Part shown: positions 1 to 64,000 of the stretch, in pieces
How positions within the stretch are numbered: position 1 is the stretch's first letter
How the letters are laid out: every line of letters begins with the position of its first letter
Origin: Candidatus Kapaibacterium sp.
GTDB lineage: Bacteria > Bacteroidota > Ignavibacteria > Kapaibacteriales > HRBIN21
Direction: 5' to 3'
Assembly (NCBI GenBank): GCA_938084565.1
Contig: CALKEU010000013.1
Coordinates: forward strand, 1-64,000
Length of the DNA stretch: 64,000 bases
Translations under genes and position numbers: made by a program
Notes under the pieces: model-generated
What the model saw: only the letters and a program-made list of their open reading frames with translations
Databases searched by the model: none
Told to the model about the DNA's origin: nothing

Positions 1-179
1 TGGATTCGGCCTGGATGTCCTCAGGGTTCTGCCCGAGCTCGGCCCAGAATTCCCTGAGCAGCTGGTCGATGGGGGCGCGGAAGGAGGCCTCGTTGAGTTT
101 GTTGGGCAGCAGCTCGTGCAGCAGTGCAAGGAGCCTGCCAGCATACGTGCGCACCGTGGACTCGAAAGGCGTGCTCATG
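1..179 (-). CDS. N-terminal fragment of an unknown protein
   Basis: Reading the minus strand from an ATG at 179 gives 59 codons without a stop that run off the left edge of the window. The protein begins MSTPFESTVRTYAGRLLALL and is rich in Leu, Glu and Gln; no domain is recognisable in the visible part. I accept it as a gene because a TATTTTTGC promoter-like element lies 38 nt upstream at 217-225 on the same strand. No signal peptide or membrane segment is visible in the fragment. Function unknown. Confidence 0.55.
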
Positions 180-216
180 GGGTGTTGGCAGCGTGGGTGT
201 ACCGCCCCAGGCGGAG

Positions 217-225
217 GCAAAAATA
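217..225 (-). promoter_or_regulatory. TAnnTTTGC promoter element for the left-edge gene
   Basis: The minus strand reads TATTTTTGC, matching the -7 type element (TAnnTTTG) known from Bacteroidota. It lies 38 nt upstream of the ATG at 179. No conserved -33 element is visible. Confidence 0.55.
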
Positions 226-286
226 GGGGATGCCGCCGAGCAGCAGGAGGGGGCCTTTGCGCTGAGCCCCAACAGACAGCCCCAGC

Positions 287-1570
287 CTACGCGTGCACTG
301 TGGCAAGCTGGCGGAGTTCCTGGAGGGTCAGCGATTTCGGCCGGACGATTGGGGTGCCGAGGATACGGTGGATGAGGGTCTGAGCGCAGATGCCCAGGGC
401 GCGGGAGACACCGAACATGACCGTGTAGAACTCGAACTCCCGCATGCCGGAGACGTAGAGCAGCACGCCGGAGATGGCGTCCACATTCGGCCAAGGGTTT
501 TGGGCCTTACCGTGGCGGCGGAGCACCTGCGGCACGATGCGATAGAGCTGATCGACGAGGGCGATGAGCTCGTGCTGGAGCTGCCAGCGGTGGGCAAACT
601 GCTGGAAGAGGAGGAAGCGGGGGTCAGTGACGCGGAGGACGGCGTGGCCGTAACCGGGGATGACGTGGCCGCTGGTGAGCCATTGCCAGAGCTCCTGTTC
701 GAGAGCTTCGTCGCTGGGCGAGGTGCCGAGCTTGCCGAGCAGCTGGAGGAGGAAGCGGAGGCACTCTTGGTTTGCCAAGCCGTGGAGTGGGCCGGCCAGG
801 CCATTCAGACCAGCGCTGATGGCGTAGAAGGGGTCAGAGAGGGCGGAGGCGACCGTATAGCCGGTCATGGCGCTGACGTTGCCGCCTTCGTGATCGCTGT
901 GGAGCACGAGATAGAGGCGGACAAGATCGCGAAACTGCCCCGTTGGGTCTGGAAGGCCGAGCATTGCGGCGTAGTTGGAGGCCCAATCCAGCGTTGGGTC
1001 TGGAGGAAGTGGCTCAGCCTGGTGGAAGCGGATACGGTAGATGCCAGCCGCAAGCGTCGTGATGCGGCTCAACAGCATCAGACAGTCCTCCAGCCAGGCA
1101 TGCCAGAGTTGTGCGCGGGGGACACCCTCTTCGAAGGCTCGGCGGAAGGCTGACTCACGCTCCATGGCCAGCAGTCCAAGGCTCAGCATGGCCATGGGGT
1201 GGCTGTCCGAGGGAAGGGCCTTCAAGGCTTGCCAGACGTAGTCGGGGACTGTAGCATGCTCGGCCCAGAATTGGCGCAGCCAGGCCGTCTGCTCGGCCGT
1301 GGGGAGCTCCCCCGTGCAGAGGAGCCAGAAGATCTCCTCAGGGGTGCGATCAGCCAGCTCAGCAATGGGGATGTCCCGGATGCGCAGCCCTTCGTTTGGC
1401 ACGACGAGGGAGGTTTCGCACAGGAGAGCCGGCACCCCGCGCATGCCGCCGATGACCTGGCGTGCCTGAAGCGTGGCGATAGTGGCTGTTCCGTGCTGTG
1501 CCAGGAAGGTTTGCAATTGCTCTTGCCACTGGGGAGCAAGCTCTGTCAAGCGCTGGTGTAGAGGGTGCAT
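287..1570 (-). CDS. gltA: Citrate synthase, mitochondrial-like Si type
   Basis: Condenses acetyl-CoA and oxaloacetate to citrate in the TCA cycle (cytoplasm). The 427-residue protein carries the catalytic triad in motifs GPLHGLAN (His263), PGYGHAVLR (His309) and NPWPNVDA (Asp364). The spacings of 46 and 55 residues equal those of pig mitochondrial citrate synthase (His274, His320, Asp375). Other stretches, such as SDHEGGNVSA near 225 and FGVSRALG near the C-terminus, also look mitochondrial rather than like E. coli GltA. An upstream in-frame ATG at 1708 would start upstream of the promoter element at 1626-1634 and nearly abut the tRNA gene, so I use the ATG at 1570. The gene is monocistronic and diverges from tRNA-Glu. 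Confidence 0.93.
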   Translation of the reverse strand: MHPLHQRLTELAPQWQEQLQTFLAQHGTATIATLQARQVIGGMRGVPALLCETSLVVPNEGLRIRDIPIAELADRTPEEIFWLLCTGELPTAEQTAWLRQFWAEHATVPDYVWQALKALPSDSHPMAMLSLGLLAMERESAFRRAFEEGVPRAQLWHAWLEDCLMLLSRITTLAAGIYRIRFHQAEPLPPDPTLDWASNYAAMLGLPDPTGQFRDLVRLYLVLHSDHEGGNVSAMTGYTVASALSDPFYAISAGLNGLAGPLHGLANQECLRFLLQLLGKLGTSPSDEALEQELWQWLTSGHVIPGYGHAVLRVTDPRFLLFQQFAHRWQLQHELIALVDQLYRIVPQVLRRHGKAQNPWPNVDAISGVLLYVSGMREFEFYTVMFGVSRALGICAQTLIHRILGTPIVRPKSLTLQELRQLATVHA

Positions 1571-1625
1571 TTGAAGGCTGTGAGCTGTTGGGAATACTTC
1601 CGGAGGCGCCAGATCGTACACGGGC

Positions 1626-1634
1626 GCAAACTTA
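1626..1634 (-). promoter_or_regulatory. TAnnTTTGC promoter element for citrate synthase
   Basis: TAAGTTTGC on the minus strand, 55 nt upstream of the ATG at 1570. It lies inside the longer possible reading frame starting at 1708 and so supports the shorter start. It faces away from the tRNA-Glu promoter, about 60 nt apart. Confidence 0.6.
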
Positions 1635-1694
1635 GCAAAGCCGCTGTGAACGGGCCTTGATGCTGCGTCAGGTAGAGGGAATGTGCAGGAGACG

Positions 1695-1703
1695 TAATTT
1701 TGC
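1695..1703 (+). promoter_or_regulatory. TAnnTTTGC promoter element for tRNA-Glu (and bcp)
   Basis: TAATTTTGC ends 9 nt before the 5' end of tRNA-Glu, the same spacing as the identical element before tRNA-Ser at 43403. It is the only promoter candidate seen for the peroxiredoxin gene that follows the tRNA. Confidence 0.65.
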
Positions 1704-1712
1704 ACCATTGAC

Positions 1713-1784
1713 GGCGCATTCGTCTAGCGGTTAGGACACCGCCCTCTCAAGGCGGAAACGGGGGTTCGACTCCCCCATGCGCTA
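1713..1784 (+). tRNA. tRNA-Glu (CTC anticodon)
   Basis: A full cloverleaf can be drawn. The acceptor is GGCGCAT/ATGCGCT with a G-U closing pair. The anticodon stem CCGCC/GGCGG encloses the loop CTCTCAA, giving anticodon CTC. The T arm is GGGGG-TTCGACT-CCCCC, and the discriminator is A1784. CCA is not encoded. The peroxiredoxin start codon follows after two nucleotides. Confidence 0.95.
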
Positions 1785-1786
1785 CG

Positions 1787-2260
1787 ATGGTATGGAGGCG
1801 AGTACAGGGCCGTAGGGCTCCGGCGTTTGAGCTTCCGGGTGATGACGGGGCCGTATGGGGGATAGAGGGGCTGCGGGGGCAATGGGTGGTGCTGGTTTTC
1901 TACCCTCGGGATTTCAGTCCGGTCTGCACGGCGCAGCTGTGCCACTACGGGCAGTGGTGGCAGCGGGAGCCGCTCCGGGGGGTTGTCGTGCTGGGGATCA
2001 GCCCGGACACGGTAGCACAGCACGGGCGCTTTCGGCAGCGATATCGGCTTCCCTTTCCGCTCCTGGCCGATGAGAGGCTGGAGGTCTTTCGCCGGTATGG
2101 GATGGTGCTCTTCGGGGTAATGCCGGCCCGGGGGATCGTGGTCATTGATCCGGAGGGGCAGATTCGGTGGTGGTGGCGGAGTCTGACGGGGCTACGGTAT
2201 CCTTCGGCGCAGCGCGTATGGCAGATTCTGCAGCGGTTGCAGTCCGTCGATGGGGCTTGA
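1787..2260 (+). CDS. bcp: Peroxiredoxin, PrxQ/BCP type
   Basis: Thiol peroxidase of the thioredoxin fold that reduces H2O2 and organic peroxides (157 residues, cytoplasmic, no signal peptide). The active-site stretch PRDFSPVCTAQLC puts the peroxidatic Cys at 47 and the resolving Cys at 52, the C-X4-C spacing typical of atypical two-Cys PrxQ enzymes. The ATG starts 2 nt after the tRNA-Glu discriminator base, so there is no room for a ribosome-binding site downstream of the tRNA. The N-terminal spacing to the conserved G-x-x-AP motif fits this start. The mRNA is probably released by tRNA 3' processing. The end overlaps the next gene by 11 nt. Confidence 0.88.
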   Translation: MVWRRVQGRRAPAFELPGDDGAVWGIEGLRGQWVVLVFYPRDFSPVCTAQLCHYGQWWQREPLRGVVVLGISPDTVAQHGRFRQRYRLPFPLLADERLEVFRRYGMVLFGVMPARGIVVIDPEGQIRWWWRSLTGLRYPSAQRVWQILQRLQSVDGA

Positions 2261-3242
2261 GCTCACCGAGCAGGAGCGGCAGTGGTTGCGGGAGCAGGCT
2301 GCGCAATGGGCAGAGACTGACGTTATCCCGGAGGAGGTCTGTGCATGGATATGGCAGCGGGGATGGTTTAAGCTCTTCGTACCGGCCAGCTGGGGGGGAC
2401 AGGAGGCGCAGCTTTCGCAGGCTGTGCGGCTCTATGAGGAGCTGGCTGAGCTGGATGGCAGTGTGGCGTGGCTGGTGCAGATTGGGGCCGGGGGTGGATT
2501 CTTCGTGCCCTTCTTAGAGCCTGACATAGCCCAGCAGCTCTTCTGCCCACCCGAAGCAGTGCTGGCCGGCTCAGGGGCTATCGGAGGGAGAGCGCACCGG
2601 GTTGCGGGGGGATATCGTCTCAGCGGGCGCTGGCGCTTTGCCAGCGGGGCACAGTATGCGACATTTTTCACAGCGAATGCGTGGGTGGAGGAGGAACAGG
2701 CCGTGCGCGCCTTTGTGCTGCTGCCTGAGCAGGTGCAGCGGGAGCGTGATTGGCACTCTCTCGGCATGCGGGCGACTTCGTCGTGGAGTATTGCCGTAAA
2801 TGAGGTGGTCGTGCCGGAGCAATACACCTTTGTCGTGGGTCAGAAGCGCTGGGAGCCGGGGCTTGCCGTCTACGGACTTCCCTTTGAGTTCTTCGCTGCG
2901 GCCTCCATTGGCGCTGTTGCGCTGGGGTTAGCCGTCGCTTTCGTGCAAGAGTTGCGGTCGCAAGGGGGGCTAGAGTGGGGGTGGCGTCTCATCCAGGCGG
3001 CGCGGCGGCTCTTCCACGAAGCAGTCGCGCAGGGGGAGGAGGCAGTCCGGAGTGGAGCAGAGCTCGGGGAACAGACTGTGCGCCTGCTGCGGGCTGCTGT
3101 AGCGCTGGCACGTCGCTGCTTTTGGGACCTCCTGCCGCGGGCGGGGATGGCTGCAGTGCTGGAAGGGAAGAGGCTGGGGCGCATCGTACGGGATTTCGTG
3201 ACGGTGTGTCAGCATCGGATGCTCTACACGGAGGGGGCATGA
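2250..3242 (+). CDS. Acyl-CoA dehydrogenase-like flavoprotein (possible class D monooxygenase)
   Basis: A 330-residue protein of the acyl-CoA dehydrogenase superfamily. It has an N-terminal helical part with LFVPASWGGQEA, a central beta domain (roughly residues 105-200, LSGRWRFASG) and a C-terminal four-helix bundle ending GRIVRDFVTVCQH. The central and C-terminal motifs resemble the Acyl-CoA_dh_2 group, which includes flavin-dependent monooxygenases of the HpaB/HsaA/DszC type, more than beta-oxidation dehydrogenases. I cannot place the catalytic base of true acyl-CoA dehydrogenases. It is shorter than the usual 370-400 residues. It overlaps bcp upstream and the permease downstream (ATGA), so the three are probably co-transcribed. 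No flavin reductase partner is in the window. Substrate unknown. Confidence 0.75.
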   Translation: MGLELTEQERQWLREQAAQWAETDVIPEEVCAWIWQRGWFKLFVPASWGGQEAQLSQAVRLYEELAELDGSVAWLVQIGAGGGFFVPFLEPDIAQQLFCPPEAVLAGSGAIGGRAHRVAGGYRLSGRWRFASGAQYATFFTANAWVEEEQAVRAFVLLPEQVQRERDWHSLGMRATSSWSIAVNEVVVPEQYTFVVGQKRWEPGLAVYGLPFEFFAAASIGAVALGLAVAFVQELRSQGGLEWGWRLIQAARRLFHEAVAQGEEAVRSGAELGEQTVRLLRAAVALARRCFWDLLPRAGMAAVLEGKRLGRIVRDFVTVCQHRMLYTEGA

Positions 3243-4462
3243 GGGAGTATGCCCAGCTCTTCGGGCTGCTGGGGAGGCGCTTTGCGCGGGTTGGTGTCGG
3301 GGGCTTCTTTCGGCTCTCCCGCGTTGTAGCCTTCGGGAGTGTCTTCCTGGGCAGCATGGCGCTGACGCTGGCGCTGGCCATTTTGGAGGGCTTTCAGCAG
3401 ACACTCTATGAGCAGGCGCTGCGCTTTACGTGGCATGTGCAGGTGCGTACCTTTGGTGGAGGGGCATTTGCTTACGGAGCCGTCGTGGAGCGTCTTGCGC
3501 AGGGATTTCCGGATGCCATTGTTGCGGCTGTGCGGGAGCGGGAGGCTCTGCTGCGGACGCGGGAGGGGATCGAGGGCGTGCTCCTGCGCGCACTGAGTAT
3601 ACCACCAGAGCGGAGCCCTGTCCCCCTGCGCTGCGTGGAGGGGAGCGCTGGATTTAGCTCGGACACGGCTGCTGAGGTGCTGCTCGGGGAGGCGCTTGCA
3701 CGAAAGCTTGGGGTCCGCGCAGGGGATACAGTGGTTGTCATAACAACCGATGGAAGCAAAGGGGAGCTCCGCCCGCTCGTACAGCAAGTGCGCGTGGTGG
3801 GTATCTACCGCAGTGGGCTCATGCGGTACGAGGAGCTCTATGTCTATCTGCCCTTTGGGCGGGCGGGCCTGTTATTGGGGTTGCCGGAGTTTGCCGCCAC
3901 GGGAGTTGATCTGCTGCTGCGGCGTGCATCGGTGGAGGCTCTGCGCTCGGCGCCGGCACAGGTGGAGCAGCTGCTGCGCTTTCCCTTCACTGCGCTGGGC
4001 CTCTACGAGCTGCATCAGCCCATGTTTGCCTGGATTGAGCTGCAACGAGTGCCCATTCCGCTGGTGTTAGGCTTGCTGAGCCTGGTGGCTGCCTTCAACG
4101 TGTTTACCTTCCTGGTGCTGCTGGTGGTGGAGCGGACACCCAGTTTCGCTATTCTGCAGGCCTTAGGGATGGGGCAGCGGCAGCTGCGGCATTTTCTGCT
4201 CTGGCAGGGGATTCGGCTCAGCGGGACAGCGGCAGTGGCAGGCTCTGCCGGAGCTCTGCTCTTGGCTGCCCTCCAGGAGTGGTTGGGGCTTATCCGCCTG
4301 CAGGGAGCCTTCTACTACGTGGATAGGCTGCCGGTGGCCTTCGTGTGGTGGCATCCGTTGGTGGTGATCGCTGTTGCTGTGCTCTTGGCTGGTGCGGCCA
4401 GCGTGATTCCCGCTCTGGTGGCGCGGCGCATCCCAGTGACGGCCCTGCTGCATCTGCGCTAG
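3239..4462 (+). CDS. FtsX-type ABC permease, LolC/LolE-like
   Basis: A 407-residue inner-membrane permease with the LolC/E/MacB layout: one TM segment near residues 30-50, a large periplasmic domain (about 55-275), then three TM segments near 280-310, 325-350 and 370-400. The signature ERTPSFAILQALGM after TM2 is the usual FtsX-family cytoplasmic loop. Family members work with an ATPase (LolD) to release lipoproteins from the inner membrane to LolA. LolA is encoded at 29646-30209, but no LolD is in the window. Its ATG overlaps the preceding stop (ATGA), which fixes this start over an upstream extension. The true substrate is not proven, because MacB-like exporters share the fold. Confidence 0.82.
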   Translation: MREYAQLFGLLGRRFARVGVGGFFRLSRVVAFGSVFLGSMALTLALAILEGFQQTLYEQALRFTWHVQVRTFGGGAFAYGAVVERLAQGFPDAIVAAVREREALLRTREGIEGVLLRALSIPPERSPVPLRCVEGSAGFSSDTAAEVLLGEALARKLGVRAGDTVVVITTDGSKGELRPLVQQVRVVGIYRSGLMRYEELYVYLPFGRAGLLLGLPEFAATGVDLLLRRASVEALRSAPAQVEQLLRFPFTALGLYELHQPMFAWIELQRVPIPLVLGLLSLVAAFNVFTFLVLLVVERTPSFAILQALGMGQRQLRHFLLWQGIRLSGTAAVAGSAGALLLAALQEWLGLIRLQGAFYYVDRLPVAFVWWHPLVVIAVAVLLAGAASVIPALVARRIPVTALLHLR

Positions 4463-4472
4463 GGCTGGGGCT

Positions 4473-4498
4473 TAAGATTTCCGCCATTAGGCCGATAC
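4473..4498 (+). promoter_or_regulatory. Sigma-28 (FliA)-like promoter for the flagellar operon
   Basis: TAAGATTT, 10 nt, then GCCGATAC. This closely resembles the flagellar sigma-28 consensus TAAAGTTT-N11-GCCGATAA, with seven of eight bases matching in the -10 half. It lies 59 nt upstream of flgF and faces it. It differs from the TAnnTTTGC elements elsewhere in the window. Confidence 0.7.
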
Positions 4499-4557
4499 TA
4501 CGGCGGGAAGGCTGGATGCCTTCTCGGGTGAAGTCGGATACGGTCTGAGGCAGCAGG

Positions 4558-5304
4558 ATGCTGCGCGAGATCTATACCGCGGCACTGGGCATGGTGCCGC
4601 AGTTAGTGCGGCTGGAGGTTGTGGCAAACAACTTAGCCAATCTCACTTCACTGGGCTATCGGCGGGAGCTCCTCTTCCAGCGTGCTCTCATTGAGGCGCA
4701 GCAGAATCTGGCCCATATCCCGGGGGAGGTGGAGGCGGCCGATGTACCGGTGGCAAGCTACACCGATTTCAGCCCTGGCGCGCTCCAGCAGACTGGCCAT
4801 CCCCTGGATGTAGCACTCGAGGGGCCGGGGTTCTTCGTTGTTCGGGATGCTCTCGGGCAGCTCTTTCTGACGCGGCGGGGACGCTTCCTGGCAAGCTCCG
4901 ATGGCACACTGAGCACGCCGGAGGGAAAGGCCGTTCTCGGGGTGGGTGGGGTACCGCTGCACGTGCCCCTTGAGAGCTCGGAGCCTCCGGTGATCACGCC
5001 AGAGGGAGAGCTGCGCGTGGGCTCGCTCGTTGTAGGGAGCTTCTGGGTGGTGTCGGTGCCGCCGGAGGGAGTCCAGCGCAGCGATGGGGTCGAGTTTGCT
5101 CTCCGTCCGGAGGTGCAGCTCCAGAGTCTGCAGCCCGGCCAGTACCGGCTCCTGCAGGGGTTTGTCGAGGGCTCCAACGTCAACCCCGTCGAGGAGCTTA
5201 TCCGGCTCATTGAGCTGCAGCGCCACTTTGAGCTGGGGCAGCGGGTCATCCGTGCTGGGGATAGCACGCTCGAGCGCAGCATTAGCATTGCACGTCTGGT
5301 CTAA
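4558..5304 (+). CDS. flgF: Flagellar proximal rod protein FlgF
   Basis: A 248-residue rod protein of the flg_bb_rod family. The N-terminal motif is VVANNLANLTSLGYRRE and the C-terminal helix contains SNVNPVEELIRLIELQRHFE, the pair of coiled segments that pack in the rod. It is exported by the flagellar type III apparatus, so no Sec signal is expected. It is shorter and more divergent than FlgG and comes first, as FlgF usually does. It is the first gene after the sigma-28-like promoter; flgG follows 17 nt later. A 10-codon ATG frame (4516-4548) sits in its leader. Confidence 0.87.
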   Translation: MLREIYTAALGMVPQLVRLEVVANNLANLTSLGYRRELLFQRALIEAQQNLAHIPGEVEAADVPVASYTDFSPGALQQTGHPLDVALEGPGFFVVRDALGQLFLTRRGRFLASSDGTLSTPEGKAVLGVGGVPLHVPLESSEPPVITPEGELRVGSLVVGSFWVVSVPPEGVQRSDGVEFALRPEVQLQSLQPGQYRLLQGFVEGSNVNPVEELIRLIELQRHFELGQRVIRAGDSTLERSISIARLV

Positions 5305-5321
5305 CCAATGCCGGAGGGAGG

Positions 5322-6113
5322 ATGGAGAAGACTCTGCGCACGGCCGCAACGGGATTAGCAGCGCAGCAGCGATTCATCGAGATCATCGCCCACAATTTGG
5401 CCAACGTTAACACGACGGCTTTCAAGCGCGTGCGCCCGGAGTTTCAGGACTTGCTCTACGAACGGCTCCGTACGGTGGGCACAAGTACAGTGCAGGGGGC
5501 AATGGAGAATGTGCACGAGGTGCACATTGGCAGCGGGACGGAGCTGGTAGCGACAACGCGGGTGCTGCTGCAAGGGGATATTCAGCCGACGAATAACCCG
5601 CTGGATGTGGCCATCAACGGGGATGGTTTCTTCGTTGTGCGCCGTCCAGATGGGGTGGTCCTCTATACGCGGGACGGCTCCTTCCGCTTAGATCGGCAGG
5701 GTCAGATTGTGACCAGCCACGGCTACGTACTCGAGCCCGGCATTGTAGTACCGGAGGATGCTGCAGAGATACGTATCAGCCGTGATGGGGTTGTCAGCGC
5801 TCTGCTATCCGATGGCCGAGGGGAGCAAGTGCTCGGGCAAATCCAGCTTGCTCGGTTCATCAATCCCGGTGGGTTGCGCTCTCTGGGGGAGAACCTCTAC
5901 GCAGAGACGGTCGCCTCTGGGCCGCCGCTGCTGGAGACTCCGGGACAGGGTTCGGTAGGAGAGCTGCTGCAAGCACATTTGGAGAGCTCCAATGTGGAGC
6001 TGGTCGAGGAGATGGTTAATCTCATCATGGCGCAGCGGGCCTACGAGCTCAATGCGAAGTCCATCCGCACAGCCGATGAGGTGTTACAGACGGCAGTGAA
6101 TCTGAAGGCATAG
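5322..6113 (+). CDS. flgG: Flagellar distal rod protein FlgG
   Basis: A 263-residue distal rod protein. The N-terminal segment IIAHNLANVNTTAFKRVRPE and the C-terminal segment SNVELVEEMVNLIMAQRAYE are near-canonical for FlgG, and the length matches the family (about 260). The middle contains the conserved PTNNPLDVAINGDGFFVV stretch. It builds the drive-shaft that crosses the P- and L-rings, whose genes follow. flgA starts 7 nt downstream. Confidence 0.95.
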   Translation: MEKTLRTAATGLAAQQRFIEIIAHNLANVNTTAFKRVRPEFQDLLYERLRTVGTSTVQGAMENVHEVHIGSGTELVATTRVLLQGDIQPTNNPLDVAINGDGFFVVRRPDGVVLYTRDGSFRLDRQGQIVTSHGYVLEPGIVVPEDAAEIRISRDGVVSALLSDGRGEQVLGQIQLARFINPGGLRSLGENLYAETVASGPPLLETPGQGSVGELLQAHLESSNVELVEEMVNLIMAQRAYELNAKSIRTADEVLQTAVNLKA

Positions 6114-6120
6114 GTGGGGC

Positions 6121-6783
6121 ATGGGACGATGGGTTGTCTGGATAGTGCTGCTGCCGATAGGGTGGATGAGAGCAGAGGAGCTCACCCGCCTTGCCATAGA
6201 GTGCGTGCGGCAGTGGGTGGGTCCATTGCCAGTCCAGATCCAGTGGTTGTCTGAGCCACGGCAGCTCGGAGCAGAGAGGGTCCAGCTACGCTGTGACAGT
6301 GGGCTGATCCAGCAAGGGCGGTTCATTGTCGAGCTATGGAATAACGGGCGCTGGAGTGGGCGGTGTGTGCTCTCAGGGCTGGTGCGGGTCTATGCCGCTG
6401 AGGTGCGGCTACGGCGTCCGGTGGAGGCCGGTGAGCCCATTGGCGAGGTAGAGCAGGGCATGCGCTGGATGAGCTTGGCGGAGTACTGGCGGCGCTTGCC
6501 CCCGGAGGAGGTACCTCGGGTTCGGGCGCGTCGGAAGCTGGCAGCCGGTCAAGTTGTGCTCCGTGCCGACTGCCTCTCGCAGGCAGGCGTCCGTCGCGGA
6601 GAGCGGCTGACGCTGCTGGCTCGCGTGGGAGCTGTCGAGGTCCGCACAATGGCACAGGCACTCGAGGACGGTGAGCCGGGCAGCTGGATCCGGGTGCGTC
6701 GTGACGGAGCAAGCCGTATCCTCTACGCCCGAGTGCTCGACGAGAGAACGGCTCTGGTCGAATTAGAAACGGTGCGGCCATGA
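6121..6783 (+). CDS. flgA: Flagellar P-ring assembly chaperone FlgA
   Basis: A 220-residue periplasmic protein with an N-terminal signal sequence (hydrophobic residues about 4-16) and a C-terminal SAF-like domain around 125-215 (KLAAGQVVLRADCL, then VRRGERLTLLARVGAVEVRT). FlgA helps FlgI polymerise into the P-ring. Sequence conservation in this family is low, and the call leans on the SAF signature and on lying between flgG and flgH. The end overlaps flgH by 4 nt. Confidence 0.85.
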   Translation: MGRWVVWIVLLPIGWMRAEELTRLAIECVRQWVGPLPVQIQWLSEPRQLGAERVQLRCDSGLIQQGRFIVELWNNGRWSGRCVLSGLVRVYAAEVRLRRPVEAGEPIGEVEQGMRWMSLAEYWRRLPPEEVPRVRARRKLAAGQVVLRADCLSQAGVRRGERLTLLARVGAVEVRTMAQALEDGEPGSWIRVRRDGASRILYARVLDERTALVELETVRP

Positions 6784-7340
6784 AGGCAGTACTCTGCTTC
6801 CCCGTGCTGTGTGTATGTCTCTGGGGTCAATGGGGGCTCTATGGGGCACGGTCGCTGACGGCGGATCTGCGGGCTGCCGCGGTGGGGGATGTTGTGACCA
6901 TTCTGGTTGTAGAGGATGCGCAGGCGAGCAATGCGGCACAGACGGCCGAACAGCGCAACAGCGAGCTGAGAATGGGGCTGCAGGGGAACTTCCAGCAGCT
7001 CGGCGCTGGGGCTGGCTGGCGCTTTCAGAGTGGCTCGGACATTCGTGGCCGCGGGGAGACCTCTCGCACGGAGCGGATTCGGGCTCGGCTCACTGCCCGG
7101 ATCGTGGCCATCGACACACTCGGCAATTTCGTCGTGGAAGGCCAGCGTACGACGCGCATCAATGGGGAGGAGCAGACAATTCGCATCCGCGGCAGAGTGC
7201 GTCCAATTGATCTAGGCCCGGACAACACCATCCCCTCGTATGCACTGGCCGAGCTGGTGCTCATCTACGAAGGCGATGGCAGCCTCTCGCGAGCTCAGGA
7301 GCCGGGGTTGATTGTACGTCTTTTGCGGCTGTTGTTCTAG
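6780..7340 (+). CDS. flgH: Flagellar L-ring protein FlgH
   Basis: A 186-residue outer-membrane ring protein. Conserved FlgH segments are AVGDVVTILVVEDAQASN, TARIVAIDTLGNFVVEGQ and INGEEQTIRIRGRVRPID. The export signal (residues 1-23) has Cys at 6, 11 and 13, but none sits in a clear lipobox (L-A/S-G/A-C), whereas enterobacterial FlgH is a lipoprotein. Cleavage by signal peptidase I or a degenerate lipobox are both possible. The start overlaps flgA (ATGA). Confidence 0.92.
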   Translation: MKAVLCFPVLCVCLWGQWGLYGARSLTADLRAAAVGDVVTILVVEDAQASNAAQTAEQRNSELRMGLQGNFQQLGAGAGWRFQSGSDIRGRGETSRTERIRARLTARIVAIDTLGNFVVEGQRTTRINGEEQTIRIRGRVRPIDLGPDNTIPSYALAELVLIYEGDGSLSRAQEPGLIVRLLRLLF

Positions 7341-7356
7341 CACCGAGGAGGCAGAG

Positions 7357-8445
7357 ATGCGCTACATCGTGCTGGCCGGATTCACTGCTGCAGTGCTCTG
7401 GGCAGCCCGGATTCGGGATATAGCCACCCTCGAGGGCATGCAGGGCATTCCGCTGATCGGCTATGGACTGGTGACGGGGCTCAATCAGACGGGGGATTCC
7501 CCGCGGACGCTCTTTACACTGCAGTCGGTGGCCAATATGTTGCGGCGCTTCGGGGTGAGTGTGCCGGCACAGCTGGTACGCACACGCAATGTGGCAGCTG
7601 TCATGGTCACGGCAACGCTCCCGCCCTTTGCGAAACCGGGGATGCACCTGGATGTACAGGTTTCCTCGCTCGGTGATGCGGAATCACTTCAGGGCGGTAT
7701 TCTGCTGCTGACTCCTCTGGCAGCCCCCGATGGGACTATCTACGCCGTGGCGCAGGGAGCTGTTTCGGTGGGTGGCTATGAATTCCGTGCATTGGGCTCA
7801 CGCGCTCTGCGCAACTTTGTTGCCTCGGGGCGAGTGCCGGCAGGAGCAATAGTTGAGCGGGAAGCCCCCTCAGAAGTCATCGCCCAGCAGCAGGTACGAG
7901 TGCTCCTCCATCGGCCCGATTTCGGTCTGGCCCATCGCGTTGCCGAAGCACTCGGGCGGCTACCCGAGCTAGGGGCTGGAGCTGTGACTGTTGTGGATGC
8001 CACTACCGTTGCCGTGCGCTTCCCAGCCGGACAGAGCCGAGATCAGCTCATGCGACTGATTGCCCGCCTGGAAGAGGTCGAGGTTGCACTCGATCCGCCC
8101 GCGCGCGTTGTCGTCAATGAGCGCACGGGGACCATTGTGATCGGCGGGCAGGTACAGCTGCTGCCGGCCGTTGTGGCGCATGGCGGATTGGAGGTGCAGA
8201 TTCAGCGGCACGTTATCATCAGCCAGCCACTGCCCTTCACGCTCGGGCGAACGGAGGTAGCCGAGATTGGCACGATTGCTGTACAGCAAGAGCAACGGCG
8301 GGCCGTGGCCTTGCCAGCAGCGGCAACGGTCCAGGATGTGGCAACAGCACTCAATATGCTCGGTGTAAGCCCACGTGATCTGATCGCCATCCTGCAGGCT
8401 CTCAAGGAAGCCGGGGCCTTGACAGGGGAACTCATTGTACAGTAG
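7357..8445 (+). CDS. flgI: Flagellar P-ring protein FlgI
   Basis: A 362-residue periplasmic ring protein. Near the mature N-terminus it reads RIRDIATLEGMQGIPLIGYG, followed by GLNQTGDS. Later come VVVNERTGTIVIGG and a C-terminal VQDVATALNMLGVSPRDLI, all diagnostic of FlgI. A Sec signal occupies residues 1-16 (ending near WAA). I use the ATG at 7357 because GAGGAGG lies just upstream at about 7346-7352; an upstream alternative start would overlap flgH and lacks the signal-first layout. The next gene starts 1 nt after the stop. Confidence 0.95.
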   Translation: MRYIVLAGFTAAVLWAARIRDIATLEGMQGIPLIGYGLVTGLNQTGDSPRTLFTLQSVANMLRRFGVSVPAQLVRTRNVAAVMVTATLPPFAKPGMHLDVQVSSLGDAESLQGGILLLTPLAAPDGTIYAVAQGAVSVGGYEFRALGSRALRNFVASGRVPAGAIVEREAPSEVIAQQQVRVLLHRPDFGLAHRVAEALGRLPELGAGAVTVVDATTVAVRFPAGQSRDQLMRLIARLEEVEVALDPPARVVVNERTGTIVIGGQVQLLPAVVAHGGLEVQIQRHVIISQPLPFTLGRTEVAEIGTIAVQQEQRRAVALPAAATVQDVATALNMLGVSPRDLIAILQALKEAGALTGELIVQ

Positions 8446-8446
8446 C

Positions 8447-9235
8447 ATGGCAGCTCTTGAGCACTCGAGCGGGGTTGTGCAATCTCGGGGGCCCTCTGCG
8501 GAAGGGCAACAGCGCCTGGCCTCTGTCGCTCGGGGGTTTGAGGCACTCCTGCTCTTTCAGCTGCTCCGCTCTCTACAGCAGCCCCTCCTCACCGAAGCTG
8601 AGGAGGAGAAAGGAAGCGGATTCGGGCTAGGGGGCTGGGCTGAGCTTGCGCTGCTACCCTTTGCGGAGTTTCTGGCCTCCTCTGGCTCTGGGATTGGGCT
8701 TGCGCGATGGCTCTACCGTCACTGGACTGGTCAGGAGTTACCGGTGCGGCGCACCGAGGTGGCCCCAACGATGCCGGCAGGGACTCCCAAGGCGCGGCCG
8801 GCCCAGGCGGAGCGGATCCGAACAGCACTCCAGCCGTATTGGGGCTGGATTGAGCAGGCAGCAGAAACGCTTGGACTCTCCCCAGCGCTGATTGCGGCCG
8901 TCGTATGGGCTGAATCGGCCGGGAATCCTCGCGCTGTGTCTCCGGCAGGGGCCCAGGGACTCATGCAGCTCATGCCGCAGACGGCTCAGATGCTCGGCCT
9001 CTCTGATCCCTTCGACCCGCAGCAGAATCTCATGGCTGGCAGCCGGTACTTACGGCAGTTGCTCGACCGCTTCGGCTCCCTCCACTCTGCGCTGGCTGCC
9101 TACAATGCAGGGCCCGGGCGAGTCCAGCGCTACGGCGGCATACCCCCTTTTGCCGAAACTCAGCGCTATGTCCAGCGGGTGCTGGAGCTGTATCGTGAGC
9201 TGGACGCGGCTAGAGAGGCTCCAGCTCAGCTGTAA
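8447..9235 (+). CDS. flgJ: FlgJ: rod-binding domain fused to a lytic transglycosylase
   Basis: A 262-residue protein. Residues about 18-85 match the FlgJ rod-binding/capping region (VARGFEALLLFQLLRSL, then GWAELALLPFAEFLA). Residues about 125-250 form an SLT-type lytic transglycosylase: catalytic Glu in WAESAGNPRAVSPAGAQG, then LMQLMPQTAQMLG, AAYNAGPGRVQRYGG and ETQRYVQRVL. In enterobacteria the C-terminal partner is a GH73 glucosaminidase instead, so here the peptidoglycan-opening enzyme is from another family. No Sec signal, consistent with flagellar export. It ends the flg operon, and its 3' end overlaps tnaA on the other strand by 26 bp. Confidence 0.88.
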   Translation: MAALEHSSGVVQSRGPSAEGQQRLASVARGFEALLLFQLLRSLQQPLLTEAEEEKGSGFGLGGWAELALLPFAEFLASSGSGIGLARWLYRHWTGQELPVRRTEVAPTMPAGTPKARPAQAERIRTALQPYWGWIEQAAETLGLSPALIAAVVWAESAGNPRAVSPAGAQGLMQLMPQTAQMLGLSDPFDPQQNLMAGSRYLRQLLDRFGSLHSALAAYNAGPGRVQRYGGIPPFAETQRYVQRVLELYRELDAAREAPAQL

Positions 9236-10586
9236 AGTGGCGTAAGAAGGGGGGCTCGTTCCGGAGGCGGAAACCGCGCAGGGAATGCCGTTGGCTGTAG
9301 AGTTCCGCCAGCGCTTCGGCCACGTACTCCATGTGGCTCTGGGTGTAGACGCGCCGGGGTATGGCCAGCCGTACAAGTTCTAGGGGTGGGGCAATGTGGA
9401 CACCACGGCTGTCACGCTTGCCGAGCATGAGGGACCCCACCTCGACGGCGCGTACCCCAGCCTGGAGGTAGAGAGCACAGACGATGGCTTGCCCAGGAAA
9501 CTGCTCCGGCGCAATATGCGGGGCAAAGCGGGCAGCATCGATGAAGACAGCATGTCCGCCCGGAGGTTCCACAATCGGGATACCGGCCCGGCGGAGCGCC
9601 GTGGCAAAGTGAGCAACCGAGTGGATGCGGTAGTACAGGTATTCCTCCTGCAGTGCTTCCAACAACCCTTGGGCGATGGCCTCCAAATCGCGTCCGGCCA
9701 GCCCACCATAAGTGGGGAAGCCCTCCCAGAGGATGAGGAGTTGCCGAATGCGATCGGCAAGCGCGGCATCCCGTACGGCCAAAAAGCCGCCGATGTTGGC
9801 CAGCCCATCCTTTTTGGCGCTCATGTAGCAGCCATCAGCCAGCGCGAAGATCTCCCGAGCAATCTCTAGCGGAGTTCGGTCGGCATAGCCGGGCTCCCGC
9901 AGCTTGATGAAGTAAGCATTCTCGGCATAGCGGCAGGCGTCCAAAAAGAGCGGGATACCGTAGCGCGAGAGCACGGCCTTAACGGCCCGGATATTCCCGA
10001 GCGAGACCGGCTGTCCTCCAAGGGTGTTGTTGGTCAATGTCAGGAGGCAGAGCGGGATGCGTTCGGGACCGACCTCGTGGATGAGGGCCTCCAGCCGTTC
10101 CACGTCCATGTTTCCCTTGAAGGGATGGTCGCTCGTGGGCGAGAGCGCTTCCGGGATGGGCAGATCGACAGCCTGAGCACCCGTGTAGTCGATATTGGCC
10201 CGCGTGGTATCGAAGTGGGAATTGCTCGGGATAACGGTGCCGGCTCTGCCGAACAAGGCGCAGAGGATGCGTTCGGCAGCCCTTCCCTGATGGACAGGGA
10301 AGATGTACGGCATGCCTGTCAAGGAGTGGACGACCTCTTCGAATCGGTAGTAGCTGCGTGCCCCCGCATACGCTTCGTCGCCCTGGAATAGGGCGGCCCA
10401 TTGGCGGTCGCTCATGGCCGCTGTGCCAGAGTCGGTGAGAAGGTCGATGAGGACATCCTCCGAGCGCAGACGGAAGACGTTGTAGTGGGCGCGCTGCAGC
10501 AGTTCCTCACGTTCCGGGCGCGTTGTGAAGCGGATAGGTTCGACGACCTTGATGCGGAAGGGCTCGATAAGGGGAGGCATCGGCAT
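9210..10586 (-). CDS. tnaA: Tryptophanase (beta-eliminating lyase)
   Basis: A 458-residue PLP enzyme cleaving L-tryptophan to indole, pyruvate and ammonia (cytoplasm). The PLP lysine lies in MSAKKDGLANIGG. The choice is between tryptophanase and tyrosine phenol-lyase. The C-terminal LRHFTAEL carries the His found in tryptophanase, where tyrosine phenol-lyase has Phe. GGHAVFIDAARF has Ala where tyrosine phenol-lyase has the first Arg of DARRF. Both favour tryptophanase. ATGs at 10586 and 10580 are equally plausible, and neither has a clear ribosome-binding site. It is a single-gene transcript with its own promoter at 10612-10620. Confidence 0.87.
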   Translation of the reverse strand: MPMPPLIEPFRIKVVEPIRFTTRPEREELLQRAHYNVFRLRSEDVLIDLLTDSGTAAMSDRQWAALFQGDEAYAGARSYYRFEEVVHSLTGMPYIFPVHQGRAAERILCALFGRAGTVIPSNSHFDTTRANIDYTGAQAVDLPIPEALSPTSDHPFKGNMDVERLEALIHEVGPERIPLCLLTLTNNTLGGQPVSLGNIRAVKAVLSRYGIPLFLDACRYAENAYFIKLREPGYADRTPLEIAREIFALADGCYMSAKKDGLANIGGFLAVRDAALADRIRQLLILWEGFPTYGGLAGRDLEAIAQGLLEALQEEYLYYRIHSVAHFATALRRAGIPIVEPPGGHAVFIDAARFAPHIAPEQFPGQAIVCALYLQAGVRAVEVGSLMLGKRDSRGVHIAPPLELVRLAIPRRVYTQSHMEYVAEALAELYSQRHSLRGFRLRNEPPFLRHFTAELEPL

Positions 10587-10611
10587 GAGAGGGCTGTGCA
10601 ACAGGACGGAT

Positions 10612-10620
10612 GCAAAAATA
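10612..10620 (-). promoter_or_regulatory. TAnnTTTGC promoter element for tryptophanase
   Basis: TATTTTTGC on the minus strand, 26 nt upstream of the ATG at 10586, in the gap after the dprA stop at 10642. It sets tnaA apart from the pst-era-dprA operon. No tna leader peptide is visible. Confidence 0.6.
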
Positions 10621-10641
10621 GCCGACTCAGCAGAGCGGGCC

Positions 10642-11718
10642 CTATGCTGAGCGGACAAAGTACTTACCGGGCAGCTGGCGCACAAGCCCGCGGAATTCGA
10701 GCTCGAGTAAGTGTGCGAGGGCTTCGTGGACGGGTATGCGCGCCTGTTCGGCAAGCAGATCGATGTGCAGCGGTTCGGAGCCGAGAAGGTGGTAGAGCTG
10801 CTCTTCGGCCGCCGTCGAGAAGGTCGGTGTGGGAGGAGACAGCACGGGGCTTAACAGCCCCAGGTCGGCCAGAAACTCCTCTGGGGTGAGGGCCGGGGTG
10901 GCAATCTGCCGGCGAATGAGCATATTGGTACCGGCGCTCTTCTCAGAGGTAATAGGCCCAGGGATGGCGTAGACATCGCGCCCCTGGTCGAAGGCAAATT
11001 GGGCCGTGATGAGGGCTCCGCCGGGGATACCACTTTCGACGACGAGTACAGCACGGGCCAGTCCGCTGATGATGCGATTGCGCTGGGGAAAGTATGCCGG
11101 AAGAGCCCGCCGGCCGGGCTCGTACTCGCTCAGCACTGCTCCGCCACGTGCTACAATCTGTTCGGCCAAGCGAGCAGCAGACGAGGGCTGGATGCGGTCC
11201 AAGCCGCAGGCTACGACAGCGTACGTTACTCCTTCGGCTCGGAGTGCTGCCTGGTGAGCGATCGTATCGATGCCTCGGGCCAGCCCACTGCAGACGATTG
11301 CTCCCGCACGCGCACAAGCCTCACTGAACCGTTCGGCACAGAGCCGGCCATAGACCGTGCATTGCCGAGTGCCGACGATGCTCACCACCGGTACCGCCTC
11401 TGGCTGGAGATGGCCCCAGAGGTAGAGTACCAGCGGTGGGTAGGGAATATGCCGCAGCAGCTGAGGATAGTCCGGATCGGTCAGCGCAAGGAGCCGTATG
11501 CCGAGCTTCTCACACTGCCGCAGGAGAGCCTCGGCGCGACGCTCAGCCTCGGCCAGGGCAGAACCACGGAAGAGATGCAGCTGCCGCAGAGAGCCCGCAC
11601 GAAGCGATTCCCGAAAATGAGCAAAGTCGGCGTACTGCTGGAGGATTTGCTGCACTGCCTTAGCCGAGAGGCCTTCCAGGCAGCATAGAGTGAGCACCTC
11701 CCTGATGTGCCAGCCCAT
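10642..11718 (-). CDS. dprA: DNA processing protein DprA
   Basis: A 358-residue single-strand DNA-binding protein that loads RecA during natural transformation. The Rossmann-like domain covers about residues 105-300: VSIVGTRQCTVYGRLCAERF, SGLARGIDTIAHQAAL, YFPQRNRIISGLARAVLVVE and GRDVYAIPGP are hallmark DprA segments. An N-terminal helical region (1-80) and a C-terminal winged-helix-like tail (about 310-358) frame it. The start shares a base with the era stop (TGATG), so the two are translationally coupled. It is last in the pst-phoU-era-dprA run. No other competence gene is in the window. Confidence 0.95.
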   Translation of the reverse strand: MGWHIREVLTLCCLEGLSAKAVQQILQQYADFAHFRESLRAGSLRQLHLFRGSALAEAERRAEALLRQCEKLGIRLLALTDPDYPQLLRHIPYPPLVLYLWGHLQPEAVPVVSIVGTRQCTVYGRLCAERFSEACARAGAIVCSGLARGIDTIAHQAALRAEGVTYAVVACGLDRIQPSSAARLAEQIVARGGAVLSEYEPGRRALPAYFPQRNRIISGLARAVLVVESGIPGGALITAQFAFDQGRDVYAIPGPITSEKSAGTNMLIRRQIATPALTPEEFLADLGLLSPVLSPPTPTFSTAAEEQLYHLLGSEPLHIDLLAEQARIPVHEALAHLLELEFRGLVRQLPGKYFVRSA

Positions 11719-12641
11719 CAGTAGCCGAAGAAGTGCAGCATCGTCTTATTGTTGCGCCATCGTGGGCGCACTTTGACGAAGAGCTCCAAGTAAACGGGCA
11801 CGCCCAAGTATGCCTCGATGGCCTGGCGAGCGCGCTGACCCAGCAGCTTCAGCCGTTTGCCCCCGGAGCCGATGAGAATGACCTTCTGCGACTCCCGCTC
11901 GACAATGATGTCGGCCGCAATGTACCACTTGCCGCGCTCACGCTCGACAAATTCCACAACCTGTACCTCGGTGGAGTATGGCACCTCATGCCGGTACAAC
12001 AGGAAGACCTGCTCCCGAATGAGCTCGGCCACGAAGAAACGTTGCGGCTGTGTGCTCAATAGCTCCGGATCGTACAAGAACGGCGATACAGGGAGGTAGC
12101 GCTCGAGGGTGGTCAGCAGTTCGTCGACATTGACATTCTTGAGGGCCGAAAGGGGAACGAACTCCTGGAAGAGGCCGGCTGCGGCATATCGCTCAATGAT
12201 GGGCAGCACCTCGGCGGTGGTGTGCAGGAGGTCAATTTTGTTCATAGCCACCACGATGGGCTTCCGGAGCCGCTGGAGAGCTTCAGCGACCTCCGTGGTC
12301 AGAACTGCCTCAGGGGTTGTCTGTTGAGTCACATCGATGACCAGCACGATGACGTCGGCATCTTTGAGCGCATCGTGCACGTATCCCATCATTGCCCGGT
12401 GCAGTTCGTAGCGTGGTTCGAGAATGCCGGGGGTATCCAGGAAGAGGATCTGCTTGCGTTCATCGGTGTAGATGCCCAGTACACGGCGCCGAGTTGTTTG
12501 GGGTTTCGGGGTAACGATGGAGAGCTTTGTCCCCAGCACGGTGTTCAGCAGCGTAGACTTCCCCACATTGGGCGGGCCAATAAGGGCGACGGCTCCCGCT
12601 CGGGTGGTCTCTGACCGAGCTACGGTGGCCGGATTCGTCAT
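11718..12641 (-). CDS. era: GTPase Era
   Basis: A 307-residue essential GTPase that binds the 3' end of 16S rRNA during 30S maturation. The G motifs are G1 GPPNVGKST (22-30), G3 DTPG (69-72) and G4 NKID near 133. The C-terminal part is the KH domain (about 200-305), with RESQKVILIGSGGKRLKLLG. The start overlaps the phoU stop by 4 nt and the end touches dprA. Era at the end of a phosphate-uptake operon is uncommon, though Era genes often ride in operons with unrelated functions. Confidence 0.96.
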   Translation of the reverse strand: MTNPATVARSETTRAGAVALIGPPNVGKSTLLNTVLGTKLSIVTPKPQTTRRRVLGIYTDERKQILFLDTPGILEPRYELHRAMMGYVHDALKDADVIVLVIDVTQQTTPEAVLTTEVAEALQRLRKPIVVAMNKIDLLHTTAEVLPIIERYAAAGLFQEFVPLSALKNVNVDELLTTLERYLPVSPFLYDPELLSTQPQRFFVAELIREQVFLLYRHEVPYSTEVQVVEFVERERGKWYIAADIIVERESQKVILIGSGGKRLKLLGQRARQAIEAYLGVPVYLELFVKVRPRWRNNKTMLHFFGY

Positions 12642-13324
12642 GGCTGTGGTGGCGGTGTCGGTGCTTCCTCCAGTTGCCGATGGCGGACGAGGCGGGCTTC
12701 AGTGAGGAAGATGACGTTTTCGGCAATATTGGTTGCGTGGTCGGCCATGCGCTCGAGAGCGCGGAGGACTACAATGAGTTTAACCCCTGGGAGGATCCAG
12801 CGGCTATCGCGCTGCATGAGCTCGATGAGCTGTGCGCCGATTTTCCGTTCCAGTTCGTCGACCGTGGCATCCAGTGGCAGCAGGTGTTTCGCTAGTTCGG
12901 CATCGGCATTCACGAGAGCGTCGATGCTGGTCTTGACCATGGTCAGTGTTGCCTGCGTCATACGCTCTAGTCCAACGGTGCGGGCCAATTCCTGAGTCTC
13001 AGGCACCTCGAGAGCGATGCGGGCAATATCGAGCGCTATGTCTCCAATGCGCTCGAGCTCGTTGTTGATTTTCAGGGCTACCAGTAGGAGGCGCAAGTCG
13101 CTTGCCACGGGTTGGTGCAAGGCGAAGATGCGCTGGCATTGGACGTCGATTTTAATGTCGAGTGCATCCACCTTCTCATCGCGCTCGATGACGAGCTGCC
13201 CTAAGAGGGTGTTGCCTTCCAGGAGCGAGCGGAGAGCAAATTCGACCTGCTCCTCCACGATACTGCTCATGCGGATGAGACGGGTGCGGAGTTTGTCGAG
13301 ATCCTCGTCGAAGCTGCGGTGCAT
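12638..13324 (-). CDS. phoU: Phosphate transport regulator PhoU
   Basis: A 228-residue all-helical protein of two PhoU repeats with the metal-binding motif ERIGDIALDIARIA in the first repeat and ERMADHATNIAENVIFL in the second. PhoU dampens Pho signalling and PstSCAB activity. The start MHRSFDEDLDKLRTRL is typical. It sits 24 nt after pstB and overlaps era by 4 nt. No PhoR/PhoB pair is in the window. Confidence 0.95.
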   Translation of the reverse strand: MHRSFDEDLDKLRTRLIRMSSIVEEQVEFALRSLLEGNTLLGQLVIERDEKVDALDIKIDVQCQRIFALHQPVASDLRLLLVALKINNELERIGDIALDIARIALEVPETQELARTVGLERMTQATLTMVKTSIDALVNADAELAKHLLPLDATVDELERKIGAQLIELMQRDSRWILPGVKLIVVLRALERMADHATNIAENVIFLTEARLVRHRQLEEAPTPPPQP

Positions 13325-13348
13325 TGGCGTCTACTGTGTCGTGAGACC

Positions 13349-14122
13349 TTAGCCGAAGCGGCCTGTGATGTAGTCCTCTGTCTCCCGCTTCTGGGGGTTT
13401 GTGAAGAGCTCGCGCGTGCGGTTGTATTCCACAAGGCGTCCGAGGTAGAAAAAGCCAGTGTAATCGCTGATGCGGGCAGCCTGCTGGATGTTGTGGGTGA
13501 CCAGCACGATGGTGTAGTTCTGCTTGAGCTCTTCGATGAGCTCCTCAATCTTGGCGGTGCTGATGGGATCCAGGGCCGAGCAGGGCTCGTCCATGAGCAG
13601 GATTTCTGGATTGACTGCGATAGCACGGGCGATGCAGAGCCGCTGTTGCTGCCCACCGGAGAGCTCAAGGGCCGAGTGGTGCAGCCGGTCCTTCACCTCA
13701 TCCCAGAGAGCGGCTTGACGTAGGCTCTTTTCGACCAGCTCGTCGAGCTCGGCCTTCGGGAGCTTCCCGTTGAGGCGGAGCCCGAAAGCGACATTTTCGT
13801 AAATGGACTTCGGGAACGGTACGGACTGCTGGAAGACCATCCCAACGCGGCGGCGCACCTGGACGACGTCAATGCCGGGGTCGTAGATATTGATGCCGTC
13901 GATTTCCACGCGGCCGCTCGTACGGGCGTTGGGGATGAGCTCGTTCATGCGGTTGAGCGCTCGCAGGAAGGTGGATTTCCCACAGCCCGAAGGCCCAATG
14001 AAGGCGGTCACACGGTTGGGGTAGATGTCCACCGTCACATCCTGCAGGGCATGCTTGTACCCGTAGTAGACGTTGAGCTCAAAGGTGCGAATCTTCGGCT
14101 CCAGAGGGGATTGAAGCGCCAT
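13349..14122 (-). CDS. pstB: Phosphate ABC transporter ATPase PstB
   Basis: A 257-residue ATPase of the PstSCAB high-affinity phosphate importer. Visible motifs are Walker [10 protein letters not shown] (about 43-51), signature LSGGQQQR, and Walker [14 protein letters not shown]; the pst-typical [12 protein letters not shown] follows Walker A. It starts 3 nt after the pstA stop. Length is normal for PstB. Confidence 0.97.
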
Positions 14123-14125
14123 GGC

Positions 14126-15058
14126 TTAGCGAGTTATCAGCCGACGTCGACGCATTTTTAGACGTAACAGAATAGCGCTTAGGTTCAGGGCGAAGGTGGT
14201 CAGCAGTAGGACGACCGTGGTGGCGTACTGTAGGGGGCGTGTTGCCTCAACATCGGGCGATTGAGTCGAGAGCACAAAGAGGTGGTAGCCCAGCTCCATG
14301 AATTGGCTCGTTAATCCTTTGGGCAGTTCCGGCAGTGAGTAGGCAGCCCCGACGAACATAATCGGGGCAACTTCGCCGGCACCACGACTGACTGCTAGGA
14401 TGGAGCCGGTGAGGATCCCCGTGAAAGCATGTGGGAGAACGATACGGCGAATCGTTTGCCAGCGCGTGGCTCCCAGGGCAAGCGCTGCCTCCCGTAGTTC
14501 CCGAGGGATGCTCCGGAGCGTTTCCTCGACAGCCACGATGACTACCGGTAATGTCAGCACAGCCAGTGTGGCCGCAGCCCAGATGAGAGCAGGTTTGCCC
14601 CACGTAAGCTCCAGTCCAAAGAGACTGTCGATGCCTTTGCCGATAAACTGCACGAAGAAGCCTAGGCCGAAGAGGCCGAAGACGATCGAGGGAACCCCAG
14701 CAAGGGTATTTACTCCGAAGCGCACCCAGCGCGTAAAGGAAGAGTCCTCGCGAGCATACTCGGCTAAATAAATAGCCGTGACAGCGCCAATGGGTACTCC
14801 CAGCAACGCCATGAGGATGACCAGGAGCACCGTTCCGTAGATTGCCGGGAAGATGCCGCCTTCAGTGTTGTTATTGCGTGGAGTCTCCGTCAGGAATTGC
14901 CACGTCACGTGCGGAAGTCCTTCGAGGGCGAAGTGGCCCAACATTCCAACGCTCAGCCCCACCACGCAGAGGGCCATCAGGAGTGTGATGCTGACGAAGG
15001 CCACACCGACGAGGATCTGCCAACTCCGCTCTTTCTGAAAGCCGTACTGGGTGGTCAT
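14126..15058 (-). CDS. pstA: Phosphate ABC transporter permease PstA
   Basis: A 310-residue inner-membrane permease with six predicted TM segments. The EAA-like coupling loop reads RSIPRELREAALALGATRWQ, and TIRRIVLPHAFTGI follows. The segment NNTEGGIFPAIYGTVLLV is typical of PstA. An upstream in-frame ATG at 15121 would overlap pstC by about 49 nt; the ATG at 15058 leaves 14 nt after the pstC stop and begins MTTQYGFQKER before TM1, so I prefer it. Confidence 0.93.
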   Translation of the reverse strand: MTTQYGFQKERSWQILVGVAFVSITLLMALCVVGLSVGMLGHFALEGLPHVTWQFLTETPRNNNTEGGIFPAIYGTVLLVILMALLGVPIGAVTAIYLAEYAREDSSFTRWVRFGVNTLAGVPSIVFGLFGLGFFVQFIGKGIDSLFGLELTWGKPALIWAAATLAVLTLPVVIVAVEETLRSIPRELREAALALGATRWQTIRRIVLPHAFTGILTGSILAVSRGAGEVAPIMFVGAAYSLPELPKGLTSQFMELGYHLFVLSTQSPDVEATRPLQYATTVVLLLTTFALNLSAILLRLKMRRRRLITR

Positions 15059-15072
15059 GGCCGTGTCTGCGC

Positions 15073-16233
15073 CTACGTTGTCAAGCCGCGAAAGCGCCGC
15101 AATAGACGTTGCCGAATCCAAAACTCAGCAATGATGTTCAGCGTAAAGGTCACCACAAACAGGAGGAAGCCAATCAGGAAGAGGATGCTGTAGTGGAGCG
15201 AGCCCCAGACGACCTCGCCCATCTCAGCTCCGATGGTCGCTGCCATCGTACGTACAGGCTCGACAGGGCTCCAGGAGAGGAGCGGAGCGTTGCCACTTGC
15301 CATCAGCACAATCATTGTCTCGCCAAAAACCCGTCCGAAGGCAAGGAGGGCAGCAGCGAACAGACCCGGGGTGGCTGCCGGTACGAGAATCTTGGCCACT
15401 ACTTGCCACGGCTGTGCTCCCAGGGCTAGTCCTGCCTCCCAGAGCTGGCGCGGCAGATTGGTAAAGCTGTCCTCGGTGATGGTGAACACAATCGGGAGGC
15501 TAGCAATAGCCAACCCAATGCCTGCTACGAGAGCGTTCAGACGGAATGTAGTCCCTAGCAGGTTTTGAGTGGCGCTTGCAACGACCATGAGGCAGAAAAA
15601 TCCAATGACCACCGAGGGAAACCCTGCCAGGAGCTCCACAATAGGCTTGATGGTTTCCCGCAGCCATGCTGGAGCAAAGAAAGCGGCATAGATAGCTGCC
15701 AAGATGCCAATCGGGACAGCGAAGAGGAGAGCTATGAGCGTTGCCTTCAGGCTCCCTACGATGAGCGGGAGCAGTCCATACTTTGGCTGTGAAGAGACAG
15801 GCTGCCACGTCGTCCCGAGCAGATTCTGCACAAGGGATGGATTCGCTGAAGGGGTAAGGTGTTCTGCAACGCTCTCCGATGGACGCTGCGGAAGCTCTAC
15901 CTCAGGGTTGTAGACCTCTGCTGCGACATCGTCTTCGGCGCCGTACACTTCGAGCGCAGTAGTCCCAGTGGCTGCCCGTGAGATATCATGGGCGCTCACA
16001 ATGCCGAGCGTTTCTCGGGCAATGAAAAGGAGAATGAGCCCGATGGCTGCAAGAGCGCTAAAGGCAAACAGGCGGATAAGGGCTTCCACCACTTGCTCCC
16101 CCCATCGCCGGGAGCGAGGGGCTCGAAGCCCATCCCGGAGCGCAAGAGTGTCTGGAGACTTACGGGCGTTTCGTGTCTCGAAGGAGGCGGATGGGATAGT
16201 AACCGACTTCGGTGACGACGCGCTGTCCATCAT
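15073..16233 (-). CDS. pstC: Phosphate ABC transporter permease PstC
   Basis: A 386-residue permease. TM1 is at about 50-72. A periplasmic insert of about 75 residues (roughly 75-150, acidic and proline-rich) precedes the transport core, as in other long PstC proteins. Core motifs are ELLAGFPSVVIGFFCL, RQLWEAGLALGAQPWQV and FGRVFGETMIVLMASGNAP. The only ATG starts at the front give a 74-nt overlap with the end of pstS. No in-frame GTG or TTG removes it, so the overlap may be real or the pstC start is later at a non-standard codon. Confidence 0.9.
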   Translation of the reverse strand: MMDSASSPKSVTIPSASFETRNARKSPDTLALRDGLRAPRSRRWGEQVVEALIRLFAFSALAAIGLILLFIARETLGIVSAHDISRAATGTTALEVYGAEDDVAAEVYNPEVELPQRPSESVAEHLTPSANPSLVQNLLGTTWQPVSSQPKYGLLPLIVGSLKATLIALLFAVPIGILAAIYAAFFAPAWLRETIKPIVELLAGFPSVVIGFFCLMVVASATQNLLGTTFRLNALVAGIGLAIASLPIVFTITEDSFTNLPRQLWEAGLALGAQPWQVVAKILVPAATPGLFAAALLAFGRVFGETMIVLMASGNAPLLSWSPVEPVRTMAATIGAEMGEVVWGSLHYSILFLIGFLLFVVTFTLNIIAEFWIRQRLLRRFRGLTT

Positions 16234-17017
16234 CGCTGAGCACCCAATCGATGAAGGCTTTTAACTCGCCACTGGGACGTTCCCGGAGGTAGAAGTAGAG
16301 AAAGCGGCTGATAGGGTAACGACCCGAGACGACATTCTCGAGGGTGGGCAGATAGTATGGCTTGCCTGGTGCCTCAGCGATGGCAACTTCTTTAATATCC
16401 CTGGCATATGCTGCCCCACCGTAACCGATACCCCATCGGTCCTTAGCAACGGCATTGACTACGGCTGCTGTTCCAGGCATGTGCTGCGCCGTTGGCGCAA
16501 AGTCTTGACCCTGCAGGACGTGGTCTTTGAAGAACTCGTAGGTGCCGGAGTTGTTCTCACGGCTATAGAGGATGATGCGAGCATCGGGGCCGCCGACTTG
16601 CTTCCAGTTGGTAATCTTGCCTGTGAAGATGTCCCGCACTTGCTGCAGGGTGAGCTTCTCAACGGGGTTGTTCCGATGCACATAGACTGCTAGGCCATCC
16701 CGGGCTACCCGGACTTCGACCCCCCGTGTTCCGTACTTTCGCTGAAGCTGTTCGCTCTCGGAGGGCCGCAGCGGGCGTGAGGATGCACAAATGTCCGTTG
16801 TGCCATTGATCAAGGCTGCAATCCCTGTACCCGAGCCCCCTCCGGTGACTTGGAAGCGAACTCGATCCTTGTGCGGATACACCTCCGTCCACCGTTGGGT
16901 GAGAATCACCATCGTGTCGGAGCCTTTGATCGTGATGGTTTGACGCTGGAGGGCAGCAACTGTCAGCAGGGTAATAGCTCCGAGTCCGAGGAGATGAGCA
17001 TATCGCCGTCGAGACAT
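16160..17017 (-). CDS. pstS: Phosphate-binding protein PstS
   Basis: A 285-residue periplasmic phosphate receptor. Residues 1-24 form a signal peptide or anchor without a lipobox Cys. The ligand site motifs are KGSDTMVILTQRW near 31 and TGGGSGTGIAALINGTTDI near 59. INGTTDICASSRPLR and the hinge segment SRENNSGTYEFFKDHVL follow. It heads the pstSCAB-phoU-era-dprA operon. The start at 17017 is 31 nt after a TAAGTTTGC promoter element; longer upstream frames lack a signal peptide and would run through it. No Pho box is recognisable. Confidence 0.94.
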   Translation of the reverse strand: MSRRRYAHLLGLGAITLLTVAALQRQTITIKGSDTMVILTQRWTEVYPHKDRVRFQVTGGGSGTGIAALINGTTDICASSRPLRPSESEQLQRKYGTRGVEVRVARDGLAVYVHRNNPVEKLTLQQVRDIFTGKITNWKQVGGPDARIILYSRENNSGTYEFFKDHVLQGQDFAPTAQHMPGTAAVVNAVAKDRWGIGYGGAAYARDIKEVAIAEAPGKPYYLPTLENVVSGRYPISRFLYFYLRERPSGELKAFIDWVLSDDGQRVVTEVGYYPIRLLRDTKRP

Positions 17018-17048
17018 AGCAGGAGAACAAAGGCTGTACAACCTGTGG

Positions 17049-17057
17049 GCAAACTTA
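17049..17057 (-). promoter_or_regulatory. TAnnTTTGC promoter element for the pst operon
   Basis: TAAGTTTGC on the minus strand, identical to the element before citrate synthase, 31 nt upstream of the pstS ATG. The 79-nt gap between deoC and pstS holds nothing else that I recognise. Confidence 0.6.
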
Positions 17058-17096
17058 GGTACTCTCCGAGAGGTTGGGGATGAGAACTGAGCTGTG

Positions 17097-17777
17097 TTAT
17101 CGCTTGGTAACACGCTGCCGGGCTTCCTCCAGTAGGAGGGCCGTAGCGCTGGTTCCGAGACGTGAGGCGCCGGCTTCCAGGAGGGCTCGTGCTTGGTCAT
17201 AGGTGCGTATCCCACCGGAGGCCTTGATGCGCACGCTAGCTGGTAGGACATCCCGAAGGCGGCGGACATCCTCTACCGTTGCCCCGCGAGATAGAAAGCC
17301 CGTGGAGGTTTTGACAAAATCAGCCCCTGCCTGCGCTGCGAGCTGGGCCGCACGATACTGCTGTGCTTCGGTCAGGAGTCCGCACTCCAGAATTACCTTG
17401 AGCAGCCCGCTCCGGCGGTGTACTACAGCAGCAATGGCGGCAATATCGCGTTCGACCTCGCCCTCCTCTCCATTGAGCAATGCTGCGAGGTTGAGCACCA
17501 TGTCGATTTCGCGAGCCCCGCTCATAACCGCTTCTTCTGCCTCGATAAGCTTAGCCCGCCGAGAAGTGGCCCCGAACGGGAAACCCACAACAGTGCAGAC
17601 AGTGACAGAAGTCCCCCGCAGCAACCGGTAAGCTAGCGGCACATAGTATGGCAAAACGCAAACACTGGCGCACCCCCACTGCACCGCCTCAGCGCAGAGG
17701 CGTTCAATATCAGCCACGGTGGCCGTGGGTTGTAGGAGTGTGTGGTCGATGACGGCAGCGAGCTCTTCTGGGGTCAT
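17097..17777 (-). CDS. deoC: Deoxyribose-phosphate aldolase
   Basis: A 226-residue class I aldolase converting 2-deoxyribose-5-phosphate to acetaldehyde and glyceraldehyde-3-phosphate. The Schiff-base Lys lies in ADFVKTSTGF, and the second active-site Lys in RIKASGGIRT. VCVLPYYVP and VVGFPFGA are also typical. I use the ATG at 17777, which overlaps the stop of the AI-2E gene (ATGA); the longer frame from 17834 only adds non-conserved residues. No other nucleoside-catabolism gene is adjacent. Confidence 0.95.
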   Translation of the reverse strand: MTPEELAAVIDHTLLQPTATVADIERLCAEAVQWGCASVCVLPYYVPLAYRLLRGTSVTVCTVVGFPFGATSRRAKLIEAEEAVMSGAREIDMVLNLAALLNGEEGEVERDIAAIAAVVHRRSGLLKVILECGLLTEAQQYRAAQLAAQAGADFVKTSTGFLSRGATVEDVRRLRDVLPASVRIKASGGIRTYDQARALLEAGASRLGTSATALLLEEARQRVTKR

Positions 17778-19006
17778 CCGCTGTGCACTGTGTCTGGAGA
17801 ACTTCGCAACGATGCTGGAGGCTGGTAGCGCCACTGATTGAACAGGAGCACACCGACAGCCGTCGTCGGAACAGCAATCAGCAGCCCTACAAAGCCGAGG
17901 AGAGAGCCGAAGAGAATCAAAGAGGCAATCAAAAGCACGGGGTGAACGCCCACGCGCTTACCCAGGACACGAGGCTCGACGATGTAGGCGTTGATGAAGT
18001 GCAGCGCGTTGATGATGAGCGCAAAGAGCACCAGGTCGCGTACAATATCGGCTGGCTGGGCTACCATAATGGCAACTGCCCCAACCCCGAGAGTGATCAG
18101 AATGCCAAAGTACGGAATGGGGTTGAGCAGCCCGCTCAGGAGCCCAAGGATGACTCCGTACGGGATGTCGAGGAGCACATAGAGGACTCCCGACAGAAGC
18201 CCGATGAGGGCCGAAACCGTGATGATCCAGCCAACGTAGCCCCGCACAATGGGGCTGCTGTGGCGCAGAAGATGGAGTGCCCGTGGAGCTCGTTGTTGGA
18301 GAATGTCGACGAGCAGGGTGCGCAATTGGGGAAAGTCCTTCAGTAGGTAGAACATCACGATCGGCAGCAGCAGGAGGTTGACAATGTGTGTCAGAATGCG
18401 AGCAAGCCCGGACAGCAACGCCAAGAGGGAATTCATCAACGTCTGGAAGGCCTGCTCCAGACGGGGCACAATGTCCCGCTGGAGCAGCTGCTGCACGAGC
18501 TCAGGGGGAATTCCATAGCGGGCCAAGAGCTGGAAGAAGCGTCGGCTCTCCAGGTATGAGGTAGCAGCACTGTAGAGGGTCGACAGTTGCCGGACTAGTG
18601 CATCGAGCTGGCTAAAGATGATGGGGAAAATCAGAACCGAAAGCGCTGCCAGGCTGGCCAGGAAGGCGAGCACGAGCAGGGCTGCACTGGCCCATCGCGG
18701 AATGCCGCGCCGCTCCAGCTGTGTCAGCAGGGGATCAAAGAGGTATCCGGCCAGGAGAGCAATAGCGAAGGGCAACAGCAGGAGCCCTGCGCCGTGCAGA
18801 ATCCATATAACGAAAGCCAGCGTCAGGAGCCAGAGGAGGTGGCGCGCCAACGGCAGCTGACGGTACGGATAGAGGAGAGCAAAGCCGAACACAAGCAGGA
18901 CCAGTGGAAGAGAGGCCAAGCGCGTCAGCACGAGGAAGGCAACCAGAGCTCCCCCCGCCAGTAGGAATGGAAGCCATCCGTACGGAAGGCGGGGCGGGTG
19001 CTCCAT
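17774..19006 (-). CDS. AI-2E family transporter (PerM/YdiK-like)
   Basis: A 410-residue integral membrane protein with about eight TM segments: two close pairs in the first 100 residues, a helical soluble stretch around 150-220 (YLESRRFFQLLARYGIPPEL), then four or more segments. The C-terminal half carries FINAYIVEPRVLGKRVGVHP and the preceding GLLNPIPYFGILITLGVGA, family hallmarks. Relatives export autoinducer-2 or act as Na+/H+ antiporters, and the substrate cannot be told from sequence. It follows the bacilliredoxin gene by 8 nt and overlaps deoC by 4 nt. Confidence 0.88.
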   Translation of the reverse strand: MEHPPRLPYGWLPFLLAGGALVAFLVLTRLASLPLVLLVFGFALLYPYRQLPLARHLLWLLTLAFVIWILHGAGLLLLPFAIALLAGYLFDPLLTQLERRGIPRWASAALLVLAFLASLAALSVLIFPIIFSQLDALVRQLSTLYSAATSYLESRRFFQLLARYGIPPELVQQLLQRDIVPRLEQAFQTLMNSLLALLSGLARILTHIVNLLLLPIVMFYLLKDFPQLRTLLVDILQQRAPRALHLLRHSSPIVRGYVGWIITVSALIGLLSGVLYVLLDIPYGVILGLLSGLLNPIPYFGILITLGVGAVAIMVAQPADIVRDLVLFALIINALHFINAYIVEPRVLGKRVGVHPVLLIASLILFGSLLGFVGLLIAVPTTAVGVLLFNQWRYQPPASLRSSPDTVHSG

Positions 19007-19014
19007 GCATCGCC

Positions 19015-19431
19015 TCAGCTGACAGTGCAGAACTGCTCAAACCACTGCTGTAGGAGAGCTGCCACAGTTTCCGGAGACCGCGTCTGAATGTCCTCCCGAT
19101 GGAGCATAGCCACCAGCTTCCCGTCCCGCAAAAGTGCAAAGGAAGGGGACGAAGGGGGCTGCCCAACCAGAAAGGTGCGCATCCGAGCTGTGGCCTCCCG
19201 ATCCTGTCCGGCGAAGACCGTGACCAAATGGTCAGGACGCGGGCCCCGCTGGAGAGCCAGCGCAACGGCTGGCCGCGCAATACCCCCGGAACACCCACAC
19301 AGCGAGTTGATGAACACAAGCATGGTCCCCCGACGTTGGAGGGCTGCATCGACCTCTTCTGGTGTGCGTAGTTCCTCAAAGCCGAGTTGCCGTACCTCCT
19401 GCCGAATCTGCTCAACGAAGAGGTCCCACAT
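19015..19431 (-). CDS. Bacilliredoxin BrxA/BrxB family protein
   Basis: A 138-residue thioredoxin-fold protein with the active site FINSLCGCSGGIARPAV (Cys45-Gly-Cys47), the CGC signature of the YphP/YqiW bacilliredoxins. Family members remove bacillithiol from S-bacillithiolated proteins. This suggests the cell uses bacillithiol or N-methyl-bacillithiol, reported in Chlorobi, but no bsh gene is in the window. It is first in a minus-strand run with the AI-2E transporter and deoC, diverging from the DUF4175 gene. No TAnnTTTGC element is visible in its 130-bp upstream gap. Confidence 0.9.
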   Translation of the reverse strand: MWDLFVEQIRQEVRQLGFEELRTPEEVDAALQRRGTMLVFINSLCGCSGGIARPAVALALQRGPRPDHLVTVFAGQDREATARMRTFLVGQPPSSPSFALLRDGKLVAMLHREDIQTRSPETVAALLQQWFEQFCTVS

Positions 19432-19514
19432 AGGCGGACACGGCCATACGTGTGGAACAGATGGCTCACAAGACGATTGGGCCGGCTTCTTCGTGGAGCC
19501 CTATGACACACACC

Positions 19515-19551
19515 GCCAGAGGCTTCTACGTCTCTGGCCATGCCACATGGC
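19515..19551 (+). repeat. Two overlapping inverted repeats in the DUF4175 leader
   Basis: GCCAGAG (19515-19521) pairs perfectly with CTCTGGC (19532-19538) across a 10-nt loop. GCCATG (19537-19542) pairs with CATGGC (19546-19551) across 3 nt. The repeats share two bases, so as RNA hairpins they would compete; as DNA they could be operator palindromes. They end 13 nt before the DUF4175 ATG. No T-run follows, so a simple terminator is unlikely. Confidence 0.45.
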
Positions 19552-19564
19552 TCAGAGGTGGTCT

Positions 19565-22500
19565 ATGCTTGAGTACCGGCTCGGCGACGAGCAGCTGCGG
19601 CGTCGGCTCTTGCAGACGCAGTATAGAGGGCTTACACTGGAGCTCATGGAGGCGCTGGCGTGGGCAGGGACGGTCGCTGCCGGGGTGCTCTTAGCCATTG
19701 TCGTGGGGGAAGCTCTCCTGTTTGCGAGCTCTCCGGTGCGGAAGTGGCTCTGGTATGGGTGGCTTGGACTGACAGCTATCGTCGTTGTGGCTGCGGTGGC
19801 TCCGAAGCTAGCACGTCTGCTTGGCGTACTCCCGCGCGAGCCGCTGGAGCACCTGGCCCTGCGCATTGGGCGGCTCTATCCACACATCGGGGATATGCTC
19901 TGCAACGTGCTGCAGTTGATGGCGCAGCTCCGCCGACAGCCTCAGGGAACCTCGGCAGAGTTGGTACTTGCGGCCTTCGCACAGGTTGCCTCCCGAGCAC
20001 AAGAGGTGAATTTCGATGCTATCCTCGATCGGCGGCGCACACAGCGTGTGTTGTTGCTGTTCTTCGGTGTGCTCGGGGCAGTGGCGCTCCTGATCGGCAC
20101 CGTTCCTCCATTGCGCTCGGCCTTCCATCGGATTGTAGCCTGGGAGCGCTCGTTCGTTCCACCGGCTCCCTTTCGGCTTTCTCTGGAGCCTTCGGAGGCT
20201 GTCGTTATGCGGGGAACCCCGGTGAGGATTCTCGTACGAGCCAGCGGCGTGCCACCGGCCACGGTACGCCTCTTCCTCTGGCCGGAGACGGGTCAGCAGC
20301 AGGTTCGGGAGCTTGCAGCAGAAGCACCGGGGGTATTCAGTGCCGAGCTGGGGCCAGTTGTTGTGACCATGCGCTTTGCTGCAGTTGCCCAGTGGATGGG
20401 GCAGGAGGTCTGGAGTCCCGAGGGGCTCCTGCGCGTGGTCGACCGCCCATTGGTACGCGCCCTCTCCGGAGAGATTCGCCCACCGGCGTATACACGTCTT
20501 GACCCCATACGGCTCGATGAGCACAGCTCTGAGCTCGTCGTACCTCGGGGCTCGGTAGCCTCCCTCTCGGTTGAAGCAAGCAAAGCACTCCGCACAGCAA
20601 CGGTCATCTTTCTGCGTGAGGGAAAGCAGGATACCCTGCGTTACCCACTCCACGTGTCCGGGACCACCGCTCGGGGCAGCTTTCCCATCTCCAGCTCGGG
20701 AAGGTGGGCTGTTGTTCTGCACGATAGCGACGGACAGACCAATGCCAGCCCTCTCTGGTATCGCGTGACAGCCCTCGAGGATGCTCCCCCGCAGATCTCC
20801 TTTGTCGAGCCTACAGCCGATGTGGAGCTTTCCGAGACGGCGATTCTCCCCATACGGGTGAGCATTCGCGACGATTACGGCTTCTCGCGACTGCTGCTGC
20901 ATTATCGGCTGAGCTTCTCCCGCTACGTCCCGCCACAGACCACATTCCGTACGCTCACACTTCCTCTTGTGTCCACAAGCACGCTGCAGGAGGTCCCCTA
21001 CGTGTGGGATCTGAAGCCACTGAAGCTCTCGCCCGATGACCGATACGAGTTCTTCGTGGAGGTCTGGGACAATGATGCGATTACGGGTCCTAAGGCAGCC
21101 CGGACGCCGGTGCTATCGATCAGCTTGCCCTCGCTGGAACAGGTGCTGCGGCGCTCGGAGGGGCTCCAGCAGAGTGTAGCCGAGACGTTGCAGGAGAGCA
21201 TCCGCCAATTCGAGCAGCTGCGTCGGCAGGGGGAGGAGCTCTATCGCCGTTTGAGTTCGCCGACTGCGCGGCAGCCGCAACAGCAGGCCGAACAGCAGCG
21301 TCAGTTCCAAGAACTTCTCCAGCAGCATCAGCAACTTCAGGAGCAGCTCGGGCAGGTACAACAGCAGTTGCAGCAAATCGCGCAGCGTCTGGAACAGGTA
21401 CGGGCTCTCTCACCGGAGACGCTCGAAAAGTACCGAGAGCTGCAGCGGCTCCTTCAGGAGGTGCGTTCGCCCGAGCTCCAGCGCCTCCTGGAACGCCTCC
21501 AGCAGGCCTTACAGCAGATGACGCCGGAGCAGATGCAGCAGGCTCTGCGCCAGTTTCGCTTCAATGAAGAGGAGTTTCGGGCAGCACTTGAGCGGACTCT
21601 CCGTCTGCTCAAGCGGCTCCAGGCAGAGCAGAAGCTGGATGCTCTCCGCCAGCAGCTCGACAGGCTTGCTGAGCGGCAGGAAGAGCTCCATCGGGAGACC
21701 GAACGTGCTGAGGCAGCCGAGCGGCTCTCTGAGCTGGCTCGCCAGCAGGAGGAGCTGCAGGCAGAGTGGCAGCGTCTGCAGCAGGAGTGGCAGCAGACGG
21801 AGAAACTCCTACGGGAGGTCATACCCGAGACCCCGTCGGAGGCGCTCGCCCAGGCTACTGAGCAGATGAGCAGTTCACAGACAGGGGAGGCTTTGCAGCA
21901 GGCCAGAAGCAGTCTGCAGCGGGGGCAGAGGGGGCAGGCGCAGCAGGCACAGCGCCGGGCGGCCTCGCAGATGCGTTCGGCCGCCGCAGCGGTGCAGCGC
22001 CTCTGGGATGAGCTGCAGCGGCAGCTCACCCGCGAAGTGCAGCGGCAGCTTCAGAAGGCCCTGCTCGATGCGGTGGAGCTCTCTCAGCAGCAGGAGCAGC
22101 TCTACGATCGCACGCGTCCGCTGCCGCCGGGCTCTCGCCGGCTTGCCGAGATTGCCCGTCAGCAGGCGGAACTTCGTAGCGCAACGGGGGCACTGACGGA
22201 GCGTCTCATGGCCGTCGCACAGAAATCCTTTGCCGTTACGCCGCAGATGGCGCGCGAGCTCGGGCTAGCCTTGCGCTCGATGCAGCAAGCGATGACACAT
22301 CTGGGAGAGCGTTCGACCTCTCCGGCCGCGCAAGCTCAGCAGGAAGCCATGGAAGCGCTCAACCGTGCCACCCTCTTGCTCCAAGATGCTCTCTCCGCAC
22401 TCCAGGCAGCGGCGGCAGGGGCATGTCCGAACCCAGGCATGGGGCAGGGTGCTGGCGGGATGGGCTTTTTGGAGCGCCTCCAACAGCTTGCTCTCCAGCA

Positions 22501-23002
22501 GCAAGGCATTACACAGGCGCTGCAGCAGCTCTTCCAAGGCCGGCTCACGATGGAGCAGCAAGCGCAGCTTGCGCGTCTGGCAGCACAGCAAGCTTACGTG
22601 CAACAGTCACTCGAGGAACTTGCCCGCCAGCAGAACCTCCCCGGCGGTGAGCGCCTCTTGGGAGATCTCAGCCGCTTGGCCGAGGAGATGCGCCAGGTGG
22701 TCGAACAACTTCGCAGCGGAACCTTAACAGAGGAGACGCTTCGCCGGCAGCATCGCATCCTGGTGCGTATGCTCGACGCCATGCGCTCCATCTACGAGCG
22801 GGACTACGAGCCACGGCGGGAATCCCGACCCGGCCAGAACATCGTCCGGCCAAGCCCGCCCGAGCTGCCAGCTGAGCGCCGCACTCTGCTCGTTCCGGAG
22901 GAACTCCTGCCAGCACTGCAGCGCACCTATAGCCGAGATTACCAGCGCTTGATTGAGCGGTACTTCGAGCAGTTGCGCCGTTACGGTTTCGTCAACCCGT
23001 GA
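19565..23002 (+). CDS. DUF4175 family membrane protein with long Gln-rich coiled coil
   Basis: A 1145-residue protein of unknown function typical of Bacteroidota. TM segments lie near residues 35-55, 65-85 and 155-178. Beta-rich Ig-like regions (about 190-510) follow, with repeated proline-threonine strands, presumably periplasmic. From about residue 520 to the end the chain is dominated by Gln, Leu, Glu and Arg heptads (EQLGQVQQQLQQIAQRLEQ and similar) with a short Gly-rich break near 955 (NPGMGQGAGGMG). The ATG at 19565 begins MLEYRLGDEQLRRRLLQTQ, and a longer upstream frame has no conserved content. It leads an apparent eight-gene operon. The architecture suggests an envelope-spanning scaffold, but function is unknown. 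Confidence 0.82.
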   Translation: MLEYRLGDEQLRRRLLQTQYRGLTLELMEALAWAGTVAAGVLLAIVVGEALLFASSPVRKWLWYGWLGLTAIVVVAAVAPKLARLLGVLPREPLEHLALRIGRLYPHIGDMLCNVLQLMAQLRRQPQGTSAELVLAAFAQVASRAQEVNFDAILDRRRTQRVLLLFFGVLGAVALLIGTVPPLRSAFHRIVAWERSFVPPAPFRLSLEPSEAVVMRGTPVRILVRASGVPPATVRLFLWPETGQQQVRELAAEAPGVFSAELGPVVVTMRFAAVAQWMGQEVWSPEGLLRVVDRPLVRALSGEIRPPAYTRLDPIRLDEHSSELVVPRGSVASLSVEASKALRTATVIFLREGKQDTLRYPLHVSGTTARGSFPISSSGRWAVVLHDSDGQTNASPLWYRVTALEDAPPQISFVEPTADVELSETAILPIRVSIRDDYGFSRLLLHYRLSFSRYVPPQTTFRTLTLPLVSTSTLQEVPYVWDLKPLKLSPDDRYEFFVEVWDNDAITGPKAARTPVLSISLPSLEQVLRRSEGLQQSVAETLQESIRQFEQLRRQGEELYRRLSSPTARQPQQQAEQQRQFQELLQQHQQLQEQLGQVQQQLQQIAQRLEQVRALSPETLEKYRELQRLLQEVRSPELQRLLERLQQALQQMTPEQMQQALRQFRFNEEEFRAALERTLRLLKRLQAEQKLDALRQQLDRLAERQEELHRETERAEAAERLSELARQQEELQAEWQRLQQEWQQTEKLLREVIPETPSEALAQATEQMSSSQTGEALQQARSSLQRGQRGQAQQAQRRAASQMRSAAAAVQRLWDELQRQLTREVQRQLQKALLDAVELSQQQEQLYDRTRPLPPGSRRLAEIARQQAELRSATGALTERLMAVAQKSFAVTPQMARELGLALRSMQQAMTHLGERSTSPAAQAQQEAMEALNRATLLLQDALSALQAAAAGACPNPGMGQGAGGMGFLERLQQLALQQQGITQALQQLFQGRLTMEQQAQLARLAAQQAYVQQSLEELARQQNLPGGERLLGDLSRLAEEMRQVVEQLRSGTLTEETLRRQHRILVRMLDAMRSIYERDYEPRRESRPGQNIVRPSPPELPAERRTLLVPEELLPALQRTYSRDYQRLIERYFEQLRRYGFVNP

Positions 23003-23009
23003 AGAGCCC

Positions 23010-23423
23010 ATGCGTATTCTGATCCTGTGTACGCACAACGCCCGTCGTTCGCAACTAGCTGAAGCACTCCTGCGCTCCCTTGCAGGCTCTCGCTGTGAGG
23101 TCTACAGCGCTGGTACGGAGCCTAGCCAGGTCGATCCGAGAGTCCTCACAGTGCTCGGTGAGCTCGGTATTCCTGTCGAGGGGCTGCGCTCCAAATCGGT
23201 CGAGGAGTTTCGCGATCAGCACTTCGATGTGGTGCTAACCGTCTGTGACGACGCCCGGGAGCGCTGCCCAGTCTTCCCCGGTGCACCGCGCCAGCTCCAC
23301 TGGAGCCTGCCCGATCCGGGGCAAGTGCAGGGGAGGCCGGAAGAGGTGCTTGAGGCTTTTCGTCGTGTGCGAGACGAGCTCCTCGAACGACTGCGCCAGG
23401 AGATTCTGCCATTGCTGCCGTAG
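23010..23423 (+). CDS. arsC: Arsenate reductase, thioredoxin-coupled (LMW-phosphatase fold)
   Basis: A 137-residue cytoplasmic enzyme reducing arsenate to arsenite. The P-loop CTHNARRS gives the nucleophile Cys7 and Arg13. VCDDARERCPVFPG supplies Cys79 and Cys86, the pair that relays electrons in the S. aureus pI258-type ArsC, and LPDP holds the general acid Asp102. These three cysteines separate it from ordinary LMW tyrosine phosphatases. No arsB, acr3 or arsR is nearby, so a detoxification operon is not evident. It starts 7 nt after the DUF4175 gene. Confidence 0.88.
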   Translation: MRILILCTHNARRSQLAEALLRSLAGSRCEVYSAGTEPSQVDPRVLTVLGELGIPVEGLRSKSVEEFRDQHFDVVLTVCDDARERCPVFPGAPRQLHWSLPDPGQVQGRPEEVLEAFRRVRDELLERLRQEILPLLP

Positions 23424-23433
23424 AGCCGGGACA

Positions 23434-24618
23434 ATGCACGTGGCGCTGCTGAGCTACCACTTCCTGCCGCGCATTGGGGGCGTAGAGATCGCCACGCATC
23501 AGCTCGCAACGGCTCTTCGGAAGCTTGGGCTTGAGGTCACTGTGGTCACGCCTAGCAGGCCACCTGAGGGGAGAGCGCTCTACCGCTGTATGCAGCTGCC
23601 TGGCTGGCGGGGGATCCCTCGGCCCTGGCGTACTTGGGCGGCGCTGGCTCGGCTCTACCGACGGCATCCCTACCAGGTCCTCGTAGCGCAAATGCTCTAC
23701 CCGGCAGGCTATGATGCCTGCTGGTTCGGCCGATGGGCCCGTATCCCCGTGGTGGTGATGCCCCAGGGGTCAGATATTCACCTCTACGAGCCGCTCGGCT
23801 ACGGACTTCGGCTCATGCCTGGGGTCGACAGCCGTCTCCGGAGGGTCATCCGATGGGCATCGGCTTTGACGGTGTCGAGCGAGCTCATGCGGCGGGAATT
23901 AGTGCTGTTGGCGGCAGAGGCCGAATCGAAGAGCGTCTTTGTCCCCAATGGAACTGTGGTCAGCCACTTCCGTGGCCTCGAGCGCTCTCCTCTACGAGCT
24001 CGCTTTGGGGTTGCCCTGGAGGAGGTGGTCTTCGTCACCATTAGCCGGCATAGCCCAATTAAGGGATTGCCCCTCCTCCTGGAGGCGGCACGTCAGCTTG
24101 CCCGGGAGCAGCCTCGAGGGTGGCGCCTCTGGATTGCTGGCATGGGGACGCCCCAGCTGCGAGAACAGATCGGCCATTTGCCCCAGATTGAACTGCTCGG
24201 CCAGCTACCGCAGGTGGAATACGATGGGGAGGGCTTTCTGCAGCCACCCCCGATGCTGGTCGAACGGCTCTGTGCTGCCGATGTGTATGTGGCCCCTGCC
24301 CTGAGTGGGGGATTTGAGCTGTCCTGTGCCGATGCCCTCGCTGCTGGCTTGCCCGTCCTTGTATGCCGCACGAATGGCACATCTGACTTTGTCCGTTCCC
24401 ATGGAGCCGGGCTCGTCCTTCCCCCGGCCGATCCCCGTGCGCTGCGCGAGGCTATGCAGTGGATGCTCTCCCGTCCTGAGGAGCGCCGTGCGATGAGCCA
24501 GCGGGCACGGCAAGCGGCCGAAGGATTAGATTGGATGGAGGTGGCCCGACGCTGCCACCACATCTGCCAGTGGGTGCTGAAGCAAAGGGAGAAACCATGG
24601 CCGAGCGTGTGCTCGTGA
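23434..24618 (+). CDS. Glycosyltransferase family 4
   Basis: A 394-residue GT-B glycosyltransferase. The N-terminal domain begins MHVALLSYHFLPRIGGVEIA, typical of GT4 acceptor domains. The C-terminal donor domain has ISRHSPIKGLPLLLEA, then APALSGGFELSCADALAAGLPV, where the usual E-x7-E nucleotide-sugar motif is recognisable (GFELSCADALA). Sugar and acceptor are unknown. Its last codons overlap the sugar-nucleotide dehydratase gene by 22 nt, so the two probably make and transfer one sugar for surface or flagellin glycans (inference). Confidence 0.86.
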   Translation: MHVALLSYHFLPRIGGVEIATHQLATALRKLGLEVTVVTPSRPPEGRALYRCMQLPGWRGIPRPWRTWAALARLYRRHPYQVLVAQMLYPAGYDACWFGRWARIPVVVMPQGSDIHLYEPLGYGLRLMPGVDSRLRRVIRWASALTVSSELMRRELVLLAAEAESKSVFVPNGTVVSHFRGLERSPLRARFGVALEEVVFVTISRHSPIKGLPLLLEAARQLAREQPRGWRLWIAGMGTPQLREQIGHLPQIELLGQLPQVEYDGEGFLQPPPMLVERLCAADVYVAPALSGGFELSCADALAAGLPVLVCRTNGTSDFVRSHGAGLVLPPADPRALREAMQWMLSRPEERRAMSQRARQAAEGLDWMEVARRCHHICQWVLKQREKPWPSVCS

Positions 24619-25589
24619 CTGGAGCAGGTGGATTCATCGGCAGCCATGTCGTGGAGGCCCTCGTGCGAGAGGGCTATCACGTGAGAGCCTTTGTGCGGTA
24701 TGTCTCCAGCGGGAGCATTGGGAATTTGGCGCATCTGGAGCCAGGGGTGCTGGCAGAGGTAGAGCTCGTGCGCGGGGATATCCGCGATGCGGATGCCGTT
24801 CGGCGTGCCTGCAGCCAGTGCCATAGCGTGCTCCACTTGGCTGCCTCTATTAGCATCCCGTACTCCTACGTCCACCCCCGGGAGATTGTAGAGACCAACC
24901 TGCTCGGGACCCTCAACATGCTCTCGGCGCTTCTGGATAGCGGGAGTATCGAGCGTGTGGTGGTGACCTCTACGAGCGAGGTTTTCGGCACGGCGCAGTA
25001 TGTGCCAATGGATGAAGGCCATCCCCTCCAGCCGCAGTCACCCTATGCGGCAAGCAAAGCAGCCGCCGATATGCTGGCGGAGAGCTTCTTCCGTACCTAT
25101 GGGCTACCGGTGGTGGTGCTGAGGCCCTTCAACACATACGGGCCTCGGCAATCTCTGCGAGCAGTAGTTCCCACGATCATCGTGCAGGCGCTCCGTGGTC
25201 AGGCAATACGACTGGGGCGGCTCGAACCGAAGCGCGACTTGCTCTACGTGGCCGATACCGTTGCTGCATTCCTGGCCGTTCTCCGTGCCCCTAGCGATGC
25301 TGTAGTGGGGCAGAGTTTCAATGTTGGGACCGGACAGGAGATCAGCATTGGCGAGCTGTGTCAGCGCATCTGTGCTCTTGTCGGCAAGCCCGAGCTCCCG
25401 ATTTACTGTGAAGAGCAGCGACTGCGCCCGGAGCAGAGTGAGGTCTATCGCCTCTGTGCCGACAGCCGCAAAGCACGGCAACATCTGGGATGGGCGCCGC
25501 GATACACTCTCGATTGCGGGCTCCAGGAGACAATTGCATGGTTTGCCGAGCACGTACCATACTGGCCAGCGGAGCACTATGCTGTGTAA
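24597..25589 (+). CDS. Nucleotide-sugar 4,6-dehydratase/epimerase, LegB-like
   Basis: A 330-residue extended short-chain dehydrogenase. The NAD site is GAGGFIGS (residues 9-16) and the catalytic pair is [40 protein letters not shown] and [15 protein letters not shown] resemble NAD-dependent 4,6-dehydratases of the legionaminic-acid pathway (LegB) more than UDP-glucose epimerases, judged from memory of the family. It acts on an NDP-hexose in the cytoplasm. The start at 24597 lies inside the glycosyltransferase gene. The remaining legionaminic genes are not in the window, so the exact product is open. Confidence 0.83.
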
Positions 25590-25631
25590 CTGTCGCAGCC
25601 TGTCAGACCGAGCCTGTGCCATCGGGGAGTG

Positions 25632-26669
25632 ATGATCGATCTGCGGAGCGATACCGTAACGCAGCCGACCGAAGAGATGCGCCGCATCATGGCGCAAGCC
25701 CCCGTCGGAGATGATGTCTTCGGTGAGGACCCCTCCGTCAACGCCCTGCAGGAGTACGTGGCTGAATTGCTCGGGAAGGAGGCGGCACTCTTCGTCCCGA
25801 GCGGCGTGATGGGCAATCAGATCGCTCTGGCACTCCACTGCCGTCCAGGGGATGAAGTGATTGTGGAGGCAGCATCGCACATTTTCACCTACGAGACAGC
25901 GGCTCCGGCCGTCATTGCGCGCGTCCAGCTCTGCTGTCTCCCTTCGGCAATGGGGCAGATACCCCTAGAGGAACTCCAGCGAGCTCTCCGCCCGCGGGAG
26001 TACTATTTCCCGCGGACGGCACTGCTGTGCCTTGAAAATACGCACAATCGGCATGGAGGGACCGTTCTGCCATTGTCCTATATCGAGCAGGCTGCTGAGC
26101 TTGTGCGCCGCTACGGGATTGCGCTTCACTGTGATGGAGCGCGGTTGTGGAATGCCTGTGCAGCTACCGGGATTACCCCGCGGCAATATGCCGAGCCTTT
26201 CGATACCGTGATGGTGTGCTTCTCGAAGGGTCTGGGGGCTCCCGTGGGGTCAGCGCTAGTGGGCAGTCGGGCTTTCATTGAGGAAGCCCGCCGATGGCGG
26301 AAGATACTCGGTGGGGGCATGCGTCAGGCCGGGATTCTGGCTGCGGCGGCTCTCTATGCCCTGCGCCACCATCGGGAGCGCCTACAGGAAGATCACGAGC
26401 ACGCTCGCCTCTTTGCCACTCTTTTGGCCGATGCGGCGGTAGTCGAAGTGGACTTGGAGCGAGTGCAGACCAACATCGTTGTCTTCCGCTATCCGCAGAA
26501 GATCTCCTTTGCGGCGTTTGCCGAGGCATGCCGTCGAGAAGGGGTCCTGCTCAGTCAAGGGCTTCCCGGTTATGCCCGTGCGGTCTTCCATTTACACATT
26601 AGCCGTCAGCAGGCATGTGAGGCCGCGCAGCGTATCATCCGGGCAGTGCGTTCGCCTGGTGTAGTCTGA
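25632..26669 (+). CDS. ltaE: Low-specificity L-threonine aldolase
   Basis: A 345-residue PLP enzyme splitting threonine or allo-threonine into glycine and acetaldehyde. It opens with [19 protein letters not shown] and shows [30 protein letters not shown] and [11 protein letters not shown]. The PLP lysine lies in [13 protein letters not shown], all canonical. GTG at 25629 and ATG at 25632 are adjacent possible starts. It is separated from the dehydratase gene by 42 nt with no promoter element and is likely in the same transcript. Confidence 0.95.
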
Positions 26670-26685
26670 AGCAGGAGAATACGCA

Positions 26686-27156
26686 ATGGCCGAGCGCTGG
26701 ACAGTCGGTGAGCTATCGCACTTTCGGCACCGCATGGTCGGTCGCGTGCGGTCGCATGAAGTTGATCGCCAGGGCATTGTGCACAATGCTGTCTATCTCT
26801 ACTGGCTCGAGGATGGCCGGGTGGAGTACTTTCGCAGTGTGGGGTTGCCGCTGGACCAGCAGACTTTCATTACGAAGCATCGCTTTGTAGTGGCGCGCAT
26901 TGAGATCGACTACCGTCTGGCGGCGCAGTTCGACGAGGAGTACGAAGTGCTGACGCGCGTGGCCTATGTTGGGCGGACCTCGCTGGGCTTCGAGCAGCGA
27001 GTGCATCGCCTTCCTGAGCAGGCTCTCTTGGTGCGGGCTCGCACAGTTCTGGTGCACTTGAATCCGGCCACACACCGTCCTGAGCGGATCCAGGATGCGT
27101 ATCGGGAGCTGATCCGGCACTATGAGGGGGAGTATGTGCGGTTGGAGGAGGGATGA
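26686..27156 (+). CDS. Acyl-CoA thioesterase, YbgC/4-hydroxybenzoyl-CoA type
   Basis: A 156-residue single hot-dog-fold protein. RVRSHEVDRQGIVHNAVYLY corresponds to the family's active-site loop around the catalytic Asp (VD-x-QGIVHN), followed by WLEDGRVEYFRSVG on the central helix. Relatives hydrolyse short- to medium-chain or aromatic acyl-CoAs, and the substrate is unknown here. It overlaps the NagZ gene (ATGA) and follows ltaE by 16 nt. Confidence 0.86.
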   Translation: MAERWTVGELSHFRHRMVGRVRSHEVDRQGIVHNAVYLYWLEDGRVEYFRSVGLPLDQQTFITKHRFVVARIEIDYRLAAQFDEEYEVLTRVAYVGRTSLGFEQRVHRLPEQALLVRARTVLVHLNPATHRPERIQDAYRELIRHYEGEYVRLEEG

Positions 27157-28670
27157 GTAAGCTAGCTCGTTGGCTTGCTGTGCGCAGCATTGTTGCGCGC
27201 TTGGATGTGCCGGCATACTGGCAGCAGCCTGCTTATCGTGATCGTATGCAGCAGTGGATTCGCGAGGGGCTCGGGGGTGTGTGTCTTTTCGGAGGCACGG
27301 TTGAGCAAGCGGCTCGAGCGGCTCACGAGATACAGAGTCTGGCGGCCGTGCCGGTGATAGTGGCTGCCGATCTGGAGTTTGGGCTTCCGATGCGTTTCTC
27401 CGGTGGGACGGCTTTTCCTCGGGCATGGGCTCTGGCGCGGGCTGGTCGTCCGGAGTGGACGGCGGCGGTCTCCCGTGCCATTGCCCGTCAGGCACGCTGG
27501 TGTGGCATTGGGTGGAATTTTGCTCCTGTGTGTGATCTGGCTACTCATCCGGCTACTTCCATTGGTGTCCGTGCGTTTGGGGCGGATGCTGTGGAGGCAG
27601 CTGCGCACGTTCGAGCGTGGGTGCTGGCCTCGCAAGCCGAAGGGGTATGGGCCTGCGCCAAGCACTTCCCCGGTCATGGTGATGTTGCGGTGGATTCTCA
27701 TGAGGCACTCCCAGAGCTTACCATCTCCCGGGAGCAGTTGTGGGAGCGCGAACTGGAGCCATTTCGAGCGGCTCTGGCTGCCGGTGTTGCTGGCGTCATG
27801 CTGGGGCATCTGCGTGTTCCAGCCCTCGGGATTCGAGAGGAGCCGGCTTCGCTGTCTGCACACGCCATAGGCTTTCTCCGAGAGCAGCTCAACTACGAGG
27901 GCATCATCATAACGGATGCGCTTGACATGGGCGCTATTCTCCAGTACTGGAGTACTGCCGAGGCGGTGGAGCGAGCGCTACGGGCTGGCGTCGATCTCCT
28001 GCTCATGCCGGCCGACCTTGAGGAAGCCGTGGAAGCAGCCGTACACCTGCTGGAACGCACTCCTGAGCTTGTGTCGCAGCGGCGGCAAAGCCTCCTGCGG
28101 GTACAGCGTGTCCGCGCCCGGCTCGATACCAGTGAACTCAGCAGCGAGGGCGAAGATCCTGCAGCGTCCTCATCGTTAGCGCTGCAAGTGGCCTGGGCTG
28201 CCATCGAGCTGGCCGGCGATGCTGGGCTGGTCCCACTCCCGGCCGACGCACATGTTGCACTCTTTGCCTACGTTGTCGATAAGCGGTTAGAGCTGGCGAC
28301 GCTCTTTTTCCGCCTCCTGAGCCAGCAGACGCGCTGCCACTGCGATATGGCGTACATTGATCCGGAGCTCACGCCGGAGGAAGAGTATCGACTGCTTGAG
28401 GCTATTGCAGGTGCAACCCATGCTGTCGTTGTGTTCCTTCTCCCGCCGCGGGTGAGTGCCCAGGGGATTAGCCGAGCCTATGAGTTTGCCGCTGCCTGTG
28501 CTAGCCGTTTGCCAACGGTGGCTGTTGTGTGTGGAAATCCATCGGTGCCAATCCCCCCGGCGGTGAAGGCAGTAGTACGGACGTACTCCGATACAGAACC
28601 CAGCGTTGCAGCAGCGGCGTTTGTGCTTGCCGGGATTCAACCACTGTGGGGTGAGCATGGATTGGTATGA
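27153..28670 (+). CDS. nagZ: Glycoside hydrolase family 3 beta-N-acetylhexosaminidase (NagZ-like)
   Basis: A 505-residue GH3 enzyme. KHFPGHGDVAVDSHEALPEL near residue 170 contains the Asp-Ser-His dyad that marks NagZ-type N-acetylglucosaminidases, and IIITDALDMGAI carries the nucleophile Asp. NagZ removes GlcNAc from peptidoglycan fragments during recycling. There is no convincing signal peptide, which fits cytoplasmic action. A C-terminal domain of about 170 residues (from about 335) extends beyond the single-domain enterobacterial NagZ. It overlaps both neighbours by a few codons. Confidence 0.9.
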   Translation: MSKLARWLAVRSIVARLDVPAYWQQPAYRDRMQQWIREGLGGVCLFGGTVEQAARAAHEIQSLAAVPVIVAADLEFGLPMRFSGGTAFPRAWALARAGRPEWTAAVSRAIARQARWCGIGWNFAPVCDLATHPATSIGVRAFGADAVEAAAHVRAWVLASQAEGVWACAKHFPGHGDVAVDSHEALPELTISREQLWERELEPFRAALAAGVAGVMLGHLRVPALGIREEPASLSAHAIGFLREQLNYEGIIITDALDMGAILQYWSTAEAVERALRAGVDLLLMPADLEEAVEAAVHLLERTPELVSQRRQSLLRVQRVRARLDTSELSSEGEDPAASSSLALQVAWAAIELAGDAGLVPLPADAHVALFAYVVDKRLELATLFFRLLSQQTRCHCDMAYIDPELTPEEEYRLLEAIAGATHAVVVFLLPPRVSAQGISRAYEFAAACASRLPTVAVVCGNPSVPIPPAVKAVVRTYSDTEPSVAAAAFVLAGIQPLWGEHGLV

Positions 28671-29649
28671 AGGCCCTCCAGAGACCGTCTACGAGCGCCT
28701 GCGCGAGGCGGTAGAGCAGAGTCTGCGCGGAGTTGTAGAGAAGTTGCATCCGAGGACTTGCCTCCGTCGCACCGTTGAGTACGTGCTCACGCTGTCGGGT
28801 AAGCGGATACGGCCACTCCTATGCCTGCTGGCCTCAGCGCTTGAGGGAGGCTCGCCCCGGAGAGCCGTACCGGCAGCAGCGGCAGTGGAGCTAGTGCACA
28901 CCTTCACGCTGGTGCACGATGACATCATGGATAACTCCCCGATGCGGCGCGGACAGCCGACCGTGCATGTGCGCTGGGGGACTGCTGTGGCTATCCTGAC
29001 GGGCGATGTCCTCGTGGGGCTTGCCTATGAGCTCATGGAGCAGTATGCCACGCATCCCTTCTACGCGCAGCTCCTGGCCACTCTGACCCGTAGCTTGATA
29101 GAGGTCTCTGAAGGACAGGCGCTTGATCTGGAGCTGCCGGATCGGGGGGAGATGAGCCTTGAGGATTACTGGCACATGATCGATGGCAAGACTGTTGCGC
29201 TCCTACGGGGTGCCCTCCTCATTGGAGCTCTTGTCGGTGAGCTCAGCTGGCCGACACGGCACACACTCGAGCAGCTTGCTCTCCCTCTGGGACGGGCCTT
29301 TCAGCTGCAGGATGATCTCCTCGACCTGGTCGGGGACTCTGCCGCTATGGGGAAGCCGCCGGGGACGGATCTGCGGGAGGGAAAGATGACCTATGCCGTG
29401 CTCCGGGCACTCCAGCTGCAGCCGGCTCATGAGCTCTTAGGGCGATATCGGCAACGTCGACCGATGGCGGAGACAGAGATTGCGCAGCTCATTGAGCTCT
29501 TCGAGGGACTTGGCCTGCTGCAGGAGATGCAGCAACAAATTGCTGCCTACTATGGGACGGTCTTCTCACTGCTGGATGAGCTCCCGTCAACGCCGGCCCG
29601 GGAGCTTCTCCGTACACTCTGTCGCCAGCTCCAGCGCCGCCGACATTAA
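28657..29649 (+). CDS. Polyprenyl diphosphate synthase, probably C20-length
   Basis: A 330-residue trans-prenyltransferase. The first Asp-rich motif is DDIMD (88-92), and the second is QDDLLD near 217; GKRIRPLL near 48-55 is the IPP-binding segment. The fifth residue before the first motif is Phe83 (HTFTLVHDD). In Ohnuma's rule an aromatic there limits chain length to about C20, whereas octaprenyl synthases have Ala. So a geranylgeranyl-type product is more likely than a quinone tail (inference). It ends an eight-gene plus-strand run, and its end overlaps lolA on the other strand by 4 bp. Confidence 0.9.
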   Translation: MDWYEGPPETVYERLREAVEQSLRGVVEKLHPRTCLRRTVEYVLTLSGKRIRPLLCLLASALEGGSPRRAVPAAAAVELVHTFTLVHDDIMDNSPMRRGQPTVHVRWGTAVAILTGDVLVGLAYELMEQYATHPFYAQLLATLTRSLIEVSEGQALDLELPDRGEMSLEDYWHMIDGKTVALLRGALLIGALVGELSWPTRHTLEQLALPLGRAFQLQDDLLDLVGDSAAMGKPPGTDLREGKMTYAVLRALQLQPAHELLGRYRQRRPMAETEIAQLIELFEGLGLLQEMQQQIAAYYGTVFSLLDELPSTPARELLRTLCRQLQRRRH

Positions 29650-30209
29650 CGGCGCAGGTCGATGACCTCGGTGCCTGCTGGGGGCTGAAAGCGAAAATCT
29701 CGCGCCGTCACTGGCGGATTGGGCTGGAAGGAGCGGATGTGCCAGCGCTGGGTTCCTGCCTCTCCACGCAGTTCAATACCCAAAAGTTGCCAGTTGCGCG
29801 GGCGCACCATCAGCAGAGCTTCTGCAAAAGCGAACTCCGACAGGGGACAGCGTACATAGAGTGTATCGGCCGAACGCCGTACTACCGTCAACGGGGCCTG
29901 CTCGAGCATGGTAGTGATGACCTGTTCCAGTCCGCTACCGAGCGCTGCCGAGGCCGAAGAGATGAGCACTTGGCGGCGCGCAGGTATATAGCTCCAGACC
30001 GTGTCTCCATCGCTTACCACCAGATGCCCATTCCAGACGGCTCGAAAACGGTTTCCCCGGGCTACCTTCAGCGAGACTTCAACCCCATCGGGTGACACAG
30101 CCTCGAGAGCCAGACTCCGCAGGCGGCCGTAGAAGCGCCGCAGCCCTTCGAGCTCATCGGCATAGAGTACCGACGGCAGGAGGAGTATTGAGAGAACCCA
30201 CCACCTCAT
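29646..30209 (-). CDS. lolA: Outer-membrane lipoprotein carrier LolA-like
   Basis: A 187-residue periplasmic protein with a Sec signal (1-17, ending LYADE). The fold pattern of LolA is visible: a helix with LEGLRRFYGRLRSLALEAV, paired strands, SDGDTVWSYIPARRQVLI, and a long helix followed by strands ending in FQPPAGTEVIDLR. It shuttles lipoproteins released by LolCDE to the outer membrane; a LolC/E-like permease is at 3239-4462. It is translationally coupled to the DUF3108 gene (ATGA). Confidence 0.85.
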   Translation of the reverse strand: MRWWVLSILLLPSVLYADELEGLRRFYGRLRSLALEAVSPDGVEVSLKVARGNRFRAVWNGHLVVSDGDTVWSYIPARRQVLISSASAALGSGLEQVITTMLEQAPLTVVRRSADTLYVRCPLSEFAFAEALLMVRPRNWQLLGIELRGEAGTQRWHIRSFQPNPPVTARDFRFQPPAGTEVIDLRR

Positions 30210-31009
30210 TGCAGCTTCGCTAGCAGGGGCCCGCGCAACCCTGAGTACCCGGTCAATTCAGCCTCGATGGTGCCAATGAGTACCTTGGTGGCAACTTTGA
30301 CCGGGATTTTCCGATCGTCGTCGCTGAGCCAAATGAGGATACGTCCCTCGCTACGGAAGAGCCCACCCTCGACAACGAGGGGTTCGATGAGCACACACCG
30401 AAATGTCCCCGCAGCAACCCGCACAATTTGTTTGCCATGGATGCGGACCCCAAGGTCATAGGTCTTGGTGCCGTAAAAGTTCTGCAGCCGGAGGATGGTG
30501 TCCTTCGGCATAGCCGAGAGGTTCAGGGTCCGTACGTAGTAGAAGGCCGAGACGATGTCGTGGACATGCCGTGGGATTGCAAACTCTCCCTCAGTAGTGA
30601 CGGCTCGGCATTGGGCATGGTCGAGTCTGGCAGCGAAATCCCGGCGGTAGTTTCCTTCGCGCAAGCGCTGCTCGAATTCATAGGGGAAGATGCCAGCCAC
30701 ATCGATCACCGTGCGGTAGAAATCCCGCACTCGGTAAAGCCAGTCCAGTGCAGGGACAGAGCGGACCTCGAAGCGAATGTCGTAGCAGGGCCGTCCGAAG
30801 CGATAGACCGGCTGCGGGGCGATCTGGAAAGCGGCTGTGCCGGCTGTAATGAAGCGGTACTTGACATCGAATTCTAACCGTTCCCCGAAGCCGAAAGCTT
30901 CGTTCGGGAGAGCTCGCGTCCACTCCCCCGGTGGACAGGGCGGGGTGTCGGTATACAGGCTCGAGAGGGATGCTGCCAGTAGGAGGCCTCTTCGGAGAAG
31001 CATCGGCAA
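30206..31009 (-). CDS. DUF3108 domain protein, secreted
   Basis: A 267-residue protein with an N-terminal signal sequence (1-20). The body is a DUF3108 beta-sheet domain: GERLEFDVKYRFITAGTAAF near 42, HDIVSAFYYVRTLNL near 150, GKQIVRVAAGTFRCVLIEP and ILIWLSDDDRKIPVKVATKV near 225. Family function is unknown; the domain resembles lipocalin-like or LolA-like sheets in the periplasm. It precedes lolA with a 4-nt overlap, hinting at a joint role in lipid or lipoprotein handling (inference). No TAnnTTTGC element is visible in its 125-bp upstream gap. Confidence 0.85.
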   Translation of the reverse strand: MPMLLRRGLLLAASLSSLYTDTPPCPPGEWTRALPNEAFGFGERLEFDVKYRFITAGTAAFQIAPQPVYRFGRPCYDIRFEVRSVPALDWLYRVRDFYRTVIDVAGIFPYEFEQRLREGNYRRDFAARLDHAQCRAVTTEGEFAIPRHVHDIVSAFYYVRTLNLSAMPKDTILRLQNFYGTKTYDLGVRIHGKQIVRVAAGTFRCVLIEPLVVEGGLFRSEGRILIWLSDDDRKIPVKVATKVLIGTIEAELTGYSGLRGPLLAKLQ

Positions 31010-31089
31010 TCTGCGCGCAGTGCTCTCCTCATTAGGACGCAGAGAGATCCGGCTTATCGCGCAGCATCAGTACACCGCTCCTGCGCGGC

Positions 31090-31098
31090 TATTTTTGC
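31090..31098 (+). promoter_or_regulatory. TAnnTTTGC promoter element for the barrel/M1 pair
   Basis: TATTTTTGC, 36 nt upstream of the ATG at 31135, in the 125-bp divergent gap with the DUF3108 gene. Confidence 0.6.
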
Positions 31099-31134
31099 CC
31101 CTGTGCCGAGTGTGTCAGTAGCTGTGGAGAAGCC

Positions 31135-31809
31135 ATGCATCGGTTTCGTATAGCGCTTGTGGGAGCTACGGTGGCCGTTCTGCTGCATGTGCAGGCCCGT
31201 GAGGTAGCGCCTTGGGAGTTGCGGGCTCGTGGGTTACGGTTCGGGATAGGAGGGCGCACATTGGTGGGTCCGGATGCTCAGCGAGCAGCCCCGCAGCTGG
31301 GTATCAACGCTGGGGGCTTTGCCCTCTTCGGCTTGGCCGGCTTTGCTGGTGGTGAGCTTGGGCTGCAGCTGGAACTACTCTATAGCCAACACACTGTCGA
31401 GCAGGAGATTCCGCTGGGGGCTGGGGAATATACGCTGCGGTATGATCTTGCGTACTTGGAACTCCCTGTCATGGTGCGTTTTGCGAGGCCGTTTGGAGAA
31501 ATTGAGCTGGCGCCGCATGCAGGGGTAGTGCCGGCCGTGCGTATTGGTGGACGTCTGGAGCGGCGCGTGAGGACTAGCCCTCCGAGCAAGCTCGGAGCCG
31601 ACTTCTCCCCTGCCGATGTCGGAATATTGATCGGAGTGGGCAGTGAGTTTGTGTTCCGCCGGTCAGCGCGCCTTTTTGTGGATCTCCGCTTCCAATGGGG
31701 GATGCTTTCCGTACTGCGTCAGGAGTTCAAACCGCTGTTACGGGAGGAGAAACCACTGCGTGCGCTCAGGCGGGCATCATACGGGGTCACAGTCGGGATT
31801 GGTTTCTGA
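31135..31809 (+). CDS. PorT-like outer-membrane beta-barrel protein
   Basis: A 224-residue protein with a signal peptide (1-20, ending VQA) and alternating hydrophobic strands of the small-barrel type: FGIGGRTLVGP, GLQLELLYSQHTVEQEIPLG, YDLAYLELPVMVRFARPFG, IELAPHAGVVPAVRIGG, DVGILIGVGSEFVFR and the final YGVTVGIGF. The last residue is Phe, as expected for Bam-dependent barrels. LAYLELPVMVRF is characteristic of the PorT/outer-membrane beta-barrel (OMP_b-brl_2) family. It lies 11 nt before the M1 peptidase-barrel gene, so the two are probably made together. Confidence 0.8.
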   Translation: MHRFRIALVGATVAVLLHVQAREVAPWELRARGLRFGIGGRTLVGPDAQRAAPQLGINAGGFALFGLAGFAGGELGLQLELLYSQHTVEQEIPLGAGEYTLRYDLAYLELPVMVRFARPFGEIELAPHAGVVPAVRIGGRLERRVRTSPPSKLGADFSPADVGILIGVGSEFVFRRSARLFVDLRFQWGMLSVLRQEFKPLLREEKPLRALRRASYGVTVGIGF

Positions 31810-31820
31810 GGGAGGTCCCC

Positions 31821-34800
31821 ATGTGGCGGTGGCTGTGGATAGCGGGTGCAACAGCATTGATATGGGCCCAAGAATGGCAGCAGGGGGTGCGCTATACCAT
31901 TCAGGCAGTGTTGGTGCCGGCGGAGACCTTGCTCCAGGTACAGACACGCATGGTCTACCGCAACAATTCCCCCGACACGTTGCGGGAACTCTACGTGCAT
32001 CTGTACTGGAACATCTTTGCCCCCGGAAGCTATGCTCGGCAGCTCAGTCGGGAGCGCCGCCTAGAGCAGCTTCCTGAACTGCCCCCCGTACGGGTGGATT
32101 CTTTCGTCGTGGAAATGTCCACAGGGGAGCAGGGCAGGGAATACCAGGTGGACAATACCATTGTTCGATTGCCCCTGCCGCGCCCGCTGCTGCCGGGAGA
32201 TTCTGTCGAGGTTCGCAGTAGCATCGCCCAGCGTGTACCGCCGGAGGGGTTGCGTATGGGGCGATTCGAGAACGACTACTTTGTGGCCCATTGGTTCCCG
32301 TCGGTCTGTGTCTACGATCGCTACGGCTGGCACACGGAGCAGTACCTTGGCGTGGGCGAGTTCTACGAAGAAATTGCCGACTACGAGGTGGAGCTGACGC
32401 TTCCGGGCACATATCTGGTCGTGCATTCAGGCGAGCTACTCAATGGAGCAGAGGTCCTTCCGGCGAGCATCCTGGAGCAGCTAGAGCGAGCACGGGCCGA
32501 TACAGCACCGGTACGTGTGGCCGATTTGTCGGCACAGCCGCTTACGGATTCAACTCTCCGTACATGGCGCTTCCGCGCCGAGCGGATGCGTACGGTCGCC
32601 TGGGCTGCTGTCCAAAGCTACGTGTGGGACGTACAGCAATGGGATGGGATTCTCGTGCACGTCCTCTACCCGAAGCGGCTGGAGAGCTTTTACCGTGGCG
32701 AGGGCCTTCGTGCCGCTGTCCACGCCGTGCGGTACTTCTCCGAGTATCTCGGGCGCTACCCCTACCGGAATATGGTCGTCGTTGTTGGAGGCACAACCGG
32801 GGGCATGGAGTATCCGGGCCTTGTCTTCATCGGGCGCAACCTCGGTGGGGGGATCATGGCACCAGTAACGGTGGAGGTCATCCTCCACGAAATCGGGCAC
32901 AACTGGTTCCCGATGATGGTCAATTCCAACGAGACCGAGTTCGGCTTTCAGGATGAGGGATTCAACACCTTCGTGACGACACTGGCGCTTGAGGCCTTCT
33001 ATGGGAGGCAGCAGGCCGGGCTTCGTGTCTGGAAGGGGCTCCAGCCCTTTATCCCTCGGCTTGATGAGCGGACGTCCAATGCCATAGCGACCATCCTCTG
33101 GCAACTGACGGGCTGGGATGAGCCGCTGCTGACACGTTCGGATTGGCATCGAACAGCCGGAAGCTACAGTGTCAATGCCTATCCCAAGACGGCCTCGTTG
33201 CTCTTCATGCTACGGGGGATACTCGGCCCCCAGCTCTTCGACGAGCTCATGCGGGAGTATGTGCGCCGCTTTCGTTTCCGGCATGTGTATCCGGAGGATT
33301 TCGTGCAGCTGGCCACAGAGATTGCCTCACGGCATCGGGGGCAACGTTGTGACCTGCGTTGGTTCTTCGACCAATGGTACGCTCATACGCCAGTTGTGGA
33401 CTATGCGCTCGCGGGCTTTCGGAATCGCCCAGCAAATGATGGGACATGGGAGACGCAGCTTCTGGTGGAGCGGCGCGGCAGTGCGATCCTGCCGGTAGAG
33501 GTGGAATTGCGCTTGGCTAATGGGGAGGCTCGTCGAGTACGGATTGGGGAAGAGAGCTTTCTCCGTGGGCCTGCACACATTGTGCACCATCTGCGACTGC
33601 CGGCCCCAGTAGTGGCAGCCGTACTCGATCCCGATACGCTGTTGCTGCTGGATGTGAATCGCCTGAACAACCGAAGTGGACTTCTGCCTCCGCTGGCGGT
33701 TCGGGCGTTCGTCGAGGCCTTTGCCCCGGACCCACCAGAGCTCTATGCATATGGCATCTCGTGGCAGCCTGCTTTCGGATACAACAGCGTCGATGGCCTC
33801 AAGCTGGGGCTTGAAGTGCGTGGGGGGTATCTGGGGCTCTTCCATCGGATACAGCTGTCGGTAGCACAAGGGCTCCGTTTCCGGCCACATTCATTCAACG
33901 GACTGGTTCGCTATCGGCATCTGCTGTGGCAGGTTCCGGGGCGTCCGCACCTGGAGGCGATGGTGGCATGGCAAGATGGATGGTGGCGTCTGCGGGGTGC
34001 AACAACGTTACAGCTGTCCCCGATACCACCATCGCCGTGGCAGTTGAGAGTTCGCTTAGCCGCTGGGTATTGGCGGCGACAGACGACGCAGTATGCATTC
34101 CCGGCTTCACCGCTCGGGTTGGGTGTATGGCCATCGCAGCAGCTGGAGCTGCTGATGGGGAAAGCTGTGCTTGTTGCACAGCGAGAATTCTCGGGGGGAA
34201 GCATCCGACTGCGTGGCAGCGTAGAGCCGCTGTGGTATCGCGAGGCTGTGCCCGCTGCTCTGCGTCCGGCTCCATTTGTCGATGGACGGAGTCTGATCCG
34301 AACGACGCTGGAGCTCTTGCTGCAGCCATCGCTGCCGCTGCCTATTCTGCTCCGAGGAGTGGCCGGGTGGTTTCTCCCCGACGATGAGGCAGGGCTCGTC
34401 CCGCCGTTGGTGGGGTTTCGCTTAGTGTCGGTATCGCCCTTTGAGGAGCTCGAGCTCCCGCTATACCGTTCGCCGGGTATTATAGGGCCGAGGGCACGGC
34501 AGCATCGGACAGCTCCTACCGGCGGTGGGTTCCTGCGAGGGTACATTCCGCAGGACCAGCTTGGGCGTGCCTTGGTAGCGGTCAACGCAGAGGTAGGGAT
34601 TGCGCCGCTGTTGCGGGCTCTGCCGGGTCTTAGGATACTGGCCGCGCTGGTAGACGTTCAGCTCTTCGCCGATGGTGGGATGGTCGGGGAGCGCTTGAGC
34701 ACGCCTGGGCGGTGGATGTTCGATGCGGGGGTGAGTTTGAGTCTGCCCTTGGTGTCGCCCATTCCGGGGTTTGCTTTCCCGCTGCTGGATCGGCTTGGAG

Positions 34801-34922
34801 TTCAGGCAGTGGCGCTCGATCTCCCCCTCTTCCTCACCCATCCACCGGCGGGCCAACGCCGATGGGCCTTCCGGTGGGGAATTCGGTTCCGCTCGCTGCA
34901 GCAGGCTGTCCTCGAGTGGTAA
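31821..34922 (+). CDS. M1 metallopeptidase fused to a C-terminal outer-membrane barrel-like region
   Basis: A 1033-residue protein with a signal peptide (about 1-16). Residues about 20-570 form an M1 aminopeptidase: GGMEYP (around 327, in place of GAMEN) and zinc site HEIGHNW (His356, Glu357, His360) followed 18 residues later by Glu379 in QDEGFNTF, an exact HExxH-x18-E. Residues about 650-1033 switch to amphipathic strands (YGISWQPAFGYNSVDGLKLG, RWAFRWGIRFRS) ending in Trp, which suggests an outer-membrane beta-barrel. The protease may thus be tethered at the outer membrane. GGAGGT at 31811-31816, 4 nt before the ATG, supports this start. Whether the peptidase faces out or in cannot be read from sequence. 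Confidence 0.85.
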   Translation: MWRWLWIAGATALIWAQEWQQGVRYTIQAVLVPAETLLQVQTRMVYRNNSPDTLRELYVHLYWNIFAPGSYARQLSRERRLEQLPELPPVRVDSFVVEMSTGEQGREYQVDNTIVRLPLPRPLLPGDSVEVRSSIAQRVPPEGLRMGRFENDYFVAHWFPSVCVYDRYGWHTEQYLGVGEFYEEIADYEVELTLPGTYLVVHSGELLNGAEVLPASILEQLERARADTAPVRVADLSAQPLTDSTLRTWRFRAERMRTVAWAAVQSYVWDVQQWDGILVHVLYPKRLESFYRGEGLRAAVHAVRYFSEYLGRYPYRNMVVVVGGTTGGMEYPGLVFIGRNLGGGIMAPVTVEVILHEIGHNWFPMMVNSNETEFGFQDEGFNTFVTTLALEAFYGRQQAGLRVWKGLQPFIPRLDERTSNAIATILWQLTGWDEPLLTRSDWHRTAGSYSVNAYPKTASLLFMLRGILGPQLFDELMREYVRRFRFRHVYPEDFVQLATEIASRHRGQRCDLRWFFDQWYAHTPVVDYALAGFRNRPANDGTWETQLLVERRGSAILPVEVELRLANGEARRVRIGEESFLRGPAHIVHHLRLPAPVVAAVLDPDTLLLLDVNRLNNRSGLLPPLAVRAFVEAFAPDPPELYAYGISWQPAFGYNSVDGLKLGLEVRGGYLGLFHRIQLSVAQGLRFRPHSFNGLVRYRHLLWQVPGRPHLEAMVAWQDGWWRLRGATTLQLSPIPPSPWQLRVRLAAGYWRRQTTQYAFPASPLGLGVWPSQQLELLMGKAVLVAQREFSGGSIRLRGSVEPLWYREAVPAALRPAPFVDGRSLIRTTLELLLQPSLPLPILLRGVAGWFLPDDEAGLVPPLVGFRLVSVSPFEELELPLYRSPGIIGPRARQHRTAPTGGGFLRGYIPQDQLGRALVAVNAEVGIAPLLRALPGLRILAALVDVQLFADGGMVGERLSTPGRWMFDAGVSLSLPLVSPIPGFAFPLLDRLGVQAVALDLPLFLTHPPAGQRRWAFRWGIRFRSLQQAVLEW

Positions 34923-34927
34923 CGGGC

Positions 34928-36157
34928 TTATGGGGCGGGGGTGGTGAGCATACGTTCGAGCTCCTCTTCCTGCTGCAGGAACTGTCTCCGGAGAGCGGCA
35001 GCCTGCTGTGGCTTGCGGCGTTGTTCGTAGGCGCGGCTGGCCAGCTCGACGAATGCCTGGCGGTAGGTGGAGCGTTCGGCCGGATCGTCCAATTGCCACC
35101 ATGGCCGCTGGTGGAGCAAAGGGAGGAGGCGGCGCAGCGCCTCCTCAAAGTGCCCGCGTTCGGCAGCCTGTTGGGCTTGGGCCAGAGCAGCCTCCAGGAT
35201 CGAGCGGACACGATGGCTGAGGGTGTCCGGTACCGCTGTCGGATAGCGGCTGCGATAGTGCGCCCGGAGCTGTTCGACCAGGGCCGATACGGTGGCAGGG
35301 TCGGAGAAGTCGTAGGCCGGAACCCGTAGGGCCGGGATTCCATAGACAGCGATGGAGACCGCGTGGCTGTCTGCTGGAAACCCTCGGGCGCGGAGCGAAT
35401 CGGCCAGACGAGCCAGCACGCCGATGGTCAAATTCGTCCGCACAAGGCTCAAGGCCCCCCGCAGGAGAGCTACGCCCCACGGGGTGTCGTAGAGCGGAAA
35501 CCAGCGGAGGAGCTGCTGCCGGATGAACTGGGCTTGTACGGAGACCCGGTGGAAGTCATCGCCCCAGATACCTGTGCGCGAGCGTAGAATGCGTAGTAGA
35601 GCGCTCGGCTGTTCGAAGCCGAAGAGCCGCAGGAGTGCAAAGGCCTGGGAGAAGCCTAGCTCAACGTAGTAGTGGATCTCGGGGAGCTCAAGGAGCTCCG
35701 CCATCGCTGCCAAATGCGCCCGTAGGCCTCGGTGCGCTCGGACATTGGCCAGCTTGTTATACTGGCTCGTGTCCGGAAAGCCTGCGTCGGCAGGGGTATC
35801 CCGTGGGATACCCACGATGGTGATTCGCCCCGTTTGAAGATCCACCAGGAGTACATGGTTAGCATCGGCGTGCGGGGTCGGATCCTGGAGGCGGGCATCG
35901 ATGCCAATGAGGGCAATGGCAATGCAGTGTTGGCACGGCGGCAGCTGTCCTGTGGTGGATACTATTGGGGGAGCTGTACGGACGGAGGGGGTCGGAGGCC
36001 CAGCAATTGTATCGTCTGCCTTTAGGGAAGACTGTGCAAGCAGCGAATCGAGATGGTGCTCTGCTGGGCCACTCCAGAGCCTATGGCTGTAAAGCCACAG
36101 GAGGATCCCGCTGAAGAGGAGGGCAGCACCGAATATCCAGAGCCAGTACTTGCGCAT
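34928..36157 (-). CDS. LytR-CpsA-Psr (LCP) family protein
   Basis: A 409-residue protein with one N-terminal TM segment (about 5-23) and an extracytoplasmic LCP domain (about 80-300). ALIGIDAR, ADANHVLLVDLQTGRITIVG, then IPRDTPADAG with the Arg-Asp pair that binds the pyrophosphate, and NKLANVRAHRGL follow the family order. LCP enzymes transfer glycopolymers from lipid carriers to peptidoglycan. The C-terminal 100 residues are helical and Gln/Arg-rich (TPR-like or coiled). Its end lies 5 nt from the M1 gene on the opposite strand. The 119-nt gap to mazG holds no feature I recognise. Confidence 0.83.
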   Translation of the reverse strand: MRKYWLWIFGAALLFSGILLWLYSHRLWSGPAEHHLDSLLAQSSLKADDTIAGPPTPSVRTAPPIVSTTGQLPPCQHCIAIALIGIDARLQDPTPHADANHVLLVDLQTGRITIVGIPRDTPADAGFPDTSQYNKLANVRAHRGLRAHLAAMAELLELPEIHYYVELGFSQAFALLRLFGFEQPSALLRILRSRTGIWGDDFHRVSVQAQFIRQQLLRWFPLYDTPWGVALLRGALSLVRTNLTIGVLARLADSLRARGFPADSHAVSIAVYGIPALRVPAYDFSDPATVSALVEQLRAHYRSRYPTAVPDTLSHRVRSILEAALAQAQQAAERGHFEEALRRLLPLLHQRPWWQLDDPAERSTYRQAFVELASRAYEQRRKPQQAAALRRQFLQQEEELERMLTTPAP

Positions 36158-36276
36158 GCTAGGGGGGAAGATGGGGGTTGGGAGACTTTCGCCGCCACAG
36201 CGCCACAGCAGCAGACTCAGCCCTTCCCACAGAGGCCTGTACTGCGGGGGGATTGAAATGGTAACGGCGATGCCGG

Positions 36277-37113
36277 CTATTCATGCTCCGCCGTTTGTGC
36301 TCCTGGTTCGGAGGGAGCCTCTTCCTGGGCTTTGGCTTCTTCCCAGAGAGAGTCCATCTCTGCCAGAGAGAGCTCTGCAAGCGGGGCTGAGGCACGCTGT
36401 TCGATGTATTGGAAGCGCCGCACGAACTTATCGTTGGCCGTTTGGAGGCACTCTTCGGCGTTGAGGTGCTCGAAGCGGGCAGCGTTGACCAGAGCAAAGA
36501 GGAGATCGCCCAGCTCGGCTGCAATGTGGGTCGGGGAGCCTGTGTCAAGGGCGGTGCGGAGTTCGCGGAATTCCTCCTCAACCTTGCGCCAAACTTCCTC
36601 ACGGCGGGACCAATCGAAACCGACGCTAGCGGCGCGTTCCTGCAGGCGCTGTGCTCGGAGAAGGGCGGGTAGGCTGCGGGGGATCCCCTCCAGGAGCGAG
36701 CTGCGGCCTTCGTTCAGCTTGAGTTGTTCCCACCGTTGCTTGACTGCCTGTGCTGTATCAGCAGCGGCAGAGCCGAAGACGTGCGGGTGGCGGTGGATGA
36801 GCTTGAGGCGTTCCTGGGCAATCACAGTCTGCAGGTGGAATTCCCCTGCTTCCTCAGCAATAGCACTGTGCATGAGGACATGGAGGAGCAGGTCTCCCAG
36901 CTCTCGGGCAAGCTCAGCCGTATCACCATGGCGAATGGCTTCCACCGTCTCGTAGGCTTCCTCGATGAGCAGCGGGGCCAGGGAGGCATGCGTCTGTTCG
37001 CGGTCCCACGGGCATGCACGTCGCAGCAGGCGAACGGTCTCCCAGAGAGCCTGGAACTGAGCAACGGGGTCGTCATCCCGATGGGGTTCAGGGTGAGGAT
37101 ATGGCATAGCCAC
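36277..37113 (-). CDS. mazG: Nucleoside triphosphate pyrophosphohydrolase MazG
   Basis: A 278-residue house-cleaning NTP pyrophosphatase. The N-terminal repeat has LRRACPWDREQTHASLAPLL, then EEAYETVEAI and ELGDLLLHVLMHS, which supply the Mg-binding EExxE and ExxD set; RHPHVFGS follows. A second MazG-like unit lies near 175-225 (REEVWRKVEEEFRELRTAL, ELGDLLFALVNAARF). This is the full-length two-domain form. It is preceded by a TATTTTTGC element at 37139-37147 and diverges from bamD. The LCP gene follows after 119 nt. Confidence 0.94.
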   Translation of the reverse strand: MAMPYPHPEPHRDDDPVAQFQALWETVRLLRRACPWDREQTHASLAPLLIEEAYETVEAIRHGDTAELARELGDLLLHVLMHSAIAEEAGEFHLQTVIAQERLKLIHRHPHVFGSAAADTAQAVKQRWEQLKLNEGRSSLLEGIPRSLPALLRAQRLQERAASVGFDWSRREEVWRKVEEEFRELRTALDTGSPTHIAAELGDLLFALVNAARFEHLNAEECLQTANDKFVRRFQYIEQRASAPLAELSLAEMDSLWEEAKAQEEAPSEPGAQTAEHE

Positions 37114-37138
37114 CGATGGTGGACAGGGACATCCAAGC

Positions 37139-37147
37139 GCAAAAATA
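37139..37147 (-). promoter_or_regulatory. TAnnTTTGC promoter element for mazG
   Basis: TATTTTTGC on the minus strand, 25 nt upstream of the mazG ATG. It is paired back to back with the bamD element, 34 nt apart. Confidence 0.6.
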
Positions 37148-37181
37148 CGAGCGCTCTCGTGCCGGCGGGCATGGAAAGAGC

Positions 37182-37190
37182 TAATTTTGC
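37182..37190 (+). promoter_or_regulatory. TAnnTTTGC promoter element for bamD
   Basis: TAATTTTGC ends only 7 nt before the bamD ATG at 37198, so transcription starting at the usual distance would give a leaderless or nearly leaderless mRNA. Confidence 0.6.
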
Positions 37191-37197
37191 ATGAGCA

Positions 37198-37950
37198 ATG
37201 CTGCCGTGCTGCACAGTCATACTGTTGCTGCTTGCCGCCTGCGCCAGCCTTCCGGAGCCCAATCCTCGGGATGTAGAAGCTCTCTACCGAGCAGCCCGTC
37301 AGGCATATGAGCGTAAGGATGACCAGCTGGCGCAGAAGTGGCTAGAGGTGCTCCGCACGCAGCACCCCGCCAGCCAGTATGCCGACGAAGCTCTCTTCCT
37401 GTTGGCCGAGATACGTTTCCGCCGCAGCGAGTATGTCATGGCTGCCTTCCTCTACCAGCAGCTCCGCCAGTCTTACCCGAGCAGCCCTCATGCTCGGACG
37501 GCTCTCTACAAGATGGCTCTAGCGTATGAGGCGCTCTCACCTCCGTACGATCGGGATCAGGACTATACCTACAAAGCTCTGCAAGTGCTCATGGAATTCC
37601 GCCAGCTCTACCCAGGCGATTCCCTCTTGCCGGATGTTGAACGGCGCATTCGGCAGCTGCGGAATAAGCTGGCGCAGCGAGACTACAGCATTGCGCAGCT
37701 CTACCGTAAGCTCGGAAGCCCGGAATCCGCGCTCATCTACTACGATGCCGTGCTCCAGCAGTATGGGGATACCGATGTTGCCGAGTTCGGCTATGTCGGC
37801 AAGATCGAGACCTTGCTTGAGCTGCAGCGTTGGCAAGACGCGCAGCAGCTCGTCGAACTGTACCGGCGCCTCTTTCCCAATGGAACCCAGCGGAGAGTTG
37901 TTGAAGCGTTAGCGACGAACCTTAGCCATGGACAGCGAAGTGCTCCCTAA
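37198..37950 (+). CDS. bamD: Outer-membrane assembly lipoprotein BamD
   Basis: A 250-residue lipoprotein with the lipobox LLAAC (Cys17) and five TPR-like helix pairs, e.g. EALYRAARQAYERKDDQLAQ, ADEALFLLAEIRFRRSEYVM and SPHARTALYKMALAYEAL. The distinctive YTYKALQVLMEFRQLYPGDS matches the BamD family. It works with BamA to insert barrels into the outer membrane; several barrel proteins are encoded nearby. The ATG at 37198 fits the lipoprotein signal, but the promoter element ends 7 nt upstream. It overlaps the thioesterase gene by 23 nt. Confidence 0.9.
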   Translation: MLPCCTVILLLLAACASLPEPNPRDVEALYRAARQAYERKDDQLAQKWLEVLRTQHPASQYADEALFLLAEIRFRRSEYVMAAFLYQQLRQSYPSSPHARTALYKMALAYEALSPPYDRDQDYTYKALQVLMEFRQLYPGDSLLPDVERRIRQLRNKLAQRDYSIAQLYRKLGSPESALIYYDAVLQQYGDTDVAEFGYVGKIETLLELQRWQDAQQLVELYRRLFPNGTQRRVVEALATNLSHGQRSAP

Positions 37951-38461
37951 AGGAAAGCCTCCGTCTGCTTCGGCAGTGGAGATGATGCATTTGGTGCTGC
38001 CCAACCATGCCAACCAGCTGGGGAATCTGCTGGGTGGACAGCTCATGCAGTGGATGGATATTGCTGCGGCGTTGGTTGCCATGCGCCATGCGGGCAAGGT
38101 GTGCGTGACGGCGGCCGTCGATAGTATTAGCTTCCTGGAACCGATTCGGGTCGGACACATCGTGCACATTCTGGCCTCTGTCAATCGGGCCTTCCGTACC
38201 TCGCTCGAAGTCGGGGTCAAGGTCTTCCGGGATGATCCCATCAATGGGACGCGGACCCATGCAGCTTCGGCCTACCTGACATTCGTCGCAATAGATCAGT
38301 ACGGCAAGCCACTGCCCGTTCCCCCGGTGGAGCCCCAGACAGCTGATGAATGGCGCCGCTGGCGGGAAGCAGAATTACGGCGGCAACAACGGCTGCAGCA
38401 GCGTGAGCTGCTGCGGCAACTGAGGCATCACCACGATGTTCCACAAGCATCGGAGCACTGA
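37928..38461 (+). CDS. Acyl-CoA thioesterase, YciA/ACOT type
   Basis: A 177-residue hot-dog-fold enzyme that hydrolyses acyl-CoA. HANQLGNLLGGQLMQWMDIA corresponds to the family's catalytic loop and helix, and VDSISFLEPIRVGHIVHI is also typical. The C-terminal 50 residues are a Gln/Arg/His-rich extension (RRQQRLQQRELLRQLRHHHD). It overlaps bamD by 23 nt; the next gene starts 1 nt after its stop. Confidence 0.9.
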   Translation: MDSEVLPKGKPPSASAVEMMHLVLPNHANQLGNLLGGQLMQWMDIAAALVAMRHAGKVCVTAAVDSISFLEPIRVGHIVHILASVNRAFRTSLEVGVKVFRDDPINGTRTHAASAYLTFVAIDQYGKPLPVPPVEPQTADEWRRWREAELRRQQRLQQRELLRQLRHHHDVPQASEH

Positions 38462-38462
38462 G

Positions 38463-39158
38463 ATGGTGCGTATTGCTCTCGTTGCTCTTCTGAGCTCGTT
38501 TATCGTCACGGGAGCCTCGGCGCAATTTGTCTACCGCGCGGCGATAGGTGCGGGAGTCCACCCCAAGTTTGGCATCAATGCAGGCGAAATTCCGTCAGGG
38601 ACAAAAACAGGGGTTGCCTTTACAGGAGTACCTGACCTGTGGGCCCAAGGGGTACTGCCCCTGGACAAGTATGGCGAGATTGCCGTCGGGCTCGACATTG
38701 GCTACATGAGCCATGCGTTCATGACCAAGCCTGGGGATGCCGATACAACGCACGAGGGGAACACCTTCACCCAACACTACCGCTATCTCGGGATTGCACC
38801 GACGTTCTACCTGAATGTCCTGGGGTTAGGGCTCAACGTGGGGGTGCCGCTCGGCGGTACGCTGTCGAACCAGAGAGGGACTGTAGAGAAGGAGGTTCCG
38901 ACTTCCGATATGGGGGTGTTCGTCGAGATACGGCTGGGTATTTCTGCCCCCTTGGTCAAGGATCCCAAGAGCGGGCGATTGAATTTACAGCTGTTTGCCT
39001 CCTATGGGCTGACGAAGCTGCCGGCCAAGTCCTACGAGCTCATTCGTTTAGGGCCGCAGCCACCGGTGCCGGATCGCTATGCTCCACGGATTGCTGCTTT
39101 AGCGGTGGGCTTGAGCTACCACTTCTTCTTGGGAGTTGAACGGGCTACGGTCGAATAG
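38463..39158 (+). CDS. Putative outer-membrane beta-barrel protein
   Basis: A 231-residue protein with a clear signal peptide (1-20, ending GASAQF). Strand-like repeats follow: YRAAIGAGVHPKFGINAGE, YGEIAVGLDIGYMSHAFM, YRYLGIAPTFYLNVLGLGLN, GVFVEIRLGISAPL and IAALAVGLSYHFFLG. This fits an eight- to ten-stranded barrel of the Bacteroidota outer-membrane type. It does not end on an aromatic residue; about seven residues follow the last strand. I cannot name the family or function. It sits between the thioesterase and aspartokinase genes in a tight operon. Confidence 0.72.
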   Translation: MVRIALVALLSSFIVTGASAQFVYRAAIGAGVHPKFGINAGEIPSGTKTGVAFTGVPDLWAQGVLPLDKYGEIAVGLDIGYMSHAFMTKPGDADTTHEGNTFTQHYRYLGIAPTFYLNVLGLGLNVGVPLGGTLSNQRGTVEKEVPTSDMGVFVEIRLGISAPLVKDPKSGRLNLQLFASYGLTKLPAKSYELIRLGPQPPVPDRYAPRIAALAVGLSYHFFLGVERATVE

Positions 39159-39165
39159 CGCAGCA

Positions 39166-40509
39166 GTGGCAGCCGCTGGCATTCGGGTTCACAAGCTGGG
39201 CGGGAGTGTCCTTGCGGACGCAGCCAGCATTGAGCAGGCGGTGCAGGCGGTTGTTGCAACGCAGGCAGAAGCAGCCGTGGTGGTTGTCTCTGCCTGTGCG
39301 GGGGTGACAGACACGCTGCACGAGATTGCCCGATATGCCGCAGTTGGCGATGTGCGTGCTGCTCACCGTATGCTGGAGCAGCTGTATGATCGCCACCGTG
39401 AGTACGCCGACCATTTGCTGCCAGCCGCCCAGCGGGAGCAGACAGCGGCAGCGCTCGGCCAGCTGATTGAGCATGCCATGCACTTGTGCCGGGGTGTGGC
39501 ATATCTGCGGGAGCTCACCCCGCGGATGCACGATGCTCTATTAGCCTTCGGGGAGCTACTGGCCAGCCGACTCCTTGCCGACGTTTTCAGCTCTCTGCTC
39601 GGATCGGGCGTCCTCTTTGTAGATGCCCGAGACTGCGTTGTAACGGATGCAACATTCGGGCGGGCTCGCCCTCAGCTGCCCCTCATGCAACAGCGGCTGC
39701 GGGAGCTCGGCCTTTTAGAGCAACTCCAGCGCGGTGGGCTCCTGGTTACGCAAGGGTTCGTGGGAGCTACGCCCGAGGGGATGACCACGACGCTCGGGCG
39801 CGGTGGGTCCGATCTGTCTGCTGCCCTCTTTGCCGTGGCTGTTGGAGCTGAAGAGGTGGTCATCTGGAAAGATGTCCCCGGTGTCTTTACTGCTGATCCG
39901 GACTATATGCCAGAGGCGGAGCCGATACCGATGCTCTCTGCGGCCCACATGCGTGCTCTAGCTCTTGCAGGAGCACGAGTACTCCACCCAGACACATTAG
40001 GGCCGGCAATGGAGCACGGCATTGGTATCCGGATCCGGGGGGTGAGGCAGCCGACAGCTCCGGGGACGCTCGTGGTAGCACACTGGGAGGCACCTCCAGA
40101 GCCGCTCGCGCTGGCATGGCGAACCTCCTGTGAGGTCTATACAGCTCCAACCCCGGAGGCTGCGCGCACGTGGACTTCTCCAGTCGAGCTCGGCATCATC
40201 TCTCGAATGGGGACACTCCTTGTGACTGAATCACCGCTGGCTGAACCGCCTGCGGGATGGGAGAGCTGGCGGAGGCCACAGGCATTGCTCTCCCTCGTCG
40301 GCCACGCTCCCGAAAGATGGGCCCTCTCTATGGTGGAGCACTTTCTGCGTGCTCGTCTGGCATGCTCGGGCATATGGCTGGGGGATTCTCCCGCAGTCCT
40401 GCGTTTCCTCGTACCCCAGGAGACCTGGCCAGAGGCTGCGCAGTGCCTTCACCTGGAGCTTCTCCACTATCGTCATGCGAAGCTTTCGGTAGCACCGGCC
40501 GAAGGGTAA
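39166..40509 (+). CDS. lysC: Aspartate kinase
   Basis: A 447-residue enzyme phosphorylating aspartate, the first step toward lysine/diaminopimelate, threonine and methionine. The N-terminal nucleotide loop is HKLGGSVLADAASIEQAV (the usual KFGGTSV is altered to KLGGSVL). GATPEGMTTTLGRGGSDLSA and VWKDVPGVFTADPDY are canonical. The C-terminal 140 residues are poorly conserved; only the last part (LSLVGHAPERWALSMVEHFL) looks like an ACT domain, so feedback control may differ. GTG at 39166 puts the kinase motif at the usual distance; TTG at 39136 is an alternative that overlaps the barrel gene. Confidence 0.9.
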   Translation: MAAAGIRVHKLGGSVLADAASIEQAVQAVVATQAEAAVVVVSACAGVTDTLHEIARYAAVGDVRAAHRMLEQLYDRHREYADHLLPAAQREQTAAALGQLIEHAMHLCRGVAYLRELTPRMHDALLAFGELLASRLLADVFSSLLGSGVLFVDARDCVVTDATFGRARPQLPLMQQRLRELGLLEQLQRGGLLVTQGFVGATPEGMTTTLGRGGSDLSAALFAVAVGAEEVVIWKDVPGVFTADPDYMPEAEPIPMLSAAHMRALALAGARVLHPDTLGPAMEHGIGIRIRGVRQPTAPGTLVVAHWEAPPEPLALAWRTSCEVYTAPTPEAARTWTSPVELGIISRMGTLLVTESPLAEPPAGWESWRRPQALLSLVGHAPERWALSMVEHFLRARLACSGIWLGDSPAVLRFLVPQETWPEAAQCLHLELLHYRHAKLSVAPAEG

Positions 40510-40524
40510 GCGGCCGCGCGCAGT

Positions 40525-42348
40525 ATGGTTCGCAACGGACCCCACACGGACGGAAGCATAGAGAGCGAATACAGGCTCGATTGGAAGCTCCTGCGGCAAT
40601 TGCTTCCCTTCGCTCGCCCATATAGGGGGTGGTTCGTGCTTGCACTCGCCCTGGCAGTGGTTGGAGCAGTACTGACGCCGGTGCGCCCATATATCAGTAA
40701 GCTCGCCGTCGATCATGCTGTCACGGCCCAGGCGTGGGAGGTCTTCCTCGGCTTTATTGGTCTCATTCTCCTGCTTGTGTTCACGGTCGCTGCCCTCCAG
40801 TATGGCTTGTCCTACCTCTTGCAGTGGATCGGGCAGCGGATACTATTTGCTGTGCGAACGCAGGTGTACGAGCACATCCTCCGGCTGGCCTTGCGCTTCT
40901 ACGATACAACGCCGGTTGGACGCCTGGTGACGCGGACGACCAACGACGTCGAGGGGCTCAGCGAGCTCTTCTCCTCTGGGTTGGTCATGCTCATGGCCGA
41001 TCTACTGCTGCTGCTCTGTATTGTTGGATTCATGCTCTGGACGGACTGGCGTTTGGCGCTGCTGACGCTGACTGTACTGCCACTGCTGGTGGTCGCAAGT
41101 GTCCTCTTCCGGGCCAAAGTGCGCACTGTCTATCGCCGTATTCGGCAACAGCTGGCGCGGCTCAACGCTTTCCTGAGCGAGCATCTCAGCGGTATTGCGA
41201 CTGTCCTCCTCTTTCGGCAGCAGGCAGCCCAGTTCCAGCGGTTCGAACGCCTCAATCGCGACTACCTCCAGCTCCAGCGGCGTTCGGTCTTCTACTACGC
41301 CGTCTTCTTCCCGACAGTCGATCTGCTCTGGGCTCTGGCTCTTGTGGCTCTTCTCTGGTACGCGGCTGGAACCTTGGGGACGGGAAGCTTGAGCGTGGGG
41401 ACGCTGATTGCCTTCCTGCAGTACGTGGAGATGTTCTTCCGCCCGATTCGGGATCTGACGGAGCGCTACAATGTGTTGCAGACGGCGTTGGCCTCGGCTG
41501 AGCGCATCTTGGAAATTTTGAATCTACGGCAGACAATCCCGGATCACCCGGAGGCTATACCCATGCCTCCGCTGCGCAGGGAGATCGAGTTCCGTCGCGT
41601 TACCTTCAGCTACGATGGACACACGCCCGTCCTCCAGGAGGTGTCCTTGACGGTGCGCAAAGGGGAGCTGGTGGCGTTTGTGGGAGCAACAGGCTCCGGG
41701 AAGACAACGGCGGTAAGTCTCCTATGTCGCTTCTACGAGCTCCAAGAGGGGGATATCCTCATCGATGGGCGCAGTATTCGGATGCTACAGCAGGCGAGTT
41801 TGCGCCGGAGAATAGCTCTGGTACTGCAGGATGATGTCCTCTTTTCCCGGACTGTGCTGGAGAACATCATCTTCGGCCGACCTATCTCGGAGGCAGAGGT
41901 CCGCCGTGCGCTCCGCCAGCTGGGTCTGGAAGCTCTCGTGCGCCGCCTCCCGAATGGGTTGGAAACCGTAGTGGGCGAACGTGGTGTGAATCTCTCTGCC
42001 GGAGAGCGTCAGCTCATTGCGCTCTGCCGGGCTTTTGTCGGCAACGCCGATGTGATGATCTTCGATGAACCTACGGCCCACATGGATTCAGAGACCGAAG
42101 CTCTGCTGGAGCAGGCCCTCGAAAGTGTGCGCCGTCAGGGGCGTACGTGTATAGTCATTGCGCACCGTCTGGCAACCGTCCGCCGGGCCGATCGCATAGT
42201 GGTCTTTCACCGCGGCAGGGTGGTCGAGGGAGGAACTCACGAGGAACTGCTGGCCCGAGGAGGTGTCTACGCCCGTCTTTACCGACTGCAGCTTATGGGG
42301 CTTACTGCTGAGCCGACGGAGGCGCCACGCGCGACTGCGCGGCAATGA
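40525..42348 (+). CDS. ABC exporter half-transporter, MsbA/MdlB-like
   Basis: A 607-residue fused permease-ATPase. Six TM helices span about residues 30-320, with the exporter motif DTTPVGRLVTRTTNDVEGLS near 131. The ATPase (about 345-590) has Walker A GATGSGKTT, the signature as LSAGERQ (Ala replaces the common Gly) and Walker B VMIFDEPTAHMDS with the catalytic Glu intact. It probably exports lipid or drug as a homo- or heterodimer; a second such gene is at 62836-64000. Substrate unknown. Its 3' end overlaps mltG on the other strand by 47 bp. Confidence 0.92.
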   Translation: MVRNGPHTDGSIESEYRLDWKLLRQLLPFARPYRGWFVLALALAVVGAVLTPVRPYISKLAVDHAVTAQAWEVFLGFIGLILLLVFTVAALQYGLSYLLQWIGQRILFAVRTQVYEHILRLALRFYDTTPVGRLVTRTTNDVEGLSELFSSGLVMLMADLLLLLCIVGFMLWTDWRLALLTLTVLPLLVVASVLFRAKVRTVYRRIRQQLARLNAFLSEHLSGIATVLLFRQQAAQFQRFERLNRDYLQLQRRSVFYYAVFFPTVDLLWALALVALLWYAAGTLGTGSLSVGTLIAFLQYVEMFFRPIRDLTERYNVLQTALASAERILEILNLRQTIPDHPEAIPMPPLRREIEFRRVTFSYDGHTPVLQEVSLTVRKGELVAFVGATGSGKTTAVSLLCRFYELQEGDILIDGRSIRMLQQASLRRRIALVLQDDVLFSRTVLENIIFGRPISEAEVRRALRQLGLEALVRRLPNGLETVVGERGVNLSAGERQLIALCRAFVGNADVMIFDEPTAHMDSETEALLEQALESVRRQGRTCIVIAHRLATVRRADRIVVFHRGRVVEGGTHEELLARGGVYARLYRLQLMGLTAEPTEAPRATARQ

Positions 42349-43321
42349 GGCGGCGATGCTCCTGGTAGGTGCGGGAGAAGGCATGGCGGCGGGAGCCATC
42401 CCGCAGGAGGACGAAGTAGAGGAAGTCGTGCTCTTCGGGCTGCAGGGCGGCAGCGATTGCATCCGCACCCGGATTGTTGATGGGGCCTGGGGGTAGTCCG
42501 AGGGTGGTGTAAGTGTTGTAGGGGTGCGCAAAGCGGAGCTCGGAGCGGCTCACCGGTTGGCCAGGTTTGCTGAGTGCATAGGCTACGGTGGGATCGGCTT
42601 GAAGGGGCATGTTGCGGCGGAGGCGATTCCAGAAGACCCCGCTAATGCGGGCCCGTTCGTCCGCATGGGGGGTTTCGGCTTCGATGATCGAAGCGAGCGT
42701 AAGAACTTCGTGACGCGACAGCCCGCTTTGCTGGGCCTGTGCGGCGAAGCGGCGCTGCCAGAGGCGATCCTGCATCTGGAGAAGATGCTCAAGAACGGCT
42801 TCGGCTGGATGGCGCCAGAAGAACTCGTAAGTGTCCGGCATGAGATAGCCCTCGAGCGAGGCAATCGGAATGCCTCGAGCGGTCGCCAAGCTATCGGAGA
42901 AGGCCAGAGCTACCAAGCGGGCTGAATCAACCCCGACCTCCCGTTGGAGGAGAGAGGCAATCTGGACAACGGTGAGCCCTTCGGGGATTGTCACTCGCAC
43001 TCGCCATACCTGGCGTCCGGAGAAGAGAGCGCGGAGCAAATGCCAGTACCGCTGTGAAGGGCCGAAACGGTACGTCCCGGCGTAGGCTCTCGCTCCTGTG
43101 ATCCGGGCGTAGAGCGTTCCTGCCGTGGTGAAAAGCAGCGGCATCCGCAAGCGACAGGCGGAAGCAGCTCGCGTGAGAGCTTCCCGTACGGTGCTTCCTG
43201 GTGGTATCCAGCACTCGACTGGGTCCTCGAGTGGAAGGCGTTGCCCGAAATAGGCAGCCAGAGTCACGGCGAGGGTAAGGAGCGCTCCAGCAGCGGCGAG
43301 GCCGAATCGAGAAAGCCGCAT
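42302..43321 (-). CDS. mltG: Endolytic murein transglycosylase MltG
   Basis: A 339-residue membrane-anchored enzyme (TM about 7-25) that cuts nascent glycan strands and so limits their length. A LysM-like region (VTIPEGLTVVQIASLLQREV) precedes the YceG domain, where LASIIEAETPHADER holds the catalytic Glu. PLQADPTVAYAL, HPYNTYTTLGLPPGPINNPG and HDFLYFV are conserved. It is a single gene on the minus strand with no visible TAnnTTTGC element upstream. Confidence 0.94.
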   Translation of the reverse strand: MRLSRFGLAAAGALLTLAVTLAAYFGQRLPLEDPVECWIPPGSTVREALTRAASACRLRMPLLFTTAGTLYARITGARAYAGTYRFGPSQRYWHLLRALFSGRQVWRVRVTIPEGLTVVQIASLLQREVGVDSARLVALAFSDSLATARGIPIASLEGYLMPDTYEFFWRHPAEAVLEHLLQMQDRLWQRRFAAQAQQSGLSRHEVLTLASIIEAETPHADERARISGVFWNRLRRNMPLQADPTVAYALSKPGQPVSRSELRFAHPYNTYTTLGLPPGPINNPGADAIAAALQPEEHDFLYFVLLRDGSRRHAFSRTYQEHRRLIAAQSRVAPPSAQQ

Positions 43322-43384
43322 GGTTCCAGCTTGCTGCTTTTCCCATACTGTGCCACGGCAGCCTACGGAGCAAGGTCTGTTGTG

Positions 43385-43393
43385 TAATTTTGC
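43385..43393 (+). promoter_or_regulatory. TAnnTTTGC promoter element for tRNA-Ser/tRNA-Lys
   Basis: TAATTTTGC ends 9 nt before the 5' end of tRNA-Ser, with sequence and spacing identical to the tRNA-Glu promoter at 1695-1703. Confidence 0.68.
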
Positions 43394-43402
43394 CCTGCTG
43401 AC

Positions 43403-43492
43403 GGAAAGGTGCCGGAGTGGTCGAACGGGCTCGCCTGGAGAGCGAGTGTACCCCTAAACGGGGTACCGTGGGTTCGAATCCCACCCTTTCCG
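43403..43492 (+). tRNA. tRNA-Ser (GGA anticodon)
   Basis: A class II tRNA of 90 nt. The acceptor is GGAAAGG/CCTTTCC with discriminator G. The anticodon stem CTCGC/GCGAG has loop CTGGAGA (anticodon GGA). The long variable arm is GTACCCC-TAAAC-GGGGTAC and the T arm GTGGG-TTCGAAT-CCCAC. CCA is not encoded. tRNA-Lys follows after 8 nt. Confidence 0.96.
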
Positions 43493-43500
43493 CAACAGAT

Positions 43501-43572
43501 GACCCCGTAGCTCAGTGGTAGAGCAACGGCCTTTTAAGCCGTGGGTCGCTGGTTCGATCCCAGCCGGGGTCA
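43501..43572 (+). tRNA. tRNA-Lys (TTT anticodon)
   Basis: 72 nt. The acceptor is GACCCCG/CGGGGTC with discriminator A; the anticodon stem ACGGC/GCCGT has loop CTTTTAA (anticodon TTT). It is co-transcribed with tRNA-Ser. Its end faces the T9SS gene 33 nt away. Confidence 0.96.
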
Positions 43573-43605
43573 CCGACAGGCAATCCCCCACGGCACAAGG
43601 TCAGC

Positions 43606-46600
43606 TCAGCGCAGCACAATCATCTGCTCCACCGCCCTGAAGGGTCCCGACAGGAGGCGAACCCAGTAGATGCCGGCAGGGAGAGCGCTCAGATCGACCT
43701 CCTGCTGATAGTTCCCGGCGGGGAGCACGCCATCGAGGAGCTTTACAACCGTCTGACCCATAGCGTTGACGATATCGAGCCGTGTGGGCGCCTCCAGCCC
43801 TATGCTGTAGGTAAGCTGAACGGAGCGCTCTCGGACCGGGTTGGGGTGCACCGGATACAGCAGATACCCTTCAGGGGAGAGCCGAATGAGGCGCCCATTG
43901 ACGAAGCAGCCGCCCAATTCGACGAGGCTGGGTGTGGTGGCCACCTCGACACAGGTCTCGCGCTCGGGCAAGCGCAGCTCCAACATCAGTTCAGCCCGCA
44001 GCACCTCACCCAGGTAAGTGTGGAAGCCCAGCCGGAGCAGCTCGCCGTTGCGGGCAAGGGGAGTCTGTCCATAAGCAGTAATGCGGAGGCGCACCATGCG
44101 GTCGGCCTCCGGCAGTTCCTGGATGTCGAATTGCCATGTGTTGTCCAGCGCCGGGCCTGCCTGGAGACTGCCAGGGATGTACCAGAGGAGCGTGCTGTTG
44201 TAGCGGATATCAGCTTGGAAGGCTCGTATGGCAGCCTCTGCCCATGCCGGACTGCGTCCTGTTAGAGTGAGCTGAATGGTGGAGCCCGGTGTCGTAAAGA
44301 TTCGGCCAGGCTCTAACGCATAGGCGGTTGCTACCCGATAGCCTTCACCCCGGAGTGTAACCTGCAAGTTGGGGTCGATGGCATTCCGGATAGCTACCCG
44401 AGCCCAGTACGCCCGTGGCTCGGTCGGCAGGAAGCGGACCCGTACCCACACGGTGTCTGCAGCTGGAATGGAGATGGGGAAGGCCACAGGGTCGAGGAGC
44501 TCGAAGGCGGTCACGTCTCCTTCGACCAAGTCCAGCCCTGTGATGAGGATATCGCCCGCCGCGTTCGGGTTAATGATGGGGAAGGAGCCCTCAGGCTGGT
44601 CGCAGGTGAGCACACGCCCAAAGTCGAGCCCTTCGGCAGCAATAGTATTGATGCAGCCGCTGCCACGAAGCTCCACGGTGGTGGTCACAATGGGGTCCGT
44701 TCCTGGGGCTGCGTCGGAGACAATCTCTACGGTCGCCTGGCGCTCTCCAACAGTGCGAGGGGCGAAGCGAACTCCGAGGCGGAGTTCGCCACCATTGCGG
44801 GGAAGGCGATAGGGGAGCTCAGGCAGAGGTTGCAGCCAGGTAAAATCAGGATCGCTACCCGCTGCCCAGCGAATCTGGCTAATGGTCAGATCTGCCGTCG
44901 TGCTGGGATTGCGCAACACGACGGCAGCTGCTTCTTCAGCGCTCTGGCCTAGCAGAATGCAGTCGAAAGTGTATCCCTGGGTTTCCAGCTTCGGGAGGAT
45001 CCCGATGCCCCGCACGAAGCCGGTGACGGGGTCGGCGTTAGTAAAGATAGCGTCAACACTATCGATGTGGGGGCCTTCAGCCGGTGGGCTATAGCGGACT
45101 CGGATGCGCACCTCAGACTGTTCGTTCGGTTGGACCTCTACCGGATTGCCAGCCGAAGGCTGCGGTTCGATCGAGAGGATCTGAAATGTTCCAGCCGGAA
45201 CGAGCCCTCGGAGGCGCACCTCTGTCAAATACGCCGGTGAGCTTCCGCTGTTGCGCACGTAGAGAAGCGCTTCGTGCGTCGTGCCTACCCGGCGCTCACC
45301 CCAGTCGTACGAGGTGATGTACGGTCCTGCTTGGACGGCACGCCCTTGCCAGAGCGAGATATTCTTGTCGCCTGGTGGGGCATCGCAGACAAAGGTGACT
45401 GCAAGCCTATGGATTCCAACCTCCGTTGGCCGGTAGCAGGGCAACCTCAACTGCACCTGCTGCCCAGGAGGGATAACAATAGGCAGCGGAGGATCGAGTG
45501 TGAGCAGAGCAAAGGGAGCCTGGACCCCCTGGATGTCCGTAATGTGGAGTGTGTCGGTCCCGGGATTGCGGATAAGGAGTCCAGCAGTGTGGCAGACAGT
45601 TGTATTGACCGGAATAGTGCCTGCATCCCAGTCCTCGACCCAGATGTGGGGGAGGATACCGCGGCCGCGCAGCGCCCACCGGAATTCCGCACAGGTGGTG
45701 CGGACCACCAAAGTGTCCCAGTCATACTCTCCCTCGGGACGTTCCTGCCGTGGAGTATAGCGGAGCTGAAAAGCGTGGGTAGCGCCGCCGCCGAGCACCC
45801 GCTCAGGCGGAAGAACACCCCCGACGAGCTGGAAGACCTCACCAACGAGGAGGCGTGCTTCTTTCAGCGTCGTGGCACTGTCACGGGCGTTGTGCAGGAT
45901 GAGGCTGAAATCCCGGGATTGCCCAACGCGGACAGCCCCAGCCTCAATGGGCTCGCTCGGCTCTGCAACGAGGCTGTCGGCTATGTACCAGACAGAGTCG
46001 ATGGCCAGATTGCCCGCCCGGTCGAGCACTCCGATGCGGGCAAATGCGGAGTACCGTTTGTCGATGACCTCAACGCGGAAGACAAAACGTTCGACCTTAG
46101 GATAGGGCTTGAGCTCTTCTGCGGTGACGAAGCGCAGGCGGTAGTTGTAGCTCCCCTCGAGCAACTCGATTTGGGCGATACCCTGATCGATCTGGCGTGG
46201 ATTGTCACCCTCTTTTCCATTGCGAATCTCTGTGGACAGGATTTCCCAGTCGCCGCACTCCACCCGCTTGTGGAGTTCAGGCGGGAGAGTGTCGAGCTCG
46301 TCGATCTTATTGATAGCCATAGCAGCGGGCCAGCCGTAGCTGTCATATTGGCTGAAGCCGTAAATGTAGCCTCCGAAAGGCGTCTCCCCGACAATCTTAT
46401 GTGGCCCTGGCTGCATGCGGAGGACTACCCAGTACAAGTTGGTGCCTGGGATACGTTGCCCGAGAAACTCCGGATAGCGGCGCCAGACATGCTGGCCATC
46501 GACTTTGATGCTCTTGAGTTTGGTGTGCTGAGGATCGGTAGTGTCCCCAATGGCAATGAGGTTGAAGTAGTTTGTGGCGAATTGTTTGCTGGCTGGGGTT

Positions 46601-47784
46601 TGGAAGACGGTCGACCGCAGGTACTGCTCTACCGGTGTGACCACGATCATGAAGGGGTCGAAGTTCGGGTCGTTATCCCAGAAAGCAGAGTAGGAGTACT
46701 GCATTAACAGGACGGGTTTGTCCGCTTCCCAGATTGACTGTCCGTAGATGGAGGAGTCGAAGGGAGAGGTGCTCTTGTTGTATTCCCAGAAATCGCCCGC
46801 ATACTGCAGCAGTCCGGACATGCTTCCCTGGAGCTGTCCACCGCGATACCAGCGGACTGTAAAGCGTGTGTTTGGCTGGGAGGCGAGGATGCGGAAGAAA
46901 TCCCCCTTCCGCGCTTTGCGCTGGTACTCGATCGTTACGTATCGCTTCCCCCATGCCGAGATCGGGGGGAGCATCTCGACGAGGAAATCCCGGCTGATGG
47001 GGCCTGTCTCGGGCATCATCGGGATCATGGTACGCATGTGGAAGGAGATGAAGCCAATGGGCTTGTTACTGGCAACGCGTGTGCCGCTGAAGTCATTCTG
47101 TCCAGCTGGCGGATCGCCGCTGCCCCGCAGCATGTAGGTCTGTCCGCGATTGAGCATGACTGTGATGCGGTCACCAATCCGCCGTCCCCCGACCGTGCGT
47201 CCATAGCCCCGGCCATAGAGCTGAATGGTGACCAACGTCTGGTCCTCGGAGGCAACGATGACGAATCCGTTCCCCCGCTTCCATCCGAAGTCCTCGTAGT
47301 CGTAGTACGAGAGATGCATATACTCGGTCCCCCAGACATTGACCGGCAGAGCAAGGTAGCCATCCGATGTGTATGCCTTGCCGTTCAGCACGTACACCGA
47401 GATGGGGTGGGGGGCCGAGAGCCGAATGCCCTTTTGAGTGACTGTTTCACTCTCTCGGACCTCGTCGGTCCAGAAGAGATCGCCCTCGAGCAGGGAGAAT
47501 GTTGTAATCTCCATGGCACGGACGGGCTTTACGCGTCGGATCCCATCGGCAGCGCTGTAGAGAGTTACCTCCGTGTTGTAGCTGGAGGTAACGTAGATTT
47601 CCAGCAGCTGTCCAGAGTAGCCGTCGACTTCGTTAGGGGGAATGGCAATCCAGAATTCGCGGCCTTGAGCAGAGTTGTTAAGGATCCACTCTGCCGGTGG
47701 TACCTTCGGGATGCGGGCCGTTAGAGAAGGTGGAGAGAGGGCGAGAACATAGAGCCCCAACACTAGTAGTAGTCGTCGCAGCAT
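43606..47784 (-). CDS. Large T9SS-secreted surface protein with IgGFc-binding-like and choice-of-anchor-D domains
   Basis: A 1392-residue protein with a Sec signal (1-22). Residues about 40-485 resemble the IgGFc-binding N-terminal domain (opening QGREFWIAIPPNEVDGYSGQ). About four to five Ig-like choice-of-anchor-D (ASH) repeats then cover roughly 600-1150, seen as recurring FSLILHNARDSATTL, GLLIRNPGTDTLHITDI and LYVRNSGSSPAYLTEV units. A cohesin-like segment follows at about 1165-1265 (PGSTIQLTLTGRSPAW, then FQADIRYNSTLLW). The last 85 residues form a type A T9SS sorting domain: YPVHPNPVRERSVQLTYSI, LDIVNAMGQTV, LPAGIYWVRL and a terminal VLR. It is probably exported by PorSS and anchored on the cell surface. 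Ligand unknown. Confidence 0.88.
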   Translation of the reverse strand: MLRRLLLVLGLYVLALSPPSLTARIPKVPPAEWILNNSAQGREFWIAIPPNEVDGYSGQLLEIYVTSSYNTEVTLYSAADGIRRVKPVRAMEITTFSLLEGDLFWTDEVRESETVTQKGIRLSAPHPISVYVLNGKAYTSDGYLALPVNVWGTEYMHLSYYDYEDFGWKRGNGFVIVASEDQTLVTIQLYGRGYGRTVGGRRIGDRITVMLNRGQTYMLRGSGDPPAGQNDFSGTRVASNKPIGFISFHMRTMIPMMPETGPISRDFLVEMLPPISAWGKRYVTIEYQRKARKGDFFRILASQPNTRFTVRWYRGGQLQGSMSGLLQYAGDFWEYNKSTSPFDSSIYGQSIWEADKPVLLMQYSYSAFWDNDPNFDPFMIVVTPVEQYLRSTVFQTPASKQFATNYFNLIAIGDTTDPQHTKLKSIKVDGQHVWRRYPEFLGQRIPGTNLYWVVLRMQPGPHKIVGETPFGGYIYGFSQYDSYGWPAAMAINKIDELDTLPPELHKRVECGDWEILSTEIRNGKEGDNPRQIDQGIAQIELLEGSYNYRLRFVTAEELKPYPKVERFVFRVEVIDKRYSAFARIGVLDRAGNLAIDSVWYIADSLVAEPSEPIEAGAVRVGQSRDFSLILHNARDSATTLKEARLLVGEVFQLVGGVLPPERVLGGGATHAFQLRYTPRQERPEGEYDWDTLVVRTTCAEFRWALRGRGILPHIWVEDWDAGTIPVNTTVCHTAGLLIRNPGTDTLHITDIQGVQAPFALLTLDPPLPIVIPPGQQVQLRLPCYRPTEVGIHRLAVTFVCDAPPGDKNISLWQGRAVQAGPYITSYDWGERRVGTTHEALLYVRNSGSSPAYLTEVRLRGLVPAGTFQILSIEPQPSAGNPVEVQPNEQSEVRIRVRYSPPAEGPHIDSVDAIFTNADPVTGFVRGIGILPKLETQGYTFDCILLGQSAEEAAAVVLRNPSTTADLTISQIRWAAGSDPDFTWLQPLPELPYRLPRNGGELRLGVRFAPRTVGERQATVEIVSDAAPGTDPIVTTTVELRGSGCINTIAAEGLDFGRVLTCDQPEGSFPIINPNAAGDILITGLDLVEGDVTAFELLDPVAFPISIPAADTVWVRVRFLPTEPRAYWARVAIRNAIDPNLQVTLRGEGYRVATAYALEPGRIFTTPGSTIQLTLTGRSPAWAEAAIRAFQADIRYNSTLLWYIPGSLQAGPALDNTWQFDIQELPEADRMVRLRITAYGQTPLARNGELLRLGFHTYLGEVLRAELMLELRLPERETCVEVATTPSLVELGGCFVNGRLIRLSPEGYLLYPVHPNPVRERSVQLTYSIGLEAPTRLDIVNAMGQTVVKLLDGVLPAGNYQQEVDLSALPAGIYWVRLLSGPFRAVEQMIVLR

Positions 47785-47818
47785 CGCTGTTACCTCTCAG
47801 GCGGTTTGTACGGTTTTC

Positions 47819-47826
47819 CAAATATA
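47819..47826 (-). promoter_or_regulatory. TAnnTTTG promoter element for the T9SS surface protein
   Basis: TATATTTG on the minus strand (followed by G rather than C), 34 nt upstream of the ATG at 47784. A short palindrome, ATTCC-TC-GGAAT (47830-47841), lies just upstream of it and could be an operator. Confidence 0.5.
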
Positions 47827-47892
47827 CGCATTCCTCGGAATCCAGCCTGTTGGGGCGGGCTTCAGCGTGGGGTATGGTGAAACGGGAGAGCG

Positions 47893-47901
47893 TATCTTTG
47901 C
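47893..47901 (+). promoter_or_regulatory. TAnnTTTGC promoter element for murC
   Basis: TATCTTTGC, 25 nt upstream of the ATG at 47927. It falls inside a longer possible murC frame and so argues for the 47927 start. Confidence 0.55.
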
Positions 47902-47926
47902 GCCCTCTTCAGTCGGGCAGAGCGCT

Positions 47927-49306
47927 ATGCTGTTTTCAGCGGTGCGGCACATACACTTCGTCGGGATTGGGGGCATTGGTATGAGCGGCTTAGCGGAGAT
48001 TCTCCTTCAGCAAGGCTTTCGTGTCAGCGGCTCAGATCTAGTGGTGTCGGAGAACACAGAGTATCTCGAACGTCAGGGGGCACGTATCTTTTACGGGCAC
48101 GATGCTGCCCACATTGAGGGAGCGGAGGTGGTTGTCTACTCCAGCGCGGTCAACCCGCGGGAGAATCCGGAGACGGTAGCAGCTGCTGAGCGCGGTATCC
48201 CGGTGTTGCGCCGTGCGGAGATGCTGGCCGAGGTGGCACGCCTGAAGTACTGCTTAGCTGTTGCTGGAACACATGGGAAAACAACGACAACCTCCCTTGC
48301 AGGGTTGCTTCTCATTCGTGCAGGGTTCGATCCGACCGTTATCGTCGGAGGACGCCTCCGGGGGCTTGGGGGAAGCAATGCGCGCCTGGGCCGCGGGGAG
48401 TGGATTGTCGTGGAGGCCGATGAATACGACCGTTCCTTCCTCTGCCTGCTACCCACCATTGCCGTAGTGACCAGCATTGAGGAAGAGCACTTGGACATCT
48501 ATGCTGATCGGCACGACATCCTCGATGCGTTTGCGCGTTTTGCGAACAATGTGCCCTTCTATGGACTGGTTGTGCTCTGTGTCGATGACGGCGGGGTGAA
48601 GGATCTGCTCCCACGCTTGAGTCGGAAGGTGCGGACATACGGCCTATCCCCACAAAGTGATGTGCGCGGACGTCGGGTGCGTGTGCGTGAACGCACCACC
48701 CAATTCGAGGTCTTCGTGGAGGGGGAGTGGCTCGGCGAAGTCACGTTGCGGGTGCCCGGTATCCATAATGTCCGCAACGCATTGGGGGCTTTGGCAGTCG
48801 GATGGGAGCTCGGTATCCCGTTCGAGACAATGCGCCACGCATTGGAGGAGTTCACGGGTGTCTACCGTCGCTTTGAAATTGTGGGGGAACGCGAGGGGAT
48901 TCTCTTTGTTGACGACTATGCGCACCATCCCACAGAGGTACGGGCAGCGCTCCACGCAGCTCGTCAGGGTTGGGACCGCCGACTGGTGTGTGTGTTTCAA
49001 CCACATACGTATACGCGCACGCGTGACTTTGCAGCCGAATTCGGTAAAGCTTTCGATGAGGCCGATATCCTCATTGTGACGGATGTCTATCCGGCTCGTG
49101 AACAGCCCCTCCCAGGTGTAACGGGAGAGCTCGTTGCACAGGCAGCCCGCCGTAGCGGTCATCGAGCTGTGTACTATGCTCCGACGCTGGAGGAGGCAGC
49201 TCAGGTTGTGTCCTCACTCCTGCGCCCTGGCGATATGCTCTTGACGCTGGGGGCGGGCAATATTGCCAAACTTCACACCCTGTTGGGGGTCGTCAGCGAG
49301 GCCTAA
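47927..49306 (+). CDS. murC: UDP-N-acetylmuramate--L-alanine ligase
   Basis: A 459-residue ligase adding L-Ala to UDP-MurNAc in peptidoglycan precursor synthesis. The N-terminal Rossmann motif [12 protein letters not shown] (about residues 9-20), ATP loop [13 protein letters not shown] and the C-terminal [12 protein letters not shown] and [11 protein letters not shown] are diagnostic. I use the ATG at 47927; the upstream ATG at 47867 precedes the promoter element and adds non-conserved residues. The gene stands alone, outside any visible dcw cluster. Confidence 0.95.
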
Positions 49307-49388
49307 CAGCCGGTACGGTGGTGTCGGACGCAGAGAAGGGGCGTGCATCGGCTGCCTACGGTCGGCGATAGAAGTCCCCCTGCTGTGT

Positions 49389-49397
49389 AAATTTGCG
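49389..49397 (+). promoter_or_regulatory. TAnnTTTGC promoter element for fbaB
   Basis: TAAATTTGC, 27 nt upstream of the fbaB ATG, in the gap after murC. Confidence 0.6.
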
Positions 49398-49424
49398 CCG
49401 AATTGGAGCCAAAAAGGAGCACCA

Positions 49425-50525
49425 ATGGCGGAGACCCAGCTGGAACAACGAGTGCGCTCCTACGATGGGGTTGTTGATCGCATCGTAGAACTCTTGGGAG
49501 AGGCCGAAGCACGGTATCTGCTGGAGCATCGTTGTACGACAATCCCCCGGGACCTTTTGCACCTGCCAGGTCCAGACTTCGTCGATCGGATCTTTGCTGC
49601 CTCTGATCGCAACAATCAGGTACTCCGAAATCTGCAGTGGATCTTCAACACGGGGCGTCTGGCGGGGACGGGCTATCTGTCCATCTTGCCTGTCGATCAA
49701 GGGGTAGAACATTCGGCCGGCGCTAGCTTTGCGCCGAACCCGATTTACTTCGACCCTGAGAACATTATCCGCCTGGCGCTTGAGGGTGGCTGTAATGCGG
49801 TCGCCTCTACCTTCGGTGTGCTCGGGAGCGTCGCACGCCGCTATGCGCACAAGATCCCCTTCATTGTCAAACTCAACCACAACGAGCTCCTCACCTATCC
49901 GAATAAGTACGACCAGGTACTCTTCGGCACTGTCCAGCGGGCATACGATATGGGGGCTGCGGCTGTGGGAGCTACAATCTACTTCGGCTCTGCAGAGAGC
50001 GCTCGGCAGATTCGGGAGATTGCAGATGCCTTTGCCCTTGCACATGAGCTCGGTATGGCAACGGTTTTGTGGTGCTATCTCCGCAATAGTGCCTTCAAGG
50101 CTGACAAGGACTACCATGTCGCGGCTGATTTGACCGGACAAGCTAACTACTTGGGGGTAACGCTTCAGGCTGATCTTGTCAAGCAGAAGCTACCCGAGAA
50201 TAACGGCGGCTTTGTAGCGCTTTCCTTTGGGCGGACAAGCCCCCTGGTGTACGAACGGTTGACTTCCGATCACCCGATTGACTTATGCCGGTACCAAGTG
50301 GCAAATTGCTACATGGGCCGCATTGGATTGATTAACAGCGGTGGGGAATCCAAGGGGGCAAGCGATATGGCGGAGGCAGTGCGGACGGCCATCATCAACA
50401 AGCGAGCTGGTGGGATGGGGTTGATTGCAGGCCGGAAGGCCTTCCAACGTCCGCTGAAAGAGGGCATAGCCCTGCTCCAGGCGGTGCAGGATGTGTATCT
50501 TTCAGCGGCGATAGAGGTTGCCTGA
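49425..50525 (+). CDS. fbaB: Fructose-bisphosphate aldolase class I, FbaB/DhnA type
   Basis: A 366-residue Schiff-base aldolase of the archaeal/E. coli FbaB type, cleaving fructose-1,6-bisphosphate in glycolysis and gluconeogenesis. [46 protein letters not shown] and [16 protein letters not shown] match E. coli FbaB almost word for word, and the [20 protein letters not shown] strand carries the catalytic Lys. GGAG about 9 nt before the ATG supports the start. It is a single gene with its own promoter; the lipoprotein gene follows after 39 nt. Confidence 0.95.
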
Positions 50526-50564
50526 GGTTGTCTTGGTTAGTCCCACACTACAGGAGCTGGACCG

Positions 50565-51323
50565 ATGCAGCGGTGGTTGACGGGCTCTCTTGCGGCGTTG
50601 GTATTATTTGGCCTAGGGTGCTCGAAGGAGAGCACTGAGCCGGGCCCGCCCCCGAATTACTTTCCGCTCAAGGTGGGCAACTGGTGGGTGTACACGGGGA
50701 TCGAGCTCGACACTGCAGGGGCAGAAGTGCCTGGGACGGAGTGGCGGGATTCGACTGTTGTGGTTGGGGAGGTCACTGTGCAGGGGCGGAAGGGCTACGT
50801 AATGGTGACATACCGCAGTGGGTCACGAGAGGGTGTTGATACAACGATCGTGGCTACAGATGGAGGGCGGCTATACATCTACTTAGAGGGCCACAGCGAA
50901 GAAATTCCTGGCCCCACAGGGTGGGTAAAGTTTGCCGATGTGGCTGCAGGGTCATGGCGTCTATTGGATACGACGGTGACAGATGCTCCCGTGGAGGAGA
51001 ATTTGACGGTGACGGGGACCTTGAGCTGGGGGGGTGAGCGCGGAGGGGCGCAAGTGGTGACAGTCAAAGGGCGGCAGGTGACGGCACAGGAATTTCGCGT
51101 GCGAATACAGTTTGAGGGTAGACTTCGCTCCAGAGGGGTGGAGATAGGGACAATGTCCTTTACGATGGTGCAGCATCTCTGGGCTGCCGAGGGAATCGGG
51201 ATTGTGCGGTGGCAGACAGATCCGTCTGAGATGGTGATACGCTCATCTCTACTCCCAGGTGGCCAGATGACACAAAAAGAAGAAGGAGAACGCACGATGC
51301 TGGTGGACTATTTCGTCCAGTAG
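50565..51323 (+). CDS. Putative lipoprotein of unknown function
   Basis: A 252-residue protein with a lipoprotein signal: hydrophobic 7-17, then LFGLGCSKES, Cys19. The mature part begins with a short Pro-rich linker, then PLKVGNWWVYTG, a phrase common in FCB lipoproteins of unknown role, followed by an all-beta region rich in Thr and Val. There are no catalytic motifs. The tRNA-Ser gene starts 17 nt after its stop, so the transcript may continue into the tRNA. I cannot name the family. Confidence 0.75.
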   Translation: MQRWLTGSLAALVLFGLGCSKESTEPGPPPNYFPLKVGNWWVYTGIELDTAGAEVPGTEWRDSTVVVGEVTVQGRKGYVMVTYRSGSREGVDTTIVATDGGRLYIYLEGHSEEIPGPTGWVKFADVAAGSWRLLDTTVTDAPVEENLTVTGTLSWGGERGGAQVVTVKGRQVTAQEFRVRIQFEGRLRSRGVEIGTMSFTMVQHLWAAEGIGIVRWQTDPSEMVIRSSLLPGGQMTQKEEGERTMLVDYFVQ

Positions 51324-51340
51324 CCTGGTGGGTGCTCCGT

Positions 51341-51424
51341 GGAGGGTTCGCCTAATTGGTAGGGCAGCGGTCTTGAAAACCGCCGGGCGCTGAGCCCATG
51401 AGGGTTCGAGTCCCTCACCCTCCG
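51341..51424 (+). tRNA. tRNA-Ser (TGA anticodon)
   Basis: A class II tRNA of 84 nt. The acceptor is GGAGGGT/ACCCTCC with discriminator G. The anticodon stem GCGGT/ACCGC has loop CTTGAAA (anticodon TGA). The variable arm is GGGC-GCTGA-GCCC and the T arm GAGGG-TTCGAGT-CCCTC. It lacks the TAnnTTTGC element seen before the other two tRNA loci and is probably read through from the lipoprotein gene. Confidence 0.96.
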
Positions 51425-51438
51425 CTACTGCAGGGGGA

Positions 51439-51819
51439 TCAAGGGAGGATTTCGCACTCTACTTCGACAACGCCTTCGCGAAGCATGTCGAGCGCTCGGG
51501 CAGCTGCTTCGGAGAGATCGAGGATGCGCTCAGGGTGATGGGGGCCTCGGTCGTTGATGCGGACCACAACAGAGCGTCCATTCCGGAGATTCGTGACGCG
51601 CACGCGCGTTCCAAAGGCGAGGCTCCGGTGCGCAGCAGTCAGTGCGGCTGGATCGTAGAGCTCTCCGCTGGCGGTAGGACGGCCCGCGAATTCAGCTCCG
51701 TAGAAAGAGGCCAAACCACGGAAGCGTTGTCCCGAGGAGGTAAAGCGCGTCGTTGAGGCACATCCGCTAATGCTCCAGAGAAAGGAGCACAGAACCACAG
51801 CGAACACGACAATGTACAT
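51439..51819 (-). CDS. rlpA: RlpA-like lipoprotein (double-psi beta-barrel)
   Basis: A 126-residue lipoprotein with lipobox SISGCAS (Cys20). The double-psi beta-barrel runs from about residue 34 to the end: GLASFYGAEFAGRPTASGEL, TAAHRSLAFGTRVRVTNL, RSVVVRINDRGPH and ILDLSEAAARAL are canonical RlpA segments including the catalytic-type Asp. RlpA cleaves denuded glycan strands at the septum in Pseudomonas. The SPOR domain of the long form is absent. I use the ATG at 51819; a longer frame would overlap tamB. It is last in the run that starts at 60179. Confidence 0.92.
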   Translation of the reverse strand: MYIVVFAVVLCSFLWSISGCASTTRFTSSGQRFRGLASFYGAEFAGRPTASGELYDPAALTAAHRSLAFGTRVRVTNLRNGRSVVVRINDRGPHHPERILDLSEAAARALDMLREGVVEVECEILP

Positions 51820-51827
51820 GCTGCGAG

Positions 51828-54800
51828 CTACAGACGCACACTGATGCGCACTTCCCACAAGCGCTGTGCCGATGGCAATACGACCGTTGTGGAGCCAGTT
51901 GTAGTGCTCAGCTGCAAGAGAACGCGCTGGAGAAAGCCTGCTTCCCCGCGTAGGAGCTCGCTCAAAGGGATCTCGACGGTGAATTCTGCTTGCTGGAGTG
52001 GGTTCACCAGTAACCCTCCCCAGCGAAGGGTAATGCCACCGAGTTGGCCAGTAATGCGAGCGCGCATCTGCTCTAGGTCAAATGTCCCCGTGGTTGGGTC
52101 AATTTGGACATCCTGGATGAGTGCAAGCCCGCGGAAGAGCTCTGTAGCCGCTTTCGATGCCAATGTGGAGAGATTCGCCAGCGGGATCTCCCGTCCGAGG
52201 CCTCCGTTTGCACTCCAGGAGCCCTCTAACTCTTCCTGCGTGCGCCCTACGAGGAGCAGCCAGAGAACATCGCTAAAGAGCTTGCTTTCATCACCCGTGC
52301 CAGCTGTGCCGGCAATGCTGTAGCTCCAATTGCCGATGGAGAGATTCCGTCGAGTGCCGCGAAGAGTGAAGCGAATCTCGTAACTCTGCCGCTGGTTGTT
52401 GAAGAGCCGAACACCTTGGTAGCGGACTTCTATGTCCAGCTCAGGATTGTCGATTTCGCCCGTGGTAAAGCTGATCGTGCCGGTGGCAGCAAAGTTGCGG
52501 TAGAACTTGTAGACCGATCCGGGCCGTAGGCGGAGGCGTCCAAGGAGCTGTGGAATTCCTTCGGGCCCTGTGACATAGGCTAGCGGGATCGCTGGGTTTT
52601 CTGCTTCCAGATCGGCGTAGAGCTGTTGCGTTGGAGCTAAATCCATTGTGATCGAGACCGTCCCCAAAAGATAGATACGCACGTCGTAGAAGAGCCGGTC
52701 CATGAAGCTGGGTTCAGCGCGCACAACGGTTGGAGCCGTAGACGCGGTGTGCTCTTCTGTTTCCAGACTCGTTCCTTGGCCTGTAAGCCAGTGATAGTCA
52801 GCCAGCAGTGAGGTTGACGGAGGCACTATCCAACTTTCAGCCGGCATGAAGAGACGGGCAGTCCGAATGAGAAGGGAACCGCGTAACTGCGGCCGTTCCC
52901 AAGTGCCAACAAGCTGGAGGGGCGGTTCTCCGGTTGCAAGGACCAAGGGTCCGTAGAGGGGCGTCCGCGCACGGGCCGAGCTATAGCTGAGCACCAGGAT
53001 TTGGGGTGAGCGAAACTGAAGCTCTAAGTTCCAGGGACGCAGCTGGCGGAATCCGATGGTCCCTGTCACCGTTGCTCTCCCCTCAGGGAATTCCTCCGGT
53101 ACATTGCGCAACACCAGGTGCTCGATGGTAAGCTGCTGCCCCTGTAGACGGAACCTAAAGGTGGCCGTATAACTTATGCCGGTTGTACTCACCGCAAAGG
53201 CCAGCGAATCCCCCCGAGCTGACCCGGTAACAGTAAGGTCCGAGGGTAGATGCCCATTCAGCGCAATATCCATGTGGAGGGAGCCGTGGAGCTGGCGCAG
53301 TTCTGGAACGAAGGGGCTCAGGAGAGCAGCATTGAGCTGACTGGCCTCAATCCGAACAGAGACAGGGATGCGGCTGAAGAGCTTGTCCTGCAGGGGAAAC
53401 GAGGCGATCTGTAACTGCAGGCGGTGGAGGCCTGCCTGAAGAGTTGCTACTCCACGCAGGCGCTCGGCAGTGGCAGCGGCCGTGACGGAGAGGTTGCCAA
53501 GATAGGTGGTGTCGTAGCTGAGCTGCCTCAGCGACAGCCCCAGCTGTCCCTCGGGGGTGTCCAATCGGCCAGAGAGCACAAGGGTTAGCGTATCGAGATG
53601 GCCCGCAAGGGGGATAAGCTCCGGACGCCGGTACTCCGGCGGAAGGAGGGGCCAGAGATCGGACAGAAGCATGTGGTACAGATCAGCTCGCAGGTGCAGG
53701 GAATCTCCGAAGACGCGTCCGCGGAGGCGCAAGCGCTCGTGCCCTCGACGCTCCAGGAGCATGGTATCAACTGTTAGGCCAGCTGCAGCTAGCCGGAGAG
53801 TGGCCGGGGCAGCAGTTCTCCATGCAAAACCTGACGGGAGGTGCTGTAGACCCAGAGAATCAAGTCTGACAACGTACTGTCCCGTGCTCTGCTCCAATAC
53901 AGCCGAAGCAGCAGCAGTTACAAGGTCCTGGAGGGCAACTCGAAGGCTGAGCTGCCCTGTTCTACTGCTGAGCTCCCACCGGAGTTCGAGGGTATCTACC
54001 GTCTGTGCCCCAAGCTGCAGCGACAGACTATGCAGCATGCCACTTGTGCTGGCCAACATTGGGTATGTTCCAGAGAGGTGAAAGCCGATGCCAACACTAT
54101 CCAGACGGAGCCAATCGCTACGGATGGAGAGGCTGTCGGTGGCAATTGTCAGGAAGCGTCCGCTGCAACGCTGGAGCCAGAGGAAGGCAGTATCGGTTTT
54201 GGCGCTCAACGTTCCGGCCATCGAGAGAGAACCCTGGAGCTGCAGCGGGGAAGACCATTGCTCGAGCCAGCCGAGATCATGCAGCTCAACCGTGAAGTGC
54301 AGCTCGGCACTGTCAGGGAGAGCCATGGGGGGAGGGAGTGTAACGGAGGAAGAGAGCGTACGCTGATGCTCAGCCAACCACCGTGCGGTGGCATATCCGA
54401 GGCTCTGCAGCAAGAGTGGGACAGTAGATAGGCGCCAGTTCCCCGACAACTGGATGGTGAAGGGATCCCCGCGGAGCTGCAGAAAGCGTCCCGAGAGAGA
54501 GGGACGGCTGACCTGAAGCATCACCTCGAAAGGCAGGAGAGTCCACCAGTGGTACTGGAGGTGCTCGACCTGAGCCTGGAAAAAACCCTCGAGGCTATCG
54601 GGGTGGAGTCCCTGTCCAGACAGTTGAGCTCGGAGGGTGAGTAGCTCCGGGAGTGCTGTATCGGCAGCGAGTGCTGCTAGGGGAAGGTTGACCAAAGTTG
54701 CCTCCAGACGGTAGCTCGGCCGCGTCACTGGCATGAGCTGTAGCCAGCCAACGAGCTTAACTGTAGCGGTGTCGGACACTACGAGCAAGCGGCCGTATGC

Positions 54801-56273
54801 GGTATCCACCTGCAGGAAACCCTCGCTCAGGCGGGCCGAGAGGTGAGCCTCCTGGATAGGGATTCCCCGAATGGAGCCACCGCTGAGGTGCGCACGTACG
54901 TAGAGCTCAGTGTGCTCGAGCTCCTGCCCGCTGCCGTCTAACTGGAGTGTGCCGCGGAGAGTGCTCGGGAGAGAAAGCTCGGGCAGAAGTTGGCCGACGT
55001 CGAACTTCGGTGTGGAAAGGGAGAGGCTGTAGAGGGGGCGTGGAGTATTCCAATGGCGCAGGCGTACCCGGAGGGAAAAACGGCCTGGCTGCGTCTCTAC
55101 GTCCCCGGAGGCCTCTAACTCTGCTGGACTGAGAGCGAAGCGGAGGTGGCGCAGCCGTATCAGAGCGAGTCGTTGAGTCTGCGGGGGTAGCTCGGGTGCA
55201 AGGTAGGGAAGGAGTTCAGGTGGAATGGTGGCCGATTCGACAACACCTCGGACTTGAGGATGCTCCGCTATCGGGGTAACGTGTAGTGCTCGCAATTGTG
55301 CGTAGGCGCTCCCGAGTCGGAGGGTCAGATCCGGAATAGACAACTGCTGCAAAGTCCCCTCGAGATGAGCCGTCGCCGAGAGCTTTCCCGGAAGCTTTGG
55401 AAGGGAGGGAAACCAATCGGCCAGGCGGGGGAAATCGAGTGAATCAAGCTGGAGTAAGCCGTGGAGCTGACCAAAACGGAGCACAGAGTCAGGCGATGTC
55501 TTCGGCTGGGGCTGCGGCATATGGGCATGGAGCTCCAGACGCAGTCCCAGCCCGGGGGAGCGGAGCCGTACCCCCTCGAGGCGAAAGGATGTAGGAGCTA
55601 GGGCTATAGAGCCCTGGAACTGCTCAACCGTGGTGCTGGACAGAAGCTCGCGAAAGCGGAGTCTGCGCACGGCAACGTACATCCGGTGCTGATGGGGGAA
55701 GAGCGTAGCGCTTATCAGGAAGTCTACGCCCTGCAGCTGCCACTGCCCTTGGCCCAGCACTCCTTCGGTGGCAGGGGCGAGGGAATCAACCAGGAGTATC
55801 CTGCCCCGATGGCCCTGGATACTGCGCAGCCAGACAGAGATGTTGGGCGGCTGACCGCCCTGCGTGTCCGCACCCAAGATGCGCTCCAGATTCCACAGGC
55901 CGTCGTGGCCACGGCGGAGGCCAATGAAGGGGCGTTCAAGCACAAGGGACGGAATGACAACACGCCGGTGCGTAAGGGCAAAGGCTTCGTAACTGAGGAG
56001 GGCTGAAGGCACGAAGATGACCGTATCGCCGTGGGCATCCTGCAGGAGGAGCTCGCGAAGCTCGAGGCCCGAAAGCCCGCGGAGGCGCACTGCCCCAATG
56101 GAGAGCTGCCCTTCACGGAGCTCCTGGTTGAGGCGCTCGATGAGCTGCTGCAGGAGCCACCTCTGAACAACGGGCAGTTGTAAGAGTGCCACGCACCCTA
56201 TACCGACAATGAGGAGAGCGCCCACCAGTGCTCCGAGACGATAGAGCCATGGGCGGGACCGGTTGTGAGGCAT
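51828..56273 (-). CDS. tamB: Translocation and assembly module protein TamB
   Basis: A 1481-residue AsmA-like bridge protein. There is one N-terminal TM (about 13-33), then about 1100 residues of repeating beta strands that should form the lipid-conducting groove (typical units: GRLRLRPGSVYKF, LTVTGSARGDSLAF). The C-terminal TamB/DUF490 domain covers about 1150-1481 and contains LLADYHWLTGQGT, FSDVLWLLLVGRTQEEL and ATELFRGLALIQDVQID. TamB-type proteins move phospholipid to, and aid assembly of, the outer membrane. The TamA partner is not in the window. It sits between M42 and rlpA, 9 nt from each. Confidence 0.92.
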   Translation of the reverse strand: MPHNRSRPWLYRLGALVGALLIVGIGCVALLQLPVVQRWLLQQLIERLNQELREGQLSIGAVRLRGLSGLELRELLLQDAHGDTVIFVPSALLSYEAFALTHRRVVIPSLVLERPFIGLRRGHDGLWNLERILGADTQGGQPPNISVWLRSIQGHRGRILLVDSLAPATEGVLGQGQWQLQGVDFLISATLFPHQHRMYVAVRRLRFRELLSSTTVEQFQGSIALAPTSFRLEGVRLRSPGLGLRLELHAHMPQPQPKTSPDSVLRFGQLHGLLQLDSLDFPRLADWFPSLPKLPGKLSATAHLEGTLQQLSIPDLTLRLGSAYAQLRALHVTPIAEHPQVRGVVESATIPPELLPYLAPELPPQTQRLALIRLRHLRFALSPAELEASGDVETQPGRFSLRVRLRHWNTPRPLYSLSLSTPKFDVGQLLPELSLPSTLRGTLQLDGSGQELEHTELYVRAHLSGGSIRGIPIQEAHLSARLSEGFLQVDTAYGRLLVVSDTATVKLVGWLQLMPVTRPSYRLEATLVNLPLAALAADTALPELLTLRAQLSGQGLHPDSLEGFFQAQVEHLQYHWWTLLPFEVMLQVSRPSLSGRFLQLRGDPFTIQLSGNWRLSTVPLLLQSLGYATARWLAEHQRTLSSSVTLPPPMALPDSAELHFTVELHDLGWLEQWSSPLQLQGSLSMAGTLSAKTDTAFLWLQRCSGRFLTIATDSLSIRSDWLRLDSVGIGFHLSGTYPMLASTSGMLHSLSLQLGAQTVDTLELRWELSSRTGQLSLRVALQDLVTAAASAVLEQSTGQYVVRLDSLGLQHLPSGFAWRTAAPATLRLAAAGLTVDTMLLERRGHERLRLRGRVFGDSLHLRADLYHMLLSDLWPLLPPEYRRPELIPLAGHLDTLTLVLSGRLDTPEGQLGLSLRQLSYDTTYLGNLSVTAAATAERLRGVATLQAGLHRLQLQIASFPLQDKLFSRIPVSVRIEASQLNAALLSPFVPELRQLHGSLHMDIALNGHLPSDLTVTGSARGDSLAFAVSTTGISYTATFRFRLQGQQLTIEHLVLRNVPEEFPEGRATVTGTIGFRQLRPWNLELQFRSPQILVLSYSSARARTPLYGPLVLATGEPPLQLVGTWERPQLRGSLLIRTARLFMPAESWIVPPSTSLLADYHWLTGQGTSLETEEHTASTAPTVVRAEPSFMDRLFYDVRIYLLGTVSITMDLAPTQQLYADLEAENPAIPLAYVTGPEGIPQLLGRLRLRPGSVYKFYRNFAATGTISFTTGEIDNPELDIEVRYQGVRLFNNQRQSYEIRFTLRGTRRNLSIGNWSYSIAGTAGTGDESKLFSDVLWLLLVGRTQEELEGSWSANGGLGREIPLANLSTLASKAATELFRGLALIQDVQIDPTTGTFDLEQMRARITGQLGGITLRWGGLLVNPLQQAEFTVEIPLSELLRGEAGFLQRVLLQLSTTTGSTTVVLPSAQRLWEVRISVRL

Positions 56274-56282
56274 AGGAGCGTA

Positions 56283-57317
56283 CTATCCTTGGAATTCTCC
56301 CGAGCGCTCGAGGAAGCGGCAGAGCAGCTGGATTGCCGCCTCAACGTCTGCTTTGTGAACACACTCGACGACCGAGTGTGTGTAACGATTCGGGATGGAA
56401 ATGGTGCAGACAGGGATGCCGGCGCGGCTGAGCTGCATGGCCGCAGCGTCGGTCCCGCCACGGGGCAGTATCTCGAGCTGGTGTGGAATTGCTTCCTGCT
56501 CGGCAATCTGGCGCAGGAAGCGTACCAGAGCGGGATGGGAGATCGAGTAAGAGTCCACAAGCTTGATGGCAACCCCGTGACCCAGCCGAGTGCAGTACTG
56601 ATGTTCTTCCATCCCCGGGGTGTCGGCGGCAATGGTAACATCGATCGCAATGCCAAGATGAGGGTCAAGGCCAAAGGCAGCAGTCCGAGCTCCCCGGAGG
56701 CCAACCTCTTCCTGGACAGTAGCTACAGCGTAGACAGTATCGGGACTCTGGCGGTACCGCTTGAAGGCTTCCACCATGACGTAGAGTCCCACGCGGTTGT
56801 CCAATGCCTTGCCGGTGTAGAAGTTGCCCATCTCGATGAGCTCGCGCTCGAGCGTAATGGGATCCCCGATGCTGACGAGCTCCTTGACCTCGTCGGCGGG
56901 CAGTCCGACATCAATGAAGAGCTCCTCCAGTGGAATGACCTTGGAGCGCTCTTCCGGGGTGGTCAGATGGGTTGCTTTGATCCCGATGACTCCATCGAGC
57001 ACCCGTCGGCCATAGATCTTGACCCGCTGCGCCACGAGCGTGCGAGGGTCAAAGCCGCCGAGGGGATGGAAATAGAGGAAGCCCTCCTTGTGAATGGCGC
57101 GGACGAGGAAGGCAATCTCGTCCATGTGAGCAGCCAGCATCAGGGTGCGAGGCTGCGCTCCAGTGCCGTGCCGACGGGCGATGACATTACCCATGGCATC
57201 GATACGGATGTCATCGGCATAGTCCTGGAGCTCTGCCACGACGAGCTCTCGGAGGGCCTCTTCACGGCCCGGGACACCAGGAGTGGCACACAAACGCCGG
57301 AGGAGTTCTACGGACAT
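56283..57317 (-). CDS. M42 family aminopeptidase
   Basis: A 344-residue cytoplasmic metallopeptidase forming tetrahedral (TET) particles in studied homologues. Metal ligands are in AAHMDEI (His), KALDNRVG (bridging Asp), QEEVGLRGA (catalytic and ligand Glu), AIDVT (Asp) and RYTHSVVE (His). The opening RLCATPGVPGREEALREL is typical. It trims short peptides. It lies 27 nt after the isocitrate dehydrogenase gene and 9 nt before tamB. Confidence 0.94.
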   Translation of the reverse strand: MSVELLRRLCATPGVPGREEALRELVVAELQDYADDIRIDAMGNVIARRHGTGAQPRTLMLAAHMDEIAFLVRAIHKEGFLYFHPLGGFDPRTLVAQRVKIYGRRVLDGVIGIKATHLTTPEERSKVIPLEELFIDVGLPADEVKELVSIGDPITLERELIEMGNFYTGKALDNRVGLYVMVEAFKRYRQSPDTVYAVATVQEEVGLRGARTAAFGLDPHLGIAIDVTIAADTPGMEEHQYCTRLGHGVAIKLVDSYSISHPALVRFLRQIAEQEAIPHQLEILPRGGTDAAAMQLSRAGIPVCTISIPNRYTHSVVECVHKADVEAAIQLLCRFLERSGEFQG

Positions 57318-57344
57318 GACCGCGGTACAGCCACGTAGTCACAC

Positions 57345-58784
57345 CTACTCTTCGCCCTGGGCTCTGCTGTAGAGGGCAGTGCCATTGACGTGGTGGAGCT
57401 TTTCAACGTGCATCCATACTACCCCATCGGCTGTCAGGGTTGACAGCGCCTCGAGGAGTTCGGTTTCGCTGAGGGGTTCTTCGGCCAGATACCGGCATCG
57501 GTACCAGTCTACCAGGACGATCGGCGGAGTTGGCCCTGGATAGACCTTCGTGCCGCGGTTGGAGATCATCTGGAGGCGCAGTTTGCCAATGCGTTCAGGG
57601 AGTTTAGGCACTCCTGCGGGGGAGCGGACGAAGAGATCCATCCCATAGAGCTGCCATGCTACCTCGGGCAGAGAGCTCATCGGCTGGGGGGTGGGCTCGG
57701 AAGCCGAGAGGGGGTGCGGGTACTCCGTAAAGTCGAGTGGGCGGAGATTGCTGATAATGGCGCGGGCGAACTCTCTCGTGCTGGCATTACCGCCGAGATC
57801 CCGGGTGCGCAGACCGCTGGCCAGAGTCAGGCGCAGGGCTTCCTCGATTCGCTCTGCGTGGCGATGGAGCCCCAGGAAGCGCAGCATCTGAGTAGCCGAA
57901 AGCAGCAGTGCGGTGGGATTGGCAATGCCACGGCCGGCAATGTCGGGGGCTGAACCGTGGACGGCTTCGAAGACGGCGCGTCCGTGCCCTACATTACCCC
58001 CGGGAGCAACACCGAGCCCGCCAACGAGGCCAGCGCAGAGATCGCTCACAAGGTCGCCGAAGAGGTTGGGCAAGACCAGTACGTCGAAACTCTCCGGCCG
58101 TACGACCAGCTGCATGCAGAGATTGTCCACCAGGATGTCGTCGGCCTGAAGTTCTGGGTAGTCAGCGGCAATGGCGTAGAAGCGCTCACGGAAGAGCCCA
58201 TCGCTCATCTTGTGGATGTTGGCTTTGTGGACGCAGGTGAGGCGACGGCGGCCCTGACTGCGGGCCAGTTCGAAGGCAAAGCGCAGGAAGATGTCCGAAC
58301 CCGGGCGGGTGATGATGCGCAGTTGTTGCACCACGTCGGGAGTTTGCCAGTATTCGATGCCGCCGTAAGTATCCTCGATGTTTTCCCGCAGCACGATGAG
58401 GTCCACGTTGTCAAAGCGTGTACGCACACCGGGCAGCGATCGGGCTGGGCGTACGTTTGCGAAAAGATCCAGGATCTTACGGATGGTGACGTTGATGCTC
58501 TTGTGGCCTGTCCCGATCGGGGTCGTCGTCGGGCCCTTCAGAGCTACGCGGTTGCGGAGGATGGACTGCAGGGTCTGTGGGGGCAGTGGGGTACCGTAGA
58601 GGCGTGCGCATTCGAGCCCGGCTGGCTGTTCATCCCACTCAATCGGGACGCTTGCGGCATCCAAGATTTCTTGAACTGCCGCGGTGATTTCCGGCCCAAT
58701 ACCATCGCCGCGAATGAGTGTGATGCGCCGATGGAGTTCCACCGAGGAAACCGTTTCCATAGCCTTCAAGGAGTGTTCTGACAC
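57345..58784 (-). CDS. icd: Isocitrate dehydrogenase with C-terminal extension, probably NAD-dependent
   Basis: A 479-residue decarboxylating dehydrogenase making 2-oxoglutarate. The substrate site is NVTIRKILDLFANVRPARSL and the Tyr of ENIEDTYGGIEY; VDNLCMQLVVRP and LPNLFGDLVSDLCAGLVGG follow. The cofactor stretch is VHGSAPDIAGRGIANPTALL: Asp-Ile after the Pro, where NADP enzymes of E. coli and Thermus have Lys-Tyr, so NAD is more likely (inference). A C-terminal domain of about 130 residues (from about 345) resembles the Thermus/Rickettsia-type long enzymes. It starts 2 nt after the Omp28-like gene. Confidence 0.92.
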   Translation of the reverse strand: MSEHSLKAMETVSSVELHRRITLIRGDGIGPEITAAVQEILDAASVPIEWDEQPAGLECARLYGTPLPPQTLQSILRNRVALKGPTTTPIGTGHKSINVTIRKILDLFANVRPARSLPGVRTRFDNVDLIVLRENIEDTYGGIEYWQTPDVVQQLRIITRPGSDIFLRFAFELARSQGRRRLTCVHKANIHKMSDGLFRERFYAIAADYPELQADDILVDNLCMQLVVRPESFDVLVLPNLFGDLVSDLCAGLVGGLGVAPGGNVGHGRAVFEAVHGSAPDIAGRGIANPTALLLSATQMLRFLGLHRHAERIEEALRLTLASGLRTRDLGGNASTREFARAIISNLRPLDFTEYPHPLSASEPTPQPMSSLPEVAWQLYGMDLFVRSPAGVPKLPERIGKLRLQMISNRGTKVYPGPTPPIVLVDWYRCRYLAEEPLSETELLEALSTLTADGVVWMHVEKLHHVNGTALYSRAQGEE

Positions 58785-58786
58785 GC

Positions 58787-59659
58787 TCAGCGGAGACGAA
58801 GTGGGGCTGCGGCAGCTTGTACGATCTCGTACGTTGTGCCGTACCGATGGACCAACGCCACGAAGGAACAGTGGGCGGGCTTCCAGTCTACGCCAGCAGG
58901 GAAGCGATACGTGTAACGGCGCTGCAACACAGTGCCGGCAGGGGCCCCTGTCGGATGGAGCTGCTCCCCCCAGGCTCCTCCGATGCCATCTCGGAGGACG
59001 AAGCGGTGGAGGTAGTTTGGAATATCGGGCGGATTCCGGCGGTAGTCCAGCTGGTATTGGACCACGCTGTCCTCCACCAGGTAGAGGGCCAGATAGTGGT
59101 CGGGTGTGCCCGGCTGGCGATAGCGGACGGTAACCTCGAGGCTGACGGTGCTCGTGAGGGTGTCCATTGTCGCATCGAGCTCGAGCTCGAGCGGGGCACT
59201 GCGCTGGAGCTCTTCAGCCACGGCAGCTGCCCAGGCATCTTTGCCGAGGATGTGTCCTGTTGGGTAGCCGCGCCGATTGACCATCCCATTCGGATTACCC
59301 GCACGGCTGATGCCGAAGAAACGGTCGAGCTCTTCAGAGACTGGATTGCGGAAGTCATACGTGTATGGCGGGGCCGTCGGACGGGCAAAGAAGCCAGCAT
59401 GGACACTGATGAGGATGAGACGCTCGCCATAGCGCTGCCGCAGTTCCTCGGCCCGTTCGTGTGCCTCCGGACAATTCCCGCAGCGAAAGCCAGTGTAGTC
59501 CTCCAGGACAACGCGACGGCTCTGCCCTATCGAATCCCCCTCCGAAAGGGAGCCTTCCCGGTAGGGAGGCTCAATAACGTCGCAGCCCAGTGCCCACCCC
59601 AGCCCCCCTACAAGCCCCACGGTCGAGATTACCCAGCCGAACAAGATACGGCGCAGCAT
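58787..59659 (-). CDS. Omp28-like lipoprotein with thioredoxin-like CGNC motif
   Basis: A 290-residue lipoprotein with lipobox WALGC (about Cys25). LEDYTGFRCGNCPEAHERAE holds a CxxC (Cys-Gly-Asn-Cys) in a thioredoxin-like context, and GNPNGMVNRRGYPTG follows, matching the Omp28 family. Its role, possibly redox or adhesion in the outer membrane, is not settled. The second half is beta-rich. The ATG around 59659 gives the signal peptide; a longer GTG-started frame would overlap the peroxiredoxin gene. It follows that gene by about 40 nt. Confidence 0.85.
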   Translation of the reverse strand: MLRRILFGWVISTVGLVGGLGWALGCDVIEPPYREGSLSEGDSIGQSRRVVLEDYTGFRCGNCPEAHERAEELRQRYGERLILISVHAGFFARPTAPPYTYDFRNPVSEELDRFFGISRAGNPNGMVNRRGYPTGHILGKDAWAAAVAEELQRSAPLELELDATMDTLTSTVSLEVTVRYRQPGTPDHYLALYLVEDSVVQYQLDYRRNPPDIPNYLHRFVLRDGIGGAWGEQLHPTGAPAGTVLQRRYTYRFPAGVDWKPAHCSFVALVHRYGTTYEIVQAAAAPLRLR

Positions 59660-59699
59660 GACAGCTCTCTCTCGAGCACCAACACGGCGTGGACCGCCG

Positions 59700-60179
59700 T
59701 TAACGGAGGCTCTCGACGGCTCGGAAGACCTCGTCATAGGGCGGCTCAAGCCGGGGATCTTCACTGACCCACTTGTAGCGCACAGTCCCCGTCCCATCGA
59801 TGAGAAAGACACTGCGCTTAGCGGCTATATAGCCCGGCAGACCAGCGAAGTCCTCGTGGTAGACTTCGTAGAGGCGCACGACCTCACGGTTGTAATCGGA
59901 GAGCAGGGGGAAGGGGAAATTGTGTTCTTGTGCGAAGGCCTTGTTGGCGAAAGGTCCATCGACGCTGATGGCAACAAGGTGCGCATTGAGCTCTGCCAGT
60001 CGGCCGAAGGAATCTCGAAAGGTGCATAGCTCTTTCGTGCAGACCCCTGTAAAGGCCCCGGGGAAGAAGGCTAAGAGAATCGGCTTGCCCTGTGCTAAGA
60101 ATTCCGCCAGTGAACGCCACGTAAGTTCCGTATCAACCAGCCGGAAGTCTGGAGCTTTCTGCCCAACGTCGACACCCAT
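59700..60179 (-). CDS. Peroxiredoxin (AhpE/BCP-like)
   Basis: A 159-residue thiol peroxidase. LLAFFPGAFTGVCTKELCTF puts the peroxidatic Cys at 47 and a second Cys at 52. The N-terminus GQKAPDFRLVDTE and the C-terminal RSVFLIDGTGTVRYKWV are typical. It is closer to the AhpE/archaeal single-domain group than the PrxQ at 1787, although both have C-X4-C. No signal peptide. It heads the minus-strand run through rlpA and has its own promoter element. Confidence 0.92.
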   Translation of the reverse strand: MGVDVGQKAPDFRLVDTELTWRSLAEFLAQGKPILLAFFPGAFTGVCTKELCTFRDSFGRLAELNAHLVAISVDGPFANKAFAQEHNFPFPLLSDYNREVVRLYEVYHEDFAGLPGYIAAKRSVFLIDGTGTVRYKWVSEDPRLEPPYDEVFRAVESLR

Positions 60180-60212
60180 TGGAACTCCCAGTTGAGTGGA
60201 ACATGCGATAGT

Positions 60213-60221
60213 GCAAAGTTA
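60213..60221 (-). promoter_or_regulatory. TAnnTTTGC promoter element for the peroxiredoxin-to-rlpA run
   Basis: TAACTTTGC on the minus strand, 33 nt upstream of the ATG at 60179. It is back to back with the permease element, about 34 nt apart. Confidence 0.6.
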
Positions 60222-60255
60222 CGGACTCACGCCTGGTGCGCTGGTATGCATTTCC

Positions 60256-60263
60256 TAATTTGC
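60256..60263 (+). promoter_or_regulatory. Possible promoter element for the permease-dapB run
   Basis: TAATTTGC, one T shorter than the window's consensus, 37 nt upstream of the ATG at 60301. It is a weaker match than the others. Confidence 0.4.
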
Positions 60264-60300
60264 GGATGGGCATCCGTATGTGTCACACTGTGCCAGAGTG

Positions 60301-61764
60301 ATGCGTGCGACGAAATCTGTCGACGAACTCATTCGGGAAGCTCAACAGACGCAAGAGCTACGACGGGTTCTGGGGCCGGCCAATTTGGTGGCTTTGGGGA
60401 TCGGAGCCATCATAGGGGCGGGGATCTTTGTATTGACAGGGCAAGCAGCAGCACAATATGCGGGACCGGCCATTGCGCTTTCGTTTGTGATTTCTGGCAT
60501 TGGCTGTGTGTTTGCTGCGCTCTGCTACGCAGAGTTTGCCTCCCTCATTCCGATTGCTGGGAGTGCGTATACATATGCGTACGCCACACTCGGGCGCTTT
60601 TTCGCTTGGGTGATCGGCTGGGATCTGCTCCTGGAGTACTTGTTCGGTGCCTCCACTGTAGCGGTAGGATGGTCAGGCTATGTAGTCAGCTGGTTGGCCG
60701 ATATCGGGGTGCACATTCCTCGGGAGTGGGCCGCAGCCCCGTTGGCGTATGATCCGAAGGTGCACCAGTGGACATCGACGGGGGCAATCTTCAATCTCCC
60801 GGCAGCCCTGATCATTGTGCTCCTGACGGTCTTGCTCGTGTTGGGCATTCGAGAGTCAGCCACTTTCAACAATATCATCGTGCTGGTGAAGGTGGGGGTC
60901 ATCGTGCTGTTTATTGTCTTCGGTGCGGCCTATGTCAATGTGGCCAATTGGCTGCCCTTTATTCCCGAGAATACAGGGCAGTTTGGGCATTACGGGTGGA
61001 GTGGGGTCTTGCGTGGGGCTGGGGTGATTTTCTTCGCCTACATTGGATTCGATGCCGTATCGACGGCGGCTCAAGAGGCTCGGAATCCACAGCGAGATAT
61101 GCCAATTGGGATCATCGGTTCTCTGGGGATTTCGACCCTGCTCTATATCCTCGTGGCGCTCGTCATGACGGGGGTGGTCGACTATCGCCAGCTGGGGGTA
61201 CCCGATCCGATGGCCGTGGCAGTCAACGCCATGCAAAGTGCAAGTGGGGAGCCGCTCTACTGGCTGCGTCACGCCATTAAGCTCGGTGCCATTGCAGGCC
61301 TCAGCTCGGTGATTCTTGTCCTGCTTCTGGGGCAGCCTCGGATTTTCTATGCGATGGCCAAGGATGGACTTCTGCCGCCGTTCTTCTCCCACGTTCACAA
61401 ACGCTTCCGTACACCGGCCCGGGCAACACTATTGACGGGGGCAGTGGCGGCGTTGATTGCTGGGCTTTTCCCCATTGGCATCCTAGGCGAGCTTGTGTCT
61501 ATCGGGACGCTGCTGGCTTTCACGATTGTTTCCATAGCTGTCATTGTGCTGCGGTATCAGCGGCCGGATCTTCCGCGCCCGTTCCGCGTCCCTCTGATGC
61601 CGGTTGTGCCTATCCTCGGGGCGCTGGTTTCCCTAGTGCAGATGTTCTCCCTGCCGCTCGATACGTGGATTCGGCTGCTGGGGTGGATGGCCTTAGGACT
61701 GCTCCTATATGCTGTCTACGGCCGGCGGCATGGTGCAGTCTTACAGCGGCAGCGCGTCAGCTAA
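60301..61764 (+). CDS. APC superfamily amino-acid permease (CAT/YfnA-like)
   Basis: A 487-residue membrane protein with about 12 TM segments. LGPANLVALGIGAIIGAGIF is the TM1 glycine motif of APC transporters; AYAEFA-type packing (CYAEFASLIPIAGSAYTYAY) follows in TM3, and FFAYIGFDAVSTAAQEARNP is the cationic-amino-acid-transporter signature. The substrate is probably an amino acid, not specified. An ATG at 60301 and GTGs at 60298 and 60280 are possible; I take the ATG. The stop overlaps the dapB start (TAATG). Confidence 0.93.
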   Translation: MRATKSVDELIREAQQTQELRRVLGPANLVALGIGAIIGAGIFVLTGQAAAQYAGPAIALSFVISGIGCVFAALCYAEFASLIPIAGSAYTYAYATLGRFFAWVIGWDLLLEYLFGASTVAVGWSGYVVSWLADIGVHIPREWAAAPLAYDPKVHQWTSTGAIFNLPAALIIVLLTVLLVLGIRESATFNNIIVLVKVGVIVLFIVFGAAYVNVANWLPFIPENTGQFGHYGWSGVLRGAGVIFFAYIGFDAVSTAAQEARNPQRDMPIGIIGSLGISTLLYILVALVMTGVVDYRQLGVPDPMAVAVNAMQSASGEPLYWLRHAIKLGAIAGLSSVILVLLLGQPRIFYAMAKDGLLPPFFSHVHKRFRTPARATLLTGAVAALIAGLFPIGILGELVSIGTLLAFTIVSIAVIVLRYQRPDLPRPFRVPLMPVVPILGALVSLVQMFSLPLDTWIRLLGWMALGLLLYAVYGRRHGAVLQRQRVS

Positions 61765-62498
61765 TGCCGAAGCCGGCCCTGCTGCTGGTGGGCTATGGGC
61801 GCATGGGCCAAGAAGTCGAGCGCGTGGCCTCCCAGATGGGCTTTCCCGTGGTAGGTATTGCATCGGGCTCTCGCCCTCTTCAGCCGGAAATGCTCCAGAG
61901 GGCTGAGGTCGTGGTGGATTTCTCTGTTCCGGAGGCAGTGCTCCCGACGGCCCGACGTGTCTTGGAGGCTGGAAAGCGGCTGGTCATTGGCACAACGGGA
62001 TGGGCGGCTCAGCGGGAGGAGCTTCGCACGCTGACGGAGGAGATGGAAGGGGGGGTCGTCTACGGGAGCAATTTTGCGCTTGGGCTGCAGCTCTTTCTTC
62101 GTCTGGTAGAGCAGGCAGCGCGCCTTGTGGCCCCCTTCGAGGAGTACGACCTCTTTGTGCATGAGATCCACCATCGCGCCAAGCGCGATGCCCCGAGCGG
62201 GACGGCCCTTCTTTTAGCGGAGCGGATTCTCCAGGCTCTGCCGCGAAAGCGGCGTCTCCTCACCGAGGCCCGTGGACCTCTGCCGGCAGAGGTGCTCCAT
62301 GTGAGCTCTTCCCGCGGCGGGAGTGTTGTGGGAGTCCATACTGTCTTCATCGATGCCGAAGGCGAAAGCCTCGAGCTGGTGCATCGGGCCAAGAGCCGAC
62401 GCCCGTTTGCGGTGGGAGCGCTTATTGCTGCCGAATGGATCGCACAGCGTCGGGGATTCTATGAGTTCGGGCAGGTGGTGGAGGAGCTTCTATCCTAA
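61764..62498 (+). CDS. dapB: 4-hydroxy-tetrahydrodipicolinate reductase
   Basis: A 244-residue NAD(P)H reductase of the lysine/diaminopimelate pathway. The Rossmann motif VGYGRMGQEV (about 8-17, a shortened form of the usual GAxGRMG), VVDFSVPEAV, VIGTTGW and the catalytic EIHHRAKRDAPSGTALLLAE are diagnostic. VVGVHTVFI is also typical. It is on the short side for the family, as in other FCB bacteria. It is coupled to the permease gene by a one-base overlap. Confidence 0.94.
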   Translation: MPKPALLLVGYGRMGQEVERVASQMGFPVVGIASGSRPLQPEMLQRAEVVVDFSVPEAVLPTARRVLEAGKRLVIGTTGWAAQREELRTLTEEMEGGVVYGSNFALGLQLFLRLVEQAARLVAPFEEYDLFVHEIHHRAKRDAPSGTALLLAERILQALPRKRRLLTEARGPLPAEVLHVSSSRGGSVVGVHTVFIDAEGESLELVHRAKSRRPFAVGALIAAEWIAQRRGFYEFGQVVEELLS

Positions 62499-62865
62499 GG
62501 GGTGGCTGTGGATCTGTGCGGCGGTGAGTGTGGCCGCTTCGGAGCCGCCCGCAGAGGTGGAGTTCTTGCAGCCGCTGCCAATCATTGAGCTACCCAGCTC
62601 GGCTCGGTTTGCAACGGCTACGGTCCTACTGCGCAACCGTGGGGGGCGCCTGTTGCGCATTGGAGGCGTACGGAGTAGCTGCTGGTGTGCTACCGCAGTC
62701 GTCCAACGCGGGGAGGTCCCGCCTGATTCACTGTCGGTCCTCCGGATTCAGGTGACTGCGGCAGGCTTGGATCCGGATAGCCTTACGTGGTTACAGTTTA
62801 CGCTCGAGAGCAATGCCTGCAACAGTCCCACTCCCTTACGACTCGCCGTTCGCCGGCGTCAGTGA
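62461..62865 (+). CDS. DUF1573-like secreted protein
   Basis: A 134-residue protein with a short N-terminal hydrophobic signal region (about 12-26, ending VAAS). The beta-sandwich LLRNRGGRLLRIGGVRSSCW, then CATAVV and LSVLRIQVTAAGLD, resembles DUF1573, where the Cys motif is usually SCGCT; here it reads SCWCA. It begins inside dapB (38-nt overlap) with no clear ribosome-binding site, so the start is uncertain. Its 3' end overlaps the ABC exporter on the other strand by 30 bp. Function unknown. Confidence 0.68.
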   Translation: MSSGRWWRSFYPKGWLWICAAVSVAASEPPAEVEFLQPLPIIELPSSARFATATVLLRNRGGRLLRIGGVRSSCWCATAVVQRGEVPPDSLSVLRIQVTAAGLDPDSLTWLQFTLESNACNSPTPLRLAVRRRQ

Positions 62866-64000
62866 GGGTTGGGAGAGCTGGAGGGCCCAGAGCCGAGCAT
62901 AGAGGCCACCGCGGGCGAGCAATTCTGCATGGGTACCGCGTTCGACAATACGCCCGCGGTCGAGTACAAGGATCTCATCGGCGTGGAGGATCGTCGAGAG
63001 ACGATGCGCCACAATGATCGCAGAACGCCCGTGGAGAGCTTGATCGATGGCGTGCTGAACAGTGCGCTCGGCCTCTGCATCCAGGGCAGAGGTGGCCTCG
63101 TCGAAGAGCAAAATGGCTGGATTGCGCACCAAGGCACGAGCAATCGCAATGCGCTGACGCTGCCCGCCAGAGAGAAGAACGCCTCGGTCCCCTACGATGG
63201 TATCGTAGCCGTGGGGAAGTTCGACGATGAAATCGTGAGCATTCGCTAGCCGAGCAGCACGGACGATCTCCTCGATCGTTGCCTCTGGTGCCCCGAAGCG
63301 GATGTTATTGGCAACCGTGTCGTTGAAGAGCGGGGCCTCCTGCGGGACAATACCGAAGAGGGCGCGGTAGTCCTCGAGCCGAAATTCCCGGATGTCGATC
63401 CCATCGAGCAGAATGCGCCCTTGCTGGGGATCGTAGAAGCGGATGAGCAGGTCGAGCAGTGTCGATTTCCCACAGCCACTGGCTCCAACGATAGCAATCT
63501 TTCGGCCTCGTTCGAGTACGAAGCTGATGTTCTGCAATACCGGGGATCCGGGCCGGTACCAGAAGCTCACTGCCTCGACTCGTAGCTCCTGCCAGCTTGT
63601 GGGGACTGGTAGACGCCCGGAGCGGACCGTAGGTTCTTGGCCGAGGATCCGGAAGATCCGTTCGGCAGCTACAAGGCCGCGCTGCAGCTGGGAGATGGAG
63701 TGTAGCACCGCTGCAATGGGCGCCATGACAGCAAAAAGGCAGAACAGGAAGGTCAAGAGCTCATACGGCTGCATCTGCCCGGCCAGTACATGCTGCCCGC
63801 CCACGATGAGCACGACGGTGAGTGCCCCAATGGCTAAGAGCTCGTTGATACCGGGAAGGAGCGCCATGACGCGCTGGTGCTTTAGTGCCGAACGGACGTA
63901 GGCTGAGGTCTCTCGGGCAAAGGCTTCGGCCATGCGCTCTTCGGCAGAGAAGGCTTTCACAATGCGGATTGAGCTCAGAAGCTCCTGCAGGATGGCCATC
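62836..64000 (-). CDS. ABC exporter half-transporter (N-terminus beyond the window)
   Basis: The last 387 or so codons of a fused permease-ATPase; the first TM helices lie past the right edge. The visible part starts at the coupling region ELLSSIRIVKAFSAEERMAE, includes two TM segments (about 45-115 of the fragment) and a full ATPase: Walker A GASGCGKST, signature LLSGGQRQRIA, Walker B AILLFDEATSALD and the switch His in IIVAHRLSTI. It is close to MsbA-type lipid exporters and a second copy of the type at 40525. Substrate unknown. Confidence 0.92.
   Translation of the reverse strand, partial: MAILQELLSSIRIVKAFSAEERMAEAFARETSAYVRSALKHQRVMALLPGINELLAIGALTVVLIVGGQHVLAGQMQPYELLTFLFCLFAVMAPIAAVLHSISQLQRGLVAAERIFRILGQEPTVRSGRLPVPTSWQELRVEAVSFWYRPGSPVLQNISFVLERGRKIAIVGASGCGKSTLLDLLIRFYDPQQGRILLDGIDIREFRLEDYRALFGIVPQEAPLFNDTVANNIRFGAPEATIEEIVRAARLANAHDFIVELPHGYDTIVGDRGVLLSGGQRQRIAIARALVRNPAILLFDEATSALDAEAERTVQHAIDQALHGRSAIIVAHRLSTILHADEILVLDRGRIVERGTHAELLARGGLYARLWALQLSQPSLTPANGES

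Follow-up and report, generated by a model that had tools for sequence, protein, structure and literature searches.

Introduction

In Candidatus Kapaibacterium sp., a gene for a bcp/PrxQ-like peroxiredoxin starts almost at the 3' edge of a tRNA-Glu(CTC) gene, and this locus raises the question of whether maturation of the tRNA also makes the 5' end of the peroxiredoxin message. tRNA punctuation is known for animal mitochondrial transcripts, and mixed tRNA-mRNA operons, e.g., tyrU-tufB of E. coli, are known in bacteria. In the known mixed operons, the tDNAs are described as coming first (PMC1183518). A first-pass annotation of the present DNA had proposed a leaderless bcp message, which is released by tRNA 3' maturation and whose supply is tied to tRNA processing. 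We have examined this proposal in the window, i.e., the whole stretch of 64,000 nucleotides analyzed here (positions 1 to 64,000 of contig CALKEU010000013.1, assembly GCA_938084565.1), and by a comparison of six genomes of the family: the present genome (G000) and five relatives (G001 to G005).

Gene content of the locus

Features of the locus are listed in Table 1. Reading of the sequence placed the ATG of bcp (1787-1789) 2 nt past the discriminator A1784, and the abutment of the two genes described in the first-pass annotation is thus borne out. The range given by ARAGORN for the tRNA is 1713-1785, as against the Rfam end of 1784, because ARAGORN counts one following C. At the Rfam ends, each of 267 surveyed tRNAs, including this tRNA-Glu, forms six or seven of the seven acceptor pairs and leaves a one-base overhang.

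Table 1. Coordinates of features around the tRNA-Glu/bcp junction in the window
Feature	Position	Strand	Remarks
Citrate synthase	287-1570	-	NF007128, E 1e-143; divergent neighbor in 5/5 relatives
TAAGTTTG, likely -7 box of divergent citrate synthase	1627-1634	-	
TAATTTTG, sigma-A type -7 box	1695-1702	+	For tRNA-Glu and presumably also the downstream genes; predicted transcription start near 1707
tRNA-Glu(CTC)	1713-1784	+	Rfam end; discriminator A1784; CCA not encoded
CG, gap between discriminator and ATG	1785-1786	+	C1785 is the position-74 C, as in all surveyed tRNA genes
bcp/PrxQ-like peroxiredoxin	1787-2260	+	ORF, 157 aa; PF00578, E 1.9e-31
GGAGG, in frame	1794-1798	+	Possible remnant of a ribosome-binding site (sequence read)
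GTA codon	1802-1804	+	Aligns with start codons of relatives; 17 nt past discriminator
Acyl-CoA-dehydrogenase-like gene	2250-3242	+	PF02771/PF08028; overlaps end of bcp; follows bcp in 5/5 relatives
LolC/E-like lipoprotein-release permease	3239-4462	+	TIGR02212, E 1.7e-37, below cut-off; overlaps preceding gene; 5/5 relatives

The product of bcp has the AhpC/TSA domain (PF00578) at 109 bits, far above the cut-off of 26, and its translation carries a Cys-x4-Cys motif, CTAQLC, as read by eye. Since its scores are under the NCBIfam equivalog cut-offs (68.7 bits vs. 260 for the best PrxQ model, and 59.7 vs. 140 for NF006960), "bcp" is used here as a family-level name for a PrxQ-like protein that is not itself a named equivalog. 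For the divergent citrate synthase, the longest ORF is 287-1708 on the minus strand and has an internal ATG at 1570-1568. Because 1708 is upstream of the likely -7 box TAAGTTTG at 1634-1627, we have taken ATG 1570 as the start, and the position of the box implies that it would be the better of the two. The plus-strand form of this box, GCAAACTTAGCAAA, was found by eye in most of the six genomes.

Conservation of the locus

The order of divergent citrate synthase, TAnnTTTG box, tRNA-Glu, bcp, acyl-CoA-dehydrogenase-like gene and lolC/E was found in all six family genomes, with tRNA-Glu(CTC) directly upstream of bcp in each. Identities to the five relatives were 71-80% for citrate synthase, 44-63% for bcp, 48-60% for the acyl-CoA-dehydrogenase-like gene and 66-80% for the LolC/E-like permease. 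A chance neighborhood of tRNA-Glu and bcp was rejected, because the identical tRNA isotype and gene occur together in six of six genomes. For other families of the order, 55 genomes were searched, and a tRNA was present in none of the 24 best loci examined, each of which included up to 1.5 kb on either side; these loci may hold paralogues.

The distance from the discriminator to the start codon is 2 nt in the present genome, and 17, 18, 14, 19, and 17 nt in G001 to G005, respectively. The junction, whose conservation the first-pass annotation had named as a point to check, is therefore kept as a tRNA-Glu/bcp pair in all six genomes, whereas the 2-nt gap is found in this genome only.

Probable promoter of the tRNA-Glu/bcp unit

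The sigma-A -7 box of Bacteroidota has been described as TAnnTTTG at -12 to -5 (PMC9723704; PMC7366714). A box of this form (TAATTTTG) is located 17 or 18 nt upstream of tRNA-Glu in all six genomes. Throughout the window, 17 TAnnTTTG boxes were observed as compared with 7.0 expected, and 17 was reached by one of 100 shuffles. No -33 TTTG was found between 1660 and 1690 by reading of the sequence, which weighs against the model given below; this element was likewise reported as not found in F. johnsoniae (PMC7366714).

From the tRNA-Glu start to the ATG of bcp, no TAnnTTTG box was detected, and the best words there have two to three mismatches of six in each of the six genomes. By this motif search, the tRNA's own promoter is the sole candidate, as had been claimed. 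In all six genomes, the leaders are too short to hold a separate promoter unless it lies within the tRNA body, and co-transcription of tRNA-Glu and bcp from the tRNA promoter is likely. A separate promoter might be located inside the tRNA-Glu gene and drive bcp, and the message would then be independent of tRNA processing. Stable-RNA genes may indeed hide promoters that are beyond a motif search, including those of other sigma factors, but the mismatched words mentioned above and the constraint on the tRNA sequence make such a promoter very unlikely. A sigma-70 scan also placed no site there; it gave three promoter-like sites, none of them near tRNA-Glu, with a consensus that is wrong for this bacterial group.

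Position of the bcp start

Within a stretch that reaches 30 nt upstream and about 60 nt downstream of the discriminator, ATG 1787 is the sole in-frame ATG/GTG/TTG, and it has been accepted as the start because there is no other such codon in frame. The first-pass annotation had cited the N-terminal spacing of PrxQ in support of this start. The comparison speaks against that argument: starts of the relatives are four to six codons upstream of the A-P-x-F motif, whereas ATG 1787 is ten codons upstream.

Since the relatives' starts match the GTA codon at 1802 of the present genome, the bcp start appears either to have moved upstream to the tRNA edge or to have been displaced in the draft by one wrong base. 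If the real start is at 1802, with a codon that is truly GTG or ATG or with a GTA that is weakly used, the message would carry a leader of 17 nt, similar to the relatives, and would not be leaderless. This fits the relatives, both in distance from the discriminator (14-19 nt) and in distance from A-P-x-F, and the extra residues MVWRR of the present genome have no counterpart in them. A GGAGG is found immediately upstream of 1802, and GGGAGG is present in the 14-nt bcp leader of G003. However, the given sequence reads GTA, which is no standard start codon, the 3 nt from GGAGG to GTA is short for a ribosome-binding site, and ATG 1787 is intact and in frame. We consider a misplaced start rather unlikely on this balance, and the use of AUG 1787 would be the least certain step of the processing model given below. 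As to the leaderless message proposed at first, the 2-nt gap of this genome agrees with it, whereas the longer leaders of the relatives do not.

Processing model for the bcp message

In the model that we favor, a single transcription unit would comprise tRNA-Glu(CTC), bcp and both of the overlapping genes downstream, and it would be transcribed from the sigma-A promoter TAATTTTG at 1695-1702. The tRNA-Glu would be excised by RNase P and RNase Z. Of the two cuts, the one of RNase Z type, probably sited at the tRNA-Glu 3' end, would determine where the bcp message begins. A cut after A1784 would give 5'-CGAUG, and a cut after C1785, if C74 is left on the tRNA, would give 5'-GAUG. Thus, a near-leaderless bcp message would be translated from AUG 1787 in the present genome, and an equivalent cut would leave leaders of 14-19 nt in the five relatives.

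Enzymes for this processing were searched for in the six genomes. An RNase Z gene (TIGR02651) is present in all six and is over the curated cut-off in four; the scores of G000 and G002 are 286.3 and 287.4, respectively, vs. 292.95. The HxHxDH motif is found in RNase Z of all six genomes, and a search for P-x-K-x-R(N) in the six sequences gave no match, a result to which no weight is given. One gene for the CCA-adding enzyme is present in each genome. The presence of RNase Z in six of six genomes, together with the short spacing, argues for cutting by tRNA 3' maturation, and cutting of the message at the tRNA-Glu 3' end would be a reasonable consequence of having RNase Z and the CCA-adding enzyme. 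A plain energy fold of the precursor contained no cloverleaf (z -0.31), and folding therefore gives no support to the processing reading.

Leaderless messages, with leaders of less than 10 nt, have been reported as 3.7% in B. thetaiotaomicron (PMC7366714), and leaderless messages as 5.5% in F. psychrophilum (PMC9723704). These low shares would count against a leaderless bcp message. A precedent for such a start within the genus is given by rqcH, whose start is 2-6 nt after tRNA-Arg(TCT) in all six genomes, and it supports the model for bcp. As a whole, co-transcription from the tRNA promoter, a tRNA 3' maturation cut and a near-leaderless bcp message make up the best reading of the locus, and we regard it as moderately probable.

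Compactness and tRNA-to-gene spacing

Among 47 genes called in the window by a simple codon-usage script, 24 of 30 same-strand neighbors are within 40 nt of each other. We also surveyed tRNAs having no following tRNA for a conserved same-strand ORF within 60 nt, using distances to first starts rather than to true starts. Such an ORF was found for 19/35 tRNAs in the present genome and for 17/36, 22/35, and 22/34 in three relatives (G001 to G003), while the numbers were 7/35 and 5/36 in two genomes of other families; this contrast is rough and biased, because the genomes of the genus confirm one another's ORFs and the other two were compared with distant references. Genes confirmed by Pfam behind tRNAs include those for IF-3, EF-P, an epimerase, and NFACT/RqcH. 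Since short gaps between tRNAs and genes are found across the genome and the window, tight spacing is part of the style of a compact genome, and the bcp junction is one instance of this habit.

These data also bear on the view that bcp is coupled to tRNA-Glu maturation for the sake of regulation, so that peroxide defense would be tied to tRNA processing. Retention of the tRNA-Glu/bcp pair in six of six genomes would fit such a device. However, the flanking genes on both sides are also retained, so that conservation of gene order suffices to explain the pair, and about half of the surveyed tRNAs of the genus have unrelated genes behind them with comparable spacing. With tRNA and gene packing being tight genome-wide, the initially claimed tie of bcp supply to tRNA processing, if taken in a regulatory sense, is not supported, and we consider it extremely improbable.

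The tRNA-Arg(TCT)-rqcH unit

A stronger case of close tRNA-to-gene spacing than tRNA-Glu/bcp is the tRNA-Arg(TCT)-rqcH unit, which is encoded on the minus strand of G000:C7 in the present genome. The start of rqcH is 5, 4, 6, 3, 2, and 5 nt past tRNA-Arg(TCT) in G000 to G005, respectively, where the gap includes the C that ARAGORN adds to the tRNA. On the other side, a peptidyl-prolyl isomerase gene (identity by Pfam) ends upstream of the tRNA, with gaps from its stop codon of 0, 0, 6, 1, 1, and 0 nt in the same order. Downstream of rqcH, tRNA-Arg(TCG) follows at 12-16 nt in all six genomes, and reading of the sequence showed that the TAA stop of rqcH doubles as the beginning of the tRNA-Arg(TCG) -7 box (TAAATTTG or TAATTTTG) in each of them. 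Coding sequence, tRNA, rqcH and second tRNA thus stand close together in the six genomes, separated by 0-6, 2-6, and 12-16 nt, respectively.

No exact -7 box was found in the 60 nt upstream of tRNA-Arg(TCT) in any of the six genomes, and one word with one mismatch was found in G005. The rqcH start is credible, since the M-I/L-x-H start is visible at the seven loci of other families with first residues listed. In other families, none of the 24 RqcH loci examined, of 52 with a match, is preceded by a tRNA within 1 kb.

Constant C74 and a possible cut site

A C directly follows the discriminator in 267 of 267 tRNA genes of four genomes of the genus (G000, G001, G002, G003) and two of other families (G008, G015), and positions +2 and +3 are variable in these genes. 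The window conforms to this, with C1785 and a C after each of the other three tRNAs. A C was also found in 26 of 26 further tRNAs of the phylum from 25 genomes outside this one; these represent 26 of 28 new loci, two being without coordinates, and are top-scoring tRNAs rather than a random draw. The full CCA is encoded by 1/45, 2/47, 3/45, 0/45, 0/41, and 6/44 tRNAs in the six surveyed genomes; the number in an acidobacterial genome is 29/30. Because C74 is constant while the full CCA is rare, the sequences suggest that the tRNA 3' cut falls after C74.

Cuts of this kind have been described: extracts of spinach chloroplasts cut the tRNA 3' end after C74 (PMC3161902), and in P. acnes the cut lies between the two Cs (PMC3848588). 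A similar cut here would keep C74 on the tRNA and shift the message 5' end by one base. The present case differs in that the cut is deduced from the C74 of every surveyed tRNA gene; furthermore, P. acnes is without an obvious RNase Z, whereas an RNase Z gene is present in the six family genomes.

Comparison with known systems

Like mitochondrial tRNA punctuation, the present locus has a tRNA directly before a coding sequence, and excision would yield a near-leaderless message; in the rqcH unit, the tRNA is in addition preceded at 0-6 nt by the end of a coding sequence. Unlike it, these units belong to a bacterial genome in which promoters are numerous, one of them serving tRNA-Glu, and the arrangement is limited to some genes and is known from sequence. 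The resemblance to bacterial mixed operons such as tyrU-tufB is that a tRNA leads and protein genes follow behind a single promoter. The differences are that the spacing is 2-19 nt and leaves no room for a normal leader (bcp, 2 nt here and 14-19 nt in five relatives; rqcH, 2-6 nt in 6/6), and that the rqcH unit has a coding sequence ahead of the tRNA. In the literature covered, which mostly leaves out subscription journals, no bacterial message made leaderless via tRNA 3' processing was found. Trimming of a tRNA which also forms the front of the bcp message would be a variant of a known idea.

A broader proposal is that, in the genus and perhaps in the wider phylum, tRNA excision regularly makes the 5' ends of messages. 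If RNase Z or a similar activity cuts past the always-encoded C74, leaders of 1-5 nt would be left (rqcH in 6/6, bcp here), and rqcH between two tRNA-Arg genes would represent a bacterial tRNA punctuation. We put this forward tentatively, with the chances somewhat against it. If true, a free-living bacterium frees near-leaderless messages through tRNA maturation like mitochondria, and it offers a testable setting for the reading of leaderless messages with a 5'-phosphate. The constant C past the discriminator would predict the position of the tRNA 3' cut across the phylum. Taken by itself, the bcp junction is a modest and conserved curiosity in a compact genome.

Other starts in the window

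Shine-Dalgarno-like words precede 8 of 46 called starts in the window, as compared with a background of 6.6%, and initiation without such a word is therefore usual here, which is in favor of the model for bcp. A called gene start lies 8 nt past the end of a TAATTTTG box at 37182-37189 on the plus strand, and this gene may possibly have a message that is leaderless from the transcription start itself.

Follow-up and report, generated by a model that had tools for sequence, protein, structure and literature searches.

What does an M1 metallopeptidase do when its chain runs on into a predicted outer-membrane barrel, and does it need the second, small barrel encoded next to it? This question is raised by two plus-strand genes in the window, the 64-kb stretch of DNA analyzed here. 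The first gene (31135..31809, plus strand) encodes a small outer-membrane barrel of 224 aa, assigned by its PF13568 (OMP_b-brl_2) match and by adjacent orthologues. The second (31821..34922, plus strand) encodes an M1-Omp85 fusion of 1033 aa starting at ATG 31821, here called the M1-barrel protein, which was assigned by its open reading frame (ORF), PF01433, and relatives of the same architecture. Both ORFs lie where a preliminary description of this DNA had placed them (31135-31809 and 31821-34922), and the ORF calls leave 11 nt between them. Upstream, the pair is bordered by a divergent DUF3108 gene, and downstream by a gene of the LCP family in convergent orientation, so the unit consists of exactly two genes. 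This downstream gene (34928-36157, minus strand) encodes a LytR-CpsA-Psr-like (LCP) protein that has a TPR-like stretch in its C-terminal part; LCP is an unusual family in a bacterium with an outer membrane. Another small outer-membrane-like protein, conserved in the genus, is encoded at 38436-39158 (plus strand). Its match to the TDE1717 family is marginal (E 0.15), and it has no Pfam match.

The M1-barrel protein starts with a predicted Sec signal peptide, MWRWLWIAGATALIWA (31821..31868, plus strand), which was read from the sequence and is directly followed by QEWQQ, a stretch kept across the genus. The M1 N-terminal and catalytic domains correspond to residues 17-530 (31869..33410, plus strand). 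They were delimited by PF01433, which matched residues 301-519 with an E value of 9e-16 (58.5 bits versus a curated cut-off of 27.7), and by barrel-less homologues that align over residues 19-618. The zinc site HEIGH (residues 356-360; H356, E357, and H360; 32886..32900, plus strand) has its H/E/H invariant, and so is the third zinc ligand, E379 (32955..32957, plus strand). The ligands H356, H360, and E379 constitute an HExxH-x18-E site and are invariant in the family, in agreement with the intact site named in the preliminary description.

By sequence, the closest solved structures belong to M1 enzymes from the group of leukotriene A4 hydrolase. The leukotriene A4 hydrolase/cold-active aminopeptidase group shares with the M1-barrel protein the PF01433 catalytic domain and HExxH-x18-E, but it is without a barrel and has GGMEN instead of GGMEY. 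M1 enzymes are exopeptidases as a rule. A motif search in relatives identified GGMEY (32799..32813, plus strand) as the GxMEN exopeptidase motif with an N-to-Y change; GGMEYP was present in every barrel-bearing relative matched by this search and in Planctomycetota homologues. Because GGMEYP is common to barrel-bearing and barrel-less relatives, the change does not reflect decay. Exopeptidase specificity is not assured, since GxMEN reads GGMEY.

The C-terminal third, when used as a lone sequence query, had no match in Pfam or the PDB. A C-terminal profile built from nine relatives (A1) was used to scan 294 genomes of the class. Matches were obtained in 57 of them, nearly all in ORFs of ~1000-1120 aa, and those fetched carry M1. 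Of the fetched matches without M1, L097 has a PF01103 match (Omp85, E 1.1e-5) and L098 has a weak POTRA match. Both align to A1 from the RGY motif onward. This motif (residues 906-908; 34536..34544, plus strand) is invariant in A1, was aligned to VRGY of BamA, and is the equivalent of the Omp85 loop-6 VRGF/Y.

PF01103 was matched by no A1 member, the barrel being too divergent for it. For Omp85, 28 PF01103 barrels found in the same class served to build an independent profile, and the two profiles were compared using hhalign. The C-terminal profile matched Omp85 with a probability of 97.3% and an E value of 2e-11 (96-97% across comparisons), mainly in the C-terminal half of the barrel. Controls from the same genomes reached 0.7% (TonB receptor barrels) and 0.3% (OMP_b-brl_2), 30 column-shuffled profiles did not exceed 0.6%, and reversal of the profile gave 0.2%. 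A broader profile, A5, was searched against 177,635 PDB sequences. The best match was BamA (9cmw), weak alone at E 0.025, with RGY on VRGY and FADAG on FADAG. The Omp85 profile match with clean controls, together with the BamA alignment, indicates that the C-terminal domain is a divergent Omp85-type barrel, a predicted member of the Omp85 (BamA) superfamily that is seen only by profile comparison. It would form a closed 16-stranded barrel in the outer membrane.

By hhalign, by stand-alone barrels (see below), and by BamA as the top PDB match, this domain comprises residues 640-1025 (~385 residues; 33738..34895, plus strand). Pfam detected no POTRA domain in the M1-barrel protein, and the region ahead of the barrel is common to barrel-less M1 proteins. 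Omp85 subfamilies without POTRA exist (PMC4104836). The C-terminal part had initially been described as ~380 residues ending in Trp. The ~385-residue barrel agrees with this, but the terminal Trp is specific to the genus; in relatives, the protein stops with the last strand, on F or L.

The boundaries of the modules were provided by homologues that carry only one of them. Homologues in Planctomycetota can be aligned over residues 19-618; among them, several proteins of 688-692 aa stop at the equivalents of residues 604-620. These barrel-less M1 proteins (e.g., L036) have an M1 domain with ~28-33% identity over residues 19-618 and the same GGMEYP but stop after a beta-sandwich, without a barrel. 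Their end defines a beta-sandwich-like domain at residues 531-620 (~90 residues; 33411..33680, plus strand), which by sequence is a predicted separate, M1-associated domain ahead of the barrel. The stand-alone barrels are exported proteins of ~400-470 aa from another class, whose matches extend over the full barrel profile (E values from 1e-33 to 1e-52) and which begin at the point where the barrel of the fusion begins. Since the barrel-less M1 proteins end at the sandwich and the stand-alone barrels start at the barrel, the M1-barrel protein is a true two-module fusion.

The stand-alone Omp85-like barrels (L216-L223, L229, L230, and L232) are unrecognized by Pfam; in this other class of the phylum, their synteny with acetate kinase, NUDIX, and GreA-type genes is conserved. 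A split fusion, with stand-alone barrels beside M1 genes, was considered and rejected: their neighbors by sequence are these three types of genes. In a Cyclobacteriaceae genome (L048:4686-13797), four barrel-less M1 genes (739-772 aa) were found in a row.

The same data bear on an alternative in which the C-terminal region would be no barrel but a soluble, beta-rich M1 domain. Pfam is silent on this region, and AlphaFold2 gave no usable model, with a mean pLDDT of 33 for the full protein (single-sequence) and 27 for residues 600-1033 with L033 (two-sequence alignment). Family-averaged hydrophobicity alternation revealed strand-like peaks through residues 640-1023, but the sandwich scores equally high, so this result is only suggestive. 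A soluble domain is nevertheless very improbable given the Omp85 profile match with clean controls, the BamA alignment, and the existence of stand-alone exported versions. Moreover, a beta-sandwich is already accounted for. The preliminary description had opposed a soluble sandwich to a barrel; the sandwich at residues 531-620 exists, and the barrel follows it.

Fusion of an M1 peptidase to its own C-terminal outer-membrane barrel, as initially proposed, is borne out by its presence in many relatives and by the Omp85 profile match. M1-barrel fusions were detected in all six genomes of the window's genus and in roughly a fifth of those sampled from the class; other classes of the phylum have them in several families (L224-L228 and L231). 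The M1-Omp85 combination is widespread in Bacteroidota. Some genomes have M1-barrel paralogues, and one genome harbors two M1-barrel genes in tandem (L110:4145-10518). In the M1 tree, f1 and f5 form a sister pair to which f20 attaches. Sequence comparison shows how the protein is built, that its zinc site is intact, that it is related to Omp85, and that the fusion is conserved.

Next to this fusion, the small protein (31135-31809) matched PF13568 with an E value of 9e-11. It had been called PorT-like; its membership in PF13568 stands, but PorT is merely the generic name of this family. PF13568 OMP_b-brl_2 (the "PorT family") includes the small protein, and nothing marks it as PorT of the type IX secretion system. 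In all six genomes of the genus (the window and five others), the small barrel gene comes first and is separated from the M1-barrel gene by 3-17 nt. Phylogenetic comparison revealed a TATTTTTG box of the Bacteroidota -7 type (31090..31097, plus strand) ahead of the small barrel gene in six of six genus genomes; TAnnTTTG has nine occurrences on the plus strand of the 64-kb window. A sigma-70 scan found no plus-strand promoter upstream of the operon, and its sites were no more numerous than chance. Judging from gap lengths and the shared box, the small barrel gene is probably cotranscribed with the M1-barrel gene in the window's genus, where its product would have an auxiliary role.

In family f20, a small barrel homologue adjoins the M1-barrel gene in two of three genomes, and the homologues are reciprocal best hits. 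At both f20 loci, a terminator-like hairpin with a T-run lies between the two genes (hairpins at L100:4417-4576 and L102:4503-4747), suggesting that they are probably separate transcription units there. The claim that both genes are under one promoter is supported in the genus only, by its box and short gaps. Beside the M1-barrel gene, the small barrel gene was absent in f5, in the f20 genome G077, in f16, f18, f19, f23, f24, and f25, and in others; by synteny, at least 10 other M1-barrel lineages are without a small barrel in the neighborhood. Co-occurrence of the two genes in relatives was found in the genus (6/6) and in f20 (2/3) but not in f5 or these at least 10 other lineages.

In its strong version, that description envisaged an obligate two-barrel machine made of both gene products. 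The 11-nt spacing, the promoter-like box, the pairing kept in all genus genomes, and the reciprocal best hits that lie next to the M1-barrel gene in two f20 genomes would fit such a machine. The lineages in which the small barrel is missing (f5, G077 of f20, f16, f18, f19, f23-f25, and others) and the hairpin with T-run at both f20 loci make it highly unlikely. An obligate partnership with the small barrel was rejected on the basis of synteny, and a machine with the small barrel cannot be upheld as the general layout, because the adjacency is limited to the genus and two of three f20 genomes. The parsimonious reading is that the small barrel is a clade-specific neighbor, with one gain and subsequent losses, and not a core subunit.

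What, then, does the fusion do? The M1 peptidase and the POTRA-less Omp85-type barrel in one polypeptide probably make up an aminopeptidase that faces the periplasm and is tethered to the outer membrane. The M1-barrel protein would be exported by Sec, and its C-terminal barrel would be inserted into the outer membrane by BAM. The barrel would anchor the M1 domain on the periplasmic side of the outer membrane, at its inner face, and this domain may cleave periplasmic peptides there, probably as an aminopeptidase. Peptide scavenging or trimming would be the most likely role. The periplasmic orientation, the catalytic activity, and the peptide-processing role are what we infer, the function from homology and context. 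For the orientation, two arguments were used. In Omp85 proteins generally, the N terminus enters the first strand from the periplasm. In PlpD, an analogous fusion, the patatin domain stays periplasmic (PMC11116518). A "surface or periplasmic" position had been suggested initially; by the PlpD analogy the periplasmic one is favored, and surface display is less likely (PMC11116518).

Surface display corresponds to the original type Vd idea, in which the barrel moves the M1 domain to the cell surface, resulting in a surface or released peptidase. Omp85/TpsB barrels are able to carry polypeptides across the outer membrane, and PlpD was first described in this manner (PMC4104836), but its patatin domain was later shown to remain in the periplasm (PMC11116518), and a folded M1 unit of ~600 residues would be a large passenger. 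We consider translocation to the surface unlikely.

For the tethered periplasmic aminopeptidase, catabolic neighbors in some relatives, a DPP-IV-type S9 peptidase (f20) and a sodium:solute symporter (f16), suggest a role in peptide use. Neighbor genes differ between lineages, and only two of many neighborhoods speak for peptide scavenging. The main functional rival of peptide use is quality control at the outer membrane, with the M1-barrel protein as an envelope protease tied to outer-membrane protein assembly, its barrel near BAM and its role similar to that of periplasmic gluzincins such as BepA. Against this, M1 enzymes are normally exopeptidases, no assembly genes were tied to the M1-barrel gene across the lineages examined, and the fusion occurs patchily, in about a fifth of the class, which speaks against a core role in assembly. 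On the other hand, metallopeptidase-Omp85 coupling recurs in the same class, in an unrelated gluzincin composed of Peptidase_MA, a PD40 propeller, and Omp85, and Omp85 proteins are generally tied to outer-membrane assembly (PMC4104836). On balance, a quality-control role is rather doubtful. Equally tentative is a broader proposal, according to which the fusions are a widespread, undescribed Omp85 subfamily that couples M1 proteolysis to barrel function, be it the passage of peptides or the assembly of outer-membrane proteins; in one clade, the small barrel would be an additional, dedicated subunit.

Omp85 proteins both build the outer membrane and traverse it, and to our knowledge only a handful of enzyme-Omp85 fusions have been recognized. 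A conserved M1-Omp85 family across Bacteroidota that is invisible to Pfam offers a natural test of two alternatives: either Omp85 barrels have been reused to anchor enzymes, as argued for PlpD, or the enzyme participates in what the barrel does. Many Bacteroidota genes that are likely annotated simply as "M1 metallopeptidase" would encode outer-membrane proteins. In the open-licence literature, we found no description of M1 with Omp85 or BamA, in line with the earlier statement that no described system of such layout was known to its author.

Ten Omp85/TpsB subfamilies were described by Heinz and Lithgow in 2014, who noted an expansion in Bacteroidetes/Chlorobi (PMC4104836). Among them, the "Metallo" and the N-terminus-less subfamilies combine an enzymatic or absent N-terminal domain with an Omp85-type barrel, but "Metallo" is defined by PF00149 and not by M1, and the word "peptidase" is absent from the text of that paper (PMC4104836). 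A second metallopeptidase-Omp85 architecture was detected in the window's class in L233, L234, and L235 (~900-1060 aa), which contain Peptidase_MA_2 (PF13485), PD40 repeats, and an Omp85-type C terminus. Like the M1-barrel protein, they join a clan-MA metallopeptidase to an Omp85-type C terminus (PF01103 E 3e-15 in L234); unlike it, they have another peptidase family and a beta-propeller in between. The M1-Omp85 fusion is a variant of the enzyme-Omp85 fusions already known. In PlpD and other patatin-like Omp85 proteins (PL-Omp85, type Vd), an N-terminal hydrolase and a C-terminal Omp85 barrel are likewise combined in one exported protein, whereas the M1-barrel protein has M1 instead of patatin, no evident POTRA, and a barrel that PF01103 does not match.
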